A DNA stretch of 64,000 nucleotides from NCBI GenBank assembly GCA_040901445.1, contig JBBDYQ010000025.1:1-64000 (forward strand). The letters are read 5' to 3'. Of the stretch, positions 1-64,000 are shown piece after piece. Each line of letters starts with the position of its first letter. The stretch's first letter is position 1. This stretch comes from Thermoleophilaceae bacterium (GTDB lineage: Bacteria > Actinomycetota > Thermoleophilia > Solirubrobacterales > Thermoleophilaceae). Under the pieces are notes generated by a model. It worked only from the letters and a program-made list of their open reading frames with translations, was not told the origin of the DNA and did no database searches. The translations under genes and the position numbers were made by a program.

Positions 1-49
1 GGCGGTCGGCGTCGCCTGCGGTGCGGATGGTGATGTCGTTCGGGTTCAT
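1..49 (-). CDS. GNAT-type N-acetyltransferase, N-terminal fragment (runs off left edge)
   Basis: Only the first 16 codons lie inside the window, read leftward from an ATG at 49. They encode MNPNDITIRTAGDADR, the usual beginning of a GNAT acetyltransferase (a beta strand 'ITIR' followed by 'A..D'). An AAGGAG ribosome binding site lies 12 bases before the ATG. The gene is divergent from the BTAD regulator at 272. The family guess rests on a short stretch, so the existence of a start is better supported than the function. Confidence 0.5.
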   Translation of the reverse strand, partial: MNPNDITIRTAGDADR

Positions 50-271
50 CGGCGTGCTGCTCCTTCGTGGTGGTCGGGACCGATGCCCGGACTCCATCAG
101 CGCGCCGTGTGACGGCGCGTGTGATCAGACGGCGGCGGCGAACTCGCGTGCAGCGCCGGGTTGTCGGTGGCCTCATCCAGCAGGCGTGCGACTGGGGCAC
201 CGCCCGTGCTTGTTTCTGGCGCAGGTATCGGGCCGCGACCAGCCAACGAGGCTACGATCGGCCGTAACGCG
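50..271. other. Divergent intergenic region, no gene seen
   Basis: This 222-base stretch separates the leftward acetyltransferase start from the rightward BTAD regulator. Several open frames cross it but none has a convincing start or family signature. It must hold promoters for both flanking genes. I could not pick out a clear -35/-10 pair. Confidence 0.4.
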
Positions 272-2095
272 ATGTCGCTCGCCATCCATCTGCTCGGCAG
301 ACCGCACCTCGAGCGCAACGGCGAGCCCGTGGCGAGGCCGCGCGGCCACAAGGCGTGGGGGCTGGTGGCCTACCTCCTATTGAGCCGAGTCAACAAGCCC
401 TCGCGCGAGCACCTCGCTGAGCTGCTCTTCACAGAGGCCGACGATCCGCTCGGCTCGCTGCGCTGGAACCTGGCCGAGCTTCGCCGGGCACTTGGCCCAG
501 CCACCTTGGCCCGCGGCTCCACGGAGCTCGCGCTCCCCCCTGGCACATTTGTGGACATCGACGCCCTGATACGTGGAACGCCGCAGGAGGCGGTCGCGAT
601 CCCCGGCCTCGGAAGCGAGCTGCTCGAGGGGATGGAGTTCGGCAACTCACCCGCCTTCGAGACCTGGCTCCTCAATGAGCGCCGCCGTCTGCTCGGCGCG
701 GCCGAGGCGGCCCTCCACGAAGCCTCGCTCGACCGCCTGGCGGCAGGCGAGGCGGCTGCCGCCGTCGGAGTTGCGGCGCGCCTCGTGGAGCTGAACCCCT
801 ACGACGAGAACTTCCAGGAGCTGCTCGTGCGCAGCTACTCCGAGGCCGGTGATCGCGAGGCGGCGAATCGGCAGGTCTCGGCCTGTGTGGAGCTCTTTCG
901 GGCGGAGCTCGGCAGGGATCCCGGTGCCGCCCTCTTTCGCGCCGCGGAGGCGAGGCCGCCGGCCCCCGTCCCCGCCGCTGGAGCCGCCGGGAAGCAGGCC
1001 GCTCGCGCGCGCCTCGAGGCGGGAAGCTCGGCGATCCACGCGGGCAGCTTCGATCCGGGCATTCGCTCGCTAGATCGCGCGGCGGCCGAGGCGAAGGCGT
1101 GCGGCGCGCATGAGCTCGAGGCGGAGTCCTGGCTCGCCCTCGGCACCGCGCTGGTCCACTCGGCCCGCGGTCGCGACGAGGAGGGTGCGAATGCGCTGCT
1201 TCGCGCCGCCCGGCTCGCCGAGGAGCACGGGCTGGGCGACCTCGCGGCCGCCGCCCACCGCGAGCTTGCGTACGTCGACATCCTGCAGGCGCGCTACGCC
1301 CGCTGCGCCCAGCGCCTGGAGCGCGCAGGCGCGCTGGCCGACTCGGACGAGGAGCGGGCCGGGGTCGAGGCGATGCTCGGCTTGGCGGCCGCGGATACGG
1401 GCGCCCACGAGCAGGCCCTCACTCACCTGCGGCTGTCGGTCGAGCTGGCAGAACGCGCCGGCAGCCGCCAGCAGGCGTCGTTCTCGCTCGCGTTCCTCGG
1501 TCGCTCCCACTTCCTGCGGGAGGAGCTCGATGATGCCCGAGCGGCGCTCGAGCGTTCGCTCGCGCTCGCGCGCGAGACCAAGTGGGTGGCTTTCGAACCC
1601 TGGCCGGAATCCTGGCTCGCCGAAGCCGACCTGGCGGATGGCGAGCTGCCCGCCGGCCGCGAGCGCTTCGAGCACGCCTGGGCTCTGGCTTCCGAGCTCG
1701 GCGACCCCTGTTGGGAGAGCGCCGCCGGCCAGGGCCTTGGCCGGATCGCCTGCCAGGACGGGCAGGTCCCCACCGGGCTGCGCCTGCTCGAGGAGGCACG
1801 GCGGCGGGCGGGAAGCTTCCCCGACGCCTACGTGTGGGTAGAGGCGTACGCCCTCGCGGAGCTCGCTTCGGCGGCGGTTGCAGCACAACATCGCCGCGCG
1901 CCCGAGTGGGTGGAGGACCTCACCTCGCTGGCGGCGCGGACCGGCATGCGCGAGCTCGCGGTCAAGGCGTACCTGCTGCGCGCAGACCTCGGCGATCGCA
2001 GCGCCCTCGACTCGGCCGCGATCCTCGTCGCCGAAGTCGAGAACCCGGCGCTCCGCGGTCGCATCGAGGGCCTCCGCGCCACTCTCGCCGCCTGA
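272..2095 (+). CDS. AfsR/SARP-like regulator with BTAD domain and TPR-like repeats
   Basis: A 607-aa protein. Residues about 1-85 look like the winged-helix DNA-binding domain of SARP/OmpR-type regulators ('LLGRPHLERNG', then 'LAELLF' and 'LRWNLAELRRALG'). Residues about 90-245 resemble the bacterial transcriptional activation (BTAD) domain, ending in 'AELGRDPG'. The remainder is Ala/Leu/Glu-rich helical repeats of TPR type, with no Walker A motif, so the ATPase domain of full AfsR proteins is absent. The frame stays open back to 161, but the ATG at 272 directly precedes the conserved 'LLGRP' strand and was chosen. Such regulators usually activate nearby genes. The secreted hydrolase downstream is a candidate target, which is inference. 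Confidence 0.8.
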   Translation: MSLAIHLLGRPHLERNGEPVARPRGHKAWGLVAYLLLSRVNKPSREHLAELLFTEADDPLGSLRWNLAELRRALGPATLARGSTELALPPGTFVDIDALIRGTPQEAVAIPGLGSELLEGMEFGNSPAFETWLLNERRRLLGAAEAALHEASLDRLAAGEAAAAVGVAARLVELNPYDENFQELLVRSYSEAGDREAANRQVSACVELFRAELGRDPGAALFRAAEARPPAPVPAAGAAGKQAARARLEAGSSAIHAGSFDPGIRSLDRAAAEAKACGAHELEAESWLALGTALVHSARGRDEEGANALLRAARLAEEHGLGDLAAAAHRELAYVDILQARYARCAQRLERAGALADSDEERAGVEAMLGLAAADTGAHEQALTHLRLSVELAERAGSRQQASFSLAFLGRSHFLREELDDARAALERSLALARETKWVAFEPWPESWLAEADLADGELPAGRERFEHAWALASELGDPCWESAAGQGLGRIACQDGQVPTGLRLLEEARRRAGSFPDAYVWVEAYALAELASAAVAAQHRRAPEWVEDLTSLAARTGMRELAVKAYLLRADLGDRSALDSAAILVAEVENPALRGRIEGLRATLAA

Positions 2096-2101
2096 TCCAC
2101 G

Positions 2102-2125
2102 GCGGCGCGAGAAAGTCCGGTCGCG
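2102..2125 (+). terminator. Probable hairpin terminator after the BTAD regulator
   Basis: GGCGCGA and TCGCGCC form a 7-bp stem shortly after the stop at 2095, around a loop containing AGAAAGTCCGG. No T-run follows, as is common in this GC-rich genome. Confidence 0.35.
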
Positions 2126-2205
2126 CCGTTGTCCGCTTCGCCAGTTCTCCGCCTGATGCGCGTTCGGGTTTGCGAATGCCGACGTTCGTAAAGACCCGTA
2201 CGAGG

Positions 2206-3987
2206 ATGAGCGCCGTCCCCATCCGCCGTCCCCGCGCGCTTGTGGCCGTGATCGCGGCGGCGGCTCTCGTCGGCATCCCGGCGGCGCCGGCCACCGCCGC
2301 CCCGCCGCCCGAGCTTCCCGAGCCCGCTTACGAGACCGTCTCGCAGGAGCTGCTGATCCCGATGGACGACGGGGTCCGGCTCGCCGCGACCGTGGCGCTT
2401 CCCTCGCTGGACGGGCAGACGCCGCTCGAAGGTCGCTTCCCCGTGGTCGTCGGCATGACCCCGTACGGCCGCAACGGCGTTTGCGGCTGCTTCCCGCCGG
2501 ACTTCTTCGCCACGCGCGGGATGGTCGGCGCGGTCGTCGACGTGCGCGGCACCGGCGGCAGCGGCGGGACGCTGGAGGACAACTACTTCTCCCCGCGCGA
2601 AGCGCGCGACAGCTACCACGTGATCGAGTACCTCGGCACGCAGCCCTACTCGAGCGGCAGGGTCGGGATGGCGGGCGGCTCGTACGTCGGCATCACGCAG
2701 TACCTGGCCGCTGCGCAGAAGCCGCCGCACCTGGCCGCCATCACGCCCGCGGTCGCGATCAGCGACCTCTACCGGGACGGCTTCGCCCACGGCGGGATCC
2801 CGAACCTCCTCTTCGACGCCCAGTACGTGGCCGTCCAGGGGGTTCCCGGGGCGGTCGGCGTGAACACGGATCCCGCTCTCGTCGAGCACACGATCGCCGC
2901 GAAGCTCGGCCAGTCGGCAGTGGGCACGATCGCGTTCGACTACCTCGCCCGGCCCAACGACGACCCCTTCTACCGCGACCGCTCTCCGATCTATCGCGCC
3001 GAGGACATCGAGGTCCCCACGCTCGTGATCGGCGGCTGGCGCGACGGCCTGTTGCGCGGCGCGACCGAGATGTACGAGCGCCTGGACCAGCGGCGTGGCG
3101 TGGAGACGCGGCTCTACATCGACCCGTGCACGCACAAGGGCTGCGGCGCGCCGTTCGCCCCGCTGACGGACGGGCCGGGCCGCCACGCCGTCGCCGCCCT
3201 CGCGTTCGAGTTCCTGCAGAAGCACCTCGCCGGCGTGGATACGCCCGCGCGACCGCCGGTCGAGCTCTACGTCCAGGGCCGCGACGAGCACGTGAGCGCC
3301 GAGGCCTGGCCGCCGGCGACCACGACGTTCGAGCGCCTCGAGCTCGGCCCGGGGGCCATCGGCGCCGGAACGGGCCGCGACGCGCCGTCGACGGAGCAGT
3401 TCGTCACCAACCCGGCCGAAGGCCTGAGCATGACGTTCGATCGCTTTGGCACGGTCGCGGCCACGCCCTATGTGCCCACCGACCAGCGGCTCGCGGGAGC
3501 GCACGGGCTCACCTTCCGGACGCCGCCGCTCGCGGACGGGCTGACGCTGATGGGGCCGATCAACCTCCGCCTCGTGGCGGCGTCCACGGCCACCGACACC
3601 GACTGGCACGCGAAGCTCGCCGACGTCGGGCCGGACGGCAGCGAGTCGATCATCACCGACGGCGCACTGCGCGCGTCCCACCGCGAGCTCGACCCGCAGC
3701 TCACGACGCCCGCACGGCCCTACCACACGCACACCGATCCGCAGCCGATCGAGCCGAACCGCTTCTACGAGTACGACATCGAGATCTGGCCGACCGCGTA
3801 CGAGCTCGAGCCGGGACACAGGCTCCAGCTGCGGATCACCTCCACCGACCTGCCGACGCACATGCCCGGCTGGATCGCCCTCGACCGCAGCGGCCCCGAG
3901 GGCGCCCGTATCGAGCTGATGCCGCCCGCCGTGAACACCGTCAGGCTCGACGGCAGCTATCTGCTCCTGCCTGTCGCGGGTCGGTAA
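2206..3987 (+). CDS. Secreted CocE/NonD (S15-type) alpha/beta hydrolase
   Basis: A 593-aa exported hydrolase of the CocE/X-Pro dipeptidyl-peptidase superfamily. Residues 1-36 form a signal peptide (RRP, a hydrophobic Ala/Val stretch, then ATAAP). The catalytic domain has the nucleophile motif GGSYVG (Ser159), an acid in 'GGWRDG' and a His in 'DPCTHKG'. The C-terminal third is the beta-sandwich typical of CocE proteins ('RLQLRITSTDLP'). Known members cleave esters such as cocaine or N-terminal X-Pro dipeptides; the substrate here is unknown. ATG 2206 is preferred because it gives a normal signal peptide; ATG 2176 in the same frame is the alternative. Confidence 0.85.
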   Translation: MSAVPIRRPRALVAVIAAAALVGIPAAPATAAPPPELPEPAYETVSQELLIPMDDGVRLAATVALPSLDGQTPLEGRFPVVVGMTPYGRNGVCGCFPPDFFATRGMVGAVVDVRGTGGSGGTLEDNYFSPREARDSYHVIEYLGTQPYSSGRVGMAGGSYVGITQYLAAAQKPPHLAAITPAVAISDLYRDGFAHGGIPNLLFDAQYVAVQGVPGAVGVNTDPALVEHTIAAKLGQSAVGTIAFDYLARPNDDPFYRDRSPIYRAEDIEVPTLVIGGWRDGLLRGATEMYERLDQRRGVETRLYIDPCTHKGCGAPFAPLTDGPGRHAVAALAFEFLQKHLAGVDTPARPPVELYVQGRDEHVSAEAWPPATTTFERLELGPGAIGAGTGRDAPSTEQFVTNPAEGLSMTFDRFGTVAATPYVPTDQRLAGAHGLTFRTPPLADGLTLMGPINLRLVAASTATDTDWHAKLADVGPDGSESIITDGALRASHRELDPQLTTPARPYHTHTDPQPIEPNRFYEYDIEIWPTAYELEPGHRLQLRITSTDLPTHMPGWIALDRSGPEGARIELMPPAVNTVRLDGSYLLLPVAGR

Positions 3988-4053
3988 CGGTGTGCCAAAC
4001 AGCCGGCGCAGCCGCTCCCGATCAGCGGGATCCTGGGTTACTCTCGTCCTCTG

Positions 4054-4383
4054 ATGAGGCGGACTCGCATTTCTGTCGCGGCGTGCGTCGCTGCGCTGGC
4101 GGTTGCCGGCGCCGCGGTGCCGGCCGAGGGCCACTACCGCCCGGTGAAGTCGAAGTGCCGGACCGTGGTCATCACACCTCAGACCGACAACGCGGTCAGC
4201 GCGATCAGCGTCCGCAAGATCTCGTGCCGGACGGCGCGCCGCTGGCTCCGCAGCTACGCGACGACCGGCCGGGGCCCGCTCACGCGGTGGCGCTGTCGAC
4301 GGCGCAGCCACGACCGGGGCCTGTCGCACACCGACCTGCGCTGCACGAGCCGCGGCCGGGTCATCGTCGCGGCTCTCTCGTAG
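4054..4383 (+). CDS. Small secreted basic protein, unknown function
   Basis: A 109-aa protein with a short signal peptide (MRRTR, a hydrophobic Ala/Val core, cleavage near 'AEG'). The mature part is rich in Arg and has four cysteines (SKCRT, SCRTA, WRCRR, RCTSR), so it could be a disulfide-bonded extracellular protein. No domain was recognised. It starts 66 bases after the CocE-type hydrolase, could be cotranscribed with it, and is followed by its own promoter-like gap. Confidence 0.6.
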   Translation: MRRTRISVAACVAALAVAGAAVPAEGHYRPVKSKCRTVVITPQTDNAVSAISVRKISCRTARRWLRSYATTGRGPLTRWRCRRRSHDRGLSHTDLRCTSRGRVIVAALS

Positions 4384-4424
4384 CGCCGTAGCGCTCTCGG
4401 TAGCGCGCCCCGCGCGGGTCCCGT

Positions 4425-4453
4425 TTGCACCCCGCCCGAACCCACGTTAGGGT
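4425..4453 (+). promoter_or_regulatory. Sigma70-type promoter for the 1062-aa secreted protein
   Basis: TTGCAC (4425-4430) and TAGGGT (4448-4453) are separated by exactly 17 bases and lie about 75 bases before the ATG at 4528. Both boxes resemble housekeeping sigma-factor elements. This is by eye only. Confidence 0.5.
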
Positions 4454-4527
4454 GAAGTGACCCCGTCGTTCGCGGTCGGGGAAACGCCGGGGAGATCTCG
4501 GGGGGCGGCGAGGCGGGGGAGCTGGAG

Positions 4528-7500
4528 ATGCTTGGACGAGCGGGTGGCAGGGGTGGGATGCGCGGGGTCGCGCTCGTGGCGTGCTGTGCGGCGATGACGC
4601 TGGGCCTCGGCGCCCAGGCCCAGGCCCAGACCCCGCTCGACGGAGTCGTGGAGGGCACGCTCGAGTCGGTCGAGAAGGCGCCCGGGGAGGTCGGCGCCCT
4701 GCTCAACGGCGAGCAGGGGCCCCTCGCCACGACCTCGAACATCCTGTGCCCGCCTGTGTCGGCCATCGACGAGCTGCTCCAAGAGCACCTGGCGGAGACT
4801 CCCGTGGGGGCGATCGGCGCCGGCCTGACCTCGCTCGTCTGCAGCGCCGGGCTGCTCGAGTTCGAGTTCCACACCCGCTGGGCGGGGCCCGGCGGGGCGA
4901 CGCTGGCCCGGACCCACTCCGCGATCGTCGGCGTTCCCACCCCGCTGAACGTGGACGACGATCCCGCGTTCGACCTCAGGGGCACCATCACGCTCGCCGA
5001 CGGAGACAACGTGGCGATGGTCGTCGAGCGCTGGCCGGGCGAGGGCGACCAGCTCCCGGTTTCCGTCGAGGCCGTGCTCACCGACACCGAGCTGCGCATC
5101 ATCGGCAGGCGCCACCTCGCGTTCGGCTACGACGCCCGCGAGGACCGCGCGCCAGACCGGTTCAGTCTCGAGACGCCGCTTGACACGCTGCTCGGCCCCC
5201 AGGGGGAGTACCGCTTCGACCTCACCCAGCAGGGGCGGGGCGAGACCATCGCGCTCACCGGCGCGCTGTTCGACGGCAGCATCGAGAACCGGACCAACCC
5301 GAGCGAGGTCCGTCTCGACTACGGGGCGTCCCCCGACCAGGCGTCGGTCATCGCGCAGCTGGGCGAGACGATCAAGACCACGCTGACCACCAACCGGCCC
5401 GGCCCCGCGGAGCTGTCGGGACGCGTGGTGGACGAGACGGGTGAGGACAGCGCCGCCCTCGGCTTCGAGGACCTGCCCTCGCAGTTGACGCTCGAGCTCG
5501 ACGGCGAGGCGGGCCAGGTCCGCTACGGCGCCTCGGCGCCCGTCAACCGGCTCACCGCCCGCGTCGACACGGCGGAGCCGACCTTCCTCAACGCCCGGCA
5601 CTTCGACGCCGCCCTCCTGCAGGTGCCCCAGAGCTTCGAGCTGACGGTGGGCCAGGGAGTGACCGGCCTCTCGCTTGTCACGAACGAGGTGATCGGCCAG
5701 ATCGACCTCAGGGCAAGGAGCGAGAACCGAGCGTTCCCCGCGGTCCCCGACGGCGAGGCCGGCGCGATCCTCGACGCCACCGGCGGCGAGCTGGGTCTGG
5801 CCCTGCGGGTGTTCGGGCTGCGAAAGGTCGTCGCGTCCTTCGACCCGATCGCGCTCGAGACGGACATGGAGGGCGGCCGCGTATTCACGGTCGACGCCAA
5901 GCTCGAGGACGAGGACGGCGTCACCGACGCGGACGTCGTGCTCGACAAGATGCCCGCCCAGCTGTCCCTGGCGATCGACTCCGAGACCGGCAAGGTCACC
6001 TACGCGGCGTCCGATCCCATGGACCGCCTCTCGGCCGTCGTCAGCCGCTCGCAGCCGATCTTCCTCGGCGCGGGCATCATCGACGCCACGCTGCTCGAGG
6101 TGCCGGAGGCCTTCGAGCTGACGCTGGGGCAGGACGCGAGCAACCTCTCGCTGGTCGCCGCCGAGGGCGAGTCGATCGGGCAGATCGACATCAGGGCGCG
6201 CAGCGCGAACCGGCCCTTCCCGGAGGTTCCTGCCGAGCAGGCAGGCGTGATCCTGGACGCCACGGGAGGCGAGCTCGGCCTGGCCCTGCGGGTGTTCGAC
6301 CTGCGCGAGCTCTCGGTGGCGCTCGAGCCGCTGCTGCTCACGGTGAAGACCGCGGCAGGCCGTCAGTTCGTGGTGGACGCCAGGCTCGACCAGGAGGACG
6401 ACGACGGCAATCCGTTGCCGCCGATCCACGCGACCGGTCTCATCGACGAGCTGCCCGCGGACGTCACCGTGGGGGTCGAGGACCTCGAGGCCGGCGGTAG
6501 CCGGTTCAAGCTCAACGGCAGCGATCCGATCGCCTTCCTGCGGCTGGCCGTCGACGGGCTGGAGCTGCTCCCCGGCGCCGACTCGGCGGAGCTCGAGCTC
6601 GAGGGCATCCCCACAGAGCTGACGGTCGACCTGCCCGAGGAAGGGCAGCTCGCGAGCCTGACCGCCAGCGACCACATCGGCCAGCTGCGGCTGGTGGCCT
6701 CCGACGGCAGCGGCACCCTGCCCGCGGACACGCTCCCGGGCGGCGCGAACGACCTCTTCAGCTTCAGCGACGTGCCGGGCGCGTTCGCGATCGGCGTGCG
6801 CCTGACCGCGGTACGGCAGCTGGGCGTCAACCTCGACCCGGTCAACCTCACGCTCCAGCAGGACCCGGGGGCGACGCGCCCGATCGGCATCGACGCGGCA
6901 TTCGACTCGGACGGCGACACCGTTGAGATAGACGGCCTGCTGAACAAGCCACACGCGAGCACGTCGCTGTCGGTGGAGCTCGATCCGAACCAGCCGACCC
7001 GCCTGATCTTCGACAACTCCGCGAACATGCAGACCTTCTCGCTGCAGGCGACGGGCCTGTCCGGGATCGACAGCGTCAACGCGACCTTCACCAACCTGTC
7101 GAAGGAGATGTCGATCTGCATGGACCCGGGGCCGGCCTGCCAGCGGCCCAACCCCCACGGCGTTCAGCGCTACGGCGGCCCCAACGCGACCGTGGCGTCA
7201 CTGGACTTCGACGACATGGGGAGTCACGGGAGCGGCACGGGAGCCGCCTTCCGCACCACGCTGAACGCGAACATCGCTTTCGACAGCGGCGATCCCATTC
7301 AGATCACCAACCTGCGCTTCCGCAACCTCGGCTTCGACTTCGAGGACGCGAACAACCCCCACGACAGCAACTGCGGGGAAGTACCGCGCATCTCGCTCTT
7401 CTTCGACTCGCGCGGTCATCCGTTCGTGATCAACTCGATCAGGTTCCCGCCCACGATCGAGAACTTCCGCATCGGCACGGACACCAACCCGGCGCGGGCG

Positions 7501-7716
7501 CGGAACCGGATCGCGAGGCTGAACGGCTGGCGGACCGATGGGTTCCTCGGGTGTCTCCAGGGGCTCGACACCTCGAGCGCCGGCGGGATGACGTGCGGCG
7601 GCGCCCAGGTCCTCGAGGTCGACACGCTGCTCGGGACGATCAACATCCTCGACTTCCTCGGCTTCCAGCTGGTCCCGATCTGCGGCGGGAGCGTCTCCAA
7701 CCCCCAGCCCTGGTAG
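4528..7716 (+). CDS. Large secreted protein with internal ~160-residue repeats
   Basis: A 1062-aa protein beginning with a signal peptide (RGVALVACC... ending in AQAQAQ). The central part, residues about 315-800, holds repeats of roughly 160 residues. Each has a 'DLPSQLTLELD / DKMPAQLSLAID / DELPADVTVGVE' strand, a 'VPQSFELTLGQ'-like strand, 'IGQIDLRARS', and 'ILDATGGELGLALRVF'. The first two copies are close, and the third lacks several elements. The C-terminal 200 residues contain paired cysteines and end in 'PICGGSVSNPQPW'. No enzymatic motif is visible; the strand-rich acidic repeats suggest an extracellular structural or lipid-binding protein (inference). A GGAG-like site precedes the ATG. 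Confidence 0.8.
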   Translation: MLGRAGGRGGMRGVALVACCAAMTLGLGAQAQAQTPLDGVVEGTLESVEKAPGEVGALLNGEQGPLATTSNILCPPVSAIDELLQEHLAETPVGAIGAGLTSLVCSAGLLEFEFHTRWAGPGGATLARTHSAIVGVPTPLNVDDDPAFDLRGTITLADGDNVAMVVERWPGEGDQLPVSVEAVLTDTELRIIGRRHLAFGYDAREDRAPDRFSLETPLDTLLGPQGEYRFDLTQQGRGETIALTGALFDGSIENRTNPSEVRLDYGASPDQASVIAQLGETIKTTLTTNRPGPAELSGRVVDETGEDSAALGFEDLPSQLTLELDGEAGQVRYGASAPVNRLTARVDTAEPTFLNARHFDAALLQVPQSFELTVGQGVTGLSLVTNEVIGQIDLRARSENRAFPAVPDGEAGAILDATGGELGLALRVFGLRKVVASFDPIALETDMEGGRVFTVDAKLEDEDGVTDADVVLDKMPAQLSLAIDSETGKVTYAASDPMDRLSAVVSRSQPIFLGAGIIDATLLEVPEAFELTLGQDASNLSLVAAEGESIGQIDIRARSANRPFPEVPAEQAGVILDATGGELGLALRVFDLRELSVALEPLLLTVKTAAGRQFVVDARLDQEDDDGNPLPPIHATGLIDELPADVTVGVEDLEAGGSRFKLNGSDPIAFLRLAVDGLELLPGADSAELELEGIPTELTVDLPEEGQLASLTASDHIGQLRLVASDGSGTLPADTLPGGANDLFSFSDVPGAFAIGVRLTAVRQLGVNLDPVNLTLQQDPGATRPIGIDAAFDSDGDTVEIDGLLNKPHASTSLSVELDPNQPTRLIFDNSANMQTFSLQATGLSGIDSVNATFTNLSKEMSICMDPGPACQRPNPHGVQRYGGPNATVASLDFDDMGSHGSGTGAAFRTTLNANIAFDSGDPIQITNLRFRNLGFDFEDANNPHDSNCGEVPRISLFFDSRGHPFVINSIRFPPTIENFRIGTDTNPARARNRIARLNGWRTDGFLGCLQGLDTSSAGGMTCGGAQVLEVDTLLGTINILDFLGFQLVPICGGSVSNPQPW
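5467..6600 (+). repeat. Coding tandem repeat inside the 1062-aa protein
   Basis: Repeat units begin near 5467, 5941 and 6442, a spacing of about 475-500 bases. Units 1 and 2 share nearly identical blocks such as 'ATGGELGLALRVF' and 'GQIDLRARS'/'GQIDIRARS'. Unit 3 is divergent. Residue-level identity is clear for two units only. Confidence 0.7.
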
Positions 7717-7722
7717 AGACGG

Positions 7723-7754
7723 GAAGCCGGGGCTCCGCTTCGGAAGCGGGCTTC
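7723..7754 (+). terminator. Hairpin terminator after the repeat protein
   Basis: Nested inverted repeats sit just after the stop at 7716: GAAGCC...GGCTTC outside and CCGCTTC/GAAGCGG inside. No T-run is present. Confidence 0.5.
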
Positions 7755-7864
7755 GCTTAGCCTGGCGCGGCGCAGGCCCGCTCTGGTAGGGTCGCCGCGG
7801 GCGACTGGCAGGGGTTGCTTTCGGCTACTTCTTGCCGGCAGGACTCGAATCGGGGGGTAGAGCC

Positions 7865-9163
7865 ATGAGGAAGTCGCTTCGCATGCTGGCCGTCGCGGTT
7901 GCGGCGGTCGCGCTGACCGTGTTCGCCGGCGCCGCTGCCGCGGACGATCCGCCGCCGAGTCCGCCGGTCTACCCGCCGCCGGGCGGGGTGACCGACAACC
8001 AGGACGACGTGCCGGAGGGGGCGGCGGCACGAGCCGGAGGCGCGACCTTCACCTACGCTGATCTCCAGCACCAGCTCTTCGAGACGCTCTGGTGGGGCCC
8101 CCAGTCCGACAGCCTCCCGAAGGTCGCCCTCGACGGTGAGGTCGACGCCGGCGGAGAGACCCTGGCCTTCTCGCCGGACGACTCCAACCTCGGCGCGGGG
8201 ATCGTCGTCTTCCGGGGCGAGGCGGTGCTCCCCAGCGACGGGGTCACCTACCAGACGCGCGCGACCTTCCGGACCATGAACCCGGACGACAGCCCTCTGC
8301 CGATGGTCCCCGCCGCGCCCGCGGGCCTGCCGCCCGAGATCGGCGGCGCCGCGGTCATCCCCAGCGATCCCGGCGACTTCAAGTCCAATCTGCTTCTCGA
8401 GGTCCTCGACGGCTCGTGGCAGCCGGCGCTCGACTGGTTCGACGGCAACGACACCAGCGAGACCGAGGACGGGCCGGTATTCAGCTCGATCGGGGCGGCC
8501 TTCTACTACGTCCCGGCCAACGAGCTGCCCATCGCCGAGTTCTCCTGGGACCCGCAGACCCCGACGGTGGGCCGCGAGGTGACGTTCACCTCCACGTCGA
8601 GCGACCCCGACGGCACGATCGAGGAGACGCACTGGGAGCTCGACGGTGACGGCGACTTCGACGACGCCACCGGCCCCACGGCGACGATGGCGTACCCGGC
8701 GCCCGGCGACTATGAGGTCGGCGTGCGGGTGGTCGACGACCGCGACGACGCCACGACCGCCACGGCGACGCTCACGGTCGTGCCCAACGAGCCCCCGGAG
8801 GCCTCGTTCACGTACAGCCCGCAGAGCCCCAAGGCGCTCCAGAACGTCACGTTCACGTCCACGTCGACGGACTCGGACGGCACGATCACCGCGACCGCTT
8901 GGGACCTGGACAACGACGGCGCCTTCGACGACGCCACCGGCAACAGCGCCTCGAGGACGTTCCCGGAGGCCGGCAACTACACGGTCGGCGTGCAGGTCAC
9001 CGACGACCTGGGCGACGTCGACACGGCAACTCGGACGGTGACCGTGACGAGCTGTGAGCGCACGGTGGTCTCGCAGACGTTGCGTGCGGTCGGTGCGGCC
9101 GCGGGCATCGAGCCGACCGTCCGGTCCCTCAACTGCGACGTGCTGGAGCCGCTCGGGCTGTAG
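7865..9163 (+). CDS. Secreted protein with two PKD domains
   Basis: A 432-aa exported protein. Residues 1-27 form a signal peptide ending in 'AAAAD'. Residues about 40-215 are a domain of unknown type. Two tandem PKD (polycystic kidney disease) immunoglobulin-like domains follow at about 220-305 and 310-400, each with 'DPDGTI/DSDGTI', 'WELDGDGDFDDATG / WDLDNDGAFDDATG' and 'GDYEVGVRVVDD / GNYTVGVQVTDD'. PKD domains usually mediate protein or polysaccharide contacts outside the cell. ATG 7865, just after GGGGGGTAGAGCC, was chosen over the in-frame ATG at 7832 because it starts the signal peptide. Confidence 0.8.
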   Translation: MRKSLRMLAVAVAAVALTVFAGAAAADDPPPSPPVYPPPGGVTDNQDDVPEGAAARAGGATFTYADLQHQLFETLWWGPQSDSLPKVALDGEVDAGGETLAFSPDDSNLGAGIVVFRGEAVLPSDGVTYQTRATFRTMNPDDSPLPMVPAAPAGLPPEIGGAAVIPSDPGDFKSNLLLEVLDGSWQPALDWFDGNDTSETEDGPVFSSIGAAFYYVPANELPIAEFSWDPQTPTVGREVTFTSTSSDPDGTIEETHWELDGDGDFDDATGPTATMAYPAPGDYEVGVRVVDDRDDATTATATLTVVPNEPPEASFTYSPQSPKALQNVTFTSTSTDSDGTITATAWDLDNDGAFDDATGNSASRTFPEAGNYTVGVQVTDDLGDVDTATRTVTVTSCERTVVSQTLRAVGAAAGIEPTVRSLNCDVLEPLGL

Positions 9164-9309
9164 GACATCACGGCGCCGGCTGGCGCTTTGGGAGTGACCC
9201 GCAAATCGCGGGGGTATGTTCAGAGCGGATCGATTCCGCGATTGGACAGCCCGCGCGCGAGGCCGGCCCGGAGCTGCCGGATGGCCTGGATGCGCTCCTC
9301 GACGCAGGC

Positions 9310-12300
9310 GTGCCGGCCGAGCGCGCCGGGGCGGTGCGGGCCTTCGCGCAGGCCTACCTGCGGCGGCTGTCCGGAGAAGTCCAGGGCCCGGACGACCAGC
9401 TGGCCCGCGAGGTCCTCGCCGCGTTCGAGTTCCTCGAGCGGCGCGGGCGTGACGACGCGCTGGTGCGCGCGGTCAACCCGACGCTGGCGCAGGAGGGGTA
9501 CGAGCCGCCCGGGTCCGTGGTCGAGACCAACACCGACGACCTGCCTTTCCTCGTCGACTCGGTGACCGCCGAGCTCGAGGCGCGTGGACTCGAGGTCGAG
9601 CGGCTGCTGCACCCGATCGTCGGCACGGAGCGCGACGCGGACGGCCGGCTGCTCGACGTGCGCGGCGCCCGCGCGGTGGGCCGGCGCGAGTCGCTCATGC
9701 ACTTCGAGGTCGACCGCAGGCTGGCGGAGGAAGAGCTCCCCGAGCTCGAGAACGCGGTGCTCGGTGTGCTCTCCGGCGTGCGACGCATCGTGGACGACTT
9801 CCCGGCGATGTCGGAGCGCGTCGACCGCATGCTCGCCCTCGCCCGGTCGGGGATGCACCGCTATCCCTCCGACGACGTCGTGGAGGCCGTCTCGTTCCTG
9901 CACTGGCTGCGCGAGGAGAACTTCACGTTCCTGGGCTACCGGGAGTACGAGTTCTCCCAGACGACGATCCAGGCGGTGCCCGGCAGCGGGCTCGGGATCC
10001 TGGCCGACGCGTCGGCCTCCGCGGTCGCCGAGGCGCGGTCGATCGAGTCGCTGCGGCCCGAGGTCCGCGCGCGCGTGCTCGGCGGCGATCTGCTGCTGGT
10101 GACGAAGACGAACAGGCTGTCGCCGGTCCACCGGCGCGCGCGCATGGACTACATCGGCGTGCTCCAGGTGGATCGGGACGGGCGGATCGTGGGCGGGGCG
10201 CGGCTGCTCGGGCTGTTCACAGGGCGTGCCTACGCGGCACCGGCCGCCGAGACGCCCGTGCTGAACCGCAAGCTGCGCCGCATCCTCGACGCCGAGGAGC
10301 TGATCGACGGAACGCACGACTACAAGGCGGCGGTCTCGCTGTTCGAGTCGTTTCCCAAGGACGAGCTGTTCGCCGCGCCCGCGGAGGACCTGCGGCGCGC
10401 CGTGGTGGCGCTGCTCGGGCTGCCCCACTGGCGCGTGCGGATGCTCAGACGCCGCCACGCCGATGGTCGCGGCGCCTCGTTGATCGTGGCGCTTCCCCAG
10501 CAGCGCGCCACGCCCGAGCTGATCGAGAGGCTCACGCAGCTGTTCGCCGAGCGCTACGGCACCGGGCGGGTGGACTCCACGCTCGTGCTCGGCGAGGGCG
10601 GCCAGGCGCGGGTCCACTACAGCGTTCACGCCGAGGCGGGCGCCCCGGACGTCGCCGCCGGCGAGCTCGAGCGCGAGGTGGTGGCCCTCGCGCGCACCTG
10701 GGAGGAGCGGCTGCGCGTGGCGCTCTCCGCGCGCCACGACGCCGCACGCGCTCGCGAGCTGGCCAACCGCTGGGCGCCGCGCCTCGGCCCCGCCTACAAG
10801 GCGGCGATCGAACCGGAGGCCGCCGTGCACGACGTCGGCTGCCTCGCGCGTCTGGAGGCCGGGAGCGAGCCCTTCGTGGTCGGCCTGCGCCAAGCGCTGG
10901 TAGAGGACGGCCCGCGCACCCGGCTCGCGCTGTACCAGCGCGGGGCGAGGGCCGACCTCTCGGCGGTCGTGCCGGTGCTGGAGGCGCTCGGGCTGCGGGT
11001 CGTCGAGGAGCTGCCGTGGGCGCTCACCGCCCCCGGCGGCGAGGAGGTGGAGGTGCACGACTTCGGCGTGCTGCGCTCCGATGGGCGGCCGCTCGACCTC
11101 GACGCCTGCGCCGGCCGTCTGGCCGACTGCCTCGACGCCGTGTGGCGGGGGCGGGCCGAGTCGGACTCACTCAACCGGCTCGTGGTGACCGCCGGGCTCG
11201 ACTGGCCACAGGTGGCCGTGCTGCGGGCCTACCGCAGCTACCGCCAGCGGGTCGGCTCGCGCTTCGGCCCCGGCTACGAGCGCGACGCCTTCGCGGCGCA
11301 CCCGGAGATCGGGGCGAGGCTGGTCCGCTACTTCGAGCGGCGCTTCGATCCGGCGGAGCCGCGCGACGGCGGGGAGGAGGAGGCGCTGCGCGCCGAGATC
11401 CTCGAGCGTCTCGACGGTGTTGCGTCGCTCGATGAGGACCGCATCCTCCGCGACCAGCTCACCCTGATCGATGCCACGCTGCGCACGAACGCGTTCAAGC
11501 CCGGTCGCGGGGCGCTCGCAATCAAGCTGCGGTCGGGCGACGTGCCGGGCATGCCACGGCCGGCCCCGCTCGTGGAGACGTTCGTGCACTCGCCCGAGAT
11601 GGAGGGCATCCATCTGCGCGGCGGCCTCGTCGCGCGCGGGGGCATCCGCTTCTCCGATCGGATGGACTTCCGCACGGAGGTCTTCGGCCTGATGCGGGCC
11701 CAGATGACGAAGAACGCGCTGATCGTCCCCACGGGCGCCAAGGGCGGCTTCGTGCTCAAGCGGCGCCCGCCGGACCCCGCCGAGCTGGGGGCCGAGCTCG
11801 AGCGCCGCTACCGTGCCTACGTGCAGGCGCTGCTCGACGTGACCGACGACCGCGTCGACGGCCGGCTGGTGCACCCCGAGGGCGTCCGCGTGCTCGACGG
11901 CGACGACCCCTACCTCGTCGTGGCCCCCGACAAGGGCACGGCCACGCTCTCCGACACGGCCAACGCGCTGGCGGCCGAGCGCGGCTTCTGGCTCGGCGAC
12001 GCGTTCGCGTCGGGCGGCTCGACCGGCTACGACCACAAGGCGCTCGGCATCACCGCGCGTGGGGCGTGGGAGTCCGTCAAGCGCCATTTCCGCGAGCTCG
12101 GGACGGACGTCGAGCAGCAGCCGTTCACCGTCGTCGGGATCGGCGACATGTCGGGGGACGTGTTCGGCAACGGCATGCTGCTCTCGGACCGGATCCGGCT
12201 CGTGGCCGCCTACGACCACCGTCACGTGTTCATCGATCCCGACCCCGATCCCGACTCGGGCTTCGCCGAGCGGCGGCGCCTGTTCGAGCTCGCGGGATCG

Positions 12301-13992
12301 TCGTGGGACGACTACGACCGCGCGAAGCTCTCCCCGGGCGGCGGCGTGTGGCCGCGGACCGCGAAGGGCGTGCCGCTGTCGCCCCAGGCGCGGGCGGCGC
12401 TCGGGACCGACGCCGAGCGCCTCACCCCGGACGAGTTGATCCGGGCGATCCTCCGTGCCCCGGCCGACCTCCTGTTCAACGGGGGCATCGGCACCGTGGT
12501 GAAGGCATCCACCGAGCCCCACGCGGCGGCACGCGACCGGGGTTCGGACGCGATCCGCGTCGACGCGCGCGAGCTCCGCTGCCGCGTGGTCGTCGAGGGC
12601 GGCAACCTCGGTCTGACCCAGCAGGCGCGCATCGAGTTCGCCGCCGCCGGCGGGCGGGTCCACACGGACTTCATCGACAACTCCGCCGGGGTCGACTGCT
12701 CAGATCACGAGGTCAACCTGAAGGTCCTGCTCGGCCTGGCGGCCAGGCGCGGGGAGCTCGACGGCGCCGGCCGCGGGGAGCTGCTGCGCGCGGTCACCGG
12801 GGACGTCACGGCGCACGTGCTGGCCGACAGCTACCGGCAGGCTCGGCTCATCTCGCTGGAGGTCGAGACGTCGCGCTCCCGGATGTCGGTCTACGAGGAG
12901 CTGATCGCGCGGCTCGAGGACGAGGGCGCGATCCACCGCGAGGCGGACGGGCTGCCGTCCCGCGAGGAGCTGGCGGACCGCCGGCGGGCCGAGCGGGGAA
13001 TGCTCCGCCCCGAGGTGGCGGTGCTGCTCGCGCACGCGAAGCGCTTCCTCACCGACTCGTTGCTGCGCTCCGACGTGCCCGACGACGCCTCGCTCGAGAC
13101 GGAGCTGCGGCGCTATTTCCCGCCGGCCGTGGTGGAGCGCTTCGGCCACCTGCTGCCCGAGCACCCGCTCAAGCGCGAGCTCGTGGCCACGCTGGTCTCC
13201 AACGACCTCGTGAACTCGCTCGGGCTCGCGTTCGCCTTCCGCCTGGAGGCCGAGCTCGCCGCGACGCTGCCGGATGTCGTGCGCGCCTACCGCAGGGCGC
13301 GGGACGTGACGGGCGCGCCGGCACGCTGGGCCGCGATCGAGGCGGCGGCGCCGGGGCTGGAGCGCGACGTCGAGCTCGAGCTGCTCCTCGGGGTGGACGG
13401 GCTGGTGGACGCCGCCACGCGCTGGTACCTCCGCAGGCCGCAGGGGGCCGAGCCTGCGGCCGGCGCGGCCGCCGACCGTACGGGCTTCGAGTGCTTGGAG
13501 GCGGCCGCGGCGGACGCCCGCGACGGCGAGGCGGCCGAGCGGCTGCGGGAGGCCGGCGTGCCCGCAGCCCTCGCTGATGCCCAGGCGCTGCTGCCCGACC
13601 TCCTGCACGCCCCGCAGGTGGTGGACGTCGCGGCGAGGACGGGCCGCGGAGTCGAGGATGCGGGGCGGGCATTCGAGCTGCTCGACGACCGCCTGCGGAT
13701 CGGCTGGCTGGCGGGCGAGGTCGGCCGGCTGCCCGCCGCCCGGCGGATGCAGCGCTGGGCGGCCCAGGCGCTCCGCGACGACGTGCTCGCGGCGTGGCGA
13801 ACCCTCGCCGAGCGGGCGCTGGAGGAGGGCTCCGGCGCAGCGCCGGATGAGGCCGTCGAGCGCTTCCTGGCCGGGCGCGAGGACCGCCGCGCGCGCCTCG
13901 CCGACCTCGAGCGGGCCCTGACCGGCGACGACGCCGGCGAGATGGAGGGCCTGCTGCTGGCAGTCCGCCTGCTCGAGGCGCTGGCCAGGTAG
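9310..13992 (+). CDS. gdh: NAD-specific glutamate dehydrogenase, large (180-kDa) type
   Basis: A 1560-aa enzyme oxidising glutamate to 2-oxoglutarate and ammonia with NAD+. The length matches the large bacterial NAD-GDH family (about 1600 aa). N-terminal ACT-like regulatory regions ('ETNTDDLPFLVDSV') precede the catalytic domain, which shows 'RGGIRFSDR', 'PTGAKGGFV' (catalytic Lys, residues about 808-815), 'DKGTATLSDTAN' and 'GIGDMSGDVFGNGML'. GTG 9310 is the first standard start in frame and has no obvious ribosome site, while the frame stays open upstream. Residues before it ('PDGLDALLDAG') look protein-like, so the true start may be earlier, possibly at a rare ATC/ATT codon near 9229-9241. 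Confidence 0.92.
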   Translation: MPAERAGAVRAFAQAYLRRLSGEVQGPDDQLAREVLAAFEFLERRGRDDALVRAVNPTLAQEGYEPPGSVVETNTDDLPFLVDSVTAELEARGLEVERLLHPIVGTERDADGRLLDVRGARAVGRRESLMHFEVDRRLAEEELPELENAVLGVLSGVRRIVDDFPAMSERVDRMLALARSGMHRYPSDDVVEAVSFLHWLREENFTFLGYREYEFSQTTIQAVPGSGLGILADASASAVAEARSIESLRPEVRARVLGGDLLLVTKTNRLSPVHRRARMDYIGVLQVDRDGRIVGGARLLGLFTGRAYAAPAAETPVLNRKLRRILDAEELIDGTHDYKAAVSLFESFPKDELFAAPAEDLRRAVVALLGLPHWRVRMLRRRHADGRGASLIVALPQQRATPELIERLTQLFAERYGTGRVDSTLVLGEGGQARVHYSVHAEAGAPDVAAGELEREVVALARTWEERLRVALSARHDAARARELANRWAPRLGPAYKAAIEPEAAVHDVGCLARLEAGSEPFVVGLRQALVEDGPRTRLALYQRGARADLSAVVPVLEALGLRVVEELPWALTAPGGEEVEVHDFGVLRSDGRPLDLDACAGRLADCLDAVWRGRAESDSLNRLVVTAGLDWPQVAVLRAYRSYRQRVGSRFGPGYERDAFAAHPEIGARLVRYFERRFDPAEPRDGGEEEALRAEILERLDGVASLDEDRILRDQLTLIDATLRTNAFKPGRGALAIKLRSGDVPGMPRPAPLVETFVHSPEMEGIHLRGGLVARGGIRFSDRMDFRTEVFGLMRAQMTKNALIVPTGAKGGFVLKRRPPDPAELGAELERRYRAYVQALLDVTDDRVDGRLVHPEGVRVLDGDDPYLVVAPDKGTATLSDTANALAAERGFWLGDAFASGGSTGYDHKALGITARGAWESVKRHFRELGTDVEQQPFTVVGIGDMSGDVFGNGMLLSDRIRLVAAYDHRHVFIDPDPDPDSGFAERRRLFELAGSSWDDYDRAKLSPGGGVWPRTAKGVPLSPQARAALGTDAERLTPDELIRAILRAPADLLFNGGIGTVVKASTEPHAAARDRGSDAIRVDARELRCRVVVEGGNLGLTQQARIEFAAAGGRVHTDFIDNSAGVDCSDHEVNLKVLLGLAARRGELDGAGRGELLRAVTGDVTAHVLADSYRQARLISLEVETSRSRMSVYEELIARLEDEGAIHREADGLPSREELADRRRAERGMLRPEVAVLLAHAKRFLTDSLLRSDVPDDASLETELRRYFPPAVVERFGHLLPEHPLKRELVATLVSNDLVNSLGLAFAFRLEAELAATLPDVVRAYRRARDVTGAPARWAAIEAAAPGLERDVELELLLGVDGLVDAATRWYLRRPQGAEPAAGAAADRTGFECLEAAAADARDGEAAERLREAGVPAALADAQALLPDLLHAPQVVDVAARTGRGVEDAGRAFELLDDRLRIGWLAGEVGRLPAARRMQRWAAQALRDDVLAAWRTLAERALEEGSGAAPDEAVERFLAGREDRRARLADLERALTGDDAGEMEGLLLAVRLLEALAR

Positions 13993-14058
13993 CCGCTGGT
14001 CGGGCGTTCGCGCGCCGCGGCGGCGGGTACACCAGCGAAGACGACGTCCATCGGAGCG

Positions 14059-14072
14059 AAGGAGCCGCCGTG
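14059..14072 (+). promoter_or_regulatory. Strong ribosome binding site and GTG, out of frame with the acyl-CoA dehydrogenase
   Basis: AAGGAG (14059-14064) is followed after five bases by GTG (14070). Its reading frame begins MATQVSER but differs from that of the dehydrogenase. Removing one A in the CGAAGCA at 14091-14097 would join MATQVSER directly to the dehydrogenase frame (ARQVAEAARETEW), so this is probably the real start of that gene with one base in excess. Confidence 0.55.
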
Positions 14073-14103
14073 GCCACCCAGGTCAGCGAACGAAGCACGC
14101 CAG

Positions 14104-15957
14104 GTGGCAGAGGCCGCCCGCGAGACCGAGTGGAGGCTGCCGAGCTTCGGCAGGGAGCTCTTCCTCGGCAGCTTCCGCCTCGACCTCATCCACCCCCAGC
14201 CGCCGCTCGATCCGCAGGCCGTGGAGATGGGCGAGCGCTTCCTCGAGCGGCTGCGCCGCTTCCTCGACGGCGAGGTGGACCCGCTTCAGATCGAGGGCGA
14301 CGCAAAGATCCCCGAGCGCGTGATCGAGGGCCTCAAGGAGCTCGGGGCGCTCGGGATCAAGGTGGACGAGGAGTACGGCGGCCTCGGGATCTCGCAGGTC
14401 TACTACAACCGGGCGCTGATGCTCGCCGGTTCCTACCACTCGTCCCTCTCCACCCTGCTCTCCGCGCACCAGTCGATCGGCGTGGCCGAGCCGCTGCGGC
14501 TCTTCGGGACCGACGAGCAGAAGCGCAAGTGGCTGCCGCTGGTCGCGCGCACGCACATCTCCGCCTTCATGCTCACCGAGCCGGACGTGGGCTCCGACCC
14601 AGCCCGCCTGGCCGCGACCGCCCGCCCCACCGAGGACGGCTCGGGCTATCTCATCGGCGGCCGCAAGCTGTGGGCAACCAACGGCGTGATCGCCGACGTC
14701 GCCGTGGTGATGGCTCAGGTGCCCAAGGACGGGGGCCGGGGCGGGATCTCCGCGTTCATCGTCCCCTGCGACGGCCCCGGCGTGACCGTCGAGCACCGCA
14801 ACGAGTTCATGGGCCTGCGCGGGATCGAGAACTCGGTCACCCGCTTCGACGACGTGTTCGTGCCCAGGGAGAACCTGATCGCGCGCGAGGGGGACGGGCT
14901 GAAGGTCGCGCTTGCCACCCTCAACACCGGCCGCATCGCCCTGCCCGCCATCTGCGTCGGCACGGCGAAGTGGGCCACCACCGTCGGGCGCGAGTTCGCC
15001 GCCGAGCGGGTGCAGTGGGGACAGCCGATCGGCAAGCACGAGGCCGTCGCGCACAAGCTCTCCTTCATCGCGGCCACCGCGTTCGGCCTCGAGGCGGTGC
15101 TCGACGTGGCGAGCCGGCTGGCCGACGACAAGCGCAACGACATCAGGATCGAGGCGGCGCTCGCCAAGCTCTACGCCTCCGAGCTGGGCTGGCGCGTGGC
15201 CGACGAGCTCGTCCAGGTCCGGGGCGGCCGCGGGTTCGAGACGGCCGCATCGCTGAAGGCCCGCGGTGAGCGGCCCGTGCCCGTCGAGCAGGCGCTGCGC
15301 GACATGCGCATCAACCGCGTCTTCGAGGGCTCGACCGAGATCATGCACCTCCTGATCGCGCGCGAGGCGGTGGACCAGCACCTGCAGGTGGCCGGCGACA
15401 TCCTCGAGCCCGACGTCGAGCTCAAGGACAAGGCAAAGGCGGGAGTCAGGGCCGGGGCCTTCTACGCGCGCTGGCTGCCCGGCCTGGTGGTGGGCAAGGG
15501 GCAGCGCCCCGGCTCCTACGACGAGTTCGGCGAGCTGGCCGGGCACCTGCGCTTCGTGGAGCGCACCTCGCGCAAGCTTGCACGCTCGATCTTCCTCGCC
15601 ATCGGGCGCTGGCAGGCCAGGTTGGAGAAGAAGCAGGCGTTTCTCGGGCGGATCGTGGACATCGGCGCCGAGCTGTTCGCGATGGCCTCCGCCGTCGTGT
15701 ACGCCGCGACGATCGCGAAGGAGCATCCCGAGCGCGCGGACGAGGCGAGCGAGCTGGCGCATCTCTTCTGCCGGCAGGCGCGCCGCCGGGTCGACGCGCT
15801 CTTCGGCGAGCTCTGGTCGAACGACGACGAGGAGAACTACCGGGCGGCGCAGCGGCTGCTCGACGGCCGCTACGCCTGGATCGACGAGGGGATCGGCGAC
15901 CCGTCCGGCGAGGGCGCGCTCATCGGGGAGCAGACCGAAGCCGTTTCCTCCCGATAG
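14104..15957 (+). CDS. Acyl-CoA dehydrogenase, long form
   Basis: A 617-aa FAD enzyme introducing the alpha-beta double bond in fatty acyl-CoA. The acyl-CoA dehydrogenase core covers about residues 20-430: 'EYGGLGISQVYYNRA', 'TEPDVGSDPARL', 'GRKLWATNG', 'QVRGGRGFE', and 'VFEGSTEI' (Glu408, the expected base position). About 190 extra C-terminal residues resemble the extension of very-long-chain/FadE-type enzymes rather than the short 380-aa family. GTG 14104 is the first in-frame start but has no ribosome site; a good site lies upstream in another frame (see 14059). Confidence 0.9.
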   Translation: MAEAARETEWRLPSFGRELFLGSFRLDLIHPQPPLDPQAVEMGERFLERLRRFLDGEVDPLQIEGDAKIPERVIEGLKELGALGIKVDEEYGGLGISQVYYNRALMLAGSYHSSLSTLLSAHQSIGVAEPLRLFGTDEQKRKWLPLVARTHISAFMLTEPDVGSDPARLAATARPTEDGSGYLIGGRKLWATNGVIADVAVVMAQVPKDGGRGGISAFIVPCDGPGVTVEHRNEFMGLRGIENSVTRFDDVFVPRENLIAREGDGLKVALATLNTGRIALPAICVGTAKWATTVGREFAAERVQWGQPIGKHEAVAHKLSFIAATAFGLEAVLDVASRLADDKRNDIRIEAALAKLYASELGWRVADELVQVRGGRGFETAASLKARGERPVPVEQALRDMRINRVFEGSTEIMHLLIAREAVDQHLQVAGDILEPDVELKDKAKAGVRAGAFYARWLPGLVVGKGQRPGSYDEFGELAGHLRFVERTSRKLARSIFLAIGRWQARLEKKQAFLGRIVDIGAELFAMASAVVYAATIAKEHPERADEASELAHLFCRQARRRVDALFGELWSNDDEENYRAAQRLLDGRYAWIDEGIGDPSGEGALIGEQTEAVSSR

Positions 15958-16052
15958 ATCCGGTGCCGCGGGGCTCTCGCGGCCGGGTGAATATGGGCCA
16001 TCTCCCAGTGTTAACACAAGGGCAAGGAGCCATTTGTCAGACTGCGCTTCGC

Positions 16053-16586
16053 ATGCGCCGACTGCTCCTGCTCGCCCTTGCCGTCACCGCGCTCGTCGCC
16101 TCCGGCTGTGGGTCCGATGACGATTCCGGCGCAGACGACGGGGCTGCGGCCGGGCCCGCGGCCACCGAGACCGCGCCCGCCGAGGAGCAGCCCACCGCGC
16201 CGGCGGAGGAGGACGACGCCGCCGAGCGCGAGGGCACCACCATCAAGCTCGACGACAGCCAGTTCGGGCAGGTCATCTTCGACGAGGACGGGCAGGCCAT
16301 CTACCTCTTCGACAAGGAGACCTCGGACACCAGCGAGTGCTACGACGACTGTGCCGCCGAGTGGCCGCCCGTCCTCACCGAGGGCGAGCCGCAGGCGGCC
16401 GACGGAGTCGACGCGAGCCTGCTCGGCACCACCGAGCGCGACGACGGCACCACCCAGGTGACCTACAACGACCACCCGCTGTACTTCTACGCGCACGAGG
16501 GCCGCGACGAGGTGCGCTGCCACAACGTGCCGGGCTTCGGCGGCATCTGGCTCGCGTTGGGCGCGGACGGCAACCGGATCAGCTGA
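16053..16586 (+). CDS. Secreted lipoprotein with Yx(FWY)xxD-type repeats
   Basis: A 177-aa protein with a lipobox signal peptide (LLLLALAV...ASGC, Cys lipidation site about residue 19) and an acidic Ala/Glu-rich linker. Two short motifs follow, 'IYLFDKE' and 'LYFYAHEG', which match the tandem motif family of small predicted lipoproteins (COG4315-like). 'CYDDCAAEWPP' between them is typical of that family. The function of the family is unknown. The ATG at 16053 begins the lipoprotein signal peptide. The 3' end overlaps the convergent patatin gene by 8 bases. Confidence 0.8.
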   Translation: MRRLLLLALAVTALVASGCGSDDDSGADDGAAAGPAATETAPAEEQPTAPAEEDDAAEREGTTIKLDDSQFGQVIFDEDGQAIYLFDKETSDTSECYDDCAAEWPPVLTEGEPQAADGVDASLLGTTERDDGTTQVTYNDHPLYFYAHEGRDEVRCHNVPGFGGIWLALGADGNRIS

Positions 16587-17517
16587 ATCGCAGCTCGCCG
16601 GCACGCGCGAGCGCGCCGCCCTGAGCCAGCCCCGCGGCGATCACCGCCGCGCGCGGGCCGCGGTCCATCAGGTTCGTCCCCATCGCCGCCACCGACGCCC
16701 GGTCGGGGTTGATCGTGGTCACGCTGGCGCCCCGGCGCCTCAGGGCGAGCGCCTCCGCCGCCGCCACCGAGCGCGACACCGGCCCGATGGCGCCGGCGGG
16801 CTCGGCGATTGTGGGCCGCATCGACCCGGTGGGGTTGAGGCACAGCACCCGCGAGCCGCGCACGACCTCCGCCGCGTCCATGTTCGTGGGGCTCCAGGCG
16901 CCGCCGTCCACGTAGCTGCGGCCGCCGGCGCGCACGGGCCGGAACACGCCGGGGATGGCGCACGAGGCCAGGACCGCGTCCGCCACTCGCAGCTCGGGCG
17001 CGCCCGGCGCCCCGAACATCACCCGCCGGCCGCTCTCCAACTCGACCGCCGATATCAGCAGGCGCCCGTCCCAGCGCACGCCGAGCTCCTCGATGGCCTC
17101 GCGCAGCTCCGCCAGCGACCGGCGGCCGGCCGGCACCCGCGCGAGCGCCGCCCGGCGCAGCACCGCTCCCCCAGCGGCCGTCGAGCTCAGGGCCAACGAA
17201 GCGAGCGGTGCCGCGGCCGTGCTCCAGAGGCCGGCCGCCGCCTCGAGCACGCGCTGCGAGATCCCAAGACGGGCGCCGGGAAGCTCGCGCTCCGCCACCG
17301 GAGGCTGCTCCGGGAGGCGGCCCAGCCGCTCGCCGGGGCGGACGCCGGCGGCCAGCGCCGTCGCCACGATCGACCCGGCGGACGTGCCCACGAAAGCGTG
17401 GGACTCGCGCGCGTCGAATCCGCCGGGCTCGTCCAGCCCCGCGAGCACGGCGTTCATCCAGGCTTCGCCGAGCACCCCACCGCCGCCCAGCACCAGCACG
17501 TCGGGCGGCCCCGTCAT
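16579..17517 (-). CDS. Patatin-like phospholipase
   Basis: A 312-aa Ser-Asp acyl hydrolase. It has the oxyanion loop GGGGVLGE (residues 10-17), nucleophile elbow GTSAGS (Ser46) and catalytic Asp in 'YVDGGAWSP' near residue 205. Members hydrolyse phospholipids or other acyl esters in the cytosol or at the membrane. ATG 17517 directly precedes the first strand; GTG 17556 is an in-frame alternative. The ATG overlaps the stop of a tiny upstream frame (ATGA), suggesting translational coupling. Confidence 0.85.
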   Translation of the reverse strand: MTGPPDVLVLGGGGVLGEAWMNAVLAGLDEPGGFDARESHAFVGTSAGSIVATALAAGVRPGERLGRLPEQPPVAERELPGARLGISQRVLEAAAGLWSTAAAPLASLALSSTAAGGAVLRRAALARVPAGRRSLAELREAIEELGVRWDGRLLISAVELESGRRVMFGAPGAPELRVADAVLASCAIPGVFRPVRAGGRSYVDGGAWSPTNMDAAEVVRGSRVLCLNPTGSMRPTIAEPAGAIGPVSRSVAAAEALALRRRGASVTTINPDRASVAAMGTNLMDRGPRAAVIAAGLAQGGALARAGELRFS

Positions 17518-17612
17518 CGCCCAGCGTCGATCGGGATGCGCAGGGCGTTGGCCCACAGCCGCGTCACGGTGACCACGAGCGACTCGTGGCCGACGGGCCC
17601 GACGAGGTGCAC
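17514..17612 (-). CDS. Possible very small gene or gene remnant upstream of the patatin gene
   Basis: A frame ending at TGA 17514 overlaps the patatin ATG by ATGA. From GTG 17612 it encodes 32 residues ('HLVGPVGHES...TRLWANALRIPIDAG'). The open frame continues upstream (LARLLAQLAPGDRH) without a clear ATG. It may be a small gene with an upstream start, or the tail of a decayed one. The function is not recognised. Confidence 0.25.
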   Translation of the reverse strand: MHLVGPVGHESLVVTVTRLWANALRIPIDAGR

Positions 17613-17685
17613 ACGATGACGATCGCCCGGCGCGAGCTGCGCGAGCAGACGCGCGAGCGGGAGCCGGCCGCCGCGCCGGCCTGAG

Positions 17686-18153
17686 TCAGGAGCCCGCCGC
17701 CCGCAGGACGCCGGCGATCTCGTCCAGCGCCGCCTGCTCGCTCTCGCTCACCGGCTTGCCCCCGATGCCGAGGAAGCCGCCCTCCTTGTGCGAGCTCGCA
17801 ACGCGCTCGGCGAGCTGCTGCACGAACTGCCTGTATGCGTCCACCTCCTCGGCCGGGGCCTTGCTCTCGAGCACCTCCACGGCCTCGCGCAGGCGCTGCA
17901 TGCTGTTGCGAGCCAGCTCGTCGGCCGACCCCGAGCCCAGCGCGGCGGGGTCGACGTCGGGCCGCGACGAGACGATCTCATCGAGCAGCTCGCTGGTGCC
18001 TTGGCCCTCGCGCGTCTCCGTATACGCCTTGGCCATCGACAGGCTCTCGCGCAACGTGCCGCCGCGCTCGGCGGCCATCACCCGCAGGCCCGCCATCGGC
18101 GGCCCCTGCAGCACCGTGGTCCACTCCTCGGCGTTGAAATCGGCCTTCTTCAT
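17686..18153 (-). CDS. Hypothetical protein, soluble, helical
   Basis: A 155-aa protein beginning MKKADFNAEEW, with a strong AGGAG site before the ATG. It is hydrophilic and predicted helical, with a Glu/Ala-rich middle ('LREAVEVLESKAPAEEVDAYRQFVQQLAERV') and a glycine-rich 'GGFLGIGGKPVSESE' near the end. No signal peptide or membrane segment is seen. I do not recognise a characterised function; the 'GG(F)LGIGG..VS..E' ending is typical of small conserved proteins of unknown role. Confidence 0.7.
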   Translation of the reverse strand: MKKADFNAEEWTTVLQGPPMAGLRVMAAERGGTLRESLSMAKAYTETREGQGTSELLDEIVSSRPDVDPAALGSGSADELARNSMQRLREAVEVLESKAPAEEVDAYRQFVQQLAERVASSHKEGGFLGIGGKPVSESEQAALDEIAGVLRAAGS

Positions 18154-18185
18154 CGTTGTGCTCCTGTCGGTCGGGCGCGGCCCGC

Positions 18186-18302
18186 TCAAACCCTCACCAC
18201 GCCCAGCGCGAGCAGGAGCAGGACCGTCGCGATCAGCGACACGGCGATCGAGCCCATGCACCCGAGGCGGTTGGAGAAGAAGAGCAGCAGGCCCACCGGC
18301 AT
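18186..18302 (-). CDS. 38-aa single-pass membrane peptide
   Basis: The sequence starts MPVGLLLFFSNRLGCMGS and continues into a hydrophobic stretch of about 18 residues (VSLIATVLLLLALGVV), ending in RV. The 'NRLGC.GS' pattern before a short membrane helix resembles small conserved actinobacterial membrane proteins. The gene lies in the gap between two minus-strand genes. Its ATG sits at the loop edge of a perfect 11-bp hairpin (18290-18317), which could limit translation. The short length lowers certainty. Confidence 0.55.
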   Translation of the reverse strand: MPVGLLLFFSNRLGCMGSIAVSLIATVLLLLALGVVRV

Positions 18303-18317
18303 ACCCGCCGGTGGGCC
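18290..18317 (-). terminator. 11-bp perfect hairpin, terminator-like, covering the start of the 38-aa peptide
   Basis: GGCCCACCGGC and GCCGGTGGGCC pair perfectly around a 6-base loop. It lies 12 bases after the stop of the truncated SGNH gene and is positioned as its terminator, but has no T-run. It also contains the start codon of the 38-aa peptide. Confidence 0.6.
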
Positions 18318-18328
18318 CGCTCACACGT

Positions 18329-18958
18329 CTAGCCCATCACCGACCGCACCAGCGGGGCGTACCCGCCGCTGTGGCCCGTGCGGTTGGGGTGGTAGCTCGC
18401 GTCCACGGGCCACGTCAGCCCGTTGAGCCACTCCGTGTCCGAGCACACCGCGTGCCCGACGAACGGCGGGATCGCGTCCTTGAAGCGGAACTTCGCCCCC
18501 TCGGTCGCGACCTGCGCCTTTGTCTTGTCGCGCAGCAGGTTGGCCGTCTCGTTCAGGCGGGTCATCTCAGAACCGCTGAACCACGTGCCCCCGTTGCAGT
18601 CCTCGCCCATGAACAGGCGCGGATAGCCCAGCACGATCACCGTGGCGTTGGGCGCGCGCGACTTGATCGCGTTGTACACCTGGTTGAGCCTGCCCGGCAG
18701 CGTGTTCCGGATGTAGGCCTGCGCGTCGTCGATCGCCCCGTTGCAGTTGGACGACCACCACGGCTGGGCGCACTCGATGATCACGTCCGAGAAGCCGGCG
18801 TCGTTGCCGCCGATCGTGATCGTCACCCAGTCGGTGCCCGAGTTGAGCGGGCCGAGCTGGTTGTTGAGCACGTCGCCCGTCCTCGCGCCCGAGCACGCCG
18901 TGAACGACAACGTGGTGCTGGGCCGCTGCTGGTCCACGAGGTACGGATACGCGTACAC
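18329..18958 (-). pseudogene. SGNH/GDSL hydrolase lacking its N-terminus
   Basis: The 209 residues visible match the middle and end of a secreted SGNH esterase: 'TACSGARTGDVL', block III 'TIGGNDAGF' and block V 'SYHPNRTGHS' with the catalytic His. The signal peptide and block I with the nucleophile serine (GDS) should lie just before 'YAYPYLV'. Instead the frame runs back through 'RWGRAYVRRESKRS' with no start, into the promoter of the divergent GMC oxidoreductase. GTG 18958 is only the first possible start. A protein without the nucleophile serine would not be an active hydrolase, so this looks like a 5'-truncated gene. Confidence 0.7.
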
Positions 18959-19022
18959 GCTCCGCTTGCTTTCGCGCCTGACGTATGCTCGGCCCCACCG
19001 ATCGCGGCGAGGGGAGAGATCG

Positions 19023-20639
19023 ATGACTGACCTCTACGACTACATCGTCGTCGGCGCGGGCTCGGCCGGCTGCGTGCTCGCCAACCGGCTGAGCGCGGAC
19101 GGCTCACGCGTGCTGCTGCTCGAGGCCGGCGGCTCGGACCGCAAGCTGCAGGTGCGCGCGCCCGCCGCGTTCCCCGCGCAGTTCCAGACGGCGGTGGATT
19201 GGAACTACATGTCCGAGCCCGAGCCCGGCCTGCACCACCGCCGCCTCTTTCTTCCGCGCGGGCGCATGCTCGGCGGCTCCTCCTCCATGAACGCCATGCT
19301 CTACATCCGCGGCAACCGCGCGGACTACGACGCCTGGGAGCACGAGTTCGGGGCCGACGGCTGGGCGTACGACGATGTGCTCCCCGCATTCCGCCGCTCC
19401 GAGCACAACGCCGAGATCCGCGACGAGTTCCACGGCACGGGCGGCGAGATGCACGTGACGCGCAAGCGCTGGCTCTCTCCCCACTGGGAGCGGTTCGTGG
19501 AGTCCGCGGTGGCGGCCGGCGCCGAGCGCAACGACGACTTCAACGGCGCCCGCCAAGACGGCGCCGGCCTTCTTCAGACGCTCACCAAGGGCGGCCGCCG
19601 CTGGTCGGCCGCGGACGGGTTCCTGCGCCCGGCGGCAAAGCGCGAAAGCGTTGACGTGGTCACGGGCGCGCTGGTGCGCCGCGTGCTGCTCGAGGGCGAT
19701 CGCGCGGTGGGGGTGGAGTACGAGCGCCGCGGCCGGTCCCAGGCCCCGCGGGCCGAGCGCGAGGTGATCCTCGCGGCGGGCACGTACGGCTCGCCACAGC
19801 TCCTGATGCTGAGCGGGATCGGCCCCGCTGCCCACCTGCGCGAGACGGGCATCGACTGTGCGGTGGACTCGCCCGCCGTCGGCGAGCACCTACAGGAGCA
19901 CCCGCTCGCCTTCCTCAACTGGCGCTCGAACGACCCGCGCACCCTCGACGACGCCGCCCACCCCAAGCACCTCGCGCTCTGGCTGGCAGGCGGCCGGCGC
20001 GGCAAGCTCTCCTCGACCGTGGCGGAGGCCGCATGGCACTGGCGCTCCGACGACGGCCTGCCGGCGCCCGACTTCCAGCTGCTGTTCGCGCCCGTCTACT
20101 TCTGGGAGCACGGCTTCCGCAAGACCGGCGCGCCGGCCATGACCATCGGCATGTCCTACATCCGCCCACGCTCCCGCGGCTCGGTGCGACTGCGCTCGGC
20201 CGACGCGGCGGACCATCCCCGGATCCTCAACAACATGCTCGGCCACGACACCGAGGTGGGCGCCTACCTGCGCGCCATCGAGACCGTCCGCCGGCTGGCA
20301 CAGACCGAGCCGCTGGCGGGGCTGCTGGGCGAGGAGCTCAACCCCGGCGACTCCATCCGCACCAAGGACGAGCTCACCGCGTGGCTGCGCGCCACGTGCG
20401 AGCACATCTACCACCCGAGCTGCACCTGCCGCATCGGCGCCCCGGGCGAGGGCGTGGTGGACGCCGAGCTGCGCGTGCACGGGGTGGAGGGGCTGCGGGT
20501 GGCGGACGCGTCCGTGATGCCGCGGGTCACCTCCGGCAACACGCACGCGCCCACGGTGATGATCGCCGAGCGCTGCGCCGAGTCCGTGCTGCGCCCCGCT
20601 CGCACTCCCGCCGAACCCGCGCAGGCGGGCGCCGCCTAG
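19023..20639 (+). CDS. GMC-family FAD-dependent oxidoreductase (choline dehydrogenase-like)
   Basis: A 538-aa flavoprotein alcohol dehydrogenase/oxidase. The N-terminal FAD-binding motif is GAGSAGCVLANRL followed by 'LLLEAGG'. The GMC signature 'GRMLGGSSSMNAMLYIRG' is present, and catalytic residues appear as 'HPSCTCRIG' (His) and 'SGNTHAPTVMIAE' (Asn) near the C-terminus. The family includes choline dehydrogenase and alcohol oxidases; the substrate here is unknown. GGGGAGAG precedes ATG 19023. The stop is two bases from that of the convergent protease gene. Confidence 0.9.
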   Translation: MTDLYDYIVVGAGSAGCVLANRLSADGSRVLLLEAGGSDRKLQVRAPAAFPAQFQTAVDWNYMSEPEPGLHHRRLFLPRGRMLGGSSSMNAMLYIRGNRADYDAWEHEFGADGWAYDDVLPAFRRSEHNAEIRDEFHGTGGEMHVTRKRWLSPHWERFVESAVAAGAERNDDFNGARQDGAGLLQTLTKGGRRWSAADGFLRPAAKRESVDVVTGALVRRVLLEGDRAVGVEYERRGRSQAPRAEREVILAAGTYGSPQLLMLSGIGPAAHLRETGIDCAVDSPAVGEHLQEHPLAFLNWRSNDPRTLDDAAHPKHLALWLAGGRRGKLSSTVAEAAWHWRSDDGLPAPDFQLLFAPVYFWEHGFRKTGAPAMTIGMSYIRPRSRGSVRLRSADAADHPRILNNMLGHDTEVGAYLRAIETVRRLAQTEPLAGLLGEELNPGDSIRTKDELTAWLRATCEHIYHPSCTCRIGAPGEGVVDAELRVHGVEGLRVADASVMPRVTSGNTHAPTVMIAERCAESVLRPARTPAEPAQAGAA

Positions 20640-20640
20640 C

Positions 20641-22131
20641 TCACTCCGGGCGCGCGCTGGCCCGCGGGAGGCTGGCGCAGCGCACCCGCATGGGATAGGT
20701 CTCCGGCGTCTGGACCTCGTGGCGGTGCCAGATGATGTCCACGGGCCCGCCGCGCCTGCGCCGGCAGCGCAGCACCACCTCCGCCTTCTTGTCGCCGCGC
20801 ACGCGCACGTCCACCCGCCAGCTGCGCTCGGCGTAGCGCTTGGCGCGGGCGATCACGTAGACGCCGTCGGGCTGCTGGACGCTCGTGCGCGGGTAGCTGG
20901 CGCACTTCACGCGCAGACCGGTGCGGTCGGGCGCGTCGACCTCCCGCTTCCACACCACCCGCTTGTTGCGCTCACCCGGGCGGCGGCAGCTCACCGACAC
21001 CAGCGCGGGCCCGGAGCCCTTCACGCGGATGCGCAGCCGCCAGCGTCCCCGCCTGTATCGGTCGGCTTCGGCGCCCACCCGCAGGTTCTCCGACCGGTCG
21101 CCGTCGTCGGAAGCCTGCGCTCCCGAGAATCCCGGCGGCACGTTGCAGTCCGCGCTCGGGCACAGGAAGCGGTTGAGGTTCACCGTCCACCACGGCAGGC
21201 CGCGGCCGGGCGGGTCCCAGTAGTCGTCGCTGCCGTAGTCGAAGTAGCGGGCGTGGTAGGCGCCGTCGGCCACCTGTGGCGAGCCGGGGATGCACATGGT
21301 GTCCTCGATCGCGTCCGTGCAGTGGCCGCCGCTCGCGTGTGGCGCGCTCGACAACACCGCCCCGAGGTTGTGCGCTATCTCGTGCCGCACCGTGCTCGCG
21401 CCGCAGAACCCCTCGCCGTTACGGAAGACCACCGCCACCTTGCCGCCCAGGTTGTTGAGGTTGCCGGCGTGGCGGGCGGGGTCGTCGTAGAGCATCGCCT
21501 GGCCGCAGGCTCCGCCCGGGCCGGGGCCGTCCAGCCACACGACCCAGTTGCGCGTGCGGGCGGCCGACTCGGCGCGGCTGTCGCCGCCGCGGATCACGCC
21601 GAAGCCGGCTGCGTCGAGCGCGTCGGACACGGCGCCGAGCGTTCCCTCGGGCGTGCCGGCCAGCCGCGCCAGCTCCGCCGTGGTCTGGGGAAGCCGCAGC
21701 ACGCTGATGTCCAGATACGCCGGGCCGCAGGTCGTGCCCATGTCGAAGCGGATGGCGCGGCCGCGGATCGCCTCGATCAGGTTTGACGCGGCCATTGCGC
21801 TCGTCTGGATCCCGTTCGCCACCGCGGGCAAGCGGGCGCCCTTGTCGCTCGGGTGCGCGTACACGGCATGGAAGCGGTGGGCGCCGTTGCTCAGCTCGTT
21901 CTGCTTGTTGTCGCCGGCGCTGGGCGCGCCGCACCAGCGGGCCGGCAGCCGGCTGCTGGCGCCGGCCCGTCCGCCGGCCGCGCGGGCACGGGAGCGGGGT
22001 GCAGGCTCGCCGCCGCGGTCGATCGCGGCGGGGTCGGGCCCGTGGGTTGCCGGCTCGCCCACGCCGTGGGCGAAGGACGCCGCCGGGAGCGCCGCCGAGA
22101 GCGCGAGTGCCATGAGAATCAATCGCCGCAT
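20641..22131 (-). CDS. Secreted metzincin-like zinc metalloprotease
   Basis: A 496-aa exported protein. Residues 1-21 form a signal peptide ending in ASFA. The zinc motif HEIAHNLG lies at residues 250-257 (HExxHxxG) and a candidate Met-turn 'DTMCIPGS' follows about 30 residues later. The canonical third ligand four positions after the Gly is replaced by Leu; a His occurs five residues further on. The C-terminal 150 residues are two similar beta-rich modules with 'RWRLRIRVKG' / 'SWRVDVRVRG' and Cys pairs, likely accessory binding domains. It probably digests extracellular protein (inference). GGGGAA precedes the ATG. Confidence 0.75.
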   Translation of the reverse strand: MRRLILMALALSAALPAASFAHGVGEPATHGPDPAAIDRGGEPAPRSRARAAGGRAGASSRLPARWCGAPSAGDNKQNELSNGAHRFHAVYAHPSDKGARLPAVANGIQTSAMAASNLIEAIRGRAIRFDMGTTCGPAYLDISVLRLPQTTAELARLAGTPEGTLGAVSDALDAAGFGVIRGGDSRAESAARTRNWVVWLDGPGPGGACGQAMLYDDPARHAGNLNNLGGKVAVVFRNGEGFCGASTVRHEIAHNLGAVLSSAPHASGGHCTDAIEDTMCIPGSPQVADGAYHARYFDYGSDDYWDPPGRGLPWWTVNLNRFLCPSADCNVPPGFSGAQASDDGDRSENLRVGAEADRYRRGRWRLRIRVKGSGPALVSVSCRRPGERNKRVVWKREVDAPDRTGLRVKCASYPRTSVQQPDGVYVIARAKRYAERSWRVDVRVRGDKKAEVVLRCRRRRGGPVDIIWHRHEVQTPETYPMRVRCASLPRASARPE

Positions 22132-22251
22132 CGGCGTTCCCCATCGGCGCCACCCCCGGGGGTCCCGTTAGCCGGGCCCCCTCGAAGCTCCCCCATCCGT
22201 CCAGAGGATCTAAACCCGAACGGACATAGGACGTCACCAAGGCAGGGACGT

Positions 22252-22337
22252 AGCTCCCGACAAGGGCAAACCCGCCGCGAGGCGGGGACGCAAAACCAGG
22301 GGCCTCGGCGATCGCCGAGGCAGCCCAGTCGCCGAAG
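22252..22337 (+). ncRNA. Cyclic di-GMP-I (GEMM-I) riboswitch
   Basis: The leader matches the GEMM-I consensus in order: GGGCAAACC (22264-22272), a P2 stem CCCGCC/GGCGGG capped by the GNRA loop GCGA, GACGCAAAACC, GGGGCCT, a P3 stem CCTCGGCG/CGCCGAGG, and a GGCAGCCCAGTCGCCG closing part. CGAC (22258-22261) can pair with GTCG (22328-22331) as P1. The final bases abut the AAGGAGG ribosome site of the downstream secreted glycosidase, suggesting translational control. Confidence 0.85.
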
Positions 22338-22346
22338 GAGGCACGG

Positions 22347-24176
22347 ATGTCACAGCACCCCCGGAGGCACGGACGCCTCTACATCAAGCTCCTCGCCGCG
22401 GTGGCGTGCGCGGCGGCGCTGCCGGCGATCGCGCCGGCCGCCGAGGCACGCGGCCCGCTGGCCACGATCGTCCAGGACGACGCGCAGCTGCTGCAAGGAA
22501 GCGACGCCCAGGTGGCGGAGCGGATGCGCATGCTGCGCTCACTGGGCGTCGACCGCGTTCGCCTGACCGCCAACTGGTCGGTGCTGGCGCCGGACGGCGA
22601 CAGCCGCAGCGCGCCCGCGTTCGACGCCGCCGACCCGGGCGCCTACCCCGACCCGTGGGGCTTCTGGGCCAACCTCGACCGCGCGGTGCGCCAGGCGCAC
22701 GCGGCGGGCCTGGAGCCGATGATCGACCTCGGCTTCTGGGCGCCGCTCTGGGCCACGCAGGGCGACCCGGGCGAGGGCCGCGCTGTGTGGAACGTGGATC
22801 CGGCCGCCTACGGCGACTTCGTGAAGGCGGTGGTGCGCCGCTACTCGGGCGCTTGGGCGCCCGAGCCCGAGGAGCCCGAGCAGCCGGCCGCGCCCGAGCA
22901 ATGCGAGAACGAGGAAGAGGCATCACAGGACCAGGCGCTGCTGCTCGGCCTGTTCGGCTCCGGCGCCGACGCGCGCGCGCCCGAGTGCCGGCGCCGGCCC
23001 GAGCGCGAGCCGGCGCAGCAGCCCGAGCGGGCCGCGCCGCTTCCCGAGGTGTCCTGGTGGACGATCTGGAACGAGCCGAACCACCCCGGCTTCCTCCAGC
23101 CCCAGTGGAAGGCCCACGGAGACGGCCTGCGCCCGTACTCGGCGCACCTCTACCGCCGCCTCGTGCAGGTGGCCTATCCCGCGATCAAGGGGATCATGGC
23201 CGAGAGCACGGTGCTGATCGGCGGCACGTCGAGCACCGGGGCGCGCTGGCAGAACGACGTGCAGGACGGCACGCCGCCGCTGGAGTTCCTGCGCACGCTC
23301 GCGTGCGTGGACAGCGACTACGAGCCGCTGCGCGTGCCCGAGTGCGACGGCTACCGCCCCGTGCTGGGCGACGGCTTCTCCCACCACCCGTACTCGCTCA
23401 TGCATCAGCCCGACCACGAGGACCGCCGCCATCCCGACGACGTGCGCATCGGCGGGCTCGAGCGGCTCACCGACGCGCTCGACCTGCTCGCGGACGGGCG
23501 CCGCATCGACGGCAGGCTACGCGACGTCTACCTCACGGAGTTCGGCTACGAGACCAACCCCCCGGACCCGAAGAAGCCGTGGGGGCTCGACGAGCAGGCG
23601 CGCTGGCTCGCCTGGTCCGAGTTCCTGGCCTACGACAACCGGCGGGTGAAGAGCTACCCGCAGTTCCTGCTTCGCGACCTGGGCACCGTCTCGGCTGCCG
23701 CGGCGGCCCGCGGGAAGCGCCCCTACGGGGACTGGCAGTCCGGCCTGCTCTTCGAGGACGGCTCGCCGAAGCCGTCGCTCACGAGCTTCCGCTACACGCT
23801 GCACGCCACGTGCGTGACCGCGCGGGTGCGCCGCAAGTACTGGCGCCGCGGGCTGTCGCGGACGATCCCGCGCCGCGTGGTCATGCTCTGGGGCCACGTG
23901 CGCCCGGGCAGCGGCCGGCGCGAGCTCACCGTGGGCATCGAGCGCCGCGGCGAGGAGGGGAGGGCCGCGACCGTGACGAGCCGCGGCCGCGCGGCCCGAC
24001 GCCGCTACACCGCGCAGAGCTCGGCGCGGGAGCCGTTCGCCACGAACACGTGGGGCTATTTCCGCCGCTACGTGCGCTTCCGGCGCGGCGCGGAGTACCG
24101 CGTGCAGACCGCGGACGGCAAGGCGCTCGGCCTGCCCGTCGCGCCGGTGGACTGCGAGCGCGAGCCTAGGAGGTGA
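22347..24176 (+). CDS. Secreted TIM-barrel glycoside hydrolase-like protein under c-di-GMP riboswitch
   Basis: A 609-aa exported protein. The signal peptide ends near 'AAEARG' (residue 35). A (beta/alpha)8 barrel of the cellulase/GH39-like clan follows: 'LRSLGVDRVRLTANWS', 'GLEPMIDLGFWAP', and the acid/base Glu in 'WWTIWNEPNHPGF' (about residue 243). A nucleophile Glu appears in 'YLTEFGYE'. Residues about 170-233 are an acidic, Pro/Glu/Arg-rich insertion into the barrel. The last 140 residues are a basic beta-rich tail. It likely cleaves an extracellular polysaccharide. GAAGGAGG sits 6 bases before ATG 22347, directly after the riboswitch. Confidence 0.8.
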   Translation: MSQHPRRHGRLYIKLLAAVACAAALPAIAPAAEARGPLATIVQDDAQLLQGSDAQVAERMRMLRSLGVDRVRLTANWSVLAPDGDSRSAPAFDAADPGAYPDPWGFWANLDRAVRQAHAAGLEPMIDLGFWAPLWATQGDPGEGRAVWNVDPAAYGDFVKAVVRRYSGAWAPEPEEPEQPAAPEQCENEEEASQDQALLLGLFGSGADARAPECRRRPEREPAQQPERAAPLPEVSWWTIWNEPNHPGFLQPQWKAHGDGLRPYSAHLYRRLVQVAYPAIKGIMAESTVLIGGTSSTGARWQNDVQDGTPPLEFLRTLACVDSDYEPLRVPECDGYRPVLGDGFSHHPYSLMHQPDHEDRRHPDDVRIGGLERLTDALDLLADGRRIDGRLRDVYLTEFGYETNPPDPKKPWGLDEQARWLAWSEFLAYDNRRVKSYPQFLLRDLGTVSAAAAARGKRPYGDWQSGLLFEDGSPKPSLTSFRYTLHATCVTARVRRKYWRRGLSRTIPRRVVMLWGHVRPGSGRRELTVGIERRGEEGRAATVTSRGRAARRRYTAQSSAREPFATNTWGYFRRYVRFRRGAEYRVQTADGKALGLPVAPVDCEREPRR

Positions 24177-24447
24177 GCCTGTCGCGCTCGCCGTCGCGGC
24201 CGCTCGTGATGCCGCGGCGCTCGGCGGCGGCGAGCAGGGCGACGGACACGGCGACGGCAGCCACGAAGCCGATGAAGTTGAGCTCGAACACGTCGCCCGT
24301 GTCGATGAGGTTGGCGATCGTGCCGCCGATCACCGAGCCGATCAGGCCCAGGGCCAACGTCCAGAGCAGCCCGATGTGCTGCTTGCCCGGCAGCAGCAGC
24401 CTGGCCAGCAGCCCGATGATGAGCCCCGCGACTATGAATCCGATCAT
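24166..24447 (-). CDS. GlsB/YeaQ/YmgE-family small membrane protein
   Basis: A 93-aa integral membrane protein with three hydrophobic segments (MIGFIVAGLIIGLLARLLLPG, then 'LWTLALGLIGSVIGG', then 'FIGFVAAVAVSVALLA'). The pattern 'GLLARLLLPGKQ...G...GLIGSVIGG' is typical of the GlsB/YeaQ/YmgE ('transglycosylase-associated') stress-membrane family, whose function is not established. A perfect AGGAGG precedes ATG 24447. The 3' end overlaps the convergent glycosidase by 11 bases. Confidence 0.85.
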   Translation of the reverse strand: MIGFIVAGLIIGLLARLLLPGKQHIGLLWTLALGLIGSVIGGTIANLIDTGDVFELNFIGFVAAVAVSVALLAAAERRGITSGRDGERDRLTS

Positions 24448-24517
24448 TTGCGCCTCCTGACGGCTTGGAAGTACGGTCCCATTACCCGGGTGCCGCGAGA
24501 AGCAAGCGCGCCGCGGC

Positions 24518-24946
24518 TCAGCCGCAGGAGGTGACCGTGCGGCCTCCTCCGCTGAGGGCGATGTACTGCGCGCTGAAGCACATCGCGCCACCACCGTTGA
24601 TCAGCTCCGCGAGCGCGTTCGCCGGGACGGTGTAGCCCCAGAAGATCGGCGTGATCGAGCAGGAGCCGCTGTTGCAGGACGCCGAGCTCGAGTGGCCCGG
24701 AAGCAGGACGCTGAGGAGGATGTTCTGCGCCGACACGTTCACGCTGATGTGGTTGGCTGCCACCGGCGGGCTGCAGTAGGCGTTGCCGCTCCCGCGGACG
24801 TAGCGAGAGCCGTCGCCGTTCTTGCTCACCGCGATGGTCCCCTCGACCCCGCAGGCCGCCTGCGCCTGCGACGCGCCAACCGCGCCGAACCCCAGCGTCG
24901 CCAACGTCAGTGCCGCCACCAAGCACGCCCGCTTCCCCATCCGCAT
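24518..24946 (-). CDS. Small secreted protein with cysteines, unknown function
   Basis: A 142-aa protein with a clear signal peptide (GKRACLVAALTLATLGFGAVGASQAQA). The mature part starts 'ACGVEGTIAV' and has six cysteines, three of them in 'ASCNSGSCSITP' and the final 'TSCG'. No domain was recognised. Starts at 24976, 24946 and 24940 are possible; 24946 was chosen for its upstream GGGAGG. Confidence 0.6.
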   Translation of the reverse strand: MRMGKRACLVAALTLATLGFGAVGASQAQAACGVEGTIAVSKNGDGSRYVRGSGNAYCSPPVAANHISVNVSAQNILLSVLLPGHSSSASCNSGSCSITPIFWGYTVPANALAELINGGGAMCFSAQYIALSGGGRTVTSCG

Positions 24947-25021
24947 CGCTTCGCGCCTCCCCAGGCTCGTGGACATGACGACCCTAACGCGGACGATCGC
25001 GTGCGCGCAACCGCGCTCGCA

Positions 25022-25813
25022 TCACCCGCGTTGTGCGACGAACAGGCTCTGGACCGCGCGCCCCAGCCGCCCGCGTTCGTCCCACAGCGCGGTGTCTGAC
25101 ATGCCCACGCCGTGGTCCTCCGGCAGCGTCACGGCGTCCAGGCACACCCACTCGCCCGCGGGCAGCCGGTGCAGGTGCACGCTGAGGTCGGTGTTGATGA
25201 AGACGTAGTGGGAGTGATCGAGCACCGCGCTGACGCCGTTGCCCGAGTCCGCGGCCACGAGGACGCGCTGGAGCGGCGTGGGCTCCTCACCCGCCACGAT
25301 GGCCACTCGAGGGCGCATCCAGACCATGGCCGGCCCGGGGTCGAGGAACCCGCCGTGCACGAAGCGCACGTCCATGGCGGTGTGGTAGCCCACGTCGTGC
25401 CCGGTGTCGAAGAACGGCGCCGGCGAGGCCGTCTCCGGGCCCGGCGGCGGCTGGGCCTCCACCCCCGGCAGGTCCGCGGGCAGCTGCAGCTCCGCGGTGC
25501 GGATCCGCCACGCGGTCGCGCGTACCACCACGCGCCCGTCCTCTCCGGCCAGCTCGGCCTCCAGCAGCTCCACGCTGCGCCCTGGGCGTGCCACCCGCGC
25601 GCTCACCCGCAGTGGGGCGATGGGCACCGGCCCGAGGATGTCGTAGGTCACGCGCGCCACCTGGGCGTCGCCGCGCTCCTCGCAGCGCTCGAGCGCCCGC
25701 CCCATGAGTGCCGCGGGCGGCCCCGCATGCTGCGCGCCGGGGTCCCAGGGGCCGCGCGTGAGCTCGCTGGGGATGAACCGCTCGCCGTCGGGTTCGAAGA
25801 AGGCGTCGGCCAA
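25022..25813 (-). CDS. Acyl-CoA thioesterase-like protein (double hotdog)
   Basis: A 263-aa protein resembling TesB-type thioesterases: N-terminal 'GPWDPGAQHAGPPAALMGRALE', a first hotdog with 'ARPGRSVELLEAELAGEDGRVVVRATAWRI', and a second with 'SHYVFINTDLSVHLHRLPAGEWVCLDA'. It should hydrolyse an acyl-CoA thioester. TTG 25813 lies one base after the stop of the response regulator gene and gives a natural N-terminus (LADAFFEPDGERF). It is the last gene of the five-gene minus-strand unit. Confidence 0.75.
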   Translation of the reverse strand: MADAFFEPDGERFIPSELTRGPWDPGAQHAGPPAALMGRALERCEERGDAQVARVTYDILGPVPIAPLRVSARVARPGRSVELLEAELAGEDGRVVVRATAWRIRTAELQLPADLPGVEAQPPPGPETASPAPFFDTGHDVGYHTAMDVRFVHGGFLDPGPAMVWMRPRVAIVAGEEPTPLQRVLVAADSGNGVSAVLDHSHYVFINTDLSVHLHRLPAGEWVCLDAVTLPEDHGVGMSDTALWDERGRLGRAVQSLFVAQRG

Positions 25814-25814
25814 G

Positions 25815-26375
25815 CTAGGTCGGCGGGCGCAGCTTTTGGATGATCGAGCGCGTGCGGTCCACGATCTCGCCGCCCGGCAGGCCGAGCACGCCGCCGATCT
25901 CGTCGCTCGTTGTGCCGTCCATGAGCATCCCGAACACCGGCAGCTCGTCGGCGTCGAGCCTGCCCGTGGCCTCCTCGAGCAGCTCACGCGGGACCGGCGG
26001 CAGCACGCTGTTGCCGCGAGCCACCAGGCGGATGGCCTCGAAGAGCTCGTCGGCGTCGGCGCCCTTGGAGGCGATGCCGTCGGCTCCCGCCGCCAGCGCC
26101 GGGATGGCCAGCGCGGCGTCCGCGTAGGCGGAGTAGATGAGGACGCGCGGAGGTTGCTCGCCTGCCTTGATCCGCCGGCACAGGAGCAGGCCGTCCTCGT
26201 CCGGCAGGTGGTAGTCGGCCACGACGACGTCGGGCTGCAGCCGTTCGAGCTCGGCGAGCGCCTCGTGCGCCGAGGCAACCGCGCCCACGGGCACGAGCCC
26301 GGGCTCCGTGCGAAGCACGGTGTGCAGGCCGGCGCGCAGGGCCGGGTGATCGTCCACGAGGAGGATGCGGATCAT
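25815..26375 (-). CDS. NarL/LuxR-type response regulator
   Basis: A 186-aa two-component response regulator. The receiver domain has acidic residues 'LVDDHP', the phosphoacceptor Asp54 in 'VVADYHLPDEDG', and a Lys in 'GIASKGAD'. The C-terminal region ('DELPVFGMLMDGTTSDEIGGVLGLPGGEIVDRTRSIIQKL') aligns with a LuxR helix-turn-helix but is short and degenerate. ATG 26375 overlaps the kinase stop by ATGA. DNA binding is less certain than phosphoacceptance. Confidence 0.85.
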   Translation of the reverse strand: MIRILLVDDHPALRAGLHTVLRTEPGLVPVGAVASAHEALAELERLQPDVVVADYHLPDEDGLLLCRRIKAGEQPPRVLIYSAYADAALAIPALAAGADGIASKGADADELFEAIRLVARGNSVLPPVPRELLEEATGRLDADELPVFGMLMDGTTSDEIGGVLGLPGGEIVDRTRSIIQKLRPPT

Positions 26376-27502
26376 GTGGGGTGCCCGTCCGCGCCGAGCG
26401 GCACGTCGAGCCGTACAACGGTGCCACATCCGCCCGGCCCGGGCTCGACCGAGAAGGAGCCACCGAGGGTCTCCGCGCGCGCAGCCATCGAGCGCAGTCC
26501 GTGAGAGCCGGGCCGGGGCCGCTCCGGCAGGCCGCGCCCGTCGTCGGACACGACCACCCGCAGGTGGTCCTCGTCGCCCGCGAGCTCCACCACCACCCGC
26601 CCCGCGTGCGCGTGCCGGACGGCGTTGGTCATGGCCTCGCCCGCCACCCGGAAGGCGTGTGCCGCGACGAAGGTGGGCAGCTCGGGCACGTGGCCCCGCA
26701 CCTCGATCGGCACGCCACCGGCGGAGGCGAGCTCGTCGGCGCGCCGCCGGACGGCGTCCTGGAGCCCGCGCCCCTCGAGCGGGGTGCGCAGCTCGCGCAG
26801 GCTCGTCTCCATGTCCGCCGTGGCCGCCCGCAGCTCGCTCATCGCCTGATCCACCCCGGCGGCGGCGGGCTCACCGTCGAGCCCACGGCGGAGCGAGCTC
26901 AGCACGAGGTGGGCGGCGTGCACGCGCTGCTTGGCGGAGTCGTGCAGCTCGAGCGCGATCCGCCGCCGCTCGGCCTCGATCTCGAGCCGGGCGGAGCGCT
27001 CCCGCTCGGCCAGCAGCTCGCCCGCGCGAGCTAGCGCGAGCGCCACGAGGATCGGCATCAGCAGATGGGTCGAGAGGCTCTCCAGGCGCGTGGTGCTGCG
27101 CAGCTCCGCCACGTCGACGCCCGTGGCGATGGCCACGCCGAGGTAGGCCAGCATGAACGCGACGCCGATCACGAACGCCTGCCGGAGCCGCGAGCTGACG
27201 GCCGGGAAGACGAGCGAGCTGAGAGCCATGAGGTAGAAGGGGCTGCGCCACTCCTCGGATGCCACCACCAGCGCAAGCGTGGCGGCCACGTCGAGCGTCC
27301 ACACCAGCGGCGCGTGCTGGAGCCGCCGCCAGCCCCAGGCGGCAAGCGCGCTCACCGCTCCGTAGCCGCCGCCGATCCAGATGAGCACGGCGTCGTGGTC
27401 GGTGACGGTGTGCGCGAGGAGGAGCGTGCACGCGACCGCGGTTGCCAGCAGCCGCGCGGTGACGAACAGCGCCAGCCAGCGGTTGGGCCCGCGGGGGATC
27501 AC
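26372..27502 (-). CDS. NarL-family sensor histidine kinase
   Basis: A 376-aa membrane sensor kinase. Residues about 10-155 contain five or six hydrophobic segments with no large external domain. Residues about 175-245 are the HisKA_3 dimerisation/phosphoacceptor domain ('RIALELHDSAKQRVHAAH', with the ELHD His). Residues about 265-370 are the HATPase ('GEAMTNAVRHAHAG', 'SDDGRGLPE', 'GSHGLRSMAARAETLGG'). GTG 27502 overlaps the CBS stop as GTGA. It forms an obvious pair with the response regulator. Confidence 0.88.
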   Translation of the reverse strand: MIPRGPNRWLALFVTARLLATAVACTLLLAHTVTDHDAVLIWIGGGYGAVSALAAWGWRRLQHAPLVWTLDVAATLALVVASEEWRSPFYLMALSSLVFPAVSSRLRQAFVIGVAFMLAYLGVAIATGVDVAELRSTTRLESLSTHLLMPILVALALARAGELLAERERSARLEIEAERRRIALELHDSAKQRVHAAHLVLSSLRRGLDGEPAAAGVDQAMSELRAATADMETSLRELRTPLEGRGLQDAVRRRADELASAGGVPIEVRGHVPELPTFVAAHAFRVAGEAMTNAVRHAHAGRVVVELAGDEDHLRVVVSDDGRGLPERPRPGSHGLRSMAARAETLGGSFSVEPGPGGCGTVVRLDVPLGADGHPT

Positions 27503-27969
27503 GAGCCGGCCGGCGCCTCCAGGACTCGATCGGCGATGGCCTTGAAGAAGTCCCAGCGCGTGATGATGCCCCGCACCTCGCCGCCGTCGGCGATCGGCAC
27601 GATCAGCACGCGGTGGTGGAGGAAGATCTCGGCGATCTGGGCGTCGGAGTAGTCGCTGGGCACGTCCACGTGCTCGGTGTTCATGTGGTCGCCCACCGGC
27701 TCGAGCTCGCACTCGCGTCGCAGCTCGAGCGCGTCCTCGGCCGCCTGGCTCACGAACGCGGCGTACTTCAGCTCGCGCAGGTAGCCGGGGAATGCCGCGG
27801 TGATGAACTCGCGCTCGCCGAAGATGCCGGCCAGCCTGCCGCGGTCGTCCACGACCGGCAGCGCCGCCACCTTCGCGTCGATGATCTGCCTCACGGCCGC
27901 GCCGACCTCCTGGTCGGCGCGGAGGATCGGGACCTCCCGCTGGATCTGTTCGGCGAGCGAGCGGGGCAT
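27499..27969 (-). CDS. CBS-domain protein
   Basis: A 156-aa stand-alone tandem CBS pair. The first CBS ('DQEVGAAVRQIIDAKVAALPVVDDRGRLAGIFGERE') spans about residues 15-60 and the second ('DYSDAQIAEIFLHHRVLIVPIADGGEVRGIITRWDFF') about 105-150. CBS pairs bind adenine nucleotides and tune partner proteins. Its location 9 bases after an ArsB/NhaD-type transporter suggests it senses nucleotides for that transporter or the kinase (inference). Confidence 0.85.
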   Translation of the reverse strand: MPRSLAEQIQREVPILRADQEVGAAVRQIIDAKVAALPVVDDRGRLAGIFGEREFITAAFPGYLRELKYAAFVSQAAEDALELRRECELEPVGDHMNTEHVDVPSDYSDAQIAEIFLHHRVLIVPIADGGEVRGIITRWDFFKAIADRVLEAPAGS

Positions 27970-27978
27970 GGGGCCTCC

Positions 27979-29235
27979 TCAGAGATACCGCAGGACGACG
28001 TAGAGCGTCGCAATCGTCATGGACAGGAGGGTGGCCGGGACACCCACTTTCAGGAACTGGATGAAGGCGATGGGCCGCCCCGCCCGGCTGGCCATGCCCG
28101 CGGCCGCCACGTTGGCGGCGGCGGCGATGAGCGTGAGGTTGCCGCCGAAGCACGCGCCGAGCGCGAGCACCCACCAGTACGCGTCATCCGCGGAGTCGGC
28201 GCCCTGGAGCTGCTCCACCACGGGGATCATCGTGGCGGTGAACGGGATGTTGTCCACGACCCCCGACGCGACCGCCGACACGCCGAGGATGCCGAGCAGC
28301 TCGGCGCTGCGGTTGCCGTCGGTCACGCTGGCGATCCCGTTGGCCACCTCGTCGATGGCTCCCGTCTCCTCCAGCGACCCCACCAGCACGAACAGCCCGA
28401 GGAAGAAGAACAGCGTGGTCCACTCGATTCCCTCGAGCGCCTTCTCGACGGGCTGGCGCGTGACGAGCAGCATCACCGATGCCCCGGTGAGCGCGACCGT
28501 GGCCGGCTCGAGATGGATCGCCTTGTGTATGAAGAAGGCGAAGATCGTGAGCAGCAGGATCGGCATCGTCCGCTTGAGCTCGTCCATGTCCTCGATCGAC
28601 TTGGCGGCGTCGAGGGAAAGCACCTTCTCGCGCGCCTCGGGACGGATCTGCAGCCTCGACCTGAACATGAGGTAGAGCATGCCGGTGACCGCCACGAACG
28701 CGACCGCCGCCACCGGCGCCAGGTTCACGATGAAGTCGATGAACGAGAGGTCGGTCGCGCCGGCGATGAGGATGTTCGGGGGGTCGCCGATGAGCGTGGC
28801 GGTGCCCCCGATGTTCGACGTGATGATCTCGATCAGCACGAGCGGGATCGGATCGATGTCCAGCGTGTCCGCCAGCAGGAACGTGATCGGCACCATCAGC
28901 AGCACCGTCGTGAGGTTGTCCAGGAACGCCGACAGCACCGCGGTCGTGGTGGCCAGCGCCAGCACCACGGCGAGCGGGCGCCCTCGCGCGAGCTGGCCCG
29001 CGCGGATGGCCAGGTAGTTGTAGACGCCCGTCGGCTCGGTGAGGCGGACGATCAGCATCATCCCGGCCAGCAGGCCGATGGTGTTGAAGTCGATCGCCTC
29101 GACGGCCTGCTCCTGGTCGATCGTCTGGGTGACGACCACGAGAGCGGCCCCGATCAGCGCGATCTTCGTACGGTGGACCCACTCCGCCGCGATCAGGACG
29201 AGCGCGACCAGGAAGATGCCGACGGCGAGTGCCAC
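27979..29235 (-). CDS. ArsB/NhaD-superfamily ion or anion transporter
   Basis: A 418-aa integral membrane protein with about eleven hydrophobic segments. The paired IT-superfamily motifs are clear: 'LSAFLDNLTTVLLMVPITFLLA' and 'ASGVVDNIPFTATMIPVV' (re-entrant 'DN' motifs), plus 'SNIGGTATLIGDPPNIL' and 'GACFGGNLTLIAAAANVAAAG'. This is the fold of arsenite (ArsB), NhaD Na+/H+ and dicarboxylate transporters. The substrate cannot be read from sequence. Start GTG 29235 lacks a clear ribosome site; the mRNA may be nearly leaderless. Confidence 0.85.
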   Translation of the reverse strand: MALAVGIFLVALVLIAAEWVHRTKIALIGAALVVVTQTIDQEQAVEAIDFNTIGLLAGMMLIVRLTEPTGVYNYLAIRAGQLARGRPLAVVLALATTTAVLSAFLDNLTTVLLMVPITFLLADTLDIDPIPLVLIEIITSNIGGTATLIGDPPNILIAGATDLSFIDFIVNLAPVAAVAFVAVTGMLYLMFRSRLQIRPEAREKVLSLDAAKSIEDMDELKRTMPILLLTIFAFFIHKAIHLEPATVALTGASVMLLVTRQPVEKALEGIEWTTLFFFLGLFVLVGSLEETGAIDEVANGIASVTDGNRSAELLGILGVSAVASGVVDNIPFTATMIPVVEQLQGADSADDAYWWVLALGACFGGNLTLIAAAANVAAAGMASRAGRPIAFIQFLKVGVPATLLSMTIATLYVVLRYL

Positions 29236-29520
29236 GAGCAGAGGAGACTACGGAGAGGACGGCGAGGGCGGCACCCGGCGCCGGGTTGCCCTGACGCCGG
29301 GTGCTCGGGCAGGGGGGTGCCCTCGCCTACCGGTGTAGGTGCCCATTCGGGCCCGTGGCTACACACGCAAGGTCGCGTGCACCCTCTGGCGCGCCAAAAC
29401 AACAGCGGCTAGACTGCATGACCACATAGTGCCGGGCCAGAGGCAGGGGGCCTGTCATCGGGGGTTTTGGGGAGCCCGATGCGGGAAAGCCGCGGTCGAG
29501 CCAAACAAGGAGGTCATTTG
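29236..29520. other. 285-base divergent intergenic region with hairpins
   Basis: The region separates the leftward transporter operon from the rightward surface-protein operon. A near-palindrome built on CACCCGGC/GCCGGGTTG lies at 29270-29290. A perfect 7-bp stem CATCGGG/CCCGATG (29456-29481) with a 12-base loop lies in the 5' leader of the rightward unit. A TAGACT at 29410-29415 could be a -10 box, but no matching -35 was seen. Confidence 0.45.
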
Positions 29521-31200
29521 ATGGAACGGCACAGCCGTCGCCGCGCGACGGCGGGTGCGACGTTGGTGGGGGCCATGGGGGTCCTGGTCGCACTTCCGAT
29601 GTTCTCGAGCGCAGGATTGCTCGAGGACGTCCAACGCGGCGTACAGGACACGGTCACGCCGGTGCAGCAGACGCTCGAGCGAGCGCTGACTCCACCGGCC
29701 CAGCAGGTCCAGAAGGCACCCGCACCCGCGCCCGCAGCGGCGCCTCAGCCGGCGCAGACTCCGGGCCAGGGCACCTACCAGCCGCCACTGCACGGTGCCA
29801 ATCCGCACGGGCACGGAACTGCGGTGGTGGGCGATATCTCTCCCAGCGAGCAGCGCCCGCTCGCAGGCGATCCCGCGGGAGCCGGCGACGGCGGTCAGGC
29901 CCGTGAGGAGATCATCGTCGGGCGGGCCCGCGGCGAGGAGGAGGCGGATGGGACTTACCACGGTCACATCACGATCGTCTCGCTGTTCGGCAACGAGCTG
30001 CTCGGGGTCGACACGCAGGACGGCCAGACCGGCAGCGGGCCGCTTCAGGCCCTCGAGGACGCGGTCCTCACGCCGATCTGCGACGCCACCACGATCTGTC
30101 TCGACGTGCTGAGGGCGGATTCCACGACCACGTCAAGCGGCTCGACGAACAACTTCGCCGTGGCCACGGCGACGATCGGGGATCCCAATGCGCCCACGGT
30201 CTCGGCGCGCGCCGTGGAGACCAACGGCAACATCTCGCAGGACGCGAACTGCCAGACCTCCCACGGCGACAGCACGGTCGCGGACGTCAACCTCGCCGGC
30301 AGCGCCGTGGCGGACGTCGCGCAGTCGAGCACCGACTCGCGTGCGTGCAACGACGGAACGCAGACCCAGTCGAACAGCTCGTCGGTGATCGGGCTGGGCG
30401 GCACGGGCATCCCGCTGCCGGTTGCGGGCTGCGCGGACGGCACGCCGGACTCGGCGTTCACGCCGCTCGCCCCGCTCGCGTCGATCGTCTGCAACGCCGA
30501 CGATTCGGCGGGCACGGGCGAGGCTCTGGCTCAGGCGGGTGTGCCCTACGGCGTCCGTGAGGCCCTGAGCATCTTCGCGCTCGAGGCAGGCGGCACGGCA
30601 CTGGTGAAGGCCACCACGTCGGCTTCCGAGTCGCGCGCGGAGGCCCCGGGCGGCGGTGGTCCCACGACCCCCACCGACACTCCGGAGTGCTCGGACGGGA
30701 TCGACAACGACGGGGACGGCCTGATTGACCTGGCCGACCCGGATTGCGACTCCCCGACCGACGACTCGGAGTCCGGCAGCAGCGGCCCCGGCGGCCCCGG
30801 CACGGACCGCGAGACGCGCGGCGAGACGGAGTGCTCGGACGGCCGTGACAACGACGGCGACGGCCTCATCGACCTCGATGATCCGGACTGCGAGTCCCGC
30901 AGCGACGATTCCGAGGACGGCTCGGCCCGTGACAGCGGTGCACCCGAGTGCTCGGATGGGATCGACAACGACGGCGACGGGGAGATCGACTTCCCCGACG
31001 ACCCGCAGTGCGAGTCCCGCAGCGACGATTCCGAGGGCGGCGGTGACACCGCGGGCGCCACTGCCCGCGGCGACGGCGACGAGCTCCCGGTGACGGGCGT
31101 CGAGCTGCTGCTGATCGCGCTCCTGGGCGCGGTCACGCTGGCCGGCGGCCTCGCGCTCCGGCGCGCGACCGAGAGCTGGGAGGGCCGTAGCGCCGCGTGA
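29521..31200 (+). CDS. Surface protein with DNDGDG calcium-type repeats and LPVTG cell-wall anchor
   Basis: A 559-aa exported protein. It has an N-terminal signal peptide (residues about 1-32) and a Pro/Ala/Gln linker. A central domain at about 120-370 has conserved cysteines ('PICDATTICLDVL', 'NCQTSHGDS'). Three copies of 'ECSDGxDNDGDGxID..DPxC' lie at about 390-505, thrombospondin type 3-like and probably Ca2+-binding. The C-terminus is LPVTG (residues 522-526), a hydrophobic helix and basic residues, which is a sortase sorting signal. An excellent AAGGAGGT precedes ATG 29521. It heads a tightly packed unit leading into cytochrome c maturation genes. No sortase gene is in the window. Confidence 0.82.
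   Translation: MERHSRRRATAGATLVGAMGVLVALPMFSSAGLLEDVQRGVQDTVTPVQQTLERALTPPAQQVQKAPAPAPAAAPQPAQTPGQGTYQPPLHGANPHGHGTAVVGDISPSEQRPLAGDPAGAGDGGQAREEIIVGRARGEEEADGTYHGHITIVSLFGNELLGVDTQDGQTGSGPLQALEDAVLTPICDATTICLDVLRADSTTTSSGSTNNFAVATATIGDPNAPTVSARAVETNGNISQDANCQTSHGDSTVADVNLAGSAVADVAQSSTDSRACNDGTQTQSNSSSVIGLGGTGIPLPVAGCADGTPDSAFTPLAPLASIVCNADDSAGTGEALAQAGVPYGVREALSIFALEAGGTALVKATTSASESRAEAPGGGGPTTPTDTPECSDGIDNDGDGLIDLADPDCDSPTDDSESGSSGPGGPGTDRETRGETECSDGRDNDGDGLIDLDDPDCESRSDDSEDGSARDSGAPECSDGIDNDGDGEIDFPDDPQCESRSDDSEGGGDTAGATARGDGDELPVTGVELLLIALLGAVTLAGGLALRRATESWEGRSAA
30688..31035 (+). repeat. Three coding copies of an Asp-rich Ca2+-type repeat
   Basis: Copies of 'ECSDGIDNDGDGLIDLADPDC' type begin near 30688, 30829 and 30946. 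Each is followed by a Ser/Asp-rich tail such as 'ESRSDDSE'. The nucleotide copies are similar enough to allow slippage or recombination. Confidence 0.75.
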
Positions 31201-31793
31201 GCGGCCGGCTCTCCCTGCCTGACGATCCGAAACGCAGGAGCGCGGCGCTCGCGGGCGCCGCGCTCCTCGTCTTTCTGGTCGTCGCGATTGCCGTGAACGC
31301 CCTCTCCGGCGGGGGCGACGACGACACGCAGCTCGCGCCGCTGCCGGCGCCGCCCGCGCCCGAGGTGGAGGGCGTCTTCAACGATCCCCGCGTGGGCGTG
31401 ATCGCCAGTCGGCCGGAGGGCTGGGACGCCGAGCGGCGCAGGAACGCGGTGCGGCTCGTGAGCGAGGACGAGAGCGTCGTGGTCTCGATCTCCTCGCCGG
31501 CCCGGGCGCGCGAGTACGAGGGCGTGCTCGAATCCGCCGTCGGCGCGCTGCAATCGCAGTACTCGGAGGTGGAGGTGGGGGAGGGCGACGGGCGCACCAT
31601 CGCCGGGCGGCCCACGGCGAGCGCGGTGGTCTCCGCCACCAACTCCAAGGGCACCGACCTCCGTGTGCTGCTCGCCGCGGTCAGAGGGCGCAGGGAGGCC
31701 TACCTCGTGCAGGTGTTCGCGGCCGAGGGCGCGGGCGCACGACGGTTGGCCGAGGCGCAGACGATAATCGGCTCCCTCGACCTCCGGAAGTGA
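31197..31793 (+). CDS. Membrane-anchored extracytoplasmic protein
   Basis: A 198-aa protein with a basic N-terminus, one transmembrane helix (residues about 18-36, 'LAGAALLVFLVVAIAVNAL'), a Pro/Ala-rich linker and a soluble domain of about 140 residues outside. The soluble domain ('GVIASRPEGWDAERRRNAVRLVS', 'AQTIIGSLDLRK') resembles the small PsbP-like/lipoprotein fold of unknown function. GTG 31197 overlaps the surface protein stop (GTGA), so the two are translationally coupled. Confidence 0.7.
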   Translation: MSGRLSLPDDPKRRSAALAGAALLVFLVVAIAVNALSGGGDDDTQLAPLPAPPAPEVEGVFNDPRVGVIASRPEGWDAERRRNAVRLVSEDESVVVSISSPARAREYEGVLESAVGALQSQYSEVEVGEGDGRTIAGRPTASAVVSATNSKGTDLRVLLAAVRGRREAYLVQVFAAEGAGARRLAEAQTIIGSLDLRK

Positions 31794-31808
31794 GGAAAGT
31801 GAGGGGCA

Positions 31809-32132
31809 TTGGACACGTTTGACATCCGCAGCCTCGACCTCGAGCCGCGCCACCCGCGGGTGCTGCGCTCGGACGAGGAGGCGCGCGCGATCGCGATCAA
31901 CCTTCCCGCCGGGGAGGAGCTGCAGGACCACCAGGTGCACGAGCGGGCCTGGCTCGTCGTGGCCGACGGCCAGGTGGAGATCGGCCAGGACGGGGCCACC
32001 ATCACGGCCGGGCCGGGCTTCGCCGCCCATTTCGAGCCCAACGAGCGCCACGAGGTCCGCGCCAAGGCCGACGCCCGGCTGCTGCTGATCCTCGCCCCCT
32101 GGCCCGGCGAGGGCCATCCGAGCCGTCGCTGA
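31809..32132 (+). CDS. Small cupin-domain protein
   Basis: A 107-aa single-domain cupin. Motif 1 is 'HQVHERAWLVVADGQVEI' and motif 2 'FEPNERHEV', giving probable metal-ligand His and Glu residues. The function is unspecified; such small cupins often bind a metal or small ligand. The TTG start at 31809 follows GAGGGG and lies 16 bases after the previous gene. Confidence 0.75.
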   Translation: MDTFDIRSLDLEPRHPRVLRSDEEARAIAINLPAGEELQDHQVHERAWLVVADGQVEIGQDGATITAGPGFAAHFEPNERHEVRAKADARLLLILAPWPGEGHPSRR

Positions 32133-32147
32133 GGCGCTCCTGCCACA

Positions 32148-32567
32148 ATGCGCTTCGTGGACCCGTCCCGCAAGCGGAAGGTCAGGCTCATCTCTCTGCT
32201 CACGGTCGCCGTGCTGCTGGCGGGGGCATTGATCTACACGAGCTTCAGCGCCGCCACCGAGCAGCGCACGCCGTCGCAGGTGCTCGGCGCCGCCGCGGCG
32301 GGGGAGACCTACGACCTCGGCGGCAAGGTGGTTGCCGACTCCGTCAGACAGGATGGCGAAGAACTGCTGTTCCGCGTACGCGATCCCAAGGGGGACGCCA
32401 CCGTGGCGGTGCGCTACAGCGGCGCGGTGCCGGACCCGTTCCGCGAGGGCCGCGAGGTCATCGTCACCGGGCAGATGCAGGACGGCACGTTCGTCGCCGA
32501 GAGGGACTCGCTGGTCACCAAGTGCCCCTCGAAGTTCACGAACGAGCAGCAGGCCAGCAGCTCCTAG
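32148..32567 (+). CDS. ccmE: CcmE-type haem chaperone (CPSKF variant)
   Basis: A 139-aa protein with one N-terminal transmembrane anchor (residues about 12-31) and an OB-fold domain ('YDLGGKVVADSVRQDGEELLFRVRDPKGDATVAVRYSG', 'PDPFREGREVIVTGQM'). It passes haem to CcmF for attachment to apocytochrome c on the outer membrane face. The classical HxxxY haem-binding site is replaced by CPSKF near residue 127, the position of the CxxxY type seen in some bacteria and archaea, but with Phe for Tyr. The gene lies just before ccmF. Confidence 0.85.
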   Translation: MRFVDPSRKRKVRLISLLTVAVLLAGALIYTSFSAATEQRTPSQVLGAAAAGETYDLGGKVVADSVRQDGEELLFRVRDPKGDATVAVRYSGAVPDPFREGREVIVTGQMQDGTFVAERDSLVTKCPSKFTNEQQASSS

Positions 32568-32571
32568 TCGG

Positions 32572-34734
32572 ATGGCCTGGCTCGGCTCCGCTTGCCTCTT
32601 CGCCGGGCTGCTGACCGCGCTCTATGCGATCGGCGCCTCGCTCTACGGGGCGCGCACCGGTGAGCGGCGCTGGGTGGCGTCGGGCCGCCGGGCCATCTTC
32701 TGCCTCGCCGGCCTGCTGACCGTGGCCATGGCCGTGCTGGAGGCCGCCTACCTGCGCTCGGACTTCTCGTTCGCGCTCGTGGCCCAGAACTCGTCCGAGG
32801 CCACGCCCGCCTTCTACAAGATCACCGCGATGTGGTCGAGCCAGGAGGGCTCGCTGCTGCTGTGGGTGTTCCTGCTCTCGATCTATGCCAGCGCGGTGCT
32901 GCTGGTGGTCCGCAACCGGCTGCGCGAGATCGTGCCCTACGCCCAGGCCGTGCTGGCCGCCATCGCCACCTTCTTCCTCTTCCTCGTGGTGTTCCCCGAG
33001 AGCCCGTTCGCCACCCTGGCCGCCGTCCCGGCGGATGGCAACGGGCTCAACCCGCTGCTGCGCCATCCGGCGATGATGATCCACCCGCCGATGCTGTACA
33101 CGGGCTACGTCGGCTTCTCGGTGCCGTTCGCCTTTGCCATCGGCGCGCTCATCACCCGCCGCACGGGCGCCGACTGGATCGCTGCCACGCGCCGCTTCGC
33201 GCTCGTGGCCTGGACGTTCCTGGGCTTCGGGATCATGCTCGGCGCGCTCTGGTCCTACGCCGAGCTCGGCTGGGGCGGCTACTGGGCATGGGACCCGGTG
33301 GAGAACGCCTCGCTCATGCCGTGGCTCATCGGCACCGCGTTCATCCACTCGGTGATGATCCAGGAGAAGCGCGGCATGCTGCGCATCTGGAACGTCTCGC
33401 TGGTGATCGGCATGTTCGTGCTGTCGCTCCTGGGCACGTTCCTCGTGCGCTCGGGCATCCTCGACTCGATCCATGCGTTCGGGGCGTCGACGCTGGGCGG
33501 CCCGTTCCTCGGCTTCATCGTGCTCGTGCTGGTGGGCTCGGTCGCCCTGGTCATCAGCCGCCTGACCGACCTGCGATCCGAGGCGCGGCTCGACTCCATC
33601 CTGTCGCGCGAGGCCGTCTTCCTCGGCAACAACCTCGTGCTCGTGGGCCTCTGCTTCGTGATCTTCTGGGGCACGTTCTTCCCGCTCATCTCCGAGGCGC
33701 TGAGCGGGGAGGAGGCGAGTGTGGGACCGCCGTGGTTCAACCGCTACACCACGCCGCTCGCCCTCGTGCTCGTGCTGCTGTCGGCCGTGGGGCCGGTGCT
33801 GGCGTGGCGGCGCGTCAGCTGGGCCAGCCTGCGCCGCGCGGCAATCGCGCCGCTCGCGGTCGTCGCGGTCGCGCTCGCCGCGATGCTCGCTTTCACGCCG
33901 GCGGCCGAGAGCGTCACGTCGCTGCTCATGTTCAGCTTCGTGGCGCTCGTGCTGGGCGTGGTGGCGCAGGAGTTCTGGCGCGGCACCCGCGCCCGGCGGG
34001 CGATGTCGGGCGACCCCTGGCCACTTGCGCTCGTCAACCTCGTGGGGCGCAACCGTCGCCGCTATGGCGGCTACACCGTGCACGTGGGCATCGCCCTGCT
34101 GTTCCTCGGCGTGGCGGCCTCCTCCGCGTTCGTGGAGCAGCGCGACGCGCGGCTGATGCCGGGCGAGAGCACCACGGTGGGCGACTACACGATCACCTAT
34201 CGCGAGCCGCTCGCGCGGGTGCTCGACGACCGCTCGGGCACCGGCGCGCCGCTCACCCTCGGGGCCCAGCTCGTCGTGCAGAGGGACGGCGAGCGCTTCC
34301 TGCTCGAGCCCTCCCGCAACTACTACGGTGCCGACCAGCCCACGCCCGGCGCGCCGCTGCGCGCCTTCTTCGACGGCGAGGCCACGAGCGAGGTGGACGT
34401 CCGCTGGGGCCTGGTGCGCGACTTCTGGGTGGCCGTGCAGCCCGACCTGCGCACGCTCGAGGAGCCGATCCGCGAGGGCGACGAGCGCTTCGCCCAGCTC
34501 GGCGGTGACGTGGGGGGCCTGCTCGTGGCGGCCCTCGCCGAGCGCTTCACCAACACGCCCTCGCCCGTGAACGTGCGGGCGCTCGTGTCGCCGCTCGTGG
34601 CCTGGATCTGGATCGGCGGCGGCATCATGGTGCTCGGAGCGCTCATCGCCCTCTGGCCCACGGGGCGGCCGCGGCTGGGCGGCGTGTACGCCGCCCGCGT
34701 GGGGCGCGACGTGCGCGAGCTCGCGCGCGTGTAG
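32572..34734 (+). CDS. ccmF: Cytochrome c haem lyase CcmF
   Basis: A 720-aa polytopic membrane protein that completes c-type haem attachment. The tryptophan-rich haem-handling loop 'WGGYWAWDPVENASLMPW' lies at about residues 234-251. Conserved His motifs 'HPAMMIHPPMLYTGY' and 'GGYTVHVGIALLFLGVAAS' also fit CcmF. The C-terminal third is the large external domain and final helix. Length and order match the family. ATG 32572 is 5 bases after ccmE. The other system I genes (ccmA-D, ccmG, ccmH) are not in this window. Confidence 0.93.
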   Translation: MAWLGSACLFAGLLTALYAIGASLYGARTGERRWVASGRRAIFCLAGLLTVAMAVLEAAYLRSDFSFALVAQNSSEATPAFYKITAMWSSQEGSLLLWVFLLSIYASAVLLVVRNRLREIVPYAQAVLAAIATFFLFLVVFPESPFATLAAVPADGNGLNPLLRHPAMMIHPPMLYTGYVGFSVPFAFAIGALITRRTGADWIAATRRFALVAWTFLGFGIMLGALWSYAELGWGGYWAWDPVENASLMPWLIGTAFIHSVMIQEKRGMLRIWNVSLVIGMFVLSLLGTFLVRSGILDSIHAFGASTLGGPFLGFIVLVLVGSVALVISRLTDLRSEARLDSILSREAVFLGNNLVLVGLCFVIFWGTFFPLISEALSGEEASVGPPWFNRYTTPLALVLVLLSAVGPVLAWRRVSWASLRRAAIAPLAVVAVALAAMLAFTPAAESVTSLLMFSFVALVLGVVAQEFWRGTRARRAMSGDPWPLALVNLVGRNRRRYGGYTVHVGIALLFLGVAASSAFVEQRDARLMPGESTTVGDYTITYREPLARVLDDRSGTGAPLTLGAQLVVQRDGERFLLEPSRNYYGADQPTPGAPLRAFFDGEATSEVDVRWGLVRDFWVAVQPDLRTLEEPIREGDERFAQLGGDVGGLLVAALAERFTNTPSPVNVRALVSPLVAWIWIGGGIMVLGALIALWPTGRPRLGGVYAARVGRDVRELARV

Positions 34735-35003
34735 TGGAGTACGCGCTCGCCGTCATCCTGCTGCTGGCGCTCGTGGCGCTCGCCGTCTCGCGGCCGCTGC
34801 GCACGGCCGAGCGGGACGAGCGGACGGAGACCCAGCAGCGCGACGAGCTCGAGGCGGCGAAGGAGGCCAAGTACCGCGAGATCCGCGAGGCCGAGCTCGA
34901 CCGGCGCACCGGCAAGCTCGCCGAGGACGACTGGCGCGCGATCGACCGCGAGCTGCGCGCCGAGGCCATCGCCATCCTCAAGCGCCTCGACTCGCTCGGC
35001 TGA
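34734..35003 (+). CDS. CcmI-like small membrane protein
   Basis: An 89-aa protein with one N-terminal helix (YALAVILLLALVALAV) followed by a charged coiled coil. 'EAAKEAKYREIREAELDRRTGKLAEDDW' resembles the N-terminal part of CcmI/CycH, which handles apocytochrome. The TPR half of full CcmI is absent. GTG 34734 overlaps the ccmF stop by one base (TAGTG), so it is very likely coexpressed. Confidence 0.75.
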   Translation: MEYALAVILLLALVALAVSRPLRTAERDERTETQQRDELEAAKEAKYREIREAELDRRTGKLAEDDWRAIDRELRAEAIAILKRLDSLG

Positions 35004-35022
35004 CCGCTACCCTTCTGCCGCG

Positions 35023-35250
35023 ATGCTCGAGTCCGCCCTCAACGCCTTCCAGGTCTTCCTGTCTGTCATGCTCATCGTGCTCGTCCTCCTCCACTCGGGG
35101 AAGGACACCGGGCTGTCAGGCGCCTTCGGCGTGGGCACCGGCGGCGGCCCGTTCGGCGGCGGCTCGCTGGTGGAGCGCAACCTCAACCGCTGGACCATCG
35201 CGTTCGCGCTCGTGTTCGTCGTGAACATCATCGTGCTGCTGAAGATCTAG
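35023..35250 (+). CDS. secG: SecG preprotein translocase subunit
   Basis: A 75-aa protein with two transmembrane helices. 'FQVFLSVMLIVLVLLHSGKDTGLSGAFG' is the SecG signature, followed by a Gly-rich loop and a second helix ('WTIAFALVFVVNIIVLL'). It stimulates SecYE-dependent export. It is the last gene of the plus-strand unit, and its stop overlaps the convergent DsbA-like gene through a shared CTAG. Confidence 0.92.
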   Translation: MLESALNAFQVFLSVMLIVLVLLHSGKDTGLSGAFGVGTGGGPFGGGSLVERNLNRWTIAFALVFVVNIIVLLKI

Positions 35251-36092
35251 TTCAGCGTCCAGAACCCGTCGTAGCCCACGTGGCGTTCCTGCGCCACGCG
35301 TCCCAGGCGCTCGCGGGCTTCCTCGAACGGGATGTCGCAGACCACCGCCACCTCCTGGGTGGCAAGGGGCGTGCCGGTGAAGCGCAGCACCTCCTCCACC
35401 GACTCCGGCGGCTTGAGGCGGTCCACGCCGGGCACGAGGTTCGCGAGCACCACGTCGTAGGCGGCGAAGGGCTGGAAGCCGGGAACGGCGATGCGCACGC
35501 CGTCGGAGGCGCGCACGATCTCGTACGACGGGCAGGTGTAGCGCCGTCCCCCCGACCAGTTGGCCAGCTTGTGGTCGAGCACGCGCGCGGCCTGGATGGG
35601 CGCCCGCGCCGCGGCCATGTCGTCGCGCAGCTCGCCTTCCACCGCAGGGTCGTCGATCCAGCGCGCGAGCTCGGCCGGGTCGATCCCGGCCTCGCCGGCG
35701 GCGCCGTCCACCGTCGCGGGGTCGTCGAGCAGCTCGCCGGAGAAGTTGCGCACCCGCAGGCAGCGCAGCAGCCCGCGCATGCGCTCGGGCGCGTGGAGGC
35801 GGGTGGCCACCACCGCACGGCAGGCCGGCGCCGTGGCGGCCATCCGCGGGCGTTCGCCGGTGTCGATCGGCATTCGGTGGTCGTGGGCGATCCGGGCGAG
35901 GGCATCGGCCTGCTTCTCGGGCGTGAAGCCGCGCGCCTCGTAGTCGGAGGGATCCTCGGCGAGCACCACCATCCGGGCCTTCCACTCGATCCCGTCGCCG
36001 TAGAGCCAGGACAGGCGGCGCCGGAACGGCTCGGCCGAGTAGGCCCACGGGCAGCCGGGGTCCGTGAACTCCGTGATGCAGACGTCCGCCAC
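35247..36092 (-). CDS. DsbA-family (FrnE-like) oxidoreductase
   Basis: A 281-aa protein of the thioredoxin/DsbA fold. The active-site region is 'DPGCPWAYSAEP' (one cysteine, CPWA, so no CxxC). The helical insertion and 'GVRIAVPGFQPFAAYDVVLAN' match the DsbA/HCCA-isomerase group. No signal peptide is present, so it acts in the cytosol. A single-Cys site points to a glutathione/mycothiol-dependent or isomerase role rather than disulfide formation. GTG 36092 gives 'ADVCITEFTDPGCPW' as N-terminus. Confidence 0.78.
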   Translation of the reverse strand: MADVCITEFTDPGCPWAYSAEPFRRRLSWLYGDGIEWKARMVVLAEDPSDYEARGFTPEKQADALARIAHDHRMPIDTGERPRMAATAPACRAVVATRLHAPERMRGLLRCLRVRNFSGELLDDPATVDGAAGEAGIDPAELARWIDDPAVEGELRDDMAAARAPIQAARVLDHKLANWSGGRRYTCPSYEIVRASDGVRIAVPGFQPFAAYDVVLANLVPGVDRLKPPESVEEVLRFTGTPLATQEVAVVCDIPFEEARERLGRVAQERHVGYDGFWTLN

Positions 36093-36134
36093 CGGCCGGA
36101 GTGTGGCAGCCTGCCTGCGGTGGCCCCGCTCCCG

Positions 36135-36983
36135 ATGCCCGCCGTTCCCGGCGTGCGCCACCAGCACGTCGCGGTGGACGGCGTCCGGCTTCACGTGGCG
36201 GAGGCCGGCTCGGGCCCGCCCGTGGTGTGCCTGCACGGCTGGCCGCAGCACTGGTGGGCGTGGCGCCACCTCCTCACGGGGCTCGCGGACACGCACCGCG
36301 TGATCTGCCCCGACCTGCGCGGCTACGGATGGTCGGACGTGCCCGCGGGCGGCTACGAGAAGGAGCAGTTCGCCACCGACCTGCTCGGGCTGCTCGACGC
36401 GCTCGGGCTCGAGCGCGTGAACCTCGTGGGCCACGACTGGGGCGGCGTCGCGGGGTTCTTCGCGTGCCTGAGGGCGCCGGAGCGCTTCGAGCGCTACCTC
36501 GCCCTCAACACAGGTCACCCGTTCGTGAAGCCTTCGCTGCGCCGGCTGCTGTCGCTGTGGCGCTTCGCCTACCAGCCGCTGATGGCGGCTCCGGTGGTGG
36601 GCCCGCGGCTCGCGCGCGGGCCGGTGCCACGCGCGGTGGCCCGGTTCGGTGCGCGCGGCGCCTGGACGGAGGCGGACCGCGAGATCTACCTGGCCCCGTT
36701 CCGCGAGCCCAGCCGCGCCCGCGCGGCTGCGCTCACCTACCGCACGTTCCTCACGCGCGAGATGCGCCAGATGCTGGGTGGCCGCTATCGCGGCCAGCGC
36801 CTGCGGGTACCCACCCTGTTCGTGCACGGCGCCGCGGACCTGGCGCTCACCCCCGACCTCGTGGGCGGCGCCGAGGCCTACGCCGACGACTACCGGCTCG
36901 AGCTCGTCCCGGGCGTGGGGCACTTCATCACCGACGAGGCGCCGGACCTCGTCCTCGAGCGTGCACGGGACTTCTTCGCATAG
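36135..36983 (+). CDS. Alpha/beta hydrolase, epoxide hydrolase/haloalkane dehalogenase type
   Basis: A 282-aa alpha/beta hydrolase. It has 'VCLHGWPQHWWAWRHLL' (HGxP oxyanion motif), the nucleophile elbow 'VGHDWGGVAG' with Asp rather than Ser, and a catalytic His in 'GVGHFITDEAP'. The Asp nucleophile and HGWP indicate an epoxide hydrolase or haloalkane dehalogenase; which one cannot be decided. ATG 36135 or GTG 36120 (same frame) may be the start. It is divergent from the DsbA-like gene. Confidence 0.85.
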   Translation: MPAVPGVRHQHVAVDGVRLHVAEAGSGPPVVCLHGWPQHWWAWRHLLTGLADTHRVICPDLRGYGWSDVPAGGYEKEQFATDLLGLLDALGLERVNLVGHDWGGVAGFFACLRAPERFERYLALNTGHPFVKPSLRRLLSLWRFAYQPLMAAPVVGPRLARGPVPRAVARFGARGAWTEADREIYLAPFREPSRARAAALTYRTFLTREMRQMLGGRYRGQRLRVPTLFVHGAADLALTPDLVGGAEAYADDYRLELVPGVGHFITDEAPDLVLERARDFFA

Positions 36984-37008
36984 CGTTCAGCCGCCGCGGC
37001 CCGGCGGC

Positions 37009-38079
37009 CTATCTCGCGGCCGACAGGCGGAAGACGTCTACGGGCGCGGCCACGCCCCTGACCTTCAGGGTGCCCGCCGAGGCCCAGTCGAATGACGGCC
37101 CGGCAGCGTGCACGGCGTCGGACGTGGCCACGAGCTCATCACGCCCGGCAGCGGCCAGCAGCCGGGCGGCGAGGTTCACGGCGCCGCCGAAGTAGTCGCC
37201 GTCGCGGGTGATTGCAACGCCCTGGTGCACGCTGGCGTGCACGCCGGGCATGCCGTCCTCGCGCATGCCGTCGATCACCCGTGAGCCGGCGGCCACCGCC
37301 TCGTCCGCTCCCGGGTAGGTGAGCATGTAGCCGTCGCCCAGCGACTTCATGAAGCGGAAGCCCGTGCCCCGGCCGCGGGTCACGACGTCGGTGAAGCGGT
37401 CGATGGCCTCCACCGCGGCGGCGTCGCCCTCCCCGTCGGCGTAGGCGGTGAAGTCCTTGAGGTCGCAGAAGAGGAATGCGACCTCCACCGCGCCGGGCAG
37501 GTCGCCGCCGGGGACGCCGGACTCGGCCTCGCGCACCGCGGCCTGCGCCAGCTCGTGCTCCACCCAGCGCCGGTGCACGCCGACGATCAGGGGATCGGCC
37601 AGGGGGAGGAGCCGCGCGAACGCGGACTGCACGGCGCCGAGCGCGGCCACCGGATCCTCGCCCTCCGACCGCAGCCGGCGCTCCACATGCACCCGGAAGA
37701 CCTGAAGCTCCGTCTGGGCGATCCGCTGGAGCAGCCGGCCGTAGACGCGCGCCACCTGCACGCCGACCTCGACGGGCCACAGCTCCTCGAGGGCCTTGAG
37801 CTCCATGAAGACCTGCGCCTCCTCCGGCGTGAACGCCGGCTCGCCCGGAGCCGGAGGCGCGAGCCCGTACGCGTCCATGATCTGACAGATCTGCTCCACC
37901 GTGGCGCCGCCCGCGGCCTCGATCTCCGCCGCGCTCACGCTGCGCTCCTCTACTCCCGGCAGCAGGATCGCGTCGAAGATCGCGCTCTCGGGGTTGCCGC
38001 GCTCCACGGCGCGGTCGATGGCCCCCTCGGCGATGCCCAGCTCGCGCAGGCGCCCGACGATCTCCTCGTCCTCAGCCAT
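37009..38079 (-). CDS. Class III adenylate/guanylate cyclase with Rv1264-like regulatory domain
   Basis: A 356-aa soluble cyclase. Residues about 1-185 are a helical region similar to the autoinhibitory domain of mycobacterial Rv1264-type cyclases. Residues about 195-350 are the class III catalytic domain: metal-binding Asp206 in 'FCDLKDFTAY', 'KSLGDGYML' with substrate Lys245 and metal Asp249, and 'AVNLAARLL' with the transition-state Asn/Arg pair. All key residues are present, so it should form cAMP (or cGMP) as a homodimer. Known Rv1264 relatives are controlled by pH and fatty acids; that is family knowledge, not shown here. Confidence 0.85.
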   Translation of the reverse strand: MAEDEEIVGRLRELGIAEGAIDRAVERGNPESAIFDAILLPGVEERSVSAAEIEAAGGATVEQICQIMDAYGLAPPAPGEPAFTPEEAQVFMELKALEELWPVEVGVQVARVYGRLLQRIAQTELQVFRVHVERRLRSEGEDPVAALGAVQSAFARLLPLADPLIVGVHRRWVEHELAQAAVREAESGVPGGDLPGAVEVAFLFCDLKDFTAYADGEGDAAAVEAIDRFTDVVTRGRGTGFRFMKSLGDGYMLTYPGADEAVAAGSRVIDGMREDGMPGVHASVHQGVAITRDGDYFGGAVNLAARLLAAAGRDELVATSDAVHAAGPSFDWASAGTLKVRGVAAPVDVFRLSAAR

Positions 38080-38154
38080 CGTGGGGAGTATCGCGGCCGG
38101 TCCCGAACGACCCCGGCCGGGCGGCTGTGGCCGCTCGTGCGTCGCGCCGGGGCA

Positions 38155-38199
38155 GGGTGTGGCCGGACCACACCCGGCGCCCGGATGCGGGGCTATAGT
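38155..38199 (+). promoter_or_regulatory. Inverted repeat plus -10 box before the MpaB-type oxygenase gene
   Basis: A perfect 8-bp inverted repeat GGGTGTGG-CCGGA-CCACACCC (38155-38175) overlaps the expected -35 position of a TATAGT -10 box (38194-38199). The box lies 23 bases before ATG 38222, which has an AAGGAGG site. The arrangement is that of an operator controlling a promoter. The cognate regulator is unknown. Confidence 0.5.
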
Positions 38200-38221
38200 C
38201 GCCCGCAAGGAGGCGTTGAGC

Positions 38222-39145
38222 ATGGCCACTTCGATACTCCCGAGGGAAGACGAGCTGGAAGATCTGGTCCCCCGAGAGGGCTCGATCCTCTGGCGGAAGG
38301 CCGGGGACAGCCGGATCCTCTCCGGGGCCGGGTACGCGCTGCTGCTCCAGGTGTCACACCCGACGGTGGGCGCCGGCGTGGATCAGCACTCCGACTTCGC
38401 CGCGGACCCCTGGGGCAGGCTGTTGAGGACGCTCGACTACGTCCACGGGACGGTCTACGGCGGCCCGCGGCTGGCGGGCGAGATCGGGCGCCGCGTCCGC
38501 AACCTGCACAAGGACATCAAGGGCTCTAAGCCCGACGGGCAGCCCTACCACGCGCTCGAGCCCGAGGCCTACGCCTGGGTGCACGCCACCCTCGCCAGCT
38601 CGATCGTCGACGGGCACCGGCTGCTCGGCGCCGCTCTGAGTCCCGCCGAGGCCGAGGACTTCTGGCAGGAGTGGCGCCGTCTCGGGCGCCTCGTCGGCGT
38701 GCGCTACGGCGACCTGCCCGAGCACTGGGCCGGCTTCCGGCCGTATTTCGACAGGGTCGTGGAGGAGGAGCTCGAGGACACGCGGATGGTGCACGTGGTG
38801 TTCGACACGCTGGCCGAGCCGGCGCCGCCCGAGATCCCGGGCCTTCACCCCGCGTTGTGGAAGGCGCTGCGGCACCCGATGGGGCGCAGCATGCAGCTCG
38901 TCACAGCCGGGCTCCTGCCGCCGGTCCTGCGCGAGCGCTTCGGGTTCGAGTGGACGCTCGGGCAGGAGCGGATGCTGCGGGTGCTCAGCCGTGCCTCTCG
39001 TGCCAGCGGCCCTCTGATGCGCGGCCCACTCAGGCAGTTCGGCCCCTACTACGTGCGCTGGCGCCGCGCTGCCCTCGAGCGCGGCGACGTGGCCTCGAGC
39101 CACATTGCCGCGAAGCTCCGGGCCAAGGCCCACGGCGCCGCCTGA
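38222..39145 (+). CDS. MpaB/Lcp-like (DUF2236) haem oxygenase-family protein
   Basis: A 307-aa protein of the DUF2236 family, which includes rubber oxygenase Lcp and fungal MpaB. Family-type segments are 'LLLQVSHPTVGAGVDQHSDF', 'RTLDYVHGTVYG' and 'YAWVHATLASSIVDGHRLL', whose histidines and arginines are likely haem ligands or nearby. No signal peptide is evident. Family members cleave polyisoprene or prenyl chains; the substrate here is unknown. ATG 38222 has AAGGAGG at 38209-38215. The gene is divergent from the cyclase. Confidence 0.8.
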   Translation: MATSILPREDELEDLVPREGSILWRKAGDSRILSGAGYALLLQVSHPTVGAGVDQHSDFAADPWGRLLRTLDYVHGTVYGGPRLAGEIGRRVRNLHKDIKGSKPDGQPYHALEPEAYAWVHATLASSIVDGHRLLGAALSPAEAEDFWQEWRRLGRLVGVRYGDLPEHWAGFRPYFDRVVEEELEDTRMVHVVFDTLAEPAPPEIPGLHPALWKALRHPMGRSMQLVTAGLLPPVLRERFGFEWTLGQERMLRVLSRASRASGPLMRGPLRQFGPYYVRWRRAALERGDVASSHIAAKLRAKAHGAA

Positions 39146-39149
39146 GCTC

Positions 39150-39209
39150 TAGTACACGCATCCGCAAGTTCCGGCGGATTCCACGCGGAACTTCCGGACA
39201 CGCGTACTA
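39150..39209. repeat. Long imperfect inverted repeat before the PucR-type gene
   Basis: The arms 39150-39173 and 39186-39209 match at 20 of 24 positions, with a 12-base spacer (TAGTAC...AAGTTCCG / CGGAACTT...GTACTA). It begins a few bases after the oxygenase stop and ends 14 bases before the PucR-type start. It could be a terminator, an operator for the downstream regulator, or a small mobile-element remnant. Confidence 0.65.
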
Positions 39210-39223
39210 CTAGTCTGGGCGCC

Positions 39224-40390
39224 ATGGCGCGCCCGGCGATGTGGCAGCGGACCCTGCTCGCGGCGGGCCGCGAGCTCGGTGTGGACGGGCTTGCGGCGAT
39301 CGCGGTGGGCGCGCTCGAGCGGGAGCTCGAGGTGCTGCGTGAGGACCCCGACCTGCTCGACGCCGCCCGCGCGAGCACGGTGGCGAACCTCGCGCTGGTG
39401 GAGCAGCTGGCCAGTGGCGACGTCTCGCTCGGGGAGCTCGAGCCTCCTCCGCAGGCGGCGGCGTTCGCGCGCGAGCTGGCCCGCCGCAACGTACCCGTGG
39501 GCGAGCTCGGCCGCGCCTATCGGGTGGCGCAGCTCGCGCTGTGGCGCTGGACGGTGGCGGAGGTGCGGCGTCGCATCGAGGGCGACGAAGAGGTGTCCGC
39601 GGCGATCGAGGCGGTGTCCGAGGCGGCGTTCGCGACCGGCGACGTGTTCAGCACGATGGTGATGGAGCGCTACGCGGTCGAGCGCGACCGCTGGGCCCGA
39701 AGCGCCGATGCGATGCGCTCCGCCACGGTCCACGAGATCCTCGCCGGCGGCCCCGTCGATGCCGCCGCCGCCGGCGCCCGCCTGCGCTACGAGCTCGGGC
39801 AGGAGCACCGGGCCTTCGTCGTCTGGGCCGGCCTGGACGGCGACCTGCCCGAGAGCGCGGCGGAGACGCTCGGCGGCGGCCGCGCGCTGCTCGTCCCGAT
39901 GGGCGTGGGCGTCGTCGCCGGCTGGTGCCCGGCGGACGCGGTCGCGCGGGAGCCGGCGGGCGCCGCTGCCGTGGCGCTCGGCACGCCGGGATCGGGCATC
40001 GAGGGATTCCGCGCCAGCCACCACGAGGCCATGGAGGCCCGGCGGGTGGCGCGGCTCGTGGGACGCACGGACCAGGTGGTGCGCTACGAGGACGTTGCCC
40101 TGCTCGCGCTGCTCACTACGGACCTCGAGCAGGCCCGCGCCTTCGCCGCCCGCCGCCTCGGCCCGCTTGCCGCCGGCGACGAAGCCGCGCGGCGGCTCGC
40201 GGACACGCTGCTCACGGTGCTTGAGGAGCAGGGCAGCCCCCGCCGCGCGGCGCAGCGGCTCGGGGTGCACGAGAACACGGTGGGCAAGCGCCTGCGTGCC
40301 GTCGGCGAGCTGCTGGGCGAGGACCCTCAGCGGTCGCCGGCCGAGCTGCTGGCCGCATTGCTCATCCTGCGCGCCACGCGGGACGGCTAG
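39224..40390 (+). CDS. PucR/CdaR-type transcriptional regulator
   Basis: A 388-aa regulator. Residues about 1-150 are helical ('LLAAGRELGVDGL', 'ELGRAYRVAQLALWRW'). The middle is a GGDEF-like degenerate alpha/beta region ('HRAFVVWAGLDGDL', 'GFRASHHEAMEARRVARL'). The C-terminus carries the PucR helix-turn-helix 'RRAAQRLGVHENTVGKRLRAVGELLG'. Such proteins usually sense a metabolite and regulate adjacent catabolic genes. The inverted repeat immediately upstream is a candidate autoregulatory site. Its stop shares CTAG with the convergent GGDEF gene. Confidence 0.82.
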   Translation: MARPAMWQRTLLAAGRELGVDGLAAIAVGALERELEVLREDPDLLDAARASTVANLALVEQLASGDVSLGELEPPPQAAAFARELARRNVPVGELGRAYRVAQLALWRWTVAEVRRRIEGDEEVSAAIEAVSEAAFATGDVFSTMVMERYAVERDRWARSADAMRSATVHEILAGGPVDAAAAGARLRYELGQEHRAFVVWAGLDGDLPESAAETLGGGRALLVPMGVGVVAGWCPADAVAREPAGAAAVALGTPGSGIEGFRASHHEAMEARRVARLVGRTDQVVRYEDVALLALLTTDLEQARAFAARRLGPLAAGDEAARRLADTLLTVLEEQGSPRRAAQRLGVHENTVGKRLRAVGELLGEDPQRSPAELLAALLILRATRDG

Positions 40391-42222
40391 GCCGCGTTGG
40401 CGCTCGCGGGCTCTTCGGTCTCGTGGTCGGCGGCCGCCGGCTTCGCCTTCAGGACCCTGCGCAGAGCGGCCACGCACTCGGGGTCGAACTGCGTCCCGGC
40501 ATGGCGGTCGAGCTCGGCGAGGGCCACCGCCTCGTCACAGCCGAGACGGTAGGGACGGTCGCCCGTCATCGCCTCGTAGGCATCGACCACGAGCAGGATC
40601 CGCGATTCGAGCGGGACCTCGTCGCCCCGCAGGCCGGCCGGATATCCGCGGCCGTCCACCCGCTCGTGGTGATGGAGGACCCAGCGCGCCTCCTCCCGGA
40701 GGCCGGCCGCCATCAGGATGCCGTGACCCAGCGCCGAATGGCTCTTCATGACCTCGAACTCGTCGCCGGTCAGCGCGCTCGGCTTACTCAGGATCGAGTC
40801 GGCCACGCCGATCTTGCCCACGTCGTGCAGCAGACCGGCTCGCCGGATCCGGGCCGCCCGTTGCGGCTCGAGCCCGAGCTCCGCGGCCACCAGCATGGCG
40901 ACCTCGGCCACGGTCTCGCAGTGGCTGCGGGTCGCCGAGTCCTTCGCGTCGACGGCGAGCGCGAGCGACCGGGCGAGCGTCTGGAGGTGGCGGTCCCCGT
41001 CCCGGAGCTGCCGCTGATCCTCCTCGGCGGTCTCACCCGCGTAGACGGCCACCTGGCGGTGGGAGTGCTTTGCGTCGTAGAGCGCGACGTCGGCGCGCCG
41101 GACCAGCTCGTCGCGCCCGACGGGCTCGATCGTCCCGGCGATCCCGGCGCTGACACGCGGCCGCGGCTCGTGCGGCACATCCGCGAGGGTGGCCTGCAGC
41201 CGCTCGACCGCGCTCAGCGCGCCGGGTATGTCCTCGCTGCTCAGGATCAGCGCGAACTCGTCGCCTCCGACGCGGTACGCGGTGTCGCTGCCGCGGACGC
41301 TCTCGGCCAGGCAGCCGGCAAGCGCCTTGAGGAGCTCATCCCCGCGCTGGTGGCCCAGACGGTCGTTGATCGGCTTGAGCCCGTCGAGGTCGAGCAGCAC
41401 GAGCGAGAGCGCCGATCCGTCGCGTGTCCGGCGCCGCAGCTCCCGGGCGAGGTCCTCCTGGAAGGCGCGATGGTTGCGGATGCCGGTGAGCGGGTCGGTG
41501 AGCGCCGCCTCGGAAAGTCGCTCGAGCTCCTGCCGATCGGCTTCGTGGACGCGTGACCGGTATGCCTTGAGCAGCACCGCGAAGAGCACGAACAGCAGCA
41601 GGCCCACCACCAAGGCTCCGAGGGTGAGCATCACCGCCCGCTCCAGCCTGGTCTCGAGCCCGGCGAGGTCCCGGGTGGTCTGTCCGCGGTGGCGCTCGGT
41701 CCGCTCGATCACCTCGCGCTGGAGCGCGAGCATCTTCTGCTGGGCTGCCACGACCCGCTCCACGGCTGGGCGGGCCTCGGTGCTGCGGAACGAGCTCGCG
41801 CCTCCGCGCCGGATCTCTGCCAGGAGCGTGTCCACGTCCACGTGGTAACGGTCCTGCTCGGCGATGAGCCGGGCGGCGAGCGTTCGATCCGCGGCGTCTC
41901 CCCGCTCGCTGACGCGCGCGGCGGCGATGCGCACGCGCGCGAAGGCCCGGTCGAGCCCCGCTTCGATCGCATCCAGGTCCGGAGAGCTGCTGAGCTCCCG
42001 GCCGTACTCGTCCTCCAGCAGCCGCTGCAGGTCGATCGCGCCCTGAAGCGCCATGTATGCGGAGCCGGCGCTGCGCGAGAGCTGCACGTCCTCGGCCGCG
42101 CGCGCGCTGTGCCTCGCGGTCCAGAACCCGAAGCCGCCCAGGAAGACGAGCACGGCGCCGAGGCCGACGGTCGCGAGTCGTGCGACTGCCGGGCTTGCGA
42201 GCTTGGGGCGGTGGCTGCGCAT
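40387..42222 (-). CDS. Membrane GGDEF + HD-GYP c-di-GMP protein
   Basis: A 611-aa protein. It has two transmembrane helices (about residues 18-36 and 195-215) flanking a helical sensor region outside. A GGDEF domain (about 245-400) has an intact 'YRVGGDEFALIL', so diguanylate cyclase activity is plausible. An HD-GYP domain (about 420-590) has 'LLHDVGKIG', 'SHSALGHGIL', 'HHERVDGRGYP' and 'DAYEAMTGDRPYR', the hallmark of a c-di-GMP phosphodiesterase. Both opposing activities look catalytically competent. The convergent PucR gene overlaps its stop by four bases. Confidence 0.9.
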   Translation of the reverse strand: MRSHRPKLASPAVARLATVGLGAVLVFLGGFGFWTARHSARAAEDVQLSRSAGSAYMALQGAIDLQRLLEDEYGRELSSSPDLDAIEAGLDRAFARVRIAAARVSERGDAADRTLAARLIAEQDRYHVDVDTLLAEIRRGGASSFRSTEARPAVERVVAAQQKMLALQREVIERTERHRGQTTRDLAGLETRLERAVMLTLGALVVGLLLFVLFAVLLKAYRSRVHEADRQELERLSEAALTDPLTGIRNHRAFQEDLARELRRRTRDGSALSLVLLDLDGLKPINDRLGHQRGDELLKALAGCLAESVRGSDTAYRVGGDEFALILSSEDIPGALSAVERLQATLADVPHEPRPRVSAGIAGTIEPVGRDELVRRADVALYDAKHSHRQVAVYAGETAEEDQRQLRDGDRHLQTLARSLALAVDAKDSATRSHCETVAEVAMLVAAELGLEPQRAARIRRAGLLHDVGKIGVADSILSKPSALTGDEFEVMKSHSALGHGILMAAGLREEARWVLHHHERVDGRGYPAGLRGDEVPLESRILLVVDAYEAMTGDRPYRLGCDEAVALAELDRHAGTQFDPECVAALRRVLKAKPAAADHETEEPASANAA

Positions 42223-42297
42223 CGAGAGGGTCTTGCGTCCGCGTCAGCGGCCGCTGCCTCGTCTATCGGCACCGCGGGAGGGGACTTGAGCGGGCCG

Positions 42298-43761
42298 CTA
42301 GACCGAGCCGATGCCGGCGCGGTAGCGCGGGAACAGCGGCTGCACGACCGACATGAAGAGGAGCGCGGCGGAGAGGGACCCGTGCACGGTGATCTCCCGC
42401 CGCGCGAGGGCGGCAGGGACGTCCAGGTCGCCCCGCCAGAACCGGTGGGCGAGCCCGCCGGTCATCGTCACCACCGCATCCGGCGTCGCATCCACTTGGT
42501 CGAAGCGCACGGCGGCAGGGCGCCCCGGCCGGAGCTCGACCAGGATCGAGCCGGCGGGATCGGTGTGCCGGAAGTCGACGCTCACATCGGCGCGGCACGG
42601 GTCGCGGCCGGAGGCCGGATGCTCCACGAGCTCCCGGCGCAGGAAGCCGCCGAGCCGTTCGACCATCTCGGCGGCCGACGCGAAGGCAGGCCGTGGCTTC
42701 TCCGTGGCGGGTCCGGCCCAGGGCCTGAGCGCGGATCGGAGAGTCCCGGTTGCCGGCAGCGGTGCCCGCAGGATCGAGCCGAACGCGGACTCGAGCGGGC
42801 TCTCCCCGCACAGCAGGCGGTCGAGCTCGAGCGCGTACTGCGCCGCGCTCAGAAGGCCCTGGGACTCTTTTCTCCACGCGCTGGGCCGGATGCGGGCGAT
42901 CCAGCCCTGGCCGTAGGGCATCGTCCGCAGCACGTGTGGCGCGACCTCGCGCGCCAGCCGGTTCACCTGGATGAGCTCGCCGCTGACGGGAGAGCGGACG
43001 GCCACAGCGCCACCGTCCCTGCTCGCGATCGTCGCGAGCAGGTCACCCGCACCCACCCGGCCGACCGGCCACACGTCGAAGCGCGGGGTCCACGCGATCA
43101 CCTCGCGCGCGGGCGCGGCGATCCCCACGTAGACGAGCTCGCCCTCCCGCCTGGCCCACGCGTGGGCGCCCGCCAGATAGCGCACGTCCTGCGCCAGCGG
43201 ATAGCGGGCGGACGGCCGGTCCGGGCGCACCGACAGGAGCGGCGCGGGCCGATGGGGGGCACGCGCGGGAGCGGCCGGGGCATCGGCGACCAGCGGCCGT
43301 GCGAACTCGCGGCCGTAGGCCTCGAGCGCATCGAACGGGATCAGCGGCACCCGGTAGCGCGCCGCGGTGGCCGCCAGCCGATCGCGCCTGGTTCCGGACG
43401 CCGTGTCGCCGGCGAGGGCAAGCACCGCGGCCCATTCGGCGCGGAAGCCGTCCTGGTGGAGCTCGAGCTCGCCCCATCCCGCCACCACGCCGGCGCAGTG
43501 GTCCTCCCGGCGGAATCCCTCCTCGAGCGTCGAAGCCGCATGGAAGGCGTACAGGCCGCACGAGCAGTCACCGTGCGGGGCGGCATGGGGCGGGTCGCGC
43601 AATCCGCGCTTGAAGTTGAGCGCGTGGCAGGCGGCGCGGTTCGGCCCAGGCTCCCAGACGGCGCGGCTGTAGCTCGCCGGACGCAGGGCGCGGCCGCCGT
43701 CGGGCAGCAGCCACGCCCGGAAGCCGAGCGCCGGCTCGGCGTAGTCGGGCGCGGCGCTCAA
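42298..43761 (-). CDS. GcvH-like (non-lipoylated) and SCP2-domain fusion protein
   Basis: A 487-aa multidomain protein. Residues 1-110 are an unknown domain with cysteines and histidines ('RAACHALNF', 'HAAPHGDCSCGLYAFHA'). Residues about 187-298 look like glycine-cleavage H protein ('SPVSGELIQVN', 'PYGQGWIARIRPSAW'), but the lipoyl-Lys position is Gly ('SRDGGAVAVRSP'), so it cannot be lipoylated there. Residues about 380-480 match the SCP2 sterol-carrier fold ('ILVELRPGRPAAVRFDQ', 'GDLDVPAALARREITVHGS'). It probably binds a hydrophobic or CoA-linked molecule (inference). TTG 43761 overlaps the stop of the small upstream frame (TTGA). Confidence 0.7.
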   Translation of the reverse strand: MSAAPDYAEPALGFRAWLLPDGGRALRPASYSRAVWEPGPNRAACHALNFKRGLRDPPHAAPHGDCSCGLYAFHAASTLEEGFRREDHCAGVVAGWGELELHQDGFRAEWAAVLALAGDTASGTRRDRLAATAARYRVPLIPFDALEAYGREFARPLVADAPAAPARAPHRPAPLLSVRPDRPSARYPLAQDVRYLAGAHAWARREGELVYVGIAAPAREVIAWTPRFDVWPVGRVGAGDLLATIASRDGGAVAVRSPVSGELIQVNRLAREVAPHVLRTMPYGQGWIARIRPSAWRKESQGLLSAAQYALELDRLLCGESPLESAFGSILRAPLPATGTLRSALRPWAGPATEKPRPAFASAAEMVERLGGFLRRELVEHPASGRDPCRADVSVDFRHTDPAGSILVELRPGRPAAVRFDQVDATPDAVVTMTGGLAHRFWRGDLDVPAALARREITVHGSLSAALLFMSVVQPLFPRYRAGIGSV

Positions 43762-43958
43762 GTCCTGGCCGGCTCGCGCCGCCGCCCGGGCGACCGCCGT
43801 GGTCCGGGCCGGCGGGACGGCTGCTCGGACGGAGCGGGCTCGCGCGCGGGCCTTTGCGGTTGCACCGGCGCCGGCTCGGGCATGGGCGCGACACGGATAC
43901 GGCGCGAGGGGCCGGGCAGGCTCAGCGCCACGAGAGGGCGGTCGGGACGGCGGTGCAT
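43758..43958 (-). CDS. Possible small Pro/Arg-rich protein coupled to the GcvH/SCP2 fusion
   Basis: A 66-aa frame from ATG 43958, starting MHRRPDRPLVALSLPGPSR; the remainder is almost entirely Pro/Arg/Glu/Ser. Its stop overlaps the next gene's TTG (TTGA). Composition may reflect only GC bias, and there is no clear ribosome site. The coupling is the best argument that it is translated. Confidence 0.35.
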   Translation of the reverse strand: MHRRPDRPLVALSLPGPSRRIRVAPMPEPAPVQPQRPAREPAPSEQPSRRPGPRRSPGRRREPART

Positions 43959-44010
43959 GAGCGAACCACCAAGCTTGCCCTGGAGGCCGGACGTCACCCC
44001 GTCAACGCGA

Positions 44011-44032
44011 GAGCCCCGCCGCAGCGGGGCTC
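44011..44032 (-). terminator. Hairpin terminator of tRNA-Leu
   Basis: A perfect 9-bp stem GAGCCCCGC/GCGGGGCTC with a CGCA loop lies 6 bases beyond the tRNA 3' end in its direction of transcription. No strong T-run follows. Confidence 0.7.
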
Positions 44033-44037
44033 TGAAG

Positions 44038-44123
<86 letters not shown>

Positions 44124-44202
44124 GTGACTGCGCGGCGATTATAGCCGCGGCCCGGGGACGCCCCCCGGGCCCTTGAGTTCGTCCGCAGCCCGCGCTAGCC
44201 TG

Positions 44203-44216
44203 CGAACACATGTTCG
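44203..44216 (+). promoter_or_regulatory. LexA (SOS) box upstream of lexA
   Basis: CGAAC-ACAT-GTTCG is a perfect match to the actinobacterial/Gram-positive LexA operator (CGAAC-N4-GTTCG). It lies 29 bases before the lexA ATG, indicating autorepression and induction by DNA damage. Confidence 0.93.
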
Positions 44217-44244
44217 TTTTGCAGCCAATGAGGAGGCGTCCCGG

Positions 44245-44865
44245 ATGGTCGAGCTGAACCTCACCAAGCGCCAGCAGGAGATCTTCGACTTCATCCGGCG
44301 CTACTCCGACAAGCACGGGTATCCGCCCACGGTGCGCGACATCGGGCGGGCCATCGGCCTGACCTCGTCCTCGACGGTGCACGCGCACCTCGCCAACCTG
44401 GAGAAGATCGGGCTTTTGCGTCGCGACCCCACCAAGCCGCGCGCGATCGAGGTGCTGGTGGACAGGGCCAAGAAGGCGGCGTCGCTGTCGCCTCCGGGCC
44501 TGCCGCTGGTGGGCCAGGTCGCCGCGGGCCAGCCGGTGCTCGCGGAGGAGAACATCGAGGAGTACGTCGACATCCCGACGATCGCCGGAGGCGAGGAGGG
44601 GGAGTTCATCCTGCGCGTGCACGGTGACTCCATGAAGGACGCGGGCATCATCGAGGGCGACTTCGTGGTGGTGCGCCCGCAGGACACCGCCAAGGACGGG
44701 GACATCGTGGTCGCGCTCGTGGGCGAGGAGGCCACGGTCAAGCGCTTCTTCAAGGAGTCCGACCACATCCGCCTCCAGCCCGAGAACGAGACGCTCGACC
44801 CCATCCGCACACGCGACGTCGCCGTGCTCGGTCGCGTCGTGGGCGTCTGCAGGAGGGTGTCGTGA
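44245..44865 (+). CDS. lexA: LexA repressor
   Basis: A 206-aa SOS repressor. The N-terminal winged helix is 'LTKRQQEIFDFIRRYSDKHGYPPTVRDIGRAIGLTSSSTVHAHLANLEK'. The autocleavage site is Ala94-Gly95 in 'VAAGQP'. The catalytic dyad is Ser129 in 'GDSM' and Lys166 in 'ATVKRFF'. RecA on single-stranded DNA triggers self-cleavage and derepression. ATG 44245 follows GAGGAGG and lies after the SOS box. The downstream zinc-ribbon gene starts at its stop codon (GTGA). Confidence 0.97.
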   Translation: MVELNLTKRQQEIFDFIRRYSDKHGYPPTVRDIGRAIGLTSSSTVHAHLANLEKIGLLRRDPTKPRAIEVLVDRAKKAASLSPPGLPLVGQVAAGQPVLAEENIEEYVDIPTIAGGEEGEFILRVHGDSMKDAGIIEGDFVVVRPQDTAKDGDIVVALVGEEATVKRFFKESDHIRLQPENETLDPIRTRDVAVLGRVVGVCRRVS

Positions 44866-45140
44866 GCGCCGCGGCCGTCATCGCTCGCCGCCGCCGCGCC
44901 GCCGGCCAGTCCAGGCTCTTTGATCCGTCGCGCCGGCGTCTCGGCGCGCGATCCGCCCCGGAGGTGCCGGCTTCGGGGCCCGGTACGACGAGGCTTACGC
45001 TCGAGCAGAAGCTCACGGGCGTGTGGGAGGGCCTTGTCGCCGCCGGATCGGCTGCGTGCCCGCTCTGCGGCGCCGAGATGCGCCGCGAGCCGGGCCGCGC
45101 CGAGGGCCGCTGCGGCGGCTGCGGCTCGGCGCTGAGCTGA
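44862..45140 (+). CDS. Small zinc-ribbon protein coupled to lexA
   Basis: A 92-aa protein. The N-terminal half is basic (IARRRRAAGQSRLFDPSRRRL). The C-terminal half has two CxxC pairs, 'CPLCG' and 'CGGCG', forming a probable zinc ribbon. GTG 44862 overlaps the lexA stop (GTGA), so it is very likely cotranscribed and SOS-controlled. A role in DNA metabolism is possible but unproven. Confidence 0.65.
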   Translation: MSAAAVIARRRRAAGQSRLFDPSRRRLGARSAPEVPASGPGTTRLTLEQKLTGVWEGLVAAGSAACPLCGAEMRREPGRAEGRCGGCGSALS

Positions 45141-45264
45141 GCGCGCGGCCGGCGCGCGGCCGGTTGAGCGGCGGGAGCCGAGCCACCTCGGGGACGCAGG
45201 CCTGCGTCAACCCTGCCCTGGGCACCGTAATGCGTGCCCAAAGCAGGACCGCGCCAGAATTTGA
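45141..45264. other. Convergent intergenic region with palindromes
   Basis: The 124-base gap contains a perfect 16-bp palindrome GACGCAGGCCTGCGTC (45193-45208), a hairpin TGGGCAC...GTGCCCA near 45219-45240, and a doubled GCGCGGCCGG. They are placed between convergent genes and likely serve as a bidirectional terminator. No gene is visible. Confidence 0.5.
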
Positions 45265-46248
45265 TCATCGCTCTCCTTCGTCGGGCAGGTCCTCCACGGC
45301 GACGCGAAAGACGGCCGCGAACGTTGCGCCCGGCTCTACCAGCGGCAGTGCATCGCCCGTCACGAGCGCATTGGTGGGCGCCGTCATCGGCTCGAAGCAC
45401 ACGAAGTCCGCATCGGCGGGCGAGTAGACCTGGGCCACCGGATAGCCGGACACGAGCTCCACCGCGATCCGCCGCCCGCCGCCCGAGGCCGTGAACCGCG
45501 CGGGCTCGGACAGCTCGGGAAAGAGGTCGTCGAAGGCGCGGTCGCCGAGCGGGCCGATCGTGAAAGGCGCCGGCTCGGTCTCACCGGTCGGGATGCCGTG
45601 CCTGTCCAGCAGCGCGCGGTGCCGCGCGGCTAGCTCCACCAACCACGCGGCGCGCGGCGCGCCGGGGAGGGTCAGGTACGGGTGCCAGCCGAACGAAACG
45701 GGCACCGGCACCACGCCGGTCGCCGTCAGCTCCGTCGTGATCGTCAGCGCGGTGCCTGCCAGCTCGGCCGCGATCCGCAGCTCGTGCGGGAACGGGAAGG
45801 CGGCCAGCAGCTCGGGATTCGCGCCGAAGTCCAGCCGCGCCTCGAGCCGAGCGGAGCCGTCGGCCGGCTCGGCTCCGACCACCTCCCAATGGGGCGACGC
45901 GGCGAGCACGCCGTGGATCGGCAGCCCGTGCTCGTCCTGCCGCAGCGGCATCCGCTCGAAGTCGAGCTCCACGACGTCCGCCGAGCGCGGGGCGCGGTAG
46001 CGCGGCTCGCCGAGCCGGTTGGCCCACGGATGCAGCAGGGGGATGCCGAAGCTGGAGCCGCGCTCCGCGTAGGCGGCGAGTCCGCCACGCTGGCCCAGCA
46101 GCTCCTCGCCGCGATGACGCAGCGAGCAGCCCACCATCCCCACCCCCGGGGCGAACGCCGCCTCCAGCGAGTCGCCGGGGGAGCCCAGCACCACGACGGG
46201 AAAGCCGTCGACGGTCGCGTCGGACACGGTATGGGCGCGGTCGTTCAT
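45265..46248 (-). CDS. Aldose 1-epimerase (galactose mutarotase) family protein
   Basis: A 327-aa beta-sandwich mutarotase, which interconverts alpha and beta anomers of aldoses. Diagnostic segments are 'HPWANRLGEPRY', 'LPIHGVLAASPH' (His), 'VSFGWHPYLTLP' (second His) and a catalytic Glu in 'VCFEPMTAPTNAL'. No signal peptide is present, so it is cytosolic. ATG 46248 fits the N-terminal 'TVDGFPVVVLGSPGDSLEAAFAPGVGMVG'. It is divergent from the RNase P RNA gene. Confidence 0.85.
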   Translation of the reverse strand: MNDRAHTVSDATVDGFPVVVLGSPGDSLEAAFAPGVGMVGCSLRHRGEELLGQRGGLAAYAERGSSFGIPLLHPWANRLGEPRYRAPRSADVVELDFERMPLRQDEHGLPIHGVLAASPHWEVVGAEPADGSARLEARLDFGANPELLAAFPFPHELRIAAELAGTALTITTELTATGVVPVPVSFGWHPYLTLPGAPRAAWLVELAARHRALLDRHGIPTGETEPAPFTIGPLGDRAFDDLFPELSEPARFTASGGGRRIAVELVSGYPVAQVYSPADADFVCFEPMTAPTNALVTGDALPLVEPGATFAAVFRVAVEDLPDEGER

Positions 46249-46286
46249 GGACTGGTCGCTGGGCAGCGCGGACGCTACCGTTACGG

Positions 46287-46655
46287 GTGCCGGCCAGGCA
46301 GCCGCGGGCGCCGGGGAGAAATCCGGCGTTCGAGGAAAGTCCGGACACCGAAGGGCAGGGTGGTCGCGCGAGCGACCCGGGGAAACCCGCGGGAAAGTGC
46401 CACAGAAACACACCGCCTAAGCGGCGGCCACACGTGAGCCGTCGCCGGTAAGGGTGAAATGGTGCGGTAAGAGCGCACCGGCGTCGCGGTGACGCGGCGG
46501 CCAGGCAAACCCCACCCGGTGCAAGGCCAAGCAGGAGCGTTGACGCTGCCCGCCGAGCTCCAGGTAGGCCGCAGGGCGAGAGCCCCTCACGCGCGCGAGC
46601 GCGTGATGAGACGGATGGCTGTCCACGACAGAATCCGGCTTACCGGCCGGCTACG
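46287..46655 (+). ncRNA. rnpB: RNase P RNA (bacterial type A)
   Basis: The catalytic RNA of RNase P, about 369 bases. Invariant blocks appear in order: GAGGAAAGTCCGGAC near 46331, AGGGCAGGGTG, ACAGAAACACACCGCC, GGTAAGGGTGAAATGGTGCGGTAAGAGCGCACCG (in two adjacent pieces), AGGCAAACCCCACCCG, and the 3' ACAGAATCCGGCTTACCGG. The 5' GCCGGCCAGGCAGCCGC pairs with the 3' ACCGGCCGGC as P1. Ends are estimated to within a few bases. A terminator follows immediately. Confidence 0.96.
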
Positions 46656-46683
46656 GAAGGGCCCCGCTTCGGCGGGGCCCTTC
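46656..46683 (+). terminator. rnpB terminator
   Basis: A perfect 12-bp stem GAAGGGCCCCGC/GCGGGGCCCTTC is capped by a TTCG tetraloop and followed by TATT. It is the strongest intrinsic terminator seen in the window. Confidence 0.9.
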
Positions 46684-46800
46684 TATTGGGGACAGGCCGT
46701 GTCCCCGGCCTGCGGCGGCCTCGCTTCCGCTGCTTTGCGTCGCTAGAATGCGCCGCTCGGCCCTCGGGCCGGACCTGCCGCCGTCCTCTCCTTCTCACGC

Positions 46801-49800
46801 ATGCATAGACCCAAGCGACCTGGGGCCGCTGGCCTGTACGACCCGGCTTTCGAGCACGACGCCTGCGGCGTCGGCGCCGTCGCCGATCTCAATAACACGC
46901 CAACCCACGCAACGGTGCGCAAGGCGCTCTGGGTGCTCGACCATCTAGAGCACAGGGGGGCCAGCGGGGCCGAGCTCGACACCGGCGACGGCGCGGGCAT
47001 CCTCCTGCAGGTCCCCGACGCGTTCCTGCGCGAGGTCTGTGACTTCGAGCTGCCCGAGGCCGGCCTCTACGCGGTCGGCGTGCTGTTCCTGCCCACCGAG
47101 CCGGCGCAGCGCCGCGAGATCGAGAAGATGGTCGAGCGCACGATCGTGGCCGAGGACCAGACGCTGCTCGGCTGGCGCGACGTCCCGGTTGATCACGACG
47201 TCCCCGGTCCCAGCGCAGCGGAGGTCGAGCCGGTCATCCGCCAGGTCTTCGTGGGCTCCACCAGCGAGGACCCGGACGCCTTCGAGCGCGCGGTCTACGT
47301 CATCCGGCGCATCATCGAGCGGCACGCCGGCGAGGAGAACCTCGCGATCCCGAGCTTCAGCAGCCGGACGCTCGTCTACAAGGGGATGCTCACGAGCCCG
47401 CAGCTCCCGCGCTACTTCCCCGACCTGCGCGACGAGCGCATCGCCAGCGCCCTCGCCCTCGTGCACTCCCGCTTCTCCACGAACACGTTCCCGAGCTGGG
47501 AGCTGGCCCACCCGTACCGGATGATCGCCCACAACGGGGAGATCAACACGCTGCGCGGCAACGTCAACTGGACGCGCGCGCGTGCGAGCACCATGGCCAG
47601 CGAGCTGTTCGGCGAGGACCTGCGCAAGCTGCTCCCGGTCGTGCGCGAGTCGGGCAGCGACTCGGCCATCTTCGACAACGTGCTCGAGCTGCTGGTCCTG
47701 GGCGGCCGCCCGCTCCCGCACGCGCTGATGATGATGATCCCGGAGGCCTGGGACGGAGCCGACGAGATGCCGGGGTGGCTGCGCGACTTCTACGCGTACC
47801 ACTCCTGCGTCATGGAGCCGTGGGATGGCCCGGCCGCGGTGGCCTTCACCGACGGCCGCGTGATCGGCGCCACGCTCGACCGCAACGGCCTGCGCCCGGG
47901 GCGCTGGCAGGTCACCAGGGACGGCTTCGTGGTCTTGGCGAGCGAGACCGGCGTGCTCGAGGCCGAGCCCGGGGAGGTCGTGCAGAAGGGCCGGCTCCAG
48001 CCGGGCAAGATCTTCCTCGTCGACCTCGACCAGGGCCGCATCGTGCCCGACGAGGAGGTCAAGCGCGAGATCGCCAACGGCAAGCCCTACGGCGACTGGT
48101 ACCGCGGGCGCTCCGTGCACCTCGACGACCTCGAGGACGTGGCGCCGCGCGAGATCGCCGCCGACCCTCTGCTCACCCGCCAGCTCCTCTTCGGCTACAC
48201 GCAGGAGGACATCCGCATCACGCTCGCGCAGATGGGCGGGGCCAAGGCGGAGGAGCCGCTGGGCTCGATGGGCAACGACTTCGCGCTGGCCGTGCTGTCG
48301 GACAAGGCGCCGCCGCTCTACGGCTACTTCAAGCAGCTCTTCGCGCAGGTCACCAACCCGCCGATCGACCCCATCCGCGAGAAGATCGTGATGAGCCTGT
48401 CCACGGCGGTGGGGCCGGAGGGCAACCTGCTCGGGGAGAGCGCCGAGCACGCGCATCAGCTGGTCATGTCCCAGCCGCTGCTCACGCCCGCCGACCTCGA
48501 GAAGCTGCGCCAGGTGGACCACGAGGTCTTCCACGCCGACACGCTCGACGCCACCTGGCCCGCCGCCGAGGGCCCGGCGGGGCTCCAGCGCGCCATGGAG
48601 CGCCTCTGCCGCGAGGCCTCGGCCGCCATCGAGGCGGGCGACACGATCCTCATCCTCTCCGACCGCGCCGCCGGCCCCGACCGCGTGCCGGTCCCGGCGC
48701 TGCTGGCCGTCGCCGGCGTGCACCACCACCTCGTGCGCGAGGGCACCCGCCTCCAGGCCGGCCTGGTCGTGGAGTCCGGCGAGCCGCGCGAGGTCCACCA
48801 CTTCTGCACGCTCATCGGCTACGGCGCCGCGGCGGTCAGCCCCTACCTCGCCTTCGAGACGCTGCACGACCTCTTCGACCAGGGCCGCCTGCCGGGTGTG
48901 GAGGGCGCCGACGTAGCCGAGCAGAACATGGTCAAGGCCACCGGCAAGGGCATCCTCAAGACGATCTCGAAGATGGGCATCTCCACCGTGCGCAGCTACG
49001 CCGGCGCGCAGATCTTCGAGGCGGTGGGGCTGGACACCGAGCTCATCGACCAGCACTTCACCGGCACCACCTCGCGCATCGGCGGCGTCGGCCTGGACGT
49101 GCTCGCCACCGAGGCCTGCGTGCGTCACCGCCGCGCCTACCCGCGCTCGGCCGAGCGCCTGCCCACGGGCGGCGTGCACATGTGGCGCCGCGACGGCGAG
49201 CACCACCAGTGGAACCCGGAGACCATCGCGCTGGTCCAGCACGCAGTGCGCGAGGGCGGCCAGGACGCCTACGAGGAGTTCACGCGCGTGGTCAACGACG
49301 AGTCCAAGCGCCGGGCCACGCTGCGCGGCCTGCTCAAGCTCAAGGCGTCCGCCGCCGGCCGAGCGGTCCCGATCGAGGAGGTGGAGCCGGCGTCGCAGAT
49401 CGTCAAGCGCTTCTCCACCGGCGCCATGTCGCTGGGTTCCATCTCCACCGAGGCGCACGAGACGCTCGCCATCGCCATGAACCGCCTCGGCGGCAAGTCC
49501 AACACGGGCGAGGGCGGCGAGGACCCGCGCCGCTACACGGCCGACCCCAACGGCGACCGCCGTCGCTCCGCCATCAAGCAGGTGGCGTCGGGGCGCTTCG
49601 GCGTCACGGGGCACTACCTGGTCAACGCCGACCAGCTGCAGATCAAGATGGCCCAGGGCGCCAAGCCGGGCGAGGGCGGCCAGCTGCCCGGCCACAAGGT
49701 GGACGAGTACATCGGCAAGATCCGCCACTCCACTCCGGGCGTGGGGCTCATCTCGCCGCCGCCCCACCACGACATCTACTCGATCGAGGATCTCAAGCAG

Positions 49801-51369
49801 CTCATCTTCGACCTGCGCTGCGCCAACCCCGCGGCGTCGGTCAGCGTCAAGCTCGTGGCGGAGGTCGGCGTGGGCACGGTCGCGGCGGGCGTTGCCAAGG
49901 CCAACTCCGACCACGTTGTCATCGCCGGCCACGACGGCGGCACCGGCGCGTCGCCGGTCAGCTCCATCCACTCCGCGGGCGTGCCGTGGGAGATCGGCCT
50001 GGCCGAGACCCAGCAGACGCTGGTGCTCAACAAGCTGCGCGACCGCATCACCGTGCAGGCCGACGGCCAGATGAAGACGGGCCGCGACGTGGTCGTCGCC
50101 GCGCTGCTCGGCGCGGAGGAGATGGGCTTCGCCACCGCCCCGCTCGTCACCACCGGCTGCATCATGATGCGCGCCTGCCACCTCAACACGTGCCCGGTGG
50201 GCATCGCCACCCAGGACCCGGAGCTGCGCAAGCGCTTCGAGGGCAAGCCCGAGCACGTCGTCAACTACTTCTTCTTCATCGCCGAGGAGGTGCGCCGCTA
50301 CATGGCGCAGCTCGGCGTGCGCAAGTTCGAGGAGCTCGTCGGCCGCACCGACCTGCTCGAGGCCGACGAGGCCATCGAGCACTGGAAGGCGCGCGGGGTG
50401 GACCTGTCGCGCCTGCTCGAGGCCCCCGACATGCCGCCCGAGATCCCGCGCCGCCGCGTGCGCGAGCCCGACCCCGTGCTCGACGACCACCTCGACCACC
50501 AGCTCCTCGCCCAGGCCGGCCCCGCGCTCGAGCGCGGCGAGCGGGTGGAGATCGCGATCCGCTGCGAGAACAAGAACCGCACGGTCGGCGGCCTGCTGTC
50601 GGGCGAGGTGGCTCGCCGCCACGGCGCGGAGGGCCTGCCCGACGACACGATCAGCGTGAGGCTCGAGGGCTCGGGCGGCCAGAGCTTCGGCGCCTGGCTC
50701 GCGCCGGGCGTCACCTTCCACCTCTGGGGCGACGCCAACGACTTCACGGGCAAGGGCATGTCCGGAGGCGTGCTGGCCGTGCGCCCGCCCGAGGGCTCCA
50801 CCTTCGTGGCGGAGGAGAACGTCATCGTGGGCAACACGCTGCTCTACGGCGCCACGAAGGGGCGCGCGTTCTTCCGCGGGCTCGCGGGCGAGCGCTTCGC
50901 CGTGCGCAACTCCGGCGTGCACGCGGTGGTGGAGGGCGTGGGCGACCACGGCTGCGAGTACATGACCGGCGGCCGGGTGGTCGTGCTCGGCCCCACGGGC
51001 CGCAACTTCGCCGCGGGCATGTCCGGCGGGCTGGCGTTCGTGCTCGATCCCGACGGCGCCTTCCCGGCGCGCTGCAACCCCGAGCTCGTGGACCTCGAGC
51101 CGCCCACCGAGGACGACCTCGAAGCGATCCACGCCCTCGTGGCCGAGCACGGAGAGCGAACCGGCTCGACCGTGGCCGAGCGTGTGCTGGCCGACTGGGA
51201 TGCGCTGCGGGGCGACTGGGTCAAGGTCTTCCCGCGCGACTACAAGCGGGTGCTGGCCGAGCGCGGCGAGCATCACTACGGGGCGCTCAGCGAGATGCAG
51301 GTGGCCGCCGACGGCTCCACCCCGCTCGAATCCGGCACCGGCGTGCGGGGGGTCCCCACGCATGGGTGA
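46801..51369 (+). CDS. gltB: Glutamate synthase large subunit (GOGAT)
   Basis: A 1522-aa subunit that converts glutamine plus 2-oxoglutarate to two glutamates. A 21-residue propeptide is removed to expose Cys22 in 'HDACGVGAV', the glutaminase nucleophile. The synthase domain (about 800-1200) has '[16 protein letters not shown]', '[12 protein letters not shown]' and the 3Fe-4S ligands Cys1120/1126/1131 in '[16 protein letters not shown]'. The C-terminal glutamate synthase beta-helix has '[30 protein letters not shown]' (split over two strands). It overlaps gltD by 8 bases. Confidence 0.97.
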
Positions 51370-52804
51370 GCTCGGCGGCTTCATGAAGATCCACAGGGTC
51401 AACGGGCCCAAGCGCCCCGTTGACGAGCGGGTGGGCGACTTCCGCGAGTACCAGCAGACGCTGCCGGACGAGGGCCTTCGCGAGCAGGGCGCCCGCTGCA
51501 TGGACTGCGGCATCCCCTTCTGCCACTCGGGCTGCCCCCTCGGCAACCTCATCCCCGACTGGAACGATCTCGTCTACCGGGACCGCTGGCACGACGCCAG
51601 CAACGCCCTTCACGCCACCAACAACTTCCCGGAGTTCACCGGCCGCGTCTGCCCGGCGCCGTGCGAGGCGGCGTGCGTGCTCGACATCAACGACGACCCG
51701 GTCACGATCAAGCAGATCGAGATGTCGATCGGCGACCGCGCGTTCGAGGAGGGCTGGGTCAAGCCGCAGCCCCCGCCCGTGCGCAGCGGCCGCACGGTCG
51801 CGGTCATCGGCTCAGGGCCGGCGGGTCTCGCGGCGGCGCAGGAGCTCAACTCGTTCGGCCACGAGGTCACCGTCTACGAGCGCGCCGACCGCGCCGGCGG
51901 CCTGCTCACCTACGGGATCCCCGACTTCAAGCTCGAGAAGTGGATGGTCCAGCGGCGCGTGGACCTCATCGCCGCCGAGGGGGTCCGGTTCAGCACGGGC
52001 GTCGACGTGGGCGCGGACATCACGGGCGAGGAACTGCGCGAGCGCCACGACGCCGTGGTCATCTGCACGGGATCCACGATCCCGCGCGACCTGCCGGTGC
52101 CGGGCCGCGAGCTCGACGGCGTGCACTTCGCCATGGAGTACCTCGAGCAGCGCAACCGCTGGGTCGCCGGCGAGTTCCCGGACGGAACGCCCATCAGCGC
52201 CGCGGGCAAGCACGTGGTGATCATCGGCGGCGGCGACACGGGCGCCGACTGCCTGGGCAACTCCCACCGCGAGGACGCCGCCTCCATCACCCAGTTCGAG
52301 CTCCTGCCGGAGCCCCCGCCCGAGCGGCCCAGCGACCGCACGCCGTGGCCGCGCTGGCCGATGATCCTGCGCACCTCGCCGGCCCACGAGGAGGGCGGCG
52401 AGCGCCGCTTCAGCGTGATGACCACGGAGTTCACCGGCCAGGATGGGCGGGTCACCGAGCTGCACGGCCACCAGGTCGGTCCGCCGCCGTCGTTCGACAG
52501 GATCGAGGGCGGCGACTTCACCCTGGCGGCCGACCTCGTCCTGCTGGCCATGGGCTTCCTGCACCCGCAGCGCGAGGTGCTCGACCAGCTCGGAGTCGAG
52601 CTCGACGAGCGCGGCAACGTGGCCGCGCCCGACTACGCCGGCTCGGCGCCGGGCGTGTTCGCCGCCGGCGACTCCCGCCGCGGCCAGTCGCTCGTGGTGT
52701 GGGCCATCTCGGAGGGCCGCCAGGCGGCCCGTGGCTGCGACCGCTACCTGCACTCGCTCGACGCCGGGGGCGAGGGCGAGGACCTGGTCGCGCTGCTCAC
52801 TTGA
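51362..52804 (+). CDS. gltD: Glutamate synthase small subunit
   Basis: A 480-aa NADPH-oxidising subunit of GOGAT. The N-terminal iron-sulfur region has '[17 protein letters not shown]' and '[11 protein letters not shown]'. The FAD-binding [13 protein letters not shown] and '[13 protein letters not shown]', and the NADPH-binding '[11 protein letters not shown]' follow. '[19 protein letters not shown]' closes the FAD domain. It starts inside the end of gltB (ATGGGTGA overlap), indicating translational coupling of the two subunits. Confidence 0.97.
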
Positions 52805-52819
52805 CGCGCCGGTGGCCTG

Positions 52820-53962
52820 TCAGCGGTCGATCCCCAGCTCGCGGAGGACCTCGTCGGTGTGCTCGCCGAGCCGCGGCGGAGGTCGCTCGGCGCTCACGGG
52901 CACGCCGTCTGCAAGCAGTGGCTGACGCACCGTCTGCACACCGCCGACGGCCACGGTGGCCGCGCGGCCGGCGTCCTCCACGGCCGCCAGCGCCTCGCGC
53001 ACGCCACGGACCTTGCCCGCGGGCACGCCGGCTTCGTCCAGGGCCTCGACCCACTCGCCCGCCGGGCGCCCGCGGAAGGTGCGCTCGAGCTCGGGCACGA
53101 GCGTCTCGCGGTTTCGCACACGGTCGGGGTTGGTGGCGTAGCGCTCGTCGCCGGCCAGGTCGGCGCGGCCAATCGCCTGGCACAGACGCCGGTAGAGATG
53201 GTCGTTGGGAGCGGCCACGGCCACGTAGCCGTCGGCGGCGCGGAAGGGCTGGTACGGCACGATGTTCGGGTGTGCGTTGCCGTAGCGGCGCGGCTCCTCG
53301 CCGGTGACCAGCGCGCCGGAGGACACGTTCACGAGCGCGGCCAGCGCGCTGTCGATCAACGAGGCCTCCACGAGCCGCCCACGCCCGCTGGCATGGCGTT
53401 GGTTCAGCGCGGCGAGCACGCCCGCGGCGGCGTTCAGACCGGTGAGCACGTCCACGAGCGCGACGCCGACCTTGGTCGGCTCCCCGTCCGGGTCCCCGGT
53501 GATCGCCATGATGCCGCTCTCGGCCTGCGCCACGAAGTCGTAGCCCGGGCGGCCTGGAGGCGTGCGGTCCGAGCCGAAGCCGGTCACCGAGCAGTACACG
53601 ACGCGCGGGTTGGCCTGCGCCACCTGCTCGTAGCCCAGGCCGAAGCGCTCAGCGGTGCCGGTGCGGAAGTTCTCCACCACCACGTCGGCGTGGGCGCACA
53701 GCTCGGCGGCCGCGGCGCGGTCGCGCTCGTCCTTGAGGTCGAGTGCCACGCTGCGCTTGCCGCGGTTCACAGACAGGTAGTAGGCCGACTCGCCGCCCTC
53801 GGCGAACGGAGGCCCCCAGGCGCGGGTCTCGTCCCCGCCGTCGGGGTTCTCGACCTTGATCACGTCGGCGCCGAGGTCGGCCAGCAGCTGCGTGCAGTAC
53901 GGCCCCGCGAGCACGCGCGAGAGGTCCACCACGCGCAGCCCGGCGAGCATCCCGTCGTCCAT
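52820..53962 (-). CDS. CaiB/BaiF-type (family III) CoA-transferase
   Basis: A 380-aa family III CoA-transferase. Motifs are 'GLRVVDLSRVLAGPYCTQLLADLGADVIKVE', 'LSVNRGKRSVALDLK', 'ENFRTGTAERFGLGYE', and 'GRPGYDFVAQAESG', where the Asp corresponds to the catalytic position. Family members move CoA between carboxylic acids (formyl-CoA:oxalate, succinyl-CoA:carnitine and others). Donor and acceptor are unknown. It is divergent from a TPP enzyme across a 70-base region with a perfect inverted repeat, hinting at a shared pathway. Confidence 0.88.
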   Translation of the reverse strand: MDDGMLAGLRVVDLSRVLAGPYCTQLLADLGADVIKVENPDGGDETRAWGPPFAEGGESAYYLSVNRGKRSVALDLKDERDRAAAAELCAHADVVVENFRTGTAERFGLGYEQVAQANPRVVYCSVTGFGSDRTPPGRPGYDFVAQAESGIMAITGDPDGEPTKVGVALVDVLTGLNAAAGVLAALNQRHASGRGRLVEASLIDSALAALVNVSSGALVTGEEPRRYGNAHPNIVPYQPFRAADGYVAVAAPNDHLYRRLCQAIGRADLAGDERYATNPDRVRNRETLVPELERTFRGRPAGEWVEALDEAGVPAGKVRGVREALAAVEDAGRAATVAVGGVQTVRQPLLADGVPVSAERPPPRLGEHTDEVLRELGIDR

Positions 53963-53968
53963 GCGGCT

Positions 53969-53998
53969 GCACTTTCCCACGCAATGGGGGGAAAGTGC
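53969..53998. promoter_or_regulatory. Perfect 10-bp inverted repeat between divergent CaiB and TPP-enzyme genes
   Basis: GCACTTTCCC (53969-53978) and GGGAAAGTGC (53989-53998) are exact inverted copies with a 10-base spacer. They are centred in the only 70 bases between two divergent genes, 7 bases before one ATG and 35 before the other. This is typical of an operator for a dimeric repressor controlling both. No local regulator gene is adjacent. Confidence 0.7.
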
Positions 53999-54032
53999 GC
54001 TCGGATGCCCGGTGCGGTGGTAGAACCCGCCG

Positions 54033-55670
54033 GTGGCCACGGGTGGAGAGCTGCTCGTCGGCGTCCTCGAGGACGCCGGCGTCGATGTGGTGTTCGGCCT
54101 GCCGGGCGTGCACAACCTGCCGGCCTGGCGGGCGCTCGCGGGCTCCCCGATCCGGCTGATCACGGTCCGGCACGAACAGGCGGCCGCGTACGCCGCCGAC
54201 GGCTACTCCCGCGCCACCGGGCGGCTGGGCGTGGCGCTCACCACCACCGGCCCCGGCGCGGCCAACACGCTCGGGGCGGTGGGGGAGGCCTGGGCCTCGC
54301 GCTCGTCGGTCCTGGTGATCGCCACCGACATCTCAACGGCGCTGCGCCGGCCGGGCGTGTATCGCGGCGTCCTGCACGAGACCACCGACCAGCCGGGCAT
54401 GTTCGCCCCGGTCACGAAGGCGGTCTTCCGCGCCGGCCGGCCGCGTGACCTCCCCGACGAGGCGGAGGCCGCCGTGGCCGCGGCGCTCACCGCTCCCACG
54501 CGGCCCGTGTACCTCGAGCTGCCCACCGACGTGCTGGCGGGGGAGGGGCCGCGTGACCTCGGCGAGCCGCCGCCACCCCCGGCCCCGCCCGCCGGTCCCG
54601 AGGACGGCGCTCTCACTGCCGCGCTCGATCTCCTCAAGCGTGCCGGGCGGCCGCTGCTGTGGGCGGGCGGCGGCGCGCTGCAGTCCGGCGCCGGGTCGGC
54701 GCTCGGCGACCTCGCGGAGCGGCTCGGCGCTCCGGTGTTCACCACCTACAGCGCCCGCGGGCTGCTGGGCGCGGACCATCCCTGCGCCGTGGGGCTCCCG
54801 CCGCACGTGCCGGAGGCCGGCCGGCTCTGGGACGACGCCGACCTCGTGATCGCGGTGGGCAGCGACCTCGACGGCATGATGACCCAGAACTGGGCCATGC
54901 CCGCGCCGCGGCGCCTGGTGGCGATCAACGTCGATCCCGCGGACGCGGCCAAGAGCTGGGAGCCCGACGTCCTGATCGAGGCTGACGCCCGCGCCGCCGT
55001 CGAGGCGCTCGCCGCGCACGTCGCGCCGCGGGGCGAGGTCGAGACCTGCGCGGACGGGCTGGCGCGCCTGCGCCACGACGTGCGCAGGAGCCTCCGGCGC
55101 GAGCATCCGCGCGAGCTGGCGTTCGTGGACGAGGTGGGCCGGGCGCTGCCCGAGGACGCCATCGTCGTCTGCGACATGTGCATCCCCGGCTACTGGCTCG
55201 CCGGCTTCCACCGCGTGCCCGGCCCGCGCCGGTTGCAGTATCCGATGGGCTGGGGCACGCTGGGCTTCGCCTTCCCGGCCGCGCTCGGGGCCGCGCTCGC
55301 CGGCCGGGGCCCGGTGGTGTCCGTGTCCGGCGACGGCGGCTTCCTCTACGCCTGCGGCGAGCTGGCCACGGTGGCCCAGGAGCGCATCTCCCTGACCGCG
55401 GTGATCGTGGACGACAGCGGCTACGGAATGCTGCGCTACGACCAACGCCACGCCGGCGACCCGGTCTTCGGCGTCGACCTCGAGAGCCCGGACTTCGAGG
55501 CGATGGCGGTCTCCTTCGGCATCCGCGCCGAGACCGTGGACGGGCTCGGCAGCGCGTTCGGCGACGCCCTCGGCCGCCATGCCGCCATGGAAGTGCCGAG
55601 CGTCCTGGTGGCGCGGGCGGAGCTGGAGCCCCCGCCGACGACGTCACCTCGCTGGTACCGGAAGGGTTAG
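54033..55670 (+). CDS. Thiamine pyrophosphate-dependent enzyme (acetolactate synthase/decarboxylase-like)
   Basis: A 545-aa enzyme of the TPP family that includes acetolactate synthase, benzoylformate decarboxylase and oxalyl-CoA decarboxylase. It has the catalytic Glu in 'VRHEQAAAYAADGYSRATG', a nucleotide-type middle domain ('LWAGGGALQSGAG'), and the TPP/Mg motif 'SVSGDGGFLYACGEL' with 'IVDDSGYGMLRYDQ'. No paired regulatory subunit gene is nearby, so biosynthetic acetolactate synthase is unlikely. GTG 54033 is the start. It converges with the aldehyde dehydrogenase gene, with a 4-base overlap. Confidence 0.85.
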   Translation: MATGGELLVGVLEDAGVDVVFGLPGVHNLPAWRALAGSPIRLITVRHEQAAAYAADGYSRATGRLGVALTTTGPGAANTLGAVGEAWASRSSVLVIATDISTALRRPGVYRGVLHETTDQPGMFAPVTKAVFRAGRPRDLPDEAEAAVAAALTAPTRPVYLELPTDVLAGEGPRDLGEPPPPPAPPAGPEDGALTAALDLLKRAGRPLLWAGGGALQSGAGSALGDLAERLGAPVFTTYSARGLLGADHPCAVGLPPHVPEAGRLWDDADLVIAVGSDLDGMMTQNWAMPAPRRLVAINVDPADAAKSWEPDVLIEADARAAVEALAAHVAPRGEVETCADGLARLRHDVRRSLRREHPRELAFVDEVGRALPEDAIVVCDMCIPGYWLAGFHRVPGPRRLQYPMGWGTLGFAFPAALGAALAGRGPVVSVSGDGGFLYACGELATVAQERISLTAVIVDDSGYGMLRYDQRHAGDPVFGVDLESPDFEAMAVSFGIRAETVDGLGSAFGDALGRHAAMEVPSVLVARAELEPPPTTSPRWYRKG

Positions 55671-57235
55671 TCCACCAGCCGGAAGGACAGGTCGGCCGTC
55701 ACGTCCGCCACGTCCATCTGCGCCTTCTGCAGCTTGCCGGCGTAGTCCCAGTTGAGCGACTGCCAGCGGGTGAACTGGTCGAGCACCCAGATGCCGGACT
55801 GGCGGCTGCCGTTGCCGGACTTGCCGTTGCCCCCGAAGGGCAGGTGCGCCTCGGCGCCCGAGGTCGAGTTGTTGACGCTCACCATGCCCGCGCTCACGCG
55901 CTCGCGGAACCGGAAGGCGTGCTTGGGGTCGGTGGTGTAGATCGAGGACGAGAGTCCGTACCCGTGGCCGTTGGCGAGCTCCATCGCCTCGTCGAACGAG
56001 GAGAAGGTCGCCACGCCCACGATCGGGCCGAACGTCTCGGTGGAGTAGATCTCGTCCTCGAAGGTCACGTTGTCGACGATCGTGGGGTGGCAGTAGATGC
56101 CGGCGTCCGGATTGCCCACGAACCCGTCCCTGGGCTTGTCGCTCGTGATCCGCCCCGTGGCGCTCGAGCCCGAGACGACGTGGTGGCCCCGCACCAGCTC
56201 CAGCCAGCCGAGGAAGCGCTCCTGGAAACGCTCGTGGATCATCGGGCCGTAGAGCACGTCGCCGGTGGGGTCTCCGATCGGCGCCGACTCCACTGCGCCG
56301 GTGAAGCGGGCCATGAAGTCGTCGTGCACCGACTCGTGGACGATCACGGTGCCGAGCGAGGTGCAGCGCTGCCCCGCGGTGCCGAAGCCCGAGAACAGCG
56401 CGCCCTCGGCGGCCAGGTCGAGGTCGGCGTCGGGCATGACCACGAGCGGGTTCTTGCCGCCCAGCTCGAGGCACGGCGACTGCAGGTGGCGGCCGCACAG
56501 CTCGCCGATCCGGCTGCCCACCTCGCTCGACCCGGTGAAGCCAACCTTGTCCACCAGGCCCTCGCCGAGCGCGCGCTCGAGGCCCTCGAAGGTCGCGGGC
56601 CCCTCGGCCTGCACGAGGTTCAGCACCCCCTCGGGCAGCCCGCCGTGGAGGAACAGCCGCGTGAGCGCGTCGCCCAGCGCCGGGGCGTACTCGGCGGGCT
56701 TCCACACCACGGCGTTGCCGCACAGCAGCGCGGGCACGAGGTACCAGGCGGGCACGGCCACCGGGAAGTTGCCGGCGGTGATGATCGCGGCCACCCCGAC
56801 CGGCGTGCGGAACGTGAAGAGCTGCTTGTCCGGCATCTCGCTCGGCACCGTCTGCCCGTAGAGGCGGCGCCCCTCGCCCAGGAAGAAGTCGCAGGTGTCC
56901 ACGATCTCCTGCACCTCGCCCAGTGACTCCGCGTAGGGCTTGCCCACCTCGCGAGTCACGAGCCGGGCCAGCGCCTCCTTGTTGGCCTCCACCAGCCGGC
57001 CGATCTGCTGGATCGCGCGGCCGCGGGTGGGGGGAGGGGTGGCCGCCCACTCGCGCTGGGCCCGGCGCGCGGCGCGGCAGGCGTCCACGAAGCCGGCGGC
57101 GTCCGCCAGCAGCGCCTCGCACACCACGTCGTCCGTGCGCGCGGGGTTCGTCGACGTGAGCCGCCCGCCGGGAGCGTCCTCCCGCGGCCGGCCGTCGATG
57201 ATCGACGCGACGGTGCGTGTGGTGGCTACGGCCAC
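55667..57235 (-). CDS. Aldehyde dehydrogenase (NAD(P)-dependent)
   Basis: A 522-aa aldehyde dehydrogenase. It has 'EVGKPYAESLGEVQE', 'VVWKPAEYAPA', the NAD-site 'GFTGSSEVGSRI', the general base Glu in 'CLELGGKNPLVV', and the catalytic Cys in 'GTAGQRCTSLG'. The 'NNSTSGAEAHLPFGGNGKSGNGSRQSG' region (in parts) resembles the ALDH7 (aminoadipate semialdehyde) group, so a lysine- or amine-derived semialdehyde substrate is possible. GTG 57235 is chosen as start. It is divergent from the SMR transporter gene. Confidence 0.88.
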   Translation of the reverse strand: MAVATTRTVASIIDGRPREDAPGGRLTSTNPARTDDVVCEALLADAAGFVDACRAARRAQREWAATPPPTRGRAIQQIGRLVEANKEALARLVTREVGKPYAESLGEVQEIVDTCDFFLGEGRRLYGQTVPSEMPDKQLFTFRTPVGVAAIITAGNFPVAVPAWYLVPALLCGNAVVWKPAEYAPALGDALTRLFLHGGLPEGVLNLVQAEGPATFEGLERALGEGLVDKVGFTGSSEVGSRIGELCGRHLQSPCLELGGKNPLVVMPDADLDLAAEGALFSGFGTAGQRCTSLGTVIVHESVHDDFMARFTGAVESAPIGDPTGDVLYGPMIHERFQERFLGWLELVRGHHVVSGSSATGRITSDKPRDGFVGNPDAGIYCHPTIVDNVTFEDEIYSTETFGPIVGVATFSSFDEAMELANGHGYGLSSSIYTTDPKHAFRFRERVSAGMVSVNNSTSGAEAHLPFGGNGKSGNGSRQSGIWVLDQFTRWQSLNWDYAGKLQKAQMDVADVTADLSFRLVD

Positions 57236-57266
57236 GCGGCGGAGGTTAATACGAAAGGATCCGGGC

Positions 57267-57584
57267 ATGGCCTGGCTCTTCCTCGCAACCGCCGGAGTGC
57301 TGGAGGTGGTCTGGGCGATCGCGCTGAAGAAGAGCGACGGCTTCGCCAACGGCACCGCCACGACGGTCTTCGTGGTCGCCGGCATCGCGAGCATGGTGCT
57401 GCTGGCACAGGCGCTGAAGTCGCTGCCTGTCGGCACCGCCTACGCGGTCTGGACGGGCATCGGCGCCGTGGGCGCGGCGCTGGTGGGCATCGTCTGGCTG
57501 GGCGAGAGTACCGACGCCTTCCGGGTCCTCTCCATCGGGCTGGTCGCGGCCGGCATCGTCGGCCTGAGCCTCGCATCCACGTGA
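57267..57584 (+). CDS. SMR-family transporter, SugE/Gdx type
   Basis: A 105-aa protein with four transmembrane helices. The N-terminal 'LEVVWAIALKKSDGF' contains the essential membrane Glu13 and the SugE/Gdx signature. Related proteins export guanidinium or quaternary ammonium compounds by proton exchange as dual-topology dimers. No guanidine riboswitch was seen upstream; the leader is only about 30 bases. AAAGGA precedes the ATG. The next gene starts at its stop (GTGA). Confidence 0.88.
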   Translation: MAWLFLATAGVLEVVWAIALKKSDGFANGTATTVFVVAGIASMVLLAQALKSLPVGTAYAVWTGIGAVGAALVGIVWLGESTDAFRVLSIGLVAAGIVGLSLAST

Positions 57585-58723
57585 GCAGCGCGATCGTCGT
57601 GGGCGCCGGCGTGTTCGGCGCTTCCCTGGCGCGGGAGCTCGCGGACGGCGGCTGGGACGTGACGCTGGTGGACCCGCGCCGTCCCGGGCATCCAGAGTCC
57701 GGCTCCGGCGGCGAATCGCGCCTCATCCGCTGCTCGCACGGCGCCGACCGCCGGCACGCGCGGTCGGCACGCCGGGCGCGAGAGCTCTGGCGGGAGCTCG
57801 AGCGCGAGGCGGGGGTCGAGCTGCTCGTGGAGGCCGGCGTCTGCTGGTTCGCGCGTCGCGAGGGCGGCTGGGAGTCCGCCAGCGAGCACACACTGCGCGA
57901 CGAGGGGATCCCGGTGGAGCACCTCGATCCCGCCGACGCCGCCCGGCTCTTCCCGAGCTTCTCGGGGGACGACCTCGCCTTCTGCCTGCTCGAGCCCGAG
58001 GCCGGCATCCTGCGGGCCGCCCGCGCGGTGGAGGCCCTCGCGGCCGGCGCCGTGGATAGGGGGGCGAGGCTCGTGGCCGCCGGCGCGCACCCGGAGGGCG
58101 GCGTCGTGGCGCTCGACGACGGCCGCCGCCTCGAGGCCGATCGCGTCGTGTGGGCGTGCGGCGCCTGGCTCGCCTGGCTGTTCCCCGAGCTCGTCGAGCT
58201 GCGCGTCACCCGCCAGGACATCGCGTTCTTCGCTGCCGGGCCGGAATGGCGCACGCCCGGCGTGCCCGGCTGGGTGGACTACGACGGGTCCTTCTACGGC
58301 CTCGGCGACCTGGACGGCGCGGGCATGAAGGCCGCGCCCGACGCCGAGGGCCCGCCCTTCGACCCCGAGCGCGACCCGCGCGAGCCCTCCCGCGCCACCG
58401 AGGCGCGCGCGCGCGAGTACCTCCGTCTGCGCTTCCCGGCGCTCGGCGATGCCCCGCTCGCGGGCCTCAAGGCGTGCCACTACGAGATCACGCCCGACAC
58501 CCGCTTCCTGCTCGCGCCGCACCCCGCCCATCCGCACGTGTGGCTGCTGGGCGGCGGCTCGGGCCACGGGTTCAAGCACGGCCCCGCGCTGGCCGAGCGC
58601 GCGGCAGCCGCGCTGCGCGGCGACGAGCCGCCGGACCCGGAGCTGGCCCTCGGCCCGCGCCGGCCCGACCGCGGGCTGCGCACGGCGGCGCTGCGGGCCA
58701 CGCCCGGTCCCGGAGCCGGCTGA
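57581..58723 (+). CDS. FAD-dependent amine oxidase, sarcosine oxidase-like
   Basis: A 380-aa flavoenzyme of the DAO family. It has the FAD motif 'VVGAGVFGASLARELA', 'SGSGGESRLIR', the substrate domain, a Cys in 'GLKACHYEITPDTRFLL' at the position of the covalent FAD cysteine of monomeric sarcosine oxidase, and 'LLGGGSGHGFKHGPALAE'. It probably oxidises an N-methyl amino acid or similar secondary amine, producing H2O2 and an aldehyde. It is coupled to the SMR transporter (GTGA) and to the HAD gene (TGATG). Confidence 0.85.
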   Translation: MSSAIVVGAGVFGASLARELADGGWDVTLVDPRRPGHPESGSGGESRLIRCSHGADRRHARSARRARELWRELEREAGVELLVEAGVCWFARREGGWESASEHTLRDEGIPVEHLDPADAARLFPSFSGDDLAFCLLEPEAGILRAARAVEALAAGAVDRGARLVAAGAHPEGGVVALDDGRRLEADRVVWACGAWLAWLFPELVELRVTRQDIAFFAAGPEWRTPGVPGWVDYDGSFYGLGDLDGAGMKAAPDAEGPPFDPERDPREPSRATEARAREYLRLRFPALGDAPLAGLKACHYEITPDTRFLLAPHPAHPHVWLLGGGSGHGFKHGPALAERAAAALRGDEPPDPELALGPRRPDRGLRTAALRATPGPGAG

Positions 58724-59367
58724 TGCGCTTCGACGCCGTGATCTTCGACAACGACGGGCTGCTGCTCGACACCGAGGAGGCATGGACCCGCGCCGAGGAG
58801 GTGCTCTTCGCCCGTCGTGGGCGCGCGTTCACGATCGAGCACAAGCGCTCGCTGATCGGCTCGTCGCGCGCCGCGGCCGCCGCCAAGCTCGAGACGATGC
58901 TCGAGCGGCCCGGGGAGGGCGAGCCGCTGATGGACGAGCTGCACGGGCTCGTGATGGAGGAGGTGCGCTCCGGGGTGGCGCCGCGCCCCGGCGCGCCGGC
59001 TCTGCTGGAGGCGCTGAAGCAGGCGGAGGTGCCCGTGGGCCTGGCCTCGAACTCGCCGCGCGCGTTCGTCGAGCGCAGCCTGGCCGCCGCGGGCCTGACC
59101 AACGGGCACTTCGGGGTGATCGTGGTGGCGGAGGAGGTGCCTGCCCCCAAGCCGGCGCCCGACGTCTATCTCGCCGCGTGCCGGGCTCTCGGAGCAGACC
59201 CGGCGCGGTCGGCCGCGCTCGAGGACTCCCCGTCCGGCGTGGCGGCCGGGATGGCCGCCGGCATGTTCGTCGTGGGCGTGCCCTACCTGCCCGAGATGCC
59301 GCTCCCCGGCGCCTCGCTGCAGGCGGCCTCGCTGGGCGACCCCGAGGTGCTGGCCGCCCTCATGTAG
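58723..59367 (+). CDS. HAD-superfamily phosphatase (beta-phosphoglucomutase-like)
   Basis: A 214-aa hydrolase. Motif I is 'FDNDGLLLD' (nucleophile Asp and second Asp), motif II 'GLASNSPRAF', motif III Lys in 'PAPKPAPDVYL', and motif IV 'ALEDSPSGVAAG'. The helical cap follows motif I, as in the phosphoglucomutase/phosphoglycolate phosphatase group. Substrate unknown. ATG overlaps the upstream stop (TGATG), making it the third gene of the SMR-oxidase-HAD operon. Confidence 0.88.
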   Translation: MRFDAVIFDNDGLLLDTEEAWTRAEEVLFARRGRAFTIEHKRSLIGSSRAAAAAKLETMLERPGEGEPLMDELHGLVMEEVRSGVAPRPGAPALLEALKQAEVPVGLASNSPRAFVERSLAAAGLTNGHFGVIVVAEEVPAPKPAPDVYLAACRALGADPARSAALEDSPSGVAAGMAAGMFVVGVPYLPEMPLPGASLQAASLGDPEVLAALM

Positions 59368-59391
59368 GGGTCATCCGGCTAGGTGGATTGG

Positions 59392-59414
59392 CAGCGAGAA
59401 AGCAACGCTCGCTG
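59392..59414. terminator. Hairpin between the convergent HAD and acylase genes
   Basis: CAGCGAG and CTCGCTG form a perfect 7-bp stem with a 9-base loop, 25 bases after the HAD stop. The rest of the 163-base gap (59368-59530) shows no gene. Confidence 0.4.
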
Positions 59415-59530
59415 GTGACGCCGATCACTGCTTGGGCGACGCACGACGTGACCGCCGCGACCGTGCGGAGTTGACCACCGTATGGGTTGCAAAGTCCGCA
59501 CGGCTCGGCCCGGACGCCGGAGGGGCCGAC

Positions 59531-61897
59531 CTAGGGCCCGAGCTCGACCACGTGCTGGAAGGTGCCGCGGTCGAAGAAGGGGAAGGGGTCAAGCGAGGCG
59601 GCGCCCTGTGAGCCCGGCTCGTACATGCGGCGCGGCTCGCGCCAGGAGGCCGGGTCGGAGCTGCCGAAGCGCTGCTCCAGCAGCGGCAGCGCGGCCTCGG
59701 CGGCGCGGCGGTAGCCGGCGGCGTCGAGCGTGCGCAGCGCGAATGCCTCGAGGAGCGTGACGTCGTACTCGTGGGAGCTGGAGCGCCCGCCCTCCAGCAG
59801 TTCCGCATCCTCGCGGTCCACGCCCTCGAGCGCGATGCCGATGGCCGCCTGCTTGAACGCGTCGAACGTCGCCACGCCGGCGTGCACCGTGCCCGCGTCG
59901 TCGGTGGTGGCGTAGTCGCCGTCCCAGGCCAGGATGGTGTCGAGCACCGTGCGCGCCGCGCCCTGGCTGCCGCGCCGGGCCGCCTTGAGCGGAGCCGAGG
60001 CGAGCGGGCGGTTCTGCGCCGTTGCGCCCACCACGCGGTCCACCCTGGCGGTCGCGGCGTAGCCGCCGCCCTCGGCGTGTGCGGCCTTGACCACCCGGCG
60101 GAGCAGGCCCGTGCGGTGATAACGCCCGGTGACGCGCTCGAGCGCCACCCCGTCGCCCGTGGTCCAGCCCACCGACGGCACGTTGTTCCACTGAACGAGA
60201 TAGCCCTGCTCGGGGTTGATCGCCTGCGGGCGCTCGCCGGGCGGGATGAACCCGCGCCACTCCGCCCCGCCGGTGCCCGGCACCGGCAGGCGCTCGTCCC
60301 AGTTGCGCGGGCGCATGGGGAGCAGGCCCGGGTGCCAGTAGCCGATGTTGCCCCGGTCGTCGGCAGCCATCAGGTTCTCGTTCCACGAGACGAGGTCCAT
60401 GGCGCGGTCCACGTCCTCGATCGAGCGCGCCTCGTTCACCGCCGCCAGCCCCTCGAGCGTCTCGGCCTCGCGCCCCCAGACGGCGTAGCGGCGCGCGTAC
60501 GCCACCCCGTCCCCGCGCGCCTGCACCGGCCCATGCACCGTTCGGCAGATGCGCTCGGTGTGCGTGCCGGCGCTCAGGTCCGGCACGCTGCCGCCGATCA
60601 GCCCCAGCAGCTCGCTGGGCGGGGGCCGGTAGGTGAAGGTCTCGTTGCGGCAGTCCATCTGCCGTGCCTCGCCGCGGAAGCGGTAGGCCTCCTCCCCCAC
60701 CAGGTCCTCGACGTAGAGATCGTCCTCGTCGGTGAGCCCGCTCGTGACGCCCCAGGCCACATGGCCATTGTGGCCGGTGGCGATCACGGGCGCCCCCGGC
60801 GCCGTGGCGCCGCGCACGTCGAGCCCCGGGCCATGCAGCTCGAGCTCGATGAACAGCTCCGGGATGCTGAAGCCCAGCTGGGGCCCGTTGAAGAGCGTGG
60901 CCGTGCCGTCGCGCCCGCGGATGGCCCACATGTTCGAGCCGCCCGTGCGCCCGATCCCCGCCGGCGCCGTGTCCGCGGAGGCCGAGGCGGGCGCCGCGCC
61001 GCCCTCGCCGGGGAGGGGAAGGGAGCGCGCCAGCGCCGCCGACTTCTCGAACGCGCGCTCCTCCTGCGCCCGGGTGCGGCCCGGATTCGACGGGAAGCGC
61101 CCCTCGGCGCGGGGGATGGTGGGCACCTGGCCCGGGACGCGCAGCGGCAGCAGCCGGTCGAACCAGTCCGATCCGAGGGCCCTCAGCGCACGCACGTTGC
61201 GCAGCTCCTCGCCATCCCCGCTCGGGACGGTGCGGGCGAGGAAGACGCCGATGCGCACGAGCTCGAGCACGCCCCAGTCGTCGGGAAGCACGCCGGTGGC
61301 GATGAACTCCCCGGGCAGCTTGCCGGGGTCGGCGCGCGTCTCGGCGATCCAGGCGTTCACGCCCTGGCGGTAGGCCTCGTAGCGTGCCTGCATGTCCTGC
61401 GGCAGCCGGGCGAACTGCTCTGCCAGCTCGCCCTCGGTGTAGTAGTCGCGCCGGGCGACGATGTCGTCCTCGAGCACCGAGCGGCCGAGCAGCTCGGCCA
61501 GCCGTCCGGACGTGGCCCGCCGGAAGGCCTCGAGCTGGAACAGCCGGTCCTGCGCGACGGCATAGCCCGCGCCCCACCAGAGGTCGCCGGCGCTGTCGCC
61601 GGTGATGGCCGGCACGCCGTAGGAGTCGCGCACGATGCGGACGCCGGGCCGCGGGCGCTCCTCGCTTCCCGGCTGCCCGAACCCCGCGGGCTTGAAGTCG
61701 AAGCCGAGGAAGAGGCCCAGCTGGTCCTTCAGGTGCGGTGAGCCGGTGCCGTCGAGGATGCCCGTGGGCGAGACGAAGCCGCTCTGCCCGGGCGGGAGCA
61801 CGGAGCCGGCCTCGCGCGCGGCCGCATGTGCCGCCGGCGCCATCACGAGCGCCACGACAACAGCGAGCATCCCCATCCCCACGCGTCCCTGCCCCAT
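59531..61897 (-). CDS. Secreted penicillin acylase-family amidohydrolase
   Basis: A 788-aa N-terminal nucleophile hydrolase. Signal peptide is residues 1-27 ([16 protein letters not shown]). The alpha chain has '[42 protein letters not shown]'-type sequence (seen in parts). Autocleavage should occur before Ser321 in '[12 protein letters not shown]', exposing the nucleophile. The beta chain has '[22 protein letters not shown]'-like sequence and a conserved Asn in '[21 protein letters not shown]'. Family members deacylate beta-lactams or acyl-homoserine lactones; the substrate is unknown. It is divergent from the sigma factor gene. Confidence 0.88.
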
Positions 61898-61957
61898 GCG
61901 GCGGCGATAGTACCCCGCCGAACGTTTGCCCCGCGCCAGCATGGGCATTCGAGCCCC

Positions 61958-62773
61958 ATGGCGAGCGACCCGCTAGAGCTCTTCCTGGCCGACATAGCGC
62001 GCTTCCCGCTGCTCAGCGCCGGGGAGGAACGCGACCTGGCGCGGCGCATCGAGCGCGGCGACGGCGCGGCGAAGGACCGCATGATCGAGTCCAACCTCCG
62101 CCTCGTGGTGGCGAACGCGAAGCGCTACCGCGGGCTCGGCCTGCCCTTCCTCGACCTCATCCAGGAGGGCATCCTCGGCCTGATCCGGGCCGTCGAGAAG
62201 TTCGATCACCGCAGGGGCTTCAAGTTCTCCACATACGCGACCTGGTGGATCCGCCAGGCGCTGCAGCGCGGTGTCCAGCACCACGCCCGCACCATCCGCG
62301 TGCCCGTGCACGTGGCCCAGCGGCTCCAGAAGCTGGGAGCCATAGAGCAGCGCCTGGCCACCGAGCTGGGACGCGACCCCAGCGACTCGGAGGTGGCCCG
62401 CGCGATGGAGCTCGGCGAGGCCGAGCTCGAGGAGCTGCGCGGGTCGGAGCGGGTGCCAGTGAGCCTCGAGTCCCCGGTCGGAGCCGACGGCGACACCGAG
62501 TTCGGGGCGCTCATCCCATTCGACGGGCCGGGCCCCCACGAGGACGTGGCCGAGGCACTCGAGGAGGAGTCGATTCGGCGCGCCCTGGAGCGCCTCGACG
62601 TCGAGGAGCGGCAGGTGATCGAGCTGCGCTTCGGCCTGGCCGGTGCGGAGCCCCGGACGCTGCGGGACGTCGCGCGCCGCGTCGGGCTGTCGGCGGAGGG
62701 CGTCCGCAAGGTCGAACGGCGTGCACTGGGCAGGCTCGCCGAGGAGCGCGAGCTCCAAGCCCTCGCCGCCTGA
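61958..62773 (+). CDS. RpoD-like sigma-70 family factor (short, group 2)
   Basis: A 271-aa sigma factor lacking region 1.1. It has region 1.2 ('[30 protein letters not shown]'), region 2 ('[28 protein letters not shown]', '[23 protein letters not shown]'), region 3 ('[14 protein letters not shown]') and region 4 ('[13 protein letters not shown]'-like, then '[24 protein letters not shown]'). The region 2.4 sequence is near that of the housekeeping factor, so it should recognise similar -10 elements. It likely serves stress or stationary phase, as known for such factors (inference). Confidence 0.93.
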
Positions 62774-62826
62774 GACGTCCTAGGGCGAGGCACGGCGTCG
62801 CGCCGTGCGGTTAGCATGCCCGCCGC

Positions 62827-63312
62827 ATGGAGATTGTCATCTTCCTCGTCCCGTGGGTCCTCATCGGGATCGGGATCCTCTTCGTGTCGTTCTCGGGAGG
62901 GCCGGGCGAAGCCCGGCGCGCGTACCTGACCCGCGGCAACCGCGCGTTCGGGATCGCCATCCCGCTGATCTACATCGCGTTCGGCATCGCGGTGCCCGCG
63001 CTGGTGCTCTCCTCGCGCGAGGAGAACGCCGGCGCCACCGCCTCGCTGGCCAACGAGGACCTGTCCGCGGAGCTCGAGCGCGGCAAGGAGCTCTTCCGCC
63101 AGACGTGCGCCAGCTGCCACGACCTCGACGCGATCAACGCCAACGGGGTCACCGGGCCGGACCTCGACGAGATAGGCGAGGTCACGCCGGAGCGCATCGT
63201 CACGGCCATCCGCATCGGCGGCACGGGCGCAAATCGCATGCCCGCGGGGCTGGTCGAGGGCGAGAACGCCGAGGCCGTGGCAAGGTACGTGGCCGCGGTC
63301 GCGGGCAAGTAG
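62827..63312 (+). CDS. Membrane-anchored c-type cytochrome
   Basis: A 161-aa protein with two transmembrane helices (about residues 4-22 and 38-60) and an external class I cytochrome c domain. The haem is attached at CASCH (about residue 96-100), and 'NRMPAGLVEG' supplies the axial Met. Helix 'NAEAVARYVAAVAGK' ends the fold. It is probably a small electron carrier of a respiratory or oxidase chain. It requires the Ccm machinery, part of which is encoded at 32-35 kb. Confidence 0.88.
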   Translation: MEIVIFLVPWVLIGIGILFVSFSGGPGEARRAYLTRGNRAFGIAIPLIYIAFGIAVPALVLSSREENAGATASLANEDLSAELERGKELFRQTCASCHDLDAINANGVTGPDLDEIGEVTPERIVTAIRIGGTGANRMPAGLVEGENAEAVARYVAAVAGK

Positions 63313-63439
63313 CCGGACGGCGATAGCCGTCGCCCTCCCGCGTCCTCGCTCGCTCGCGTGCGGAGCACGCGTCGCTCGCTGCGTCCTTGGATGGCTCGGC
63401 TCTCGCCGCCCGGTGGCCGTCCGTCGAGGCTGCTAGGCT
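63313..63439. other. Intergenic region before the c-di-AMP riboswitch, no gene seen
   Basis: The gap between the cytochrome gene and the riboswitch holds no gene with a convincing start. It presumably contains the promoter for the riboswitch transcript. No clear -35/-10 pair was identified. Confidence 0.3.
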
Positions 63440-63597
63440 GCCGCCGTTCCGAATACGCCGAAGCGCCCGCATGGATGAAGCGGGGCGCGGGGGACCCGGT
63501 GGCCGGAAGGCCGGGGGCGAATCGCCGCCAAGGTGCGGCGTAGCGCAGCTCTTTCAGCGCGAGCCCGTCAGCTAACCCCGTAGGCCTACGAAAGAGA
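63440..63597 (+). ncRNA. Cyclic di-AMP riboswitch (ydaO/yuaA type)
   Basis: Conserved blocks of this class occur in order: CGAATACGCC, GCGGGGCGCGGGGGACCCGG (63480-63499), GGGGGCGAATCGCC (63513-63526), GGCGTAGCGC, and the signature GAGCCCGTCAGCTAACCCCGTAGGC (63561-63585, seen in two halves). It ends at GAAAGAGAGC beside the ATG at 63601, so it can control translation. The ydaO class normally turns off expression when c-di-AMP is high. Ends are approximate. Confidence 0.88.
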
Positions 63598-63600
63598 GCA

Positions 63601-63867
63601 ATGGACTCAGCGCACGCGCGCGCCGAGCGCGCTTACACAGAACTCAGCCGGCCGGCCCGGGCCGATCTGCGCCTCGTGGATGAGCCGCCGGCACGGGATC
63701 CGGAGACCGGAAGGCGGACCGTGACGATCCGCGGCCAGGTGGCCCCGCCACGCCGGCGCTCGCCGGCGGCCGCACAGATCTCCGCGCGACCCGATCGCGT
63801 GGCGATGTGGGCCGTGATGCTCGGCCTCTTCCTGGTCTTCATGGCCGTGGTCACCGCCACGCCGTAG
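63601..63867 (+). CDS. Small membrane protein under c-di-AMP riboswitch
   Basis: An 88-aa protein. A hydrophilic N-terminus of about 65 residues ('SAHARAERAYTELSRP', 'VTIRGQVAPPRRRSP') precedes one transmembrane helix (WAVMLGLFLVFMAVVTA) and a very short tail. No catalytic motif is visible. The basic N-terminus is predicted to lie inside. It follows the c-di-AMP riboswitch directly, so a link to cell wall or osmotic control is suggested by context only. GAGAG precedes the ATG. Confidence 0.7.
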   Translation: MDSAHARAERAYTELSRPARADLRLVDEPPARDPETGRRTVTIRGQVAPPRRRSPAAAQISARPDRVAMWAVMLGLFLVFMAVVTATP

Positions 63868-64000
63868 CCCGGGGAGGAGGGCCGGCGTAGCCGGCCCGGG
63901 CACGAGAGGCCGGATGCCGAAAGTCCCCATCAGGGCGCGGGGCAGGATGCCCCGCGGAGGATTCCTCCAAGCAACAGCGCAGCAACGGCCGCCCGCCCGG
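63868..64000. other. Three consecutive hairpins at the right edge
   Basis: In order: GGGCCGGC-GTA-GCCGGCCC (63879-63897), CGCGGGGCA-GGA-TGCCCCGCG (63936-63956), and GGAGGA-T-TCCTCC (63957-63969). The first can terminate the small membrane gene. The others may be the 5' leader of a gene beyond the window. No family was recognised. Confidence 0.45.

What the first reader, a model, noticed from the sequence alone, without database searches (positions are those of the whole stretch)
22252..24176. c-di-GMP-I riboswitch directly controls a secreted glycosidase-like protein
The leader carries GGGCAAACC, a GNRA-capped P2, GACGCAAAACC and closing elements of GEMM-I, and ends against the ribosome site of a secreted TIM-barrel protein with 'WNEPN' and 'TEFGY' catalytic-type glutamates. 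This suggests c-di-GMP tunes extracellular polysaccharide cleavage. A GGDEF/HD-GYP protein with intact motifs lies 16 kb away and could supply the signal.
Basis: partly seen in the sequence, partly recalled or inferred. Interest (0 to 1): 0.62.

Follow-up and report, generated by a model that had tools for sequence, protein, structure and literature searches.

The report
c-di-GMP riboswitch before PslG-like glycosidase
A soil actinobacterium (order Solirubrobacterales) places a genuine c-di-GMP-sensing RNA switch right on the ribosome site of a secreted, PslG-like sugar-cutting enzyme, and related bacteria use the same switch in front of many other exported proteins; it is a known kind of switch in a little-studied setting.

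Summary
Window 22256-22337(+) scores 64.8 bits against Rfam RF03167 (E 4.9e-13) and 62.6 against RF01051, both over cut-off. Four copies occur in this genome and 129 of 232 genomes of the order have a match; the fold covaries strongly. Rfam's best label is the 'c-di-GMP-I-GGC' variant, but the ligand-contact bases are canonical (A, not G, at the A47 position), and sister elements precede GGDEF-EAL and HD-GYP genes, so c-di-GMP is the likely ligand. The Shine-Dalgarno (SD) sequence sits in the 3' strand of P1. Elements of this layout carry an anti-SD just upstream of the aptamer (0/1000 in a control), which favours translational OFF by c-di-GMP; this direction is inferred. The gene encodes a secreted clan GH-A barrel with two invariant glutamates, nearest to the exopolysaccharide hydrolase PslG. 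A 58%-identical paralogue in the genome has the same leader, but 108 other homologue loci do not. Across the order, genes behind the switch are almost all exported (103/112 against 9/66 background): pilins, CAP proteins, subtilases, several glycosidase families. The GGDEF/HD-GYP gene 16 kb away is one of 17 GGDEF domains and has no special claim. New member of a known kind.

The parts
22256..22337 (+). c-di-GMP-I (GEMM-I) aptamer; best Rfam family RF03167 c-di-GMP-I-GGC
   Evidence: cmscan 64.8 bits, E 4.9e-13; RF01051 62.6 bits; covariation in relatives
22271..22286 (+). P2 hairpin CCCGCC-GCGA-GGCGGG with GNRA loop
   Evidence: sequence; six pairs, three with changes on both sides in relatives
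22295..22328 (+). P3 region with terminal hairpin GCCTCGGC-GATC-GCCGAGGC (22302-22321)
   Evidence: sequence; helices 3 and 4
22265..22265 (+). G equivalent to Vc2 G20 (contact to one guanine of the ligand)
   Evidence: alignment A1, invariant; contact residues named in PMC4744006; numbering transferred from the Vc2 sequence as remembered
22292..22292 (+). A equivalent to Vc2 A47 (canonical; the RF03167 consensus has G here)
   Evidence: A in 87 of 87 scored aptamers
22332..22333 (+). CC holding the equivalent of Vc2 C92
   Evidence: both C invariant in A1
22254..22257 (+). CUCC, candidate anti-SD that extends P1 against GGAG (22337-22340)
   Evidence: sequence; constrained fold; order-wide test
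22335..22341 (+). Shine-Dalgarno AAGGAGG, overlapping the 3' strand of P1
   Evidence: sequence, 5 nt before ATG
22347..24176 (+). secreted PslG/GH39-like clan GH-A glycosidase, 609 aa
23073..23075 (+). Glu243 of WNEPN, predicted acid/base
   Evidence: invariant in 26 homologues; aligns with PslG WNEPN
23538..23540 (+). Glu398 of TEFGY, predicted nucleophile
   Evidence: invariant in 26 homologues; aligns with PslG TEWGW
40387..42222 (-). GGDEF + HD-GYP protein, one of many possible regulators of c-di-GMP (not part of the switch itself)
   Evidence: Pfam GGDEF E 3.9e-37, HD_5 E 6.1e-31

Best explanation
A class I c-di-GMP riboswitch with the canonical binding core forms the 5' leader of a gene for an exported PslG/GH39-like glycosidase. 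Shown by computation: the aptamer, its covariation, the canonical contact bases, the SD inside the 3' strand of P1, and the enzyme's fold and catalytic pair. Inferred: when c-di-GMP is high, the ligand locks P1, which extends by CUCC (22254-22257) on GGAG (22337-22340) and hides the SD, so translation is off; when c-di-GMP falls, the SD opens and the enzyme is made and exported, where it trims matrix polysaccharide, as in a switch from sessile to dispersing growth. The switch is part of an order-wide regulon of exported proteins.
For: RF03167 64.8 bits and RF01051 62.6 bits. Aptamer covariation far above both controls. G20, A47 and C92 positions canonical and invariant (contacts in PMC4744006). 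Relatives of the element precede GGDEF-EAL (L130, L135, L153) and HD-GYP (L156, L164) genes, and the own genome has 17 GGDEF, 4 EAL and 1 PilZ matches, so the ligand is probably made here. In 43 elements with the start codon within 15 nt of the aptamer, the 5' flank pairs with the SD with mean score 8.96, against 4.66 for shuffled flanks (0/300) and 4.52 with flanks of the long-spacing elements (0/1000). No + strand terminator-like site in the leader. Fold pLDDT 85.6; profile hit to PslG E 5.3e-8 with both catalytic motifs aligned; PslG first by Z 28.2, 338 residues, rmsd 3.4; GH39 5jvk first by Foldseek, E 9.2e-13. Paralogue at C15 has the same aptamer and SD layout.
Against: Swapping 5' flanks among the short-spacing elements does not lower the SD-pairing score significantly (405/2000), so there is a conserved anti-SD but no member-specific covariation. 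Thermodynamic folding gives only a modest change in SD exposure for this leader (0.44 with the aptamer forced, 0.64 unconstrained). None of 108 other homologue loci carries the switch, so the pairing with this gene family is recent or lineage-specific. The known precedent Vc1-gbpA is an ON switch (PMC4744006). The protein has no significant Pfam or NCBIfam hit of its own, and its substrate is unknown.
Confidence: 0.7

Rival explanations
1. Same riboswitch and enzyme, but an ON switch: c-di-GMP raises expression, so that the enzyme is made during matrix building, as PslG is made together with Psl.
For: Vc1 upstream of gbpA is activated by c-di-GMP (PMC4744006); PslG acts during Psl production (PMC9075953); type IV pilins in the same regulon would suit sessile cells.
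Against: The SD is in the 3' strand of P1 itself and an anti-SD lies just outside P1 in this layout; no alternative helix that hides the SD without ligand was found in this leader.
Confidence: 0.22
2. The RNA belongs to the GGC variant group and senses another ligand (for example another cyclic dinucleotide) rather than c-di-GMP.
For: RF03167 scores 2.2 bits above RF01051; a subset of elements in the order has covarying changes in the P2 internal loop.
Against: The base at the A47 position is A, not the G of the RF03167 consensus, in 87 of 87 scored elements; the G20 position is G, which in the cGAMP-type variants is changed (own knowledge); GGDEF-EAL and HD-GYP genes are among the targets.
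Confidence: 0.08
3. The downstream protein is not a matrix hydrolase but a scavenging or cell-wall glycosidase, so that the switch governs feeding or wall turnover rather than biofilm. (This can hold together with the best explanation of the switch itself.)
For: The family is large (eight matching stretches in this genome), most members lack the switch, and no exopolysaccharide gene was recognised among the few neighbours scanned.
Against: Closest solved relative in sequence and fold is the exopolysaccharide hydrolase PslG, though clan GH-A folds are shared by enzymes with many substrates.
Confidence: 0.4

Closest known systems
c-di-GMP-I (GEMM-I) riboswitch, RF01051, and its variant c-di-GMP-I-GGC, RF03167
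   Same: Full-length match to both models over cut-off; same P2 with GNRA loop, P3, and contact bases G20/A47/C92 as in Vc2.
   Different: Best score is to the GGC variant although the base at the A47 position is the ordinary A; P1 is short and built into the SD.
Vc1-gbpA of Vibrio cholerae (PMC4744006)
   Same: c-di-GMP-I riboswitch directly upstream of a secreted, polysaccharide-targeting protein.
   Different: GbpA binds chitin and is not a GH-A barrel; Vc1 acts as an ON switch at a long distance from the gene, with no recognised SD sequestration.
PslG of Pseudomonas aeruginosa (4zn2, 5bx9)
   Same: Clan GH-A barrel; both catalytic glutamate motifs align (E165 and E276 in PslG); glycosidase linked to c-di-GMP physiology.
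   Different: About 21% identity; no psl-type cluster recognised beside this gene; PslG is not known to be under a riboswitch (own knowledge); low-complexity insert at about residues 170-230 here.

Membership tests
c-di-GMP-I riboswitch (RF01051/RF03167) | Covariance-model score over the curated cut-off | tested here: met
   64.8 bits against 59; 62.6 against 35
c-di-GMP-I riboswitch (RF01051/RF03167) | P2 and P3 supported by covariation in relatives | tested here: met
c-di-GMP-I riboswitch (RF01051/RF03167) | Canonical ligand-contact bases G20, A47, C92 | tested here: met
   contacts from PMC4744006
c-di-GMP-I riboswitch (RF01051/RF03167) | Binds c-di-GMP and alters expression | not testable with these tools
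   needs in-line probing and a reporter
c-di-GMP-I-GGC variant (RF03167) as a distinct ligand class | G at the A47-equivalent position, as in the model consensus | tested here: not met
   A at 22292 and in 87/87 scored elements of the order; that this base defines the variant is my reading of the consensus, the source paper was not held
Clan GH-A glycoside hydrolase, PslG/GH39-like | TIM-barrel fold of clan GH-A | tested here: met
   model pLDDT 85.6; PslG Z 28.2, GH39 Z 26.9; Foldseek E 9.2e-13 to GH39 5jvk
Clan GH-A glycoside hydrolase, PslG/GH39-like | Acid/base Glu after Asn on strand 4 and nucleophile Glu on strand 7 | tested here: met
   WNEPN and TE-G-Y/F motifs conserved; aligned with PslG motifs
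Clan GH-A glycoside hydrolase, PslG/GH39-like | Curated family hit (Pfam Glyco_hydro_39 or Cellulase) | tested here: inconclusive
   none for the window protein; 11 of 26 homologues hit PF00150 and 2 hit PF01229 at E<=0.01
Clan GH-A glycoside hydrolase, PslG/GH39-like | Hydrolysis of an exopolysaccharide | not testable with these tools
   needs enzyme assay

The most novel reading that the evidence does not exclude
In Solirubrobacterales, c-di-GMP riboswitches, many with the SD built into P1, form a dispersed, order-wide translational regulon of the secretome, in which several unrelated families of polysaccharide-active enzymes, among them PslG-like hydrolases, were independently put under direct c-di-GMP control.
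Probability: 0.45. Interest if true: 0.6.

Novelty: new member of a known kind. Interest (0 to 1): 0.45.

Why it matters
It links c-di-GMP to matrix-type glycosidases by an RNA switch without any protein receptor, in a deep actinobacterial order where I found no paper on such switches. The order-wide list of exported targets gives testable candidates for surface biology in these poorly cultured soil bacteria, and the SD-in-P1 layout gives a simple, testable mechanism.

Tried and rejected
GGC variant as a separate ligand class for this element: rejected as unlikely because the A47 position is A. Conserved riboswitch-glycosidase pairing across the order: rejected, no switch at 29 and 79 other homologue loci. 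Transcription terminator as expression platform: none on the + strand. Member-specific covariation of SD and anti-SD: not significant. Average SD exposure over the short class with the aptamer forced could not be computed (not a number for some members), so only this single leader is quoted. Single-sequence search of genome contigs found no relatives; the alignment-based search did. The paper describing the variant riboswitch families (Weinberg 2017) is not held.

Full report
What was checked. The leader at 22256-22337(+) is a strong match to Rfam RF03167, c-di-GMP-I-GGC, with 64.8 bits against a cut-off of 59 and E 4.9e-13 in the window; RF01051, c-di-GMP-I, matches the same stretch with 62.6 bits against 35. 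No such match occurs in 14 control genomes. On 52 distinct relatives the structure has 97.6% of cells paired against 83.4% in shuffles, 13 pairs with changes on both sides, and a covariation score of 0.452 against 0.185 in shuffles (0/500) and at most 0.080 when slid. That alignment was fitted to the model's structure, so the counts lean towards it, but the margin is wide.

Which ligand. The best-scoring Rfam family is a variant whose consensus shows G at the position of A47 of Vc2. The residues that touch c-di-GMP in Vc2 are G20, A47 and C92 (PMC4744006). In the window the equivalents are G22265, A22292 and the CC at 22332-22333; all are invariant in 26 aligned relatives, and A was found at the A47 position in all 87 elements that a strict pattern could score. 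The transfer of numbering uses the Vc2 sequence from memory. So the element scores best with the GGC model but has the canonical core, and c-di-GMP is the likely ligand. Two further facts fit: elements of the same kind in the order stand before GGDEF-EAL genes (L130, L135, L153) and HD-GYP genes (L156, L164), and this genome has 17 GGDEF, 4 EAL and 1 PilZ matches, most GGDEF motifs being intact. The GGDEF/HD-GYP gene at 40387-42222(-) is real, but with 17 GGDEF domains its nearness means little.

How it may act. The SD AAGGAGG (22335-22341) overlaps the 3' strand of P1, five bases before ATG 22347. CUCC at 22254-22257, at the outer end of the 5' strand of P1, can pair with GGAG at 22337-22340, with an AA bulge; a fold with the aptamer forced shows this helix. 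In 43 elements of the order whose start codon lies within 15 nt of the aptamer, the 5' flank pairs with the SD with mean score 8.96, against 4.66 for base-shuffled flanks (0/300) and 4.52 when the flanks come from elements whose start codon is farther away (0/1000). Swapping flanks among the 43 gives 8.61 (405/2000 at least as high), so the data show a conserved anti-SD but not pair-by-pair covariation; the 43 are also not independent, as many belong to one gene family. No terminator-like site lies on the + strand of the leader. Together this favours translational OFF: ligand binding locks P1 and hides the SD. The direction is inferred. Thermodynamic folding of this leader shifts SD exposure only from 0.64 to 0.44.

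The gene. The 609-aa product has an export signal and no Pfam or NCBIfam hit of its own. Across 26 homologues Asn242, Glu243 and Pro244 of WNEPN, and Glu398, Gly400 and Tyr401 of TEFGY, are invariant. A profile of these 26 finds PslG of Pseudomonas aeruginosa in the PDB with E 5.3e-8, and the WNEPN and TEWGW motifs align; E165 and E276 are the catalytic residues of PslG (PMC9075953). The AlphaFold model has mean pLDDT 85.6. Foldseek puts GH39 5jvk first, E 9.2e-13; the VIA alignment puts PslG first, Z 28.2, 338 residues, rmsd 3.4, then GH39 5jvk, Z 26.9, then GH1 enzymes near Z 25 to 26. The margin over other clan GH-A families is small and the barrel is common, so the substrate is open. The statement supported is: an exported clan GH-A glycosidase of the PslG/GH39 kind.

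Surroundings and relatives. The genome holds four copies of the switch: this one; one at C15:49252(-), before a 58%-identical paralogue with the SD in the same place; one before a type IV prepilin (C22); and one before an exported protein of about 310 aa (C4). The two glycosidase copies look like a duplicated switch-gene unit. Outside this genome, none of 29 and 79 homologue loci carries the switch, although these lists overlap in part and cover only the nearest homologues.

The order-wide picture. 129 of 232 genomes have a match. I located 116 elements in the fetched loci, chosen from the top of the score list, so the sample leans to strong matches; one of the 116 is a weak, degenerate copy. 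The genes behind them group into type IV pilins (17), the C4-type exported helical protein (16), CAP-domain proteins (13), an exported protein of about 200 aa without Pfam hit (13), GHL15 putative glycosidases (12), clan GH-A-like barrels including the window gene (10), subtilases (5), LamG-like proteins (4), GGDEF-EAL (3), and smaller groups including polysaccharide lyase PF14099, beta-helix proteins and HD-GYP; groups were made by single-linkage BLAST and named from one or two scanned members each. With a gene choice that ignores hydrophobicity, 103 of 112 look exported against 9 of 66 background ORFs, Fisher p 3.6e-27; the predictor is a simple hydrophobic-stretch rule, the background genes are mechanical ORFs and the riboswitch genes are related to each other, so the size of the effect is approximate. 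GHL15, several distinct GH-A subfamilies, a polysaccharide lyase and beta-helix proteins behind the same switch point to repeated recruitment of polysaccharide-active genes.

Comparison and verdict. Direct riboswitch control of an extracellular polysaccharide-targeting protein by c-di-GMP is already known for gbpA of Vibrio cholerae, there as an ON switch (PMC4744006). What is new here is the enzyme type, the lineage, the SD-in-P1 layout and the breadth of the exported regulon. I rate it a new member of a known kind, with a regulon that would interest specialists.

Noticed in passing
L098, L109, L111, L113, L117, L120, L122, L123, L124, L128, L132, L161, L162, L167: In the P2 internal loop of these elements GGCA-C goes with a pyrimidine in [T/C]CGCA (15 of 15), while GGCA-A goes with a purine in [A/G]CGCA (93 of 93). 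This covarying subset stands mostly before enzyme-like or LamG/beta-helix exported proteins and may differ in affinity or ligand.
   Followed up: partly
window 63446-63601 (+): c-di-AMP (ydaO) riboswitch, 70.9 bits; a following + strand ORF in the genome is an exported 261-aa protein of unknown kind at L250:782-1567.
   Followed up: partly
L116:1227-1299 (-): A degenerate, 25-bit copy of the switch that has lost core motifs but still stands before a gene of the same exported family as a full copy on the same locus: a possible decaying riboswitch.
   Followed up: no
L109:301-375 and 1475-1549; L089:301-378 and 1477-1554: Two switches about 1.2 kb apart on one strand in single loci, apparently each with its own gene in L109.
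   Followed up: no
L003:1501-1680 (C22 prepilin leader): A long-spacing layout: CTCCTCC after the aptamer can pair with GGAGGAG of the SD, and a second GGCTCCTC lies in P3, which suggests a different expression platform in the same genome.
   Followed up: no
window 46286-46658 (+): Bacterial class A RNase P RNA, 195.4 bits.
   Followed up: no
G000:C4:129272-135681 (L004, L009): The C4 switch lies about 5 kb upstream of the genome's best-scoring GGDEF domain, which is in a GGDEF-EAL protein.
   Followed up: no
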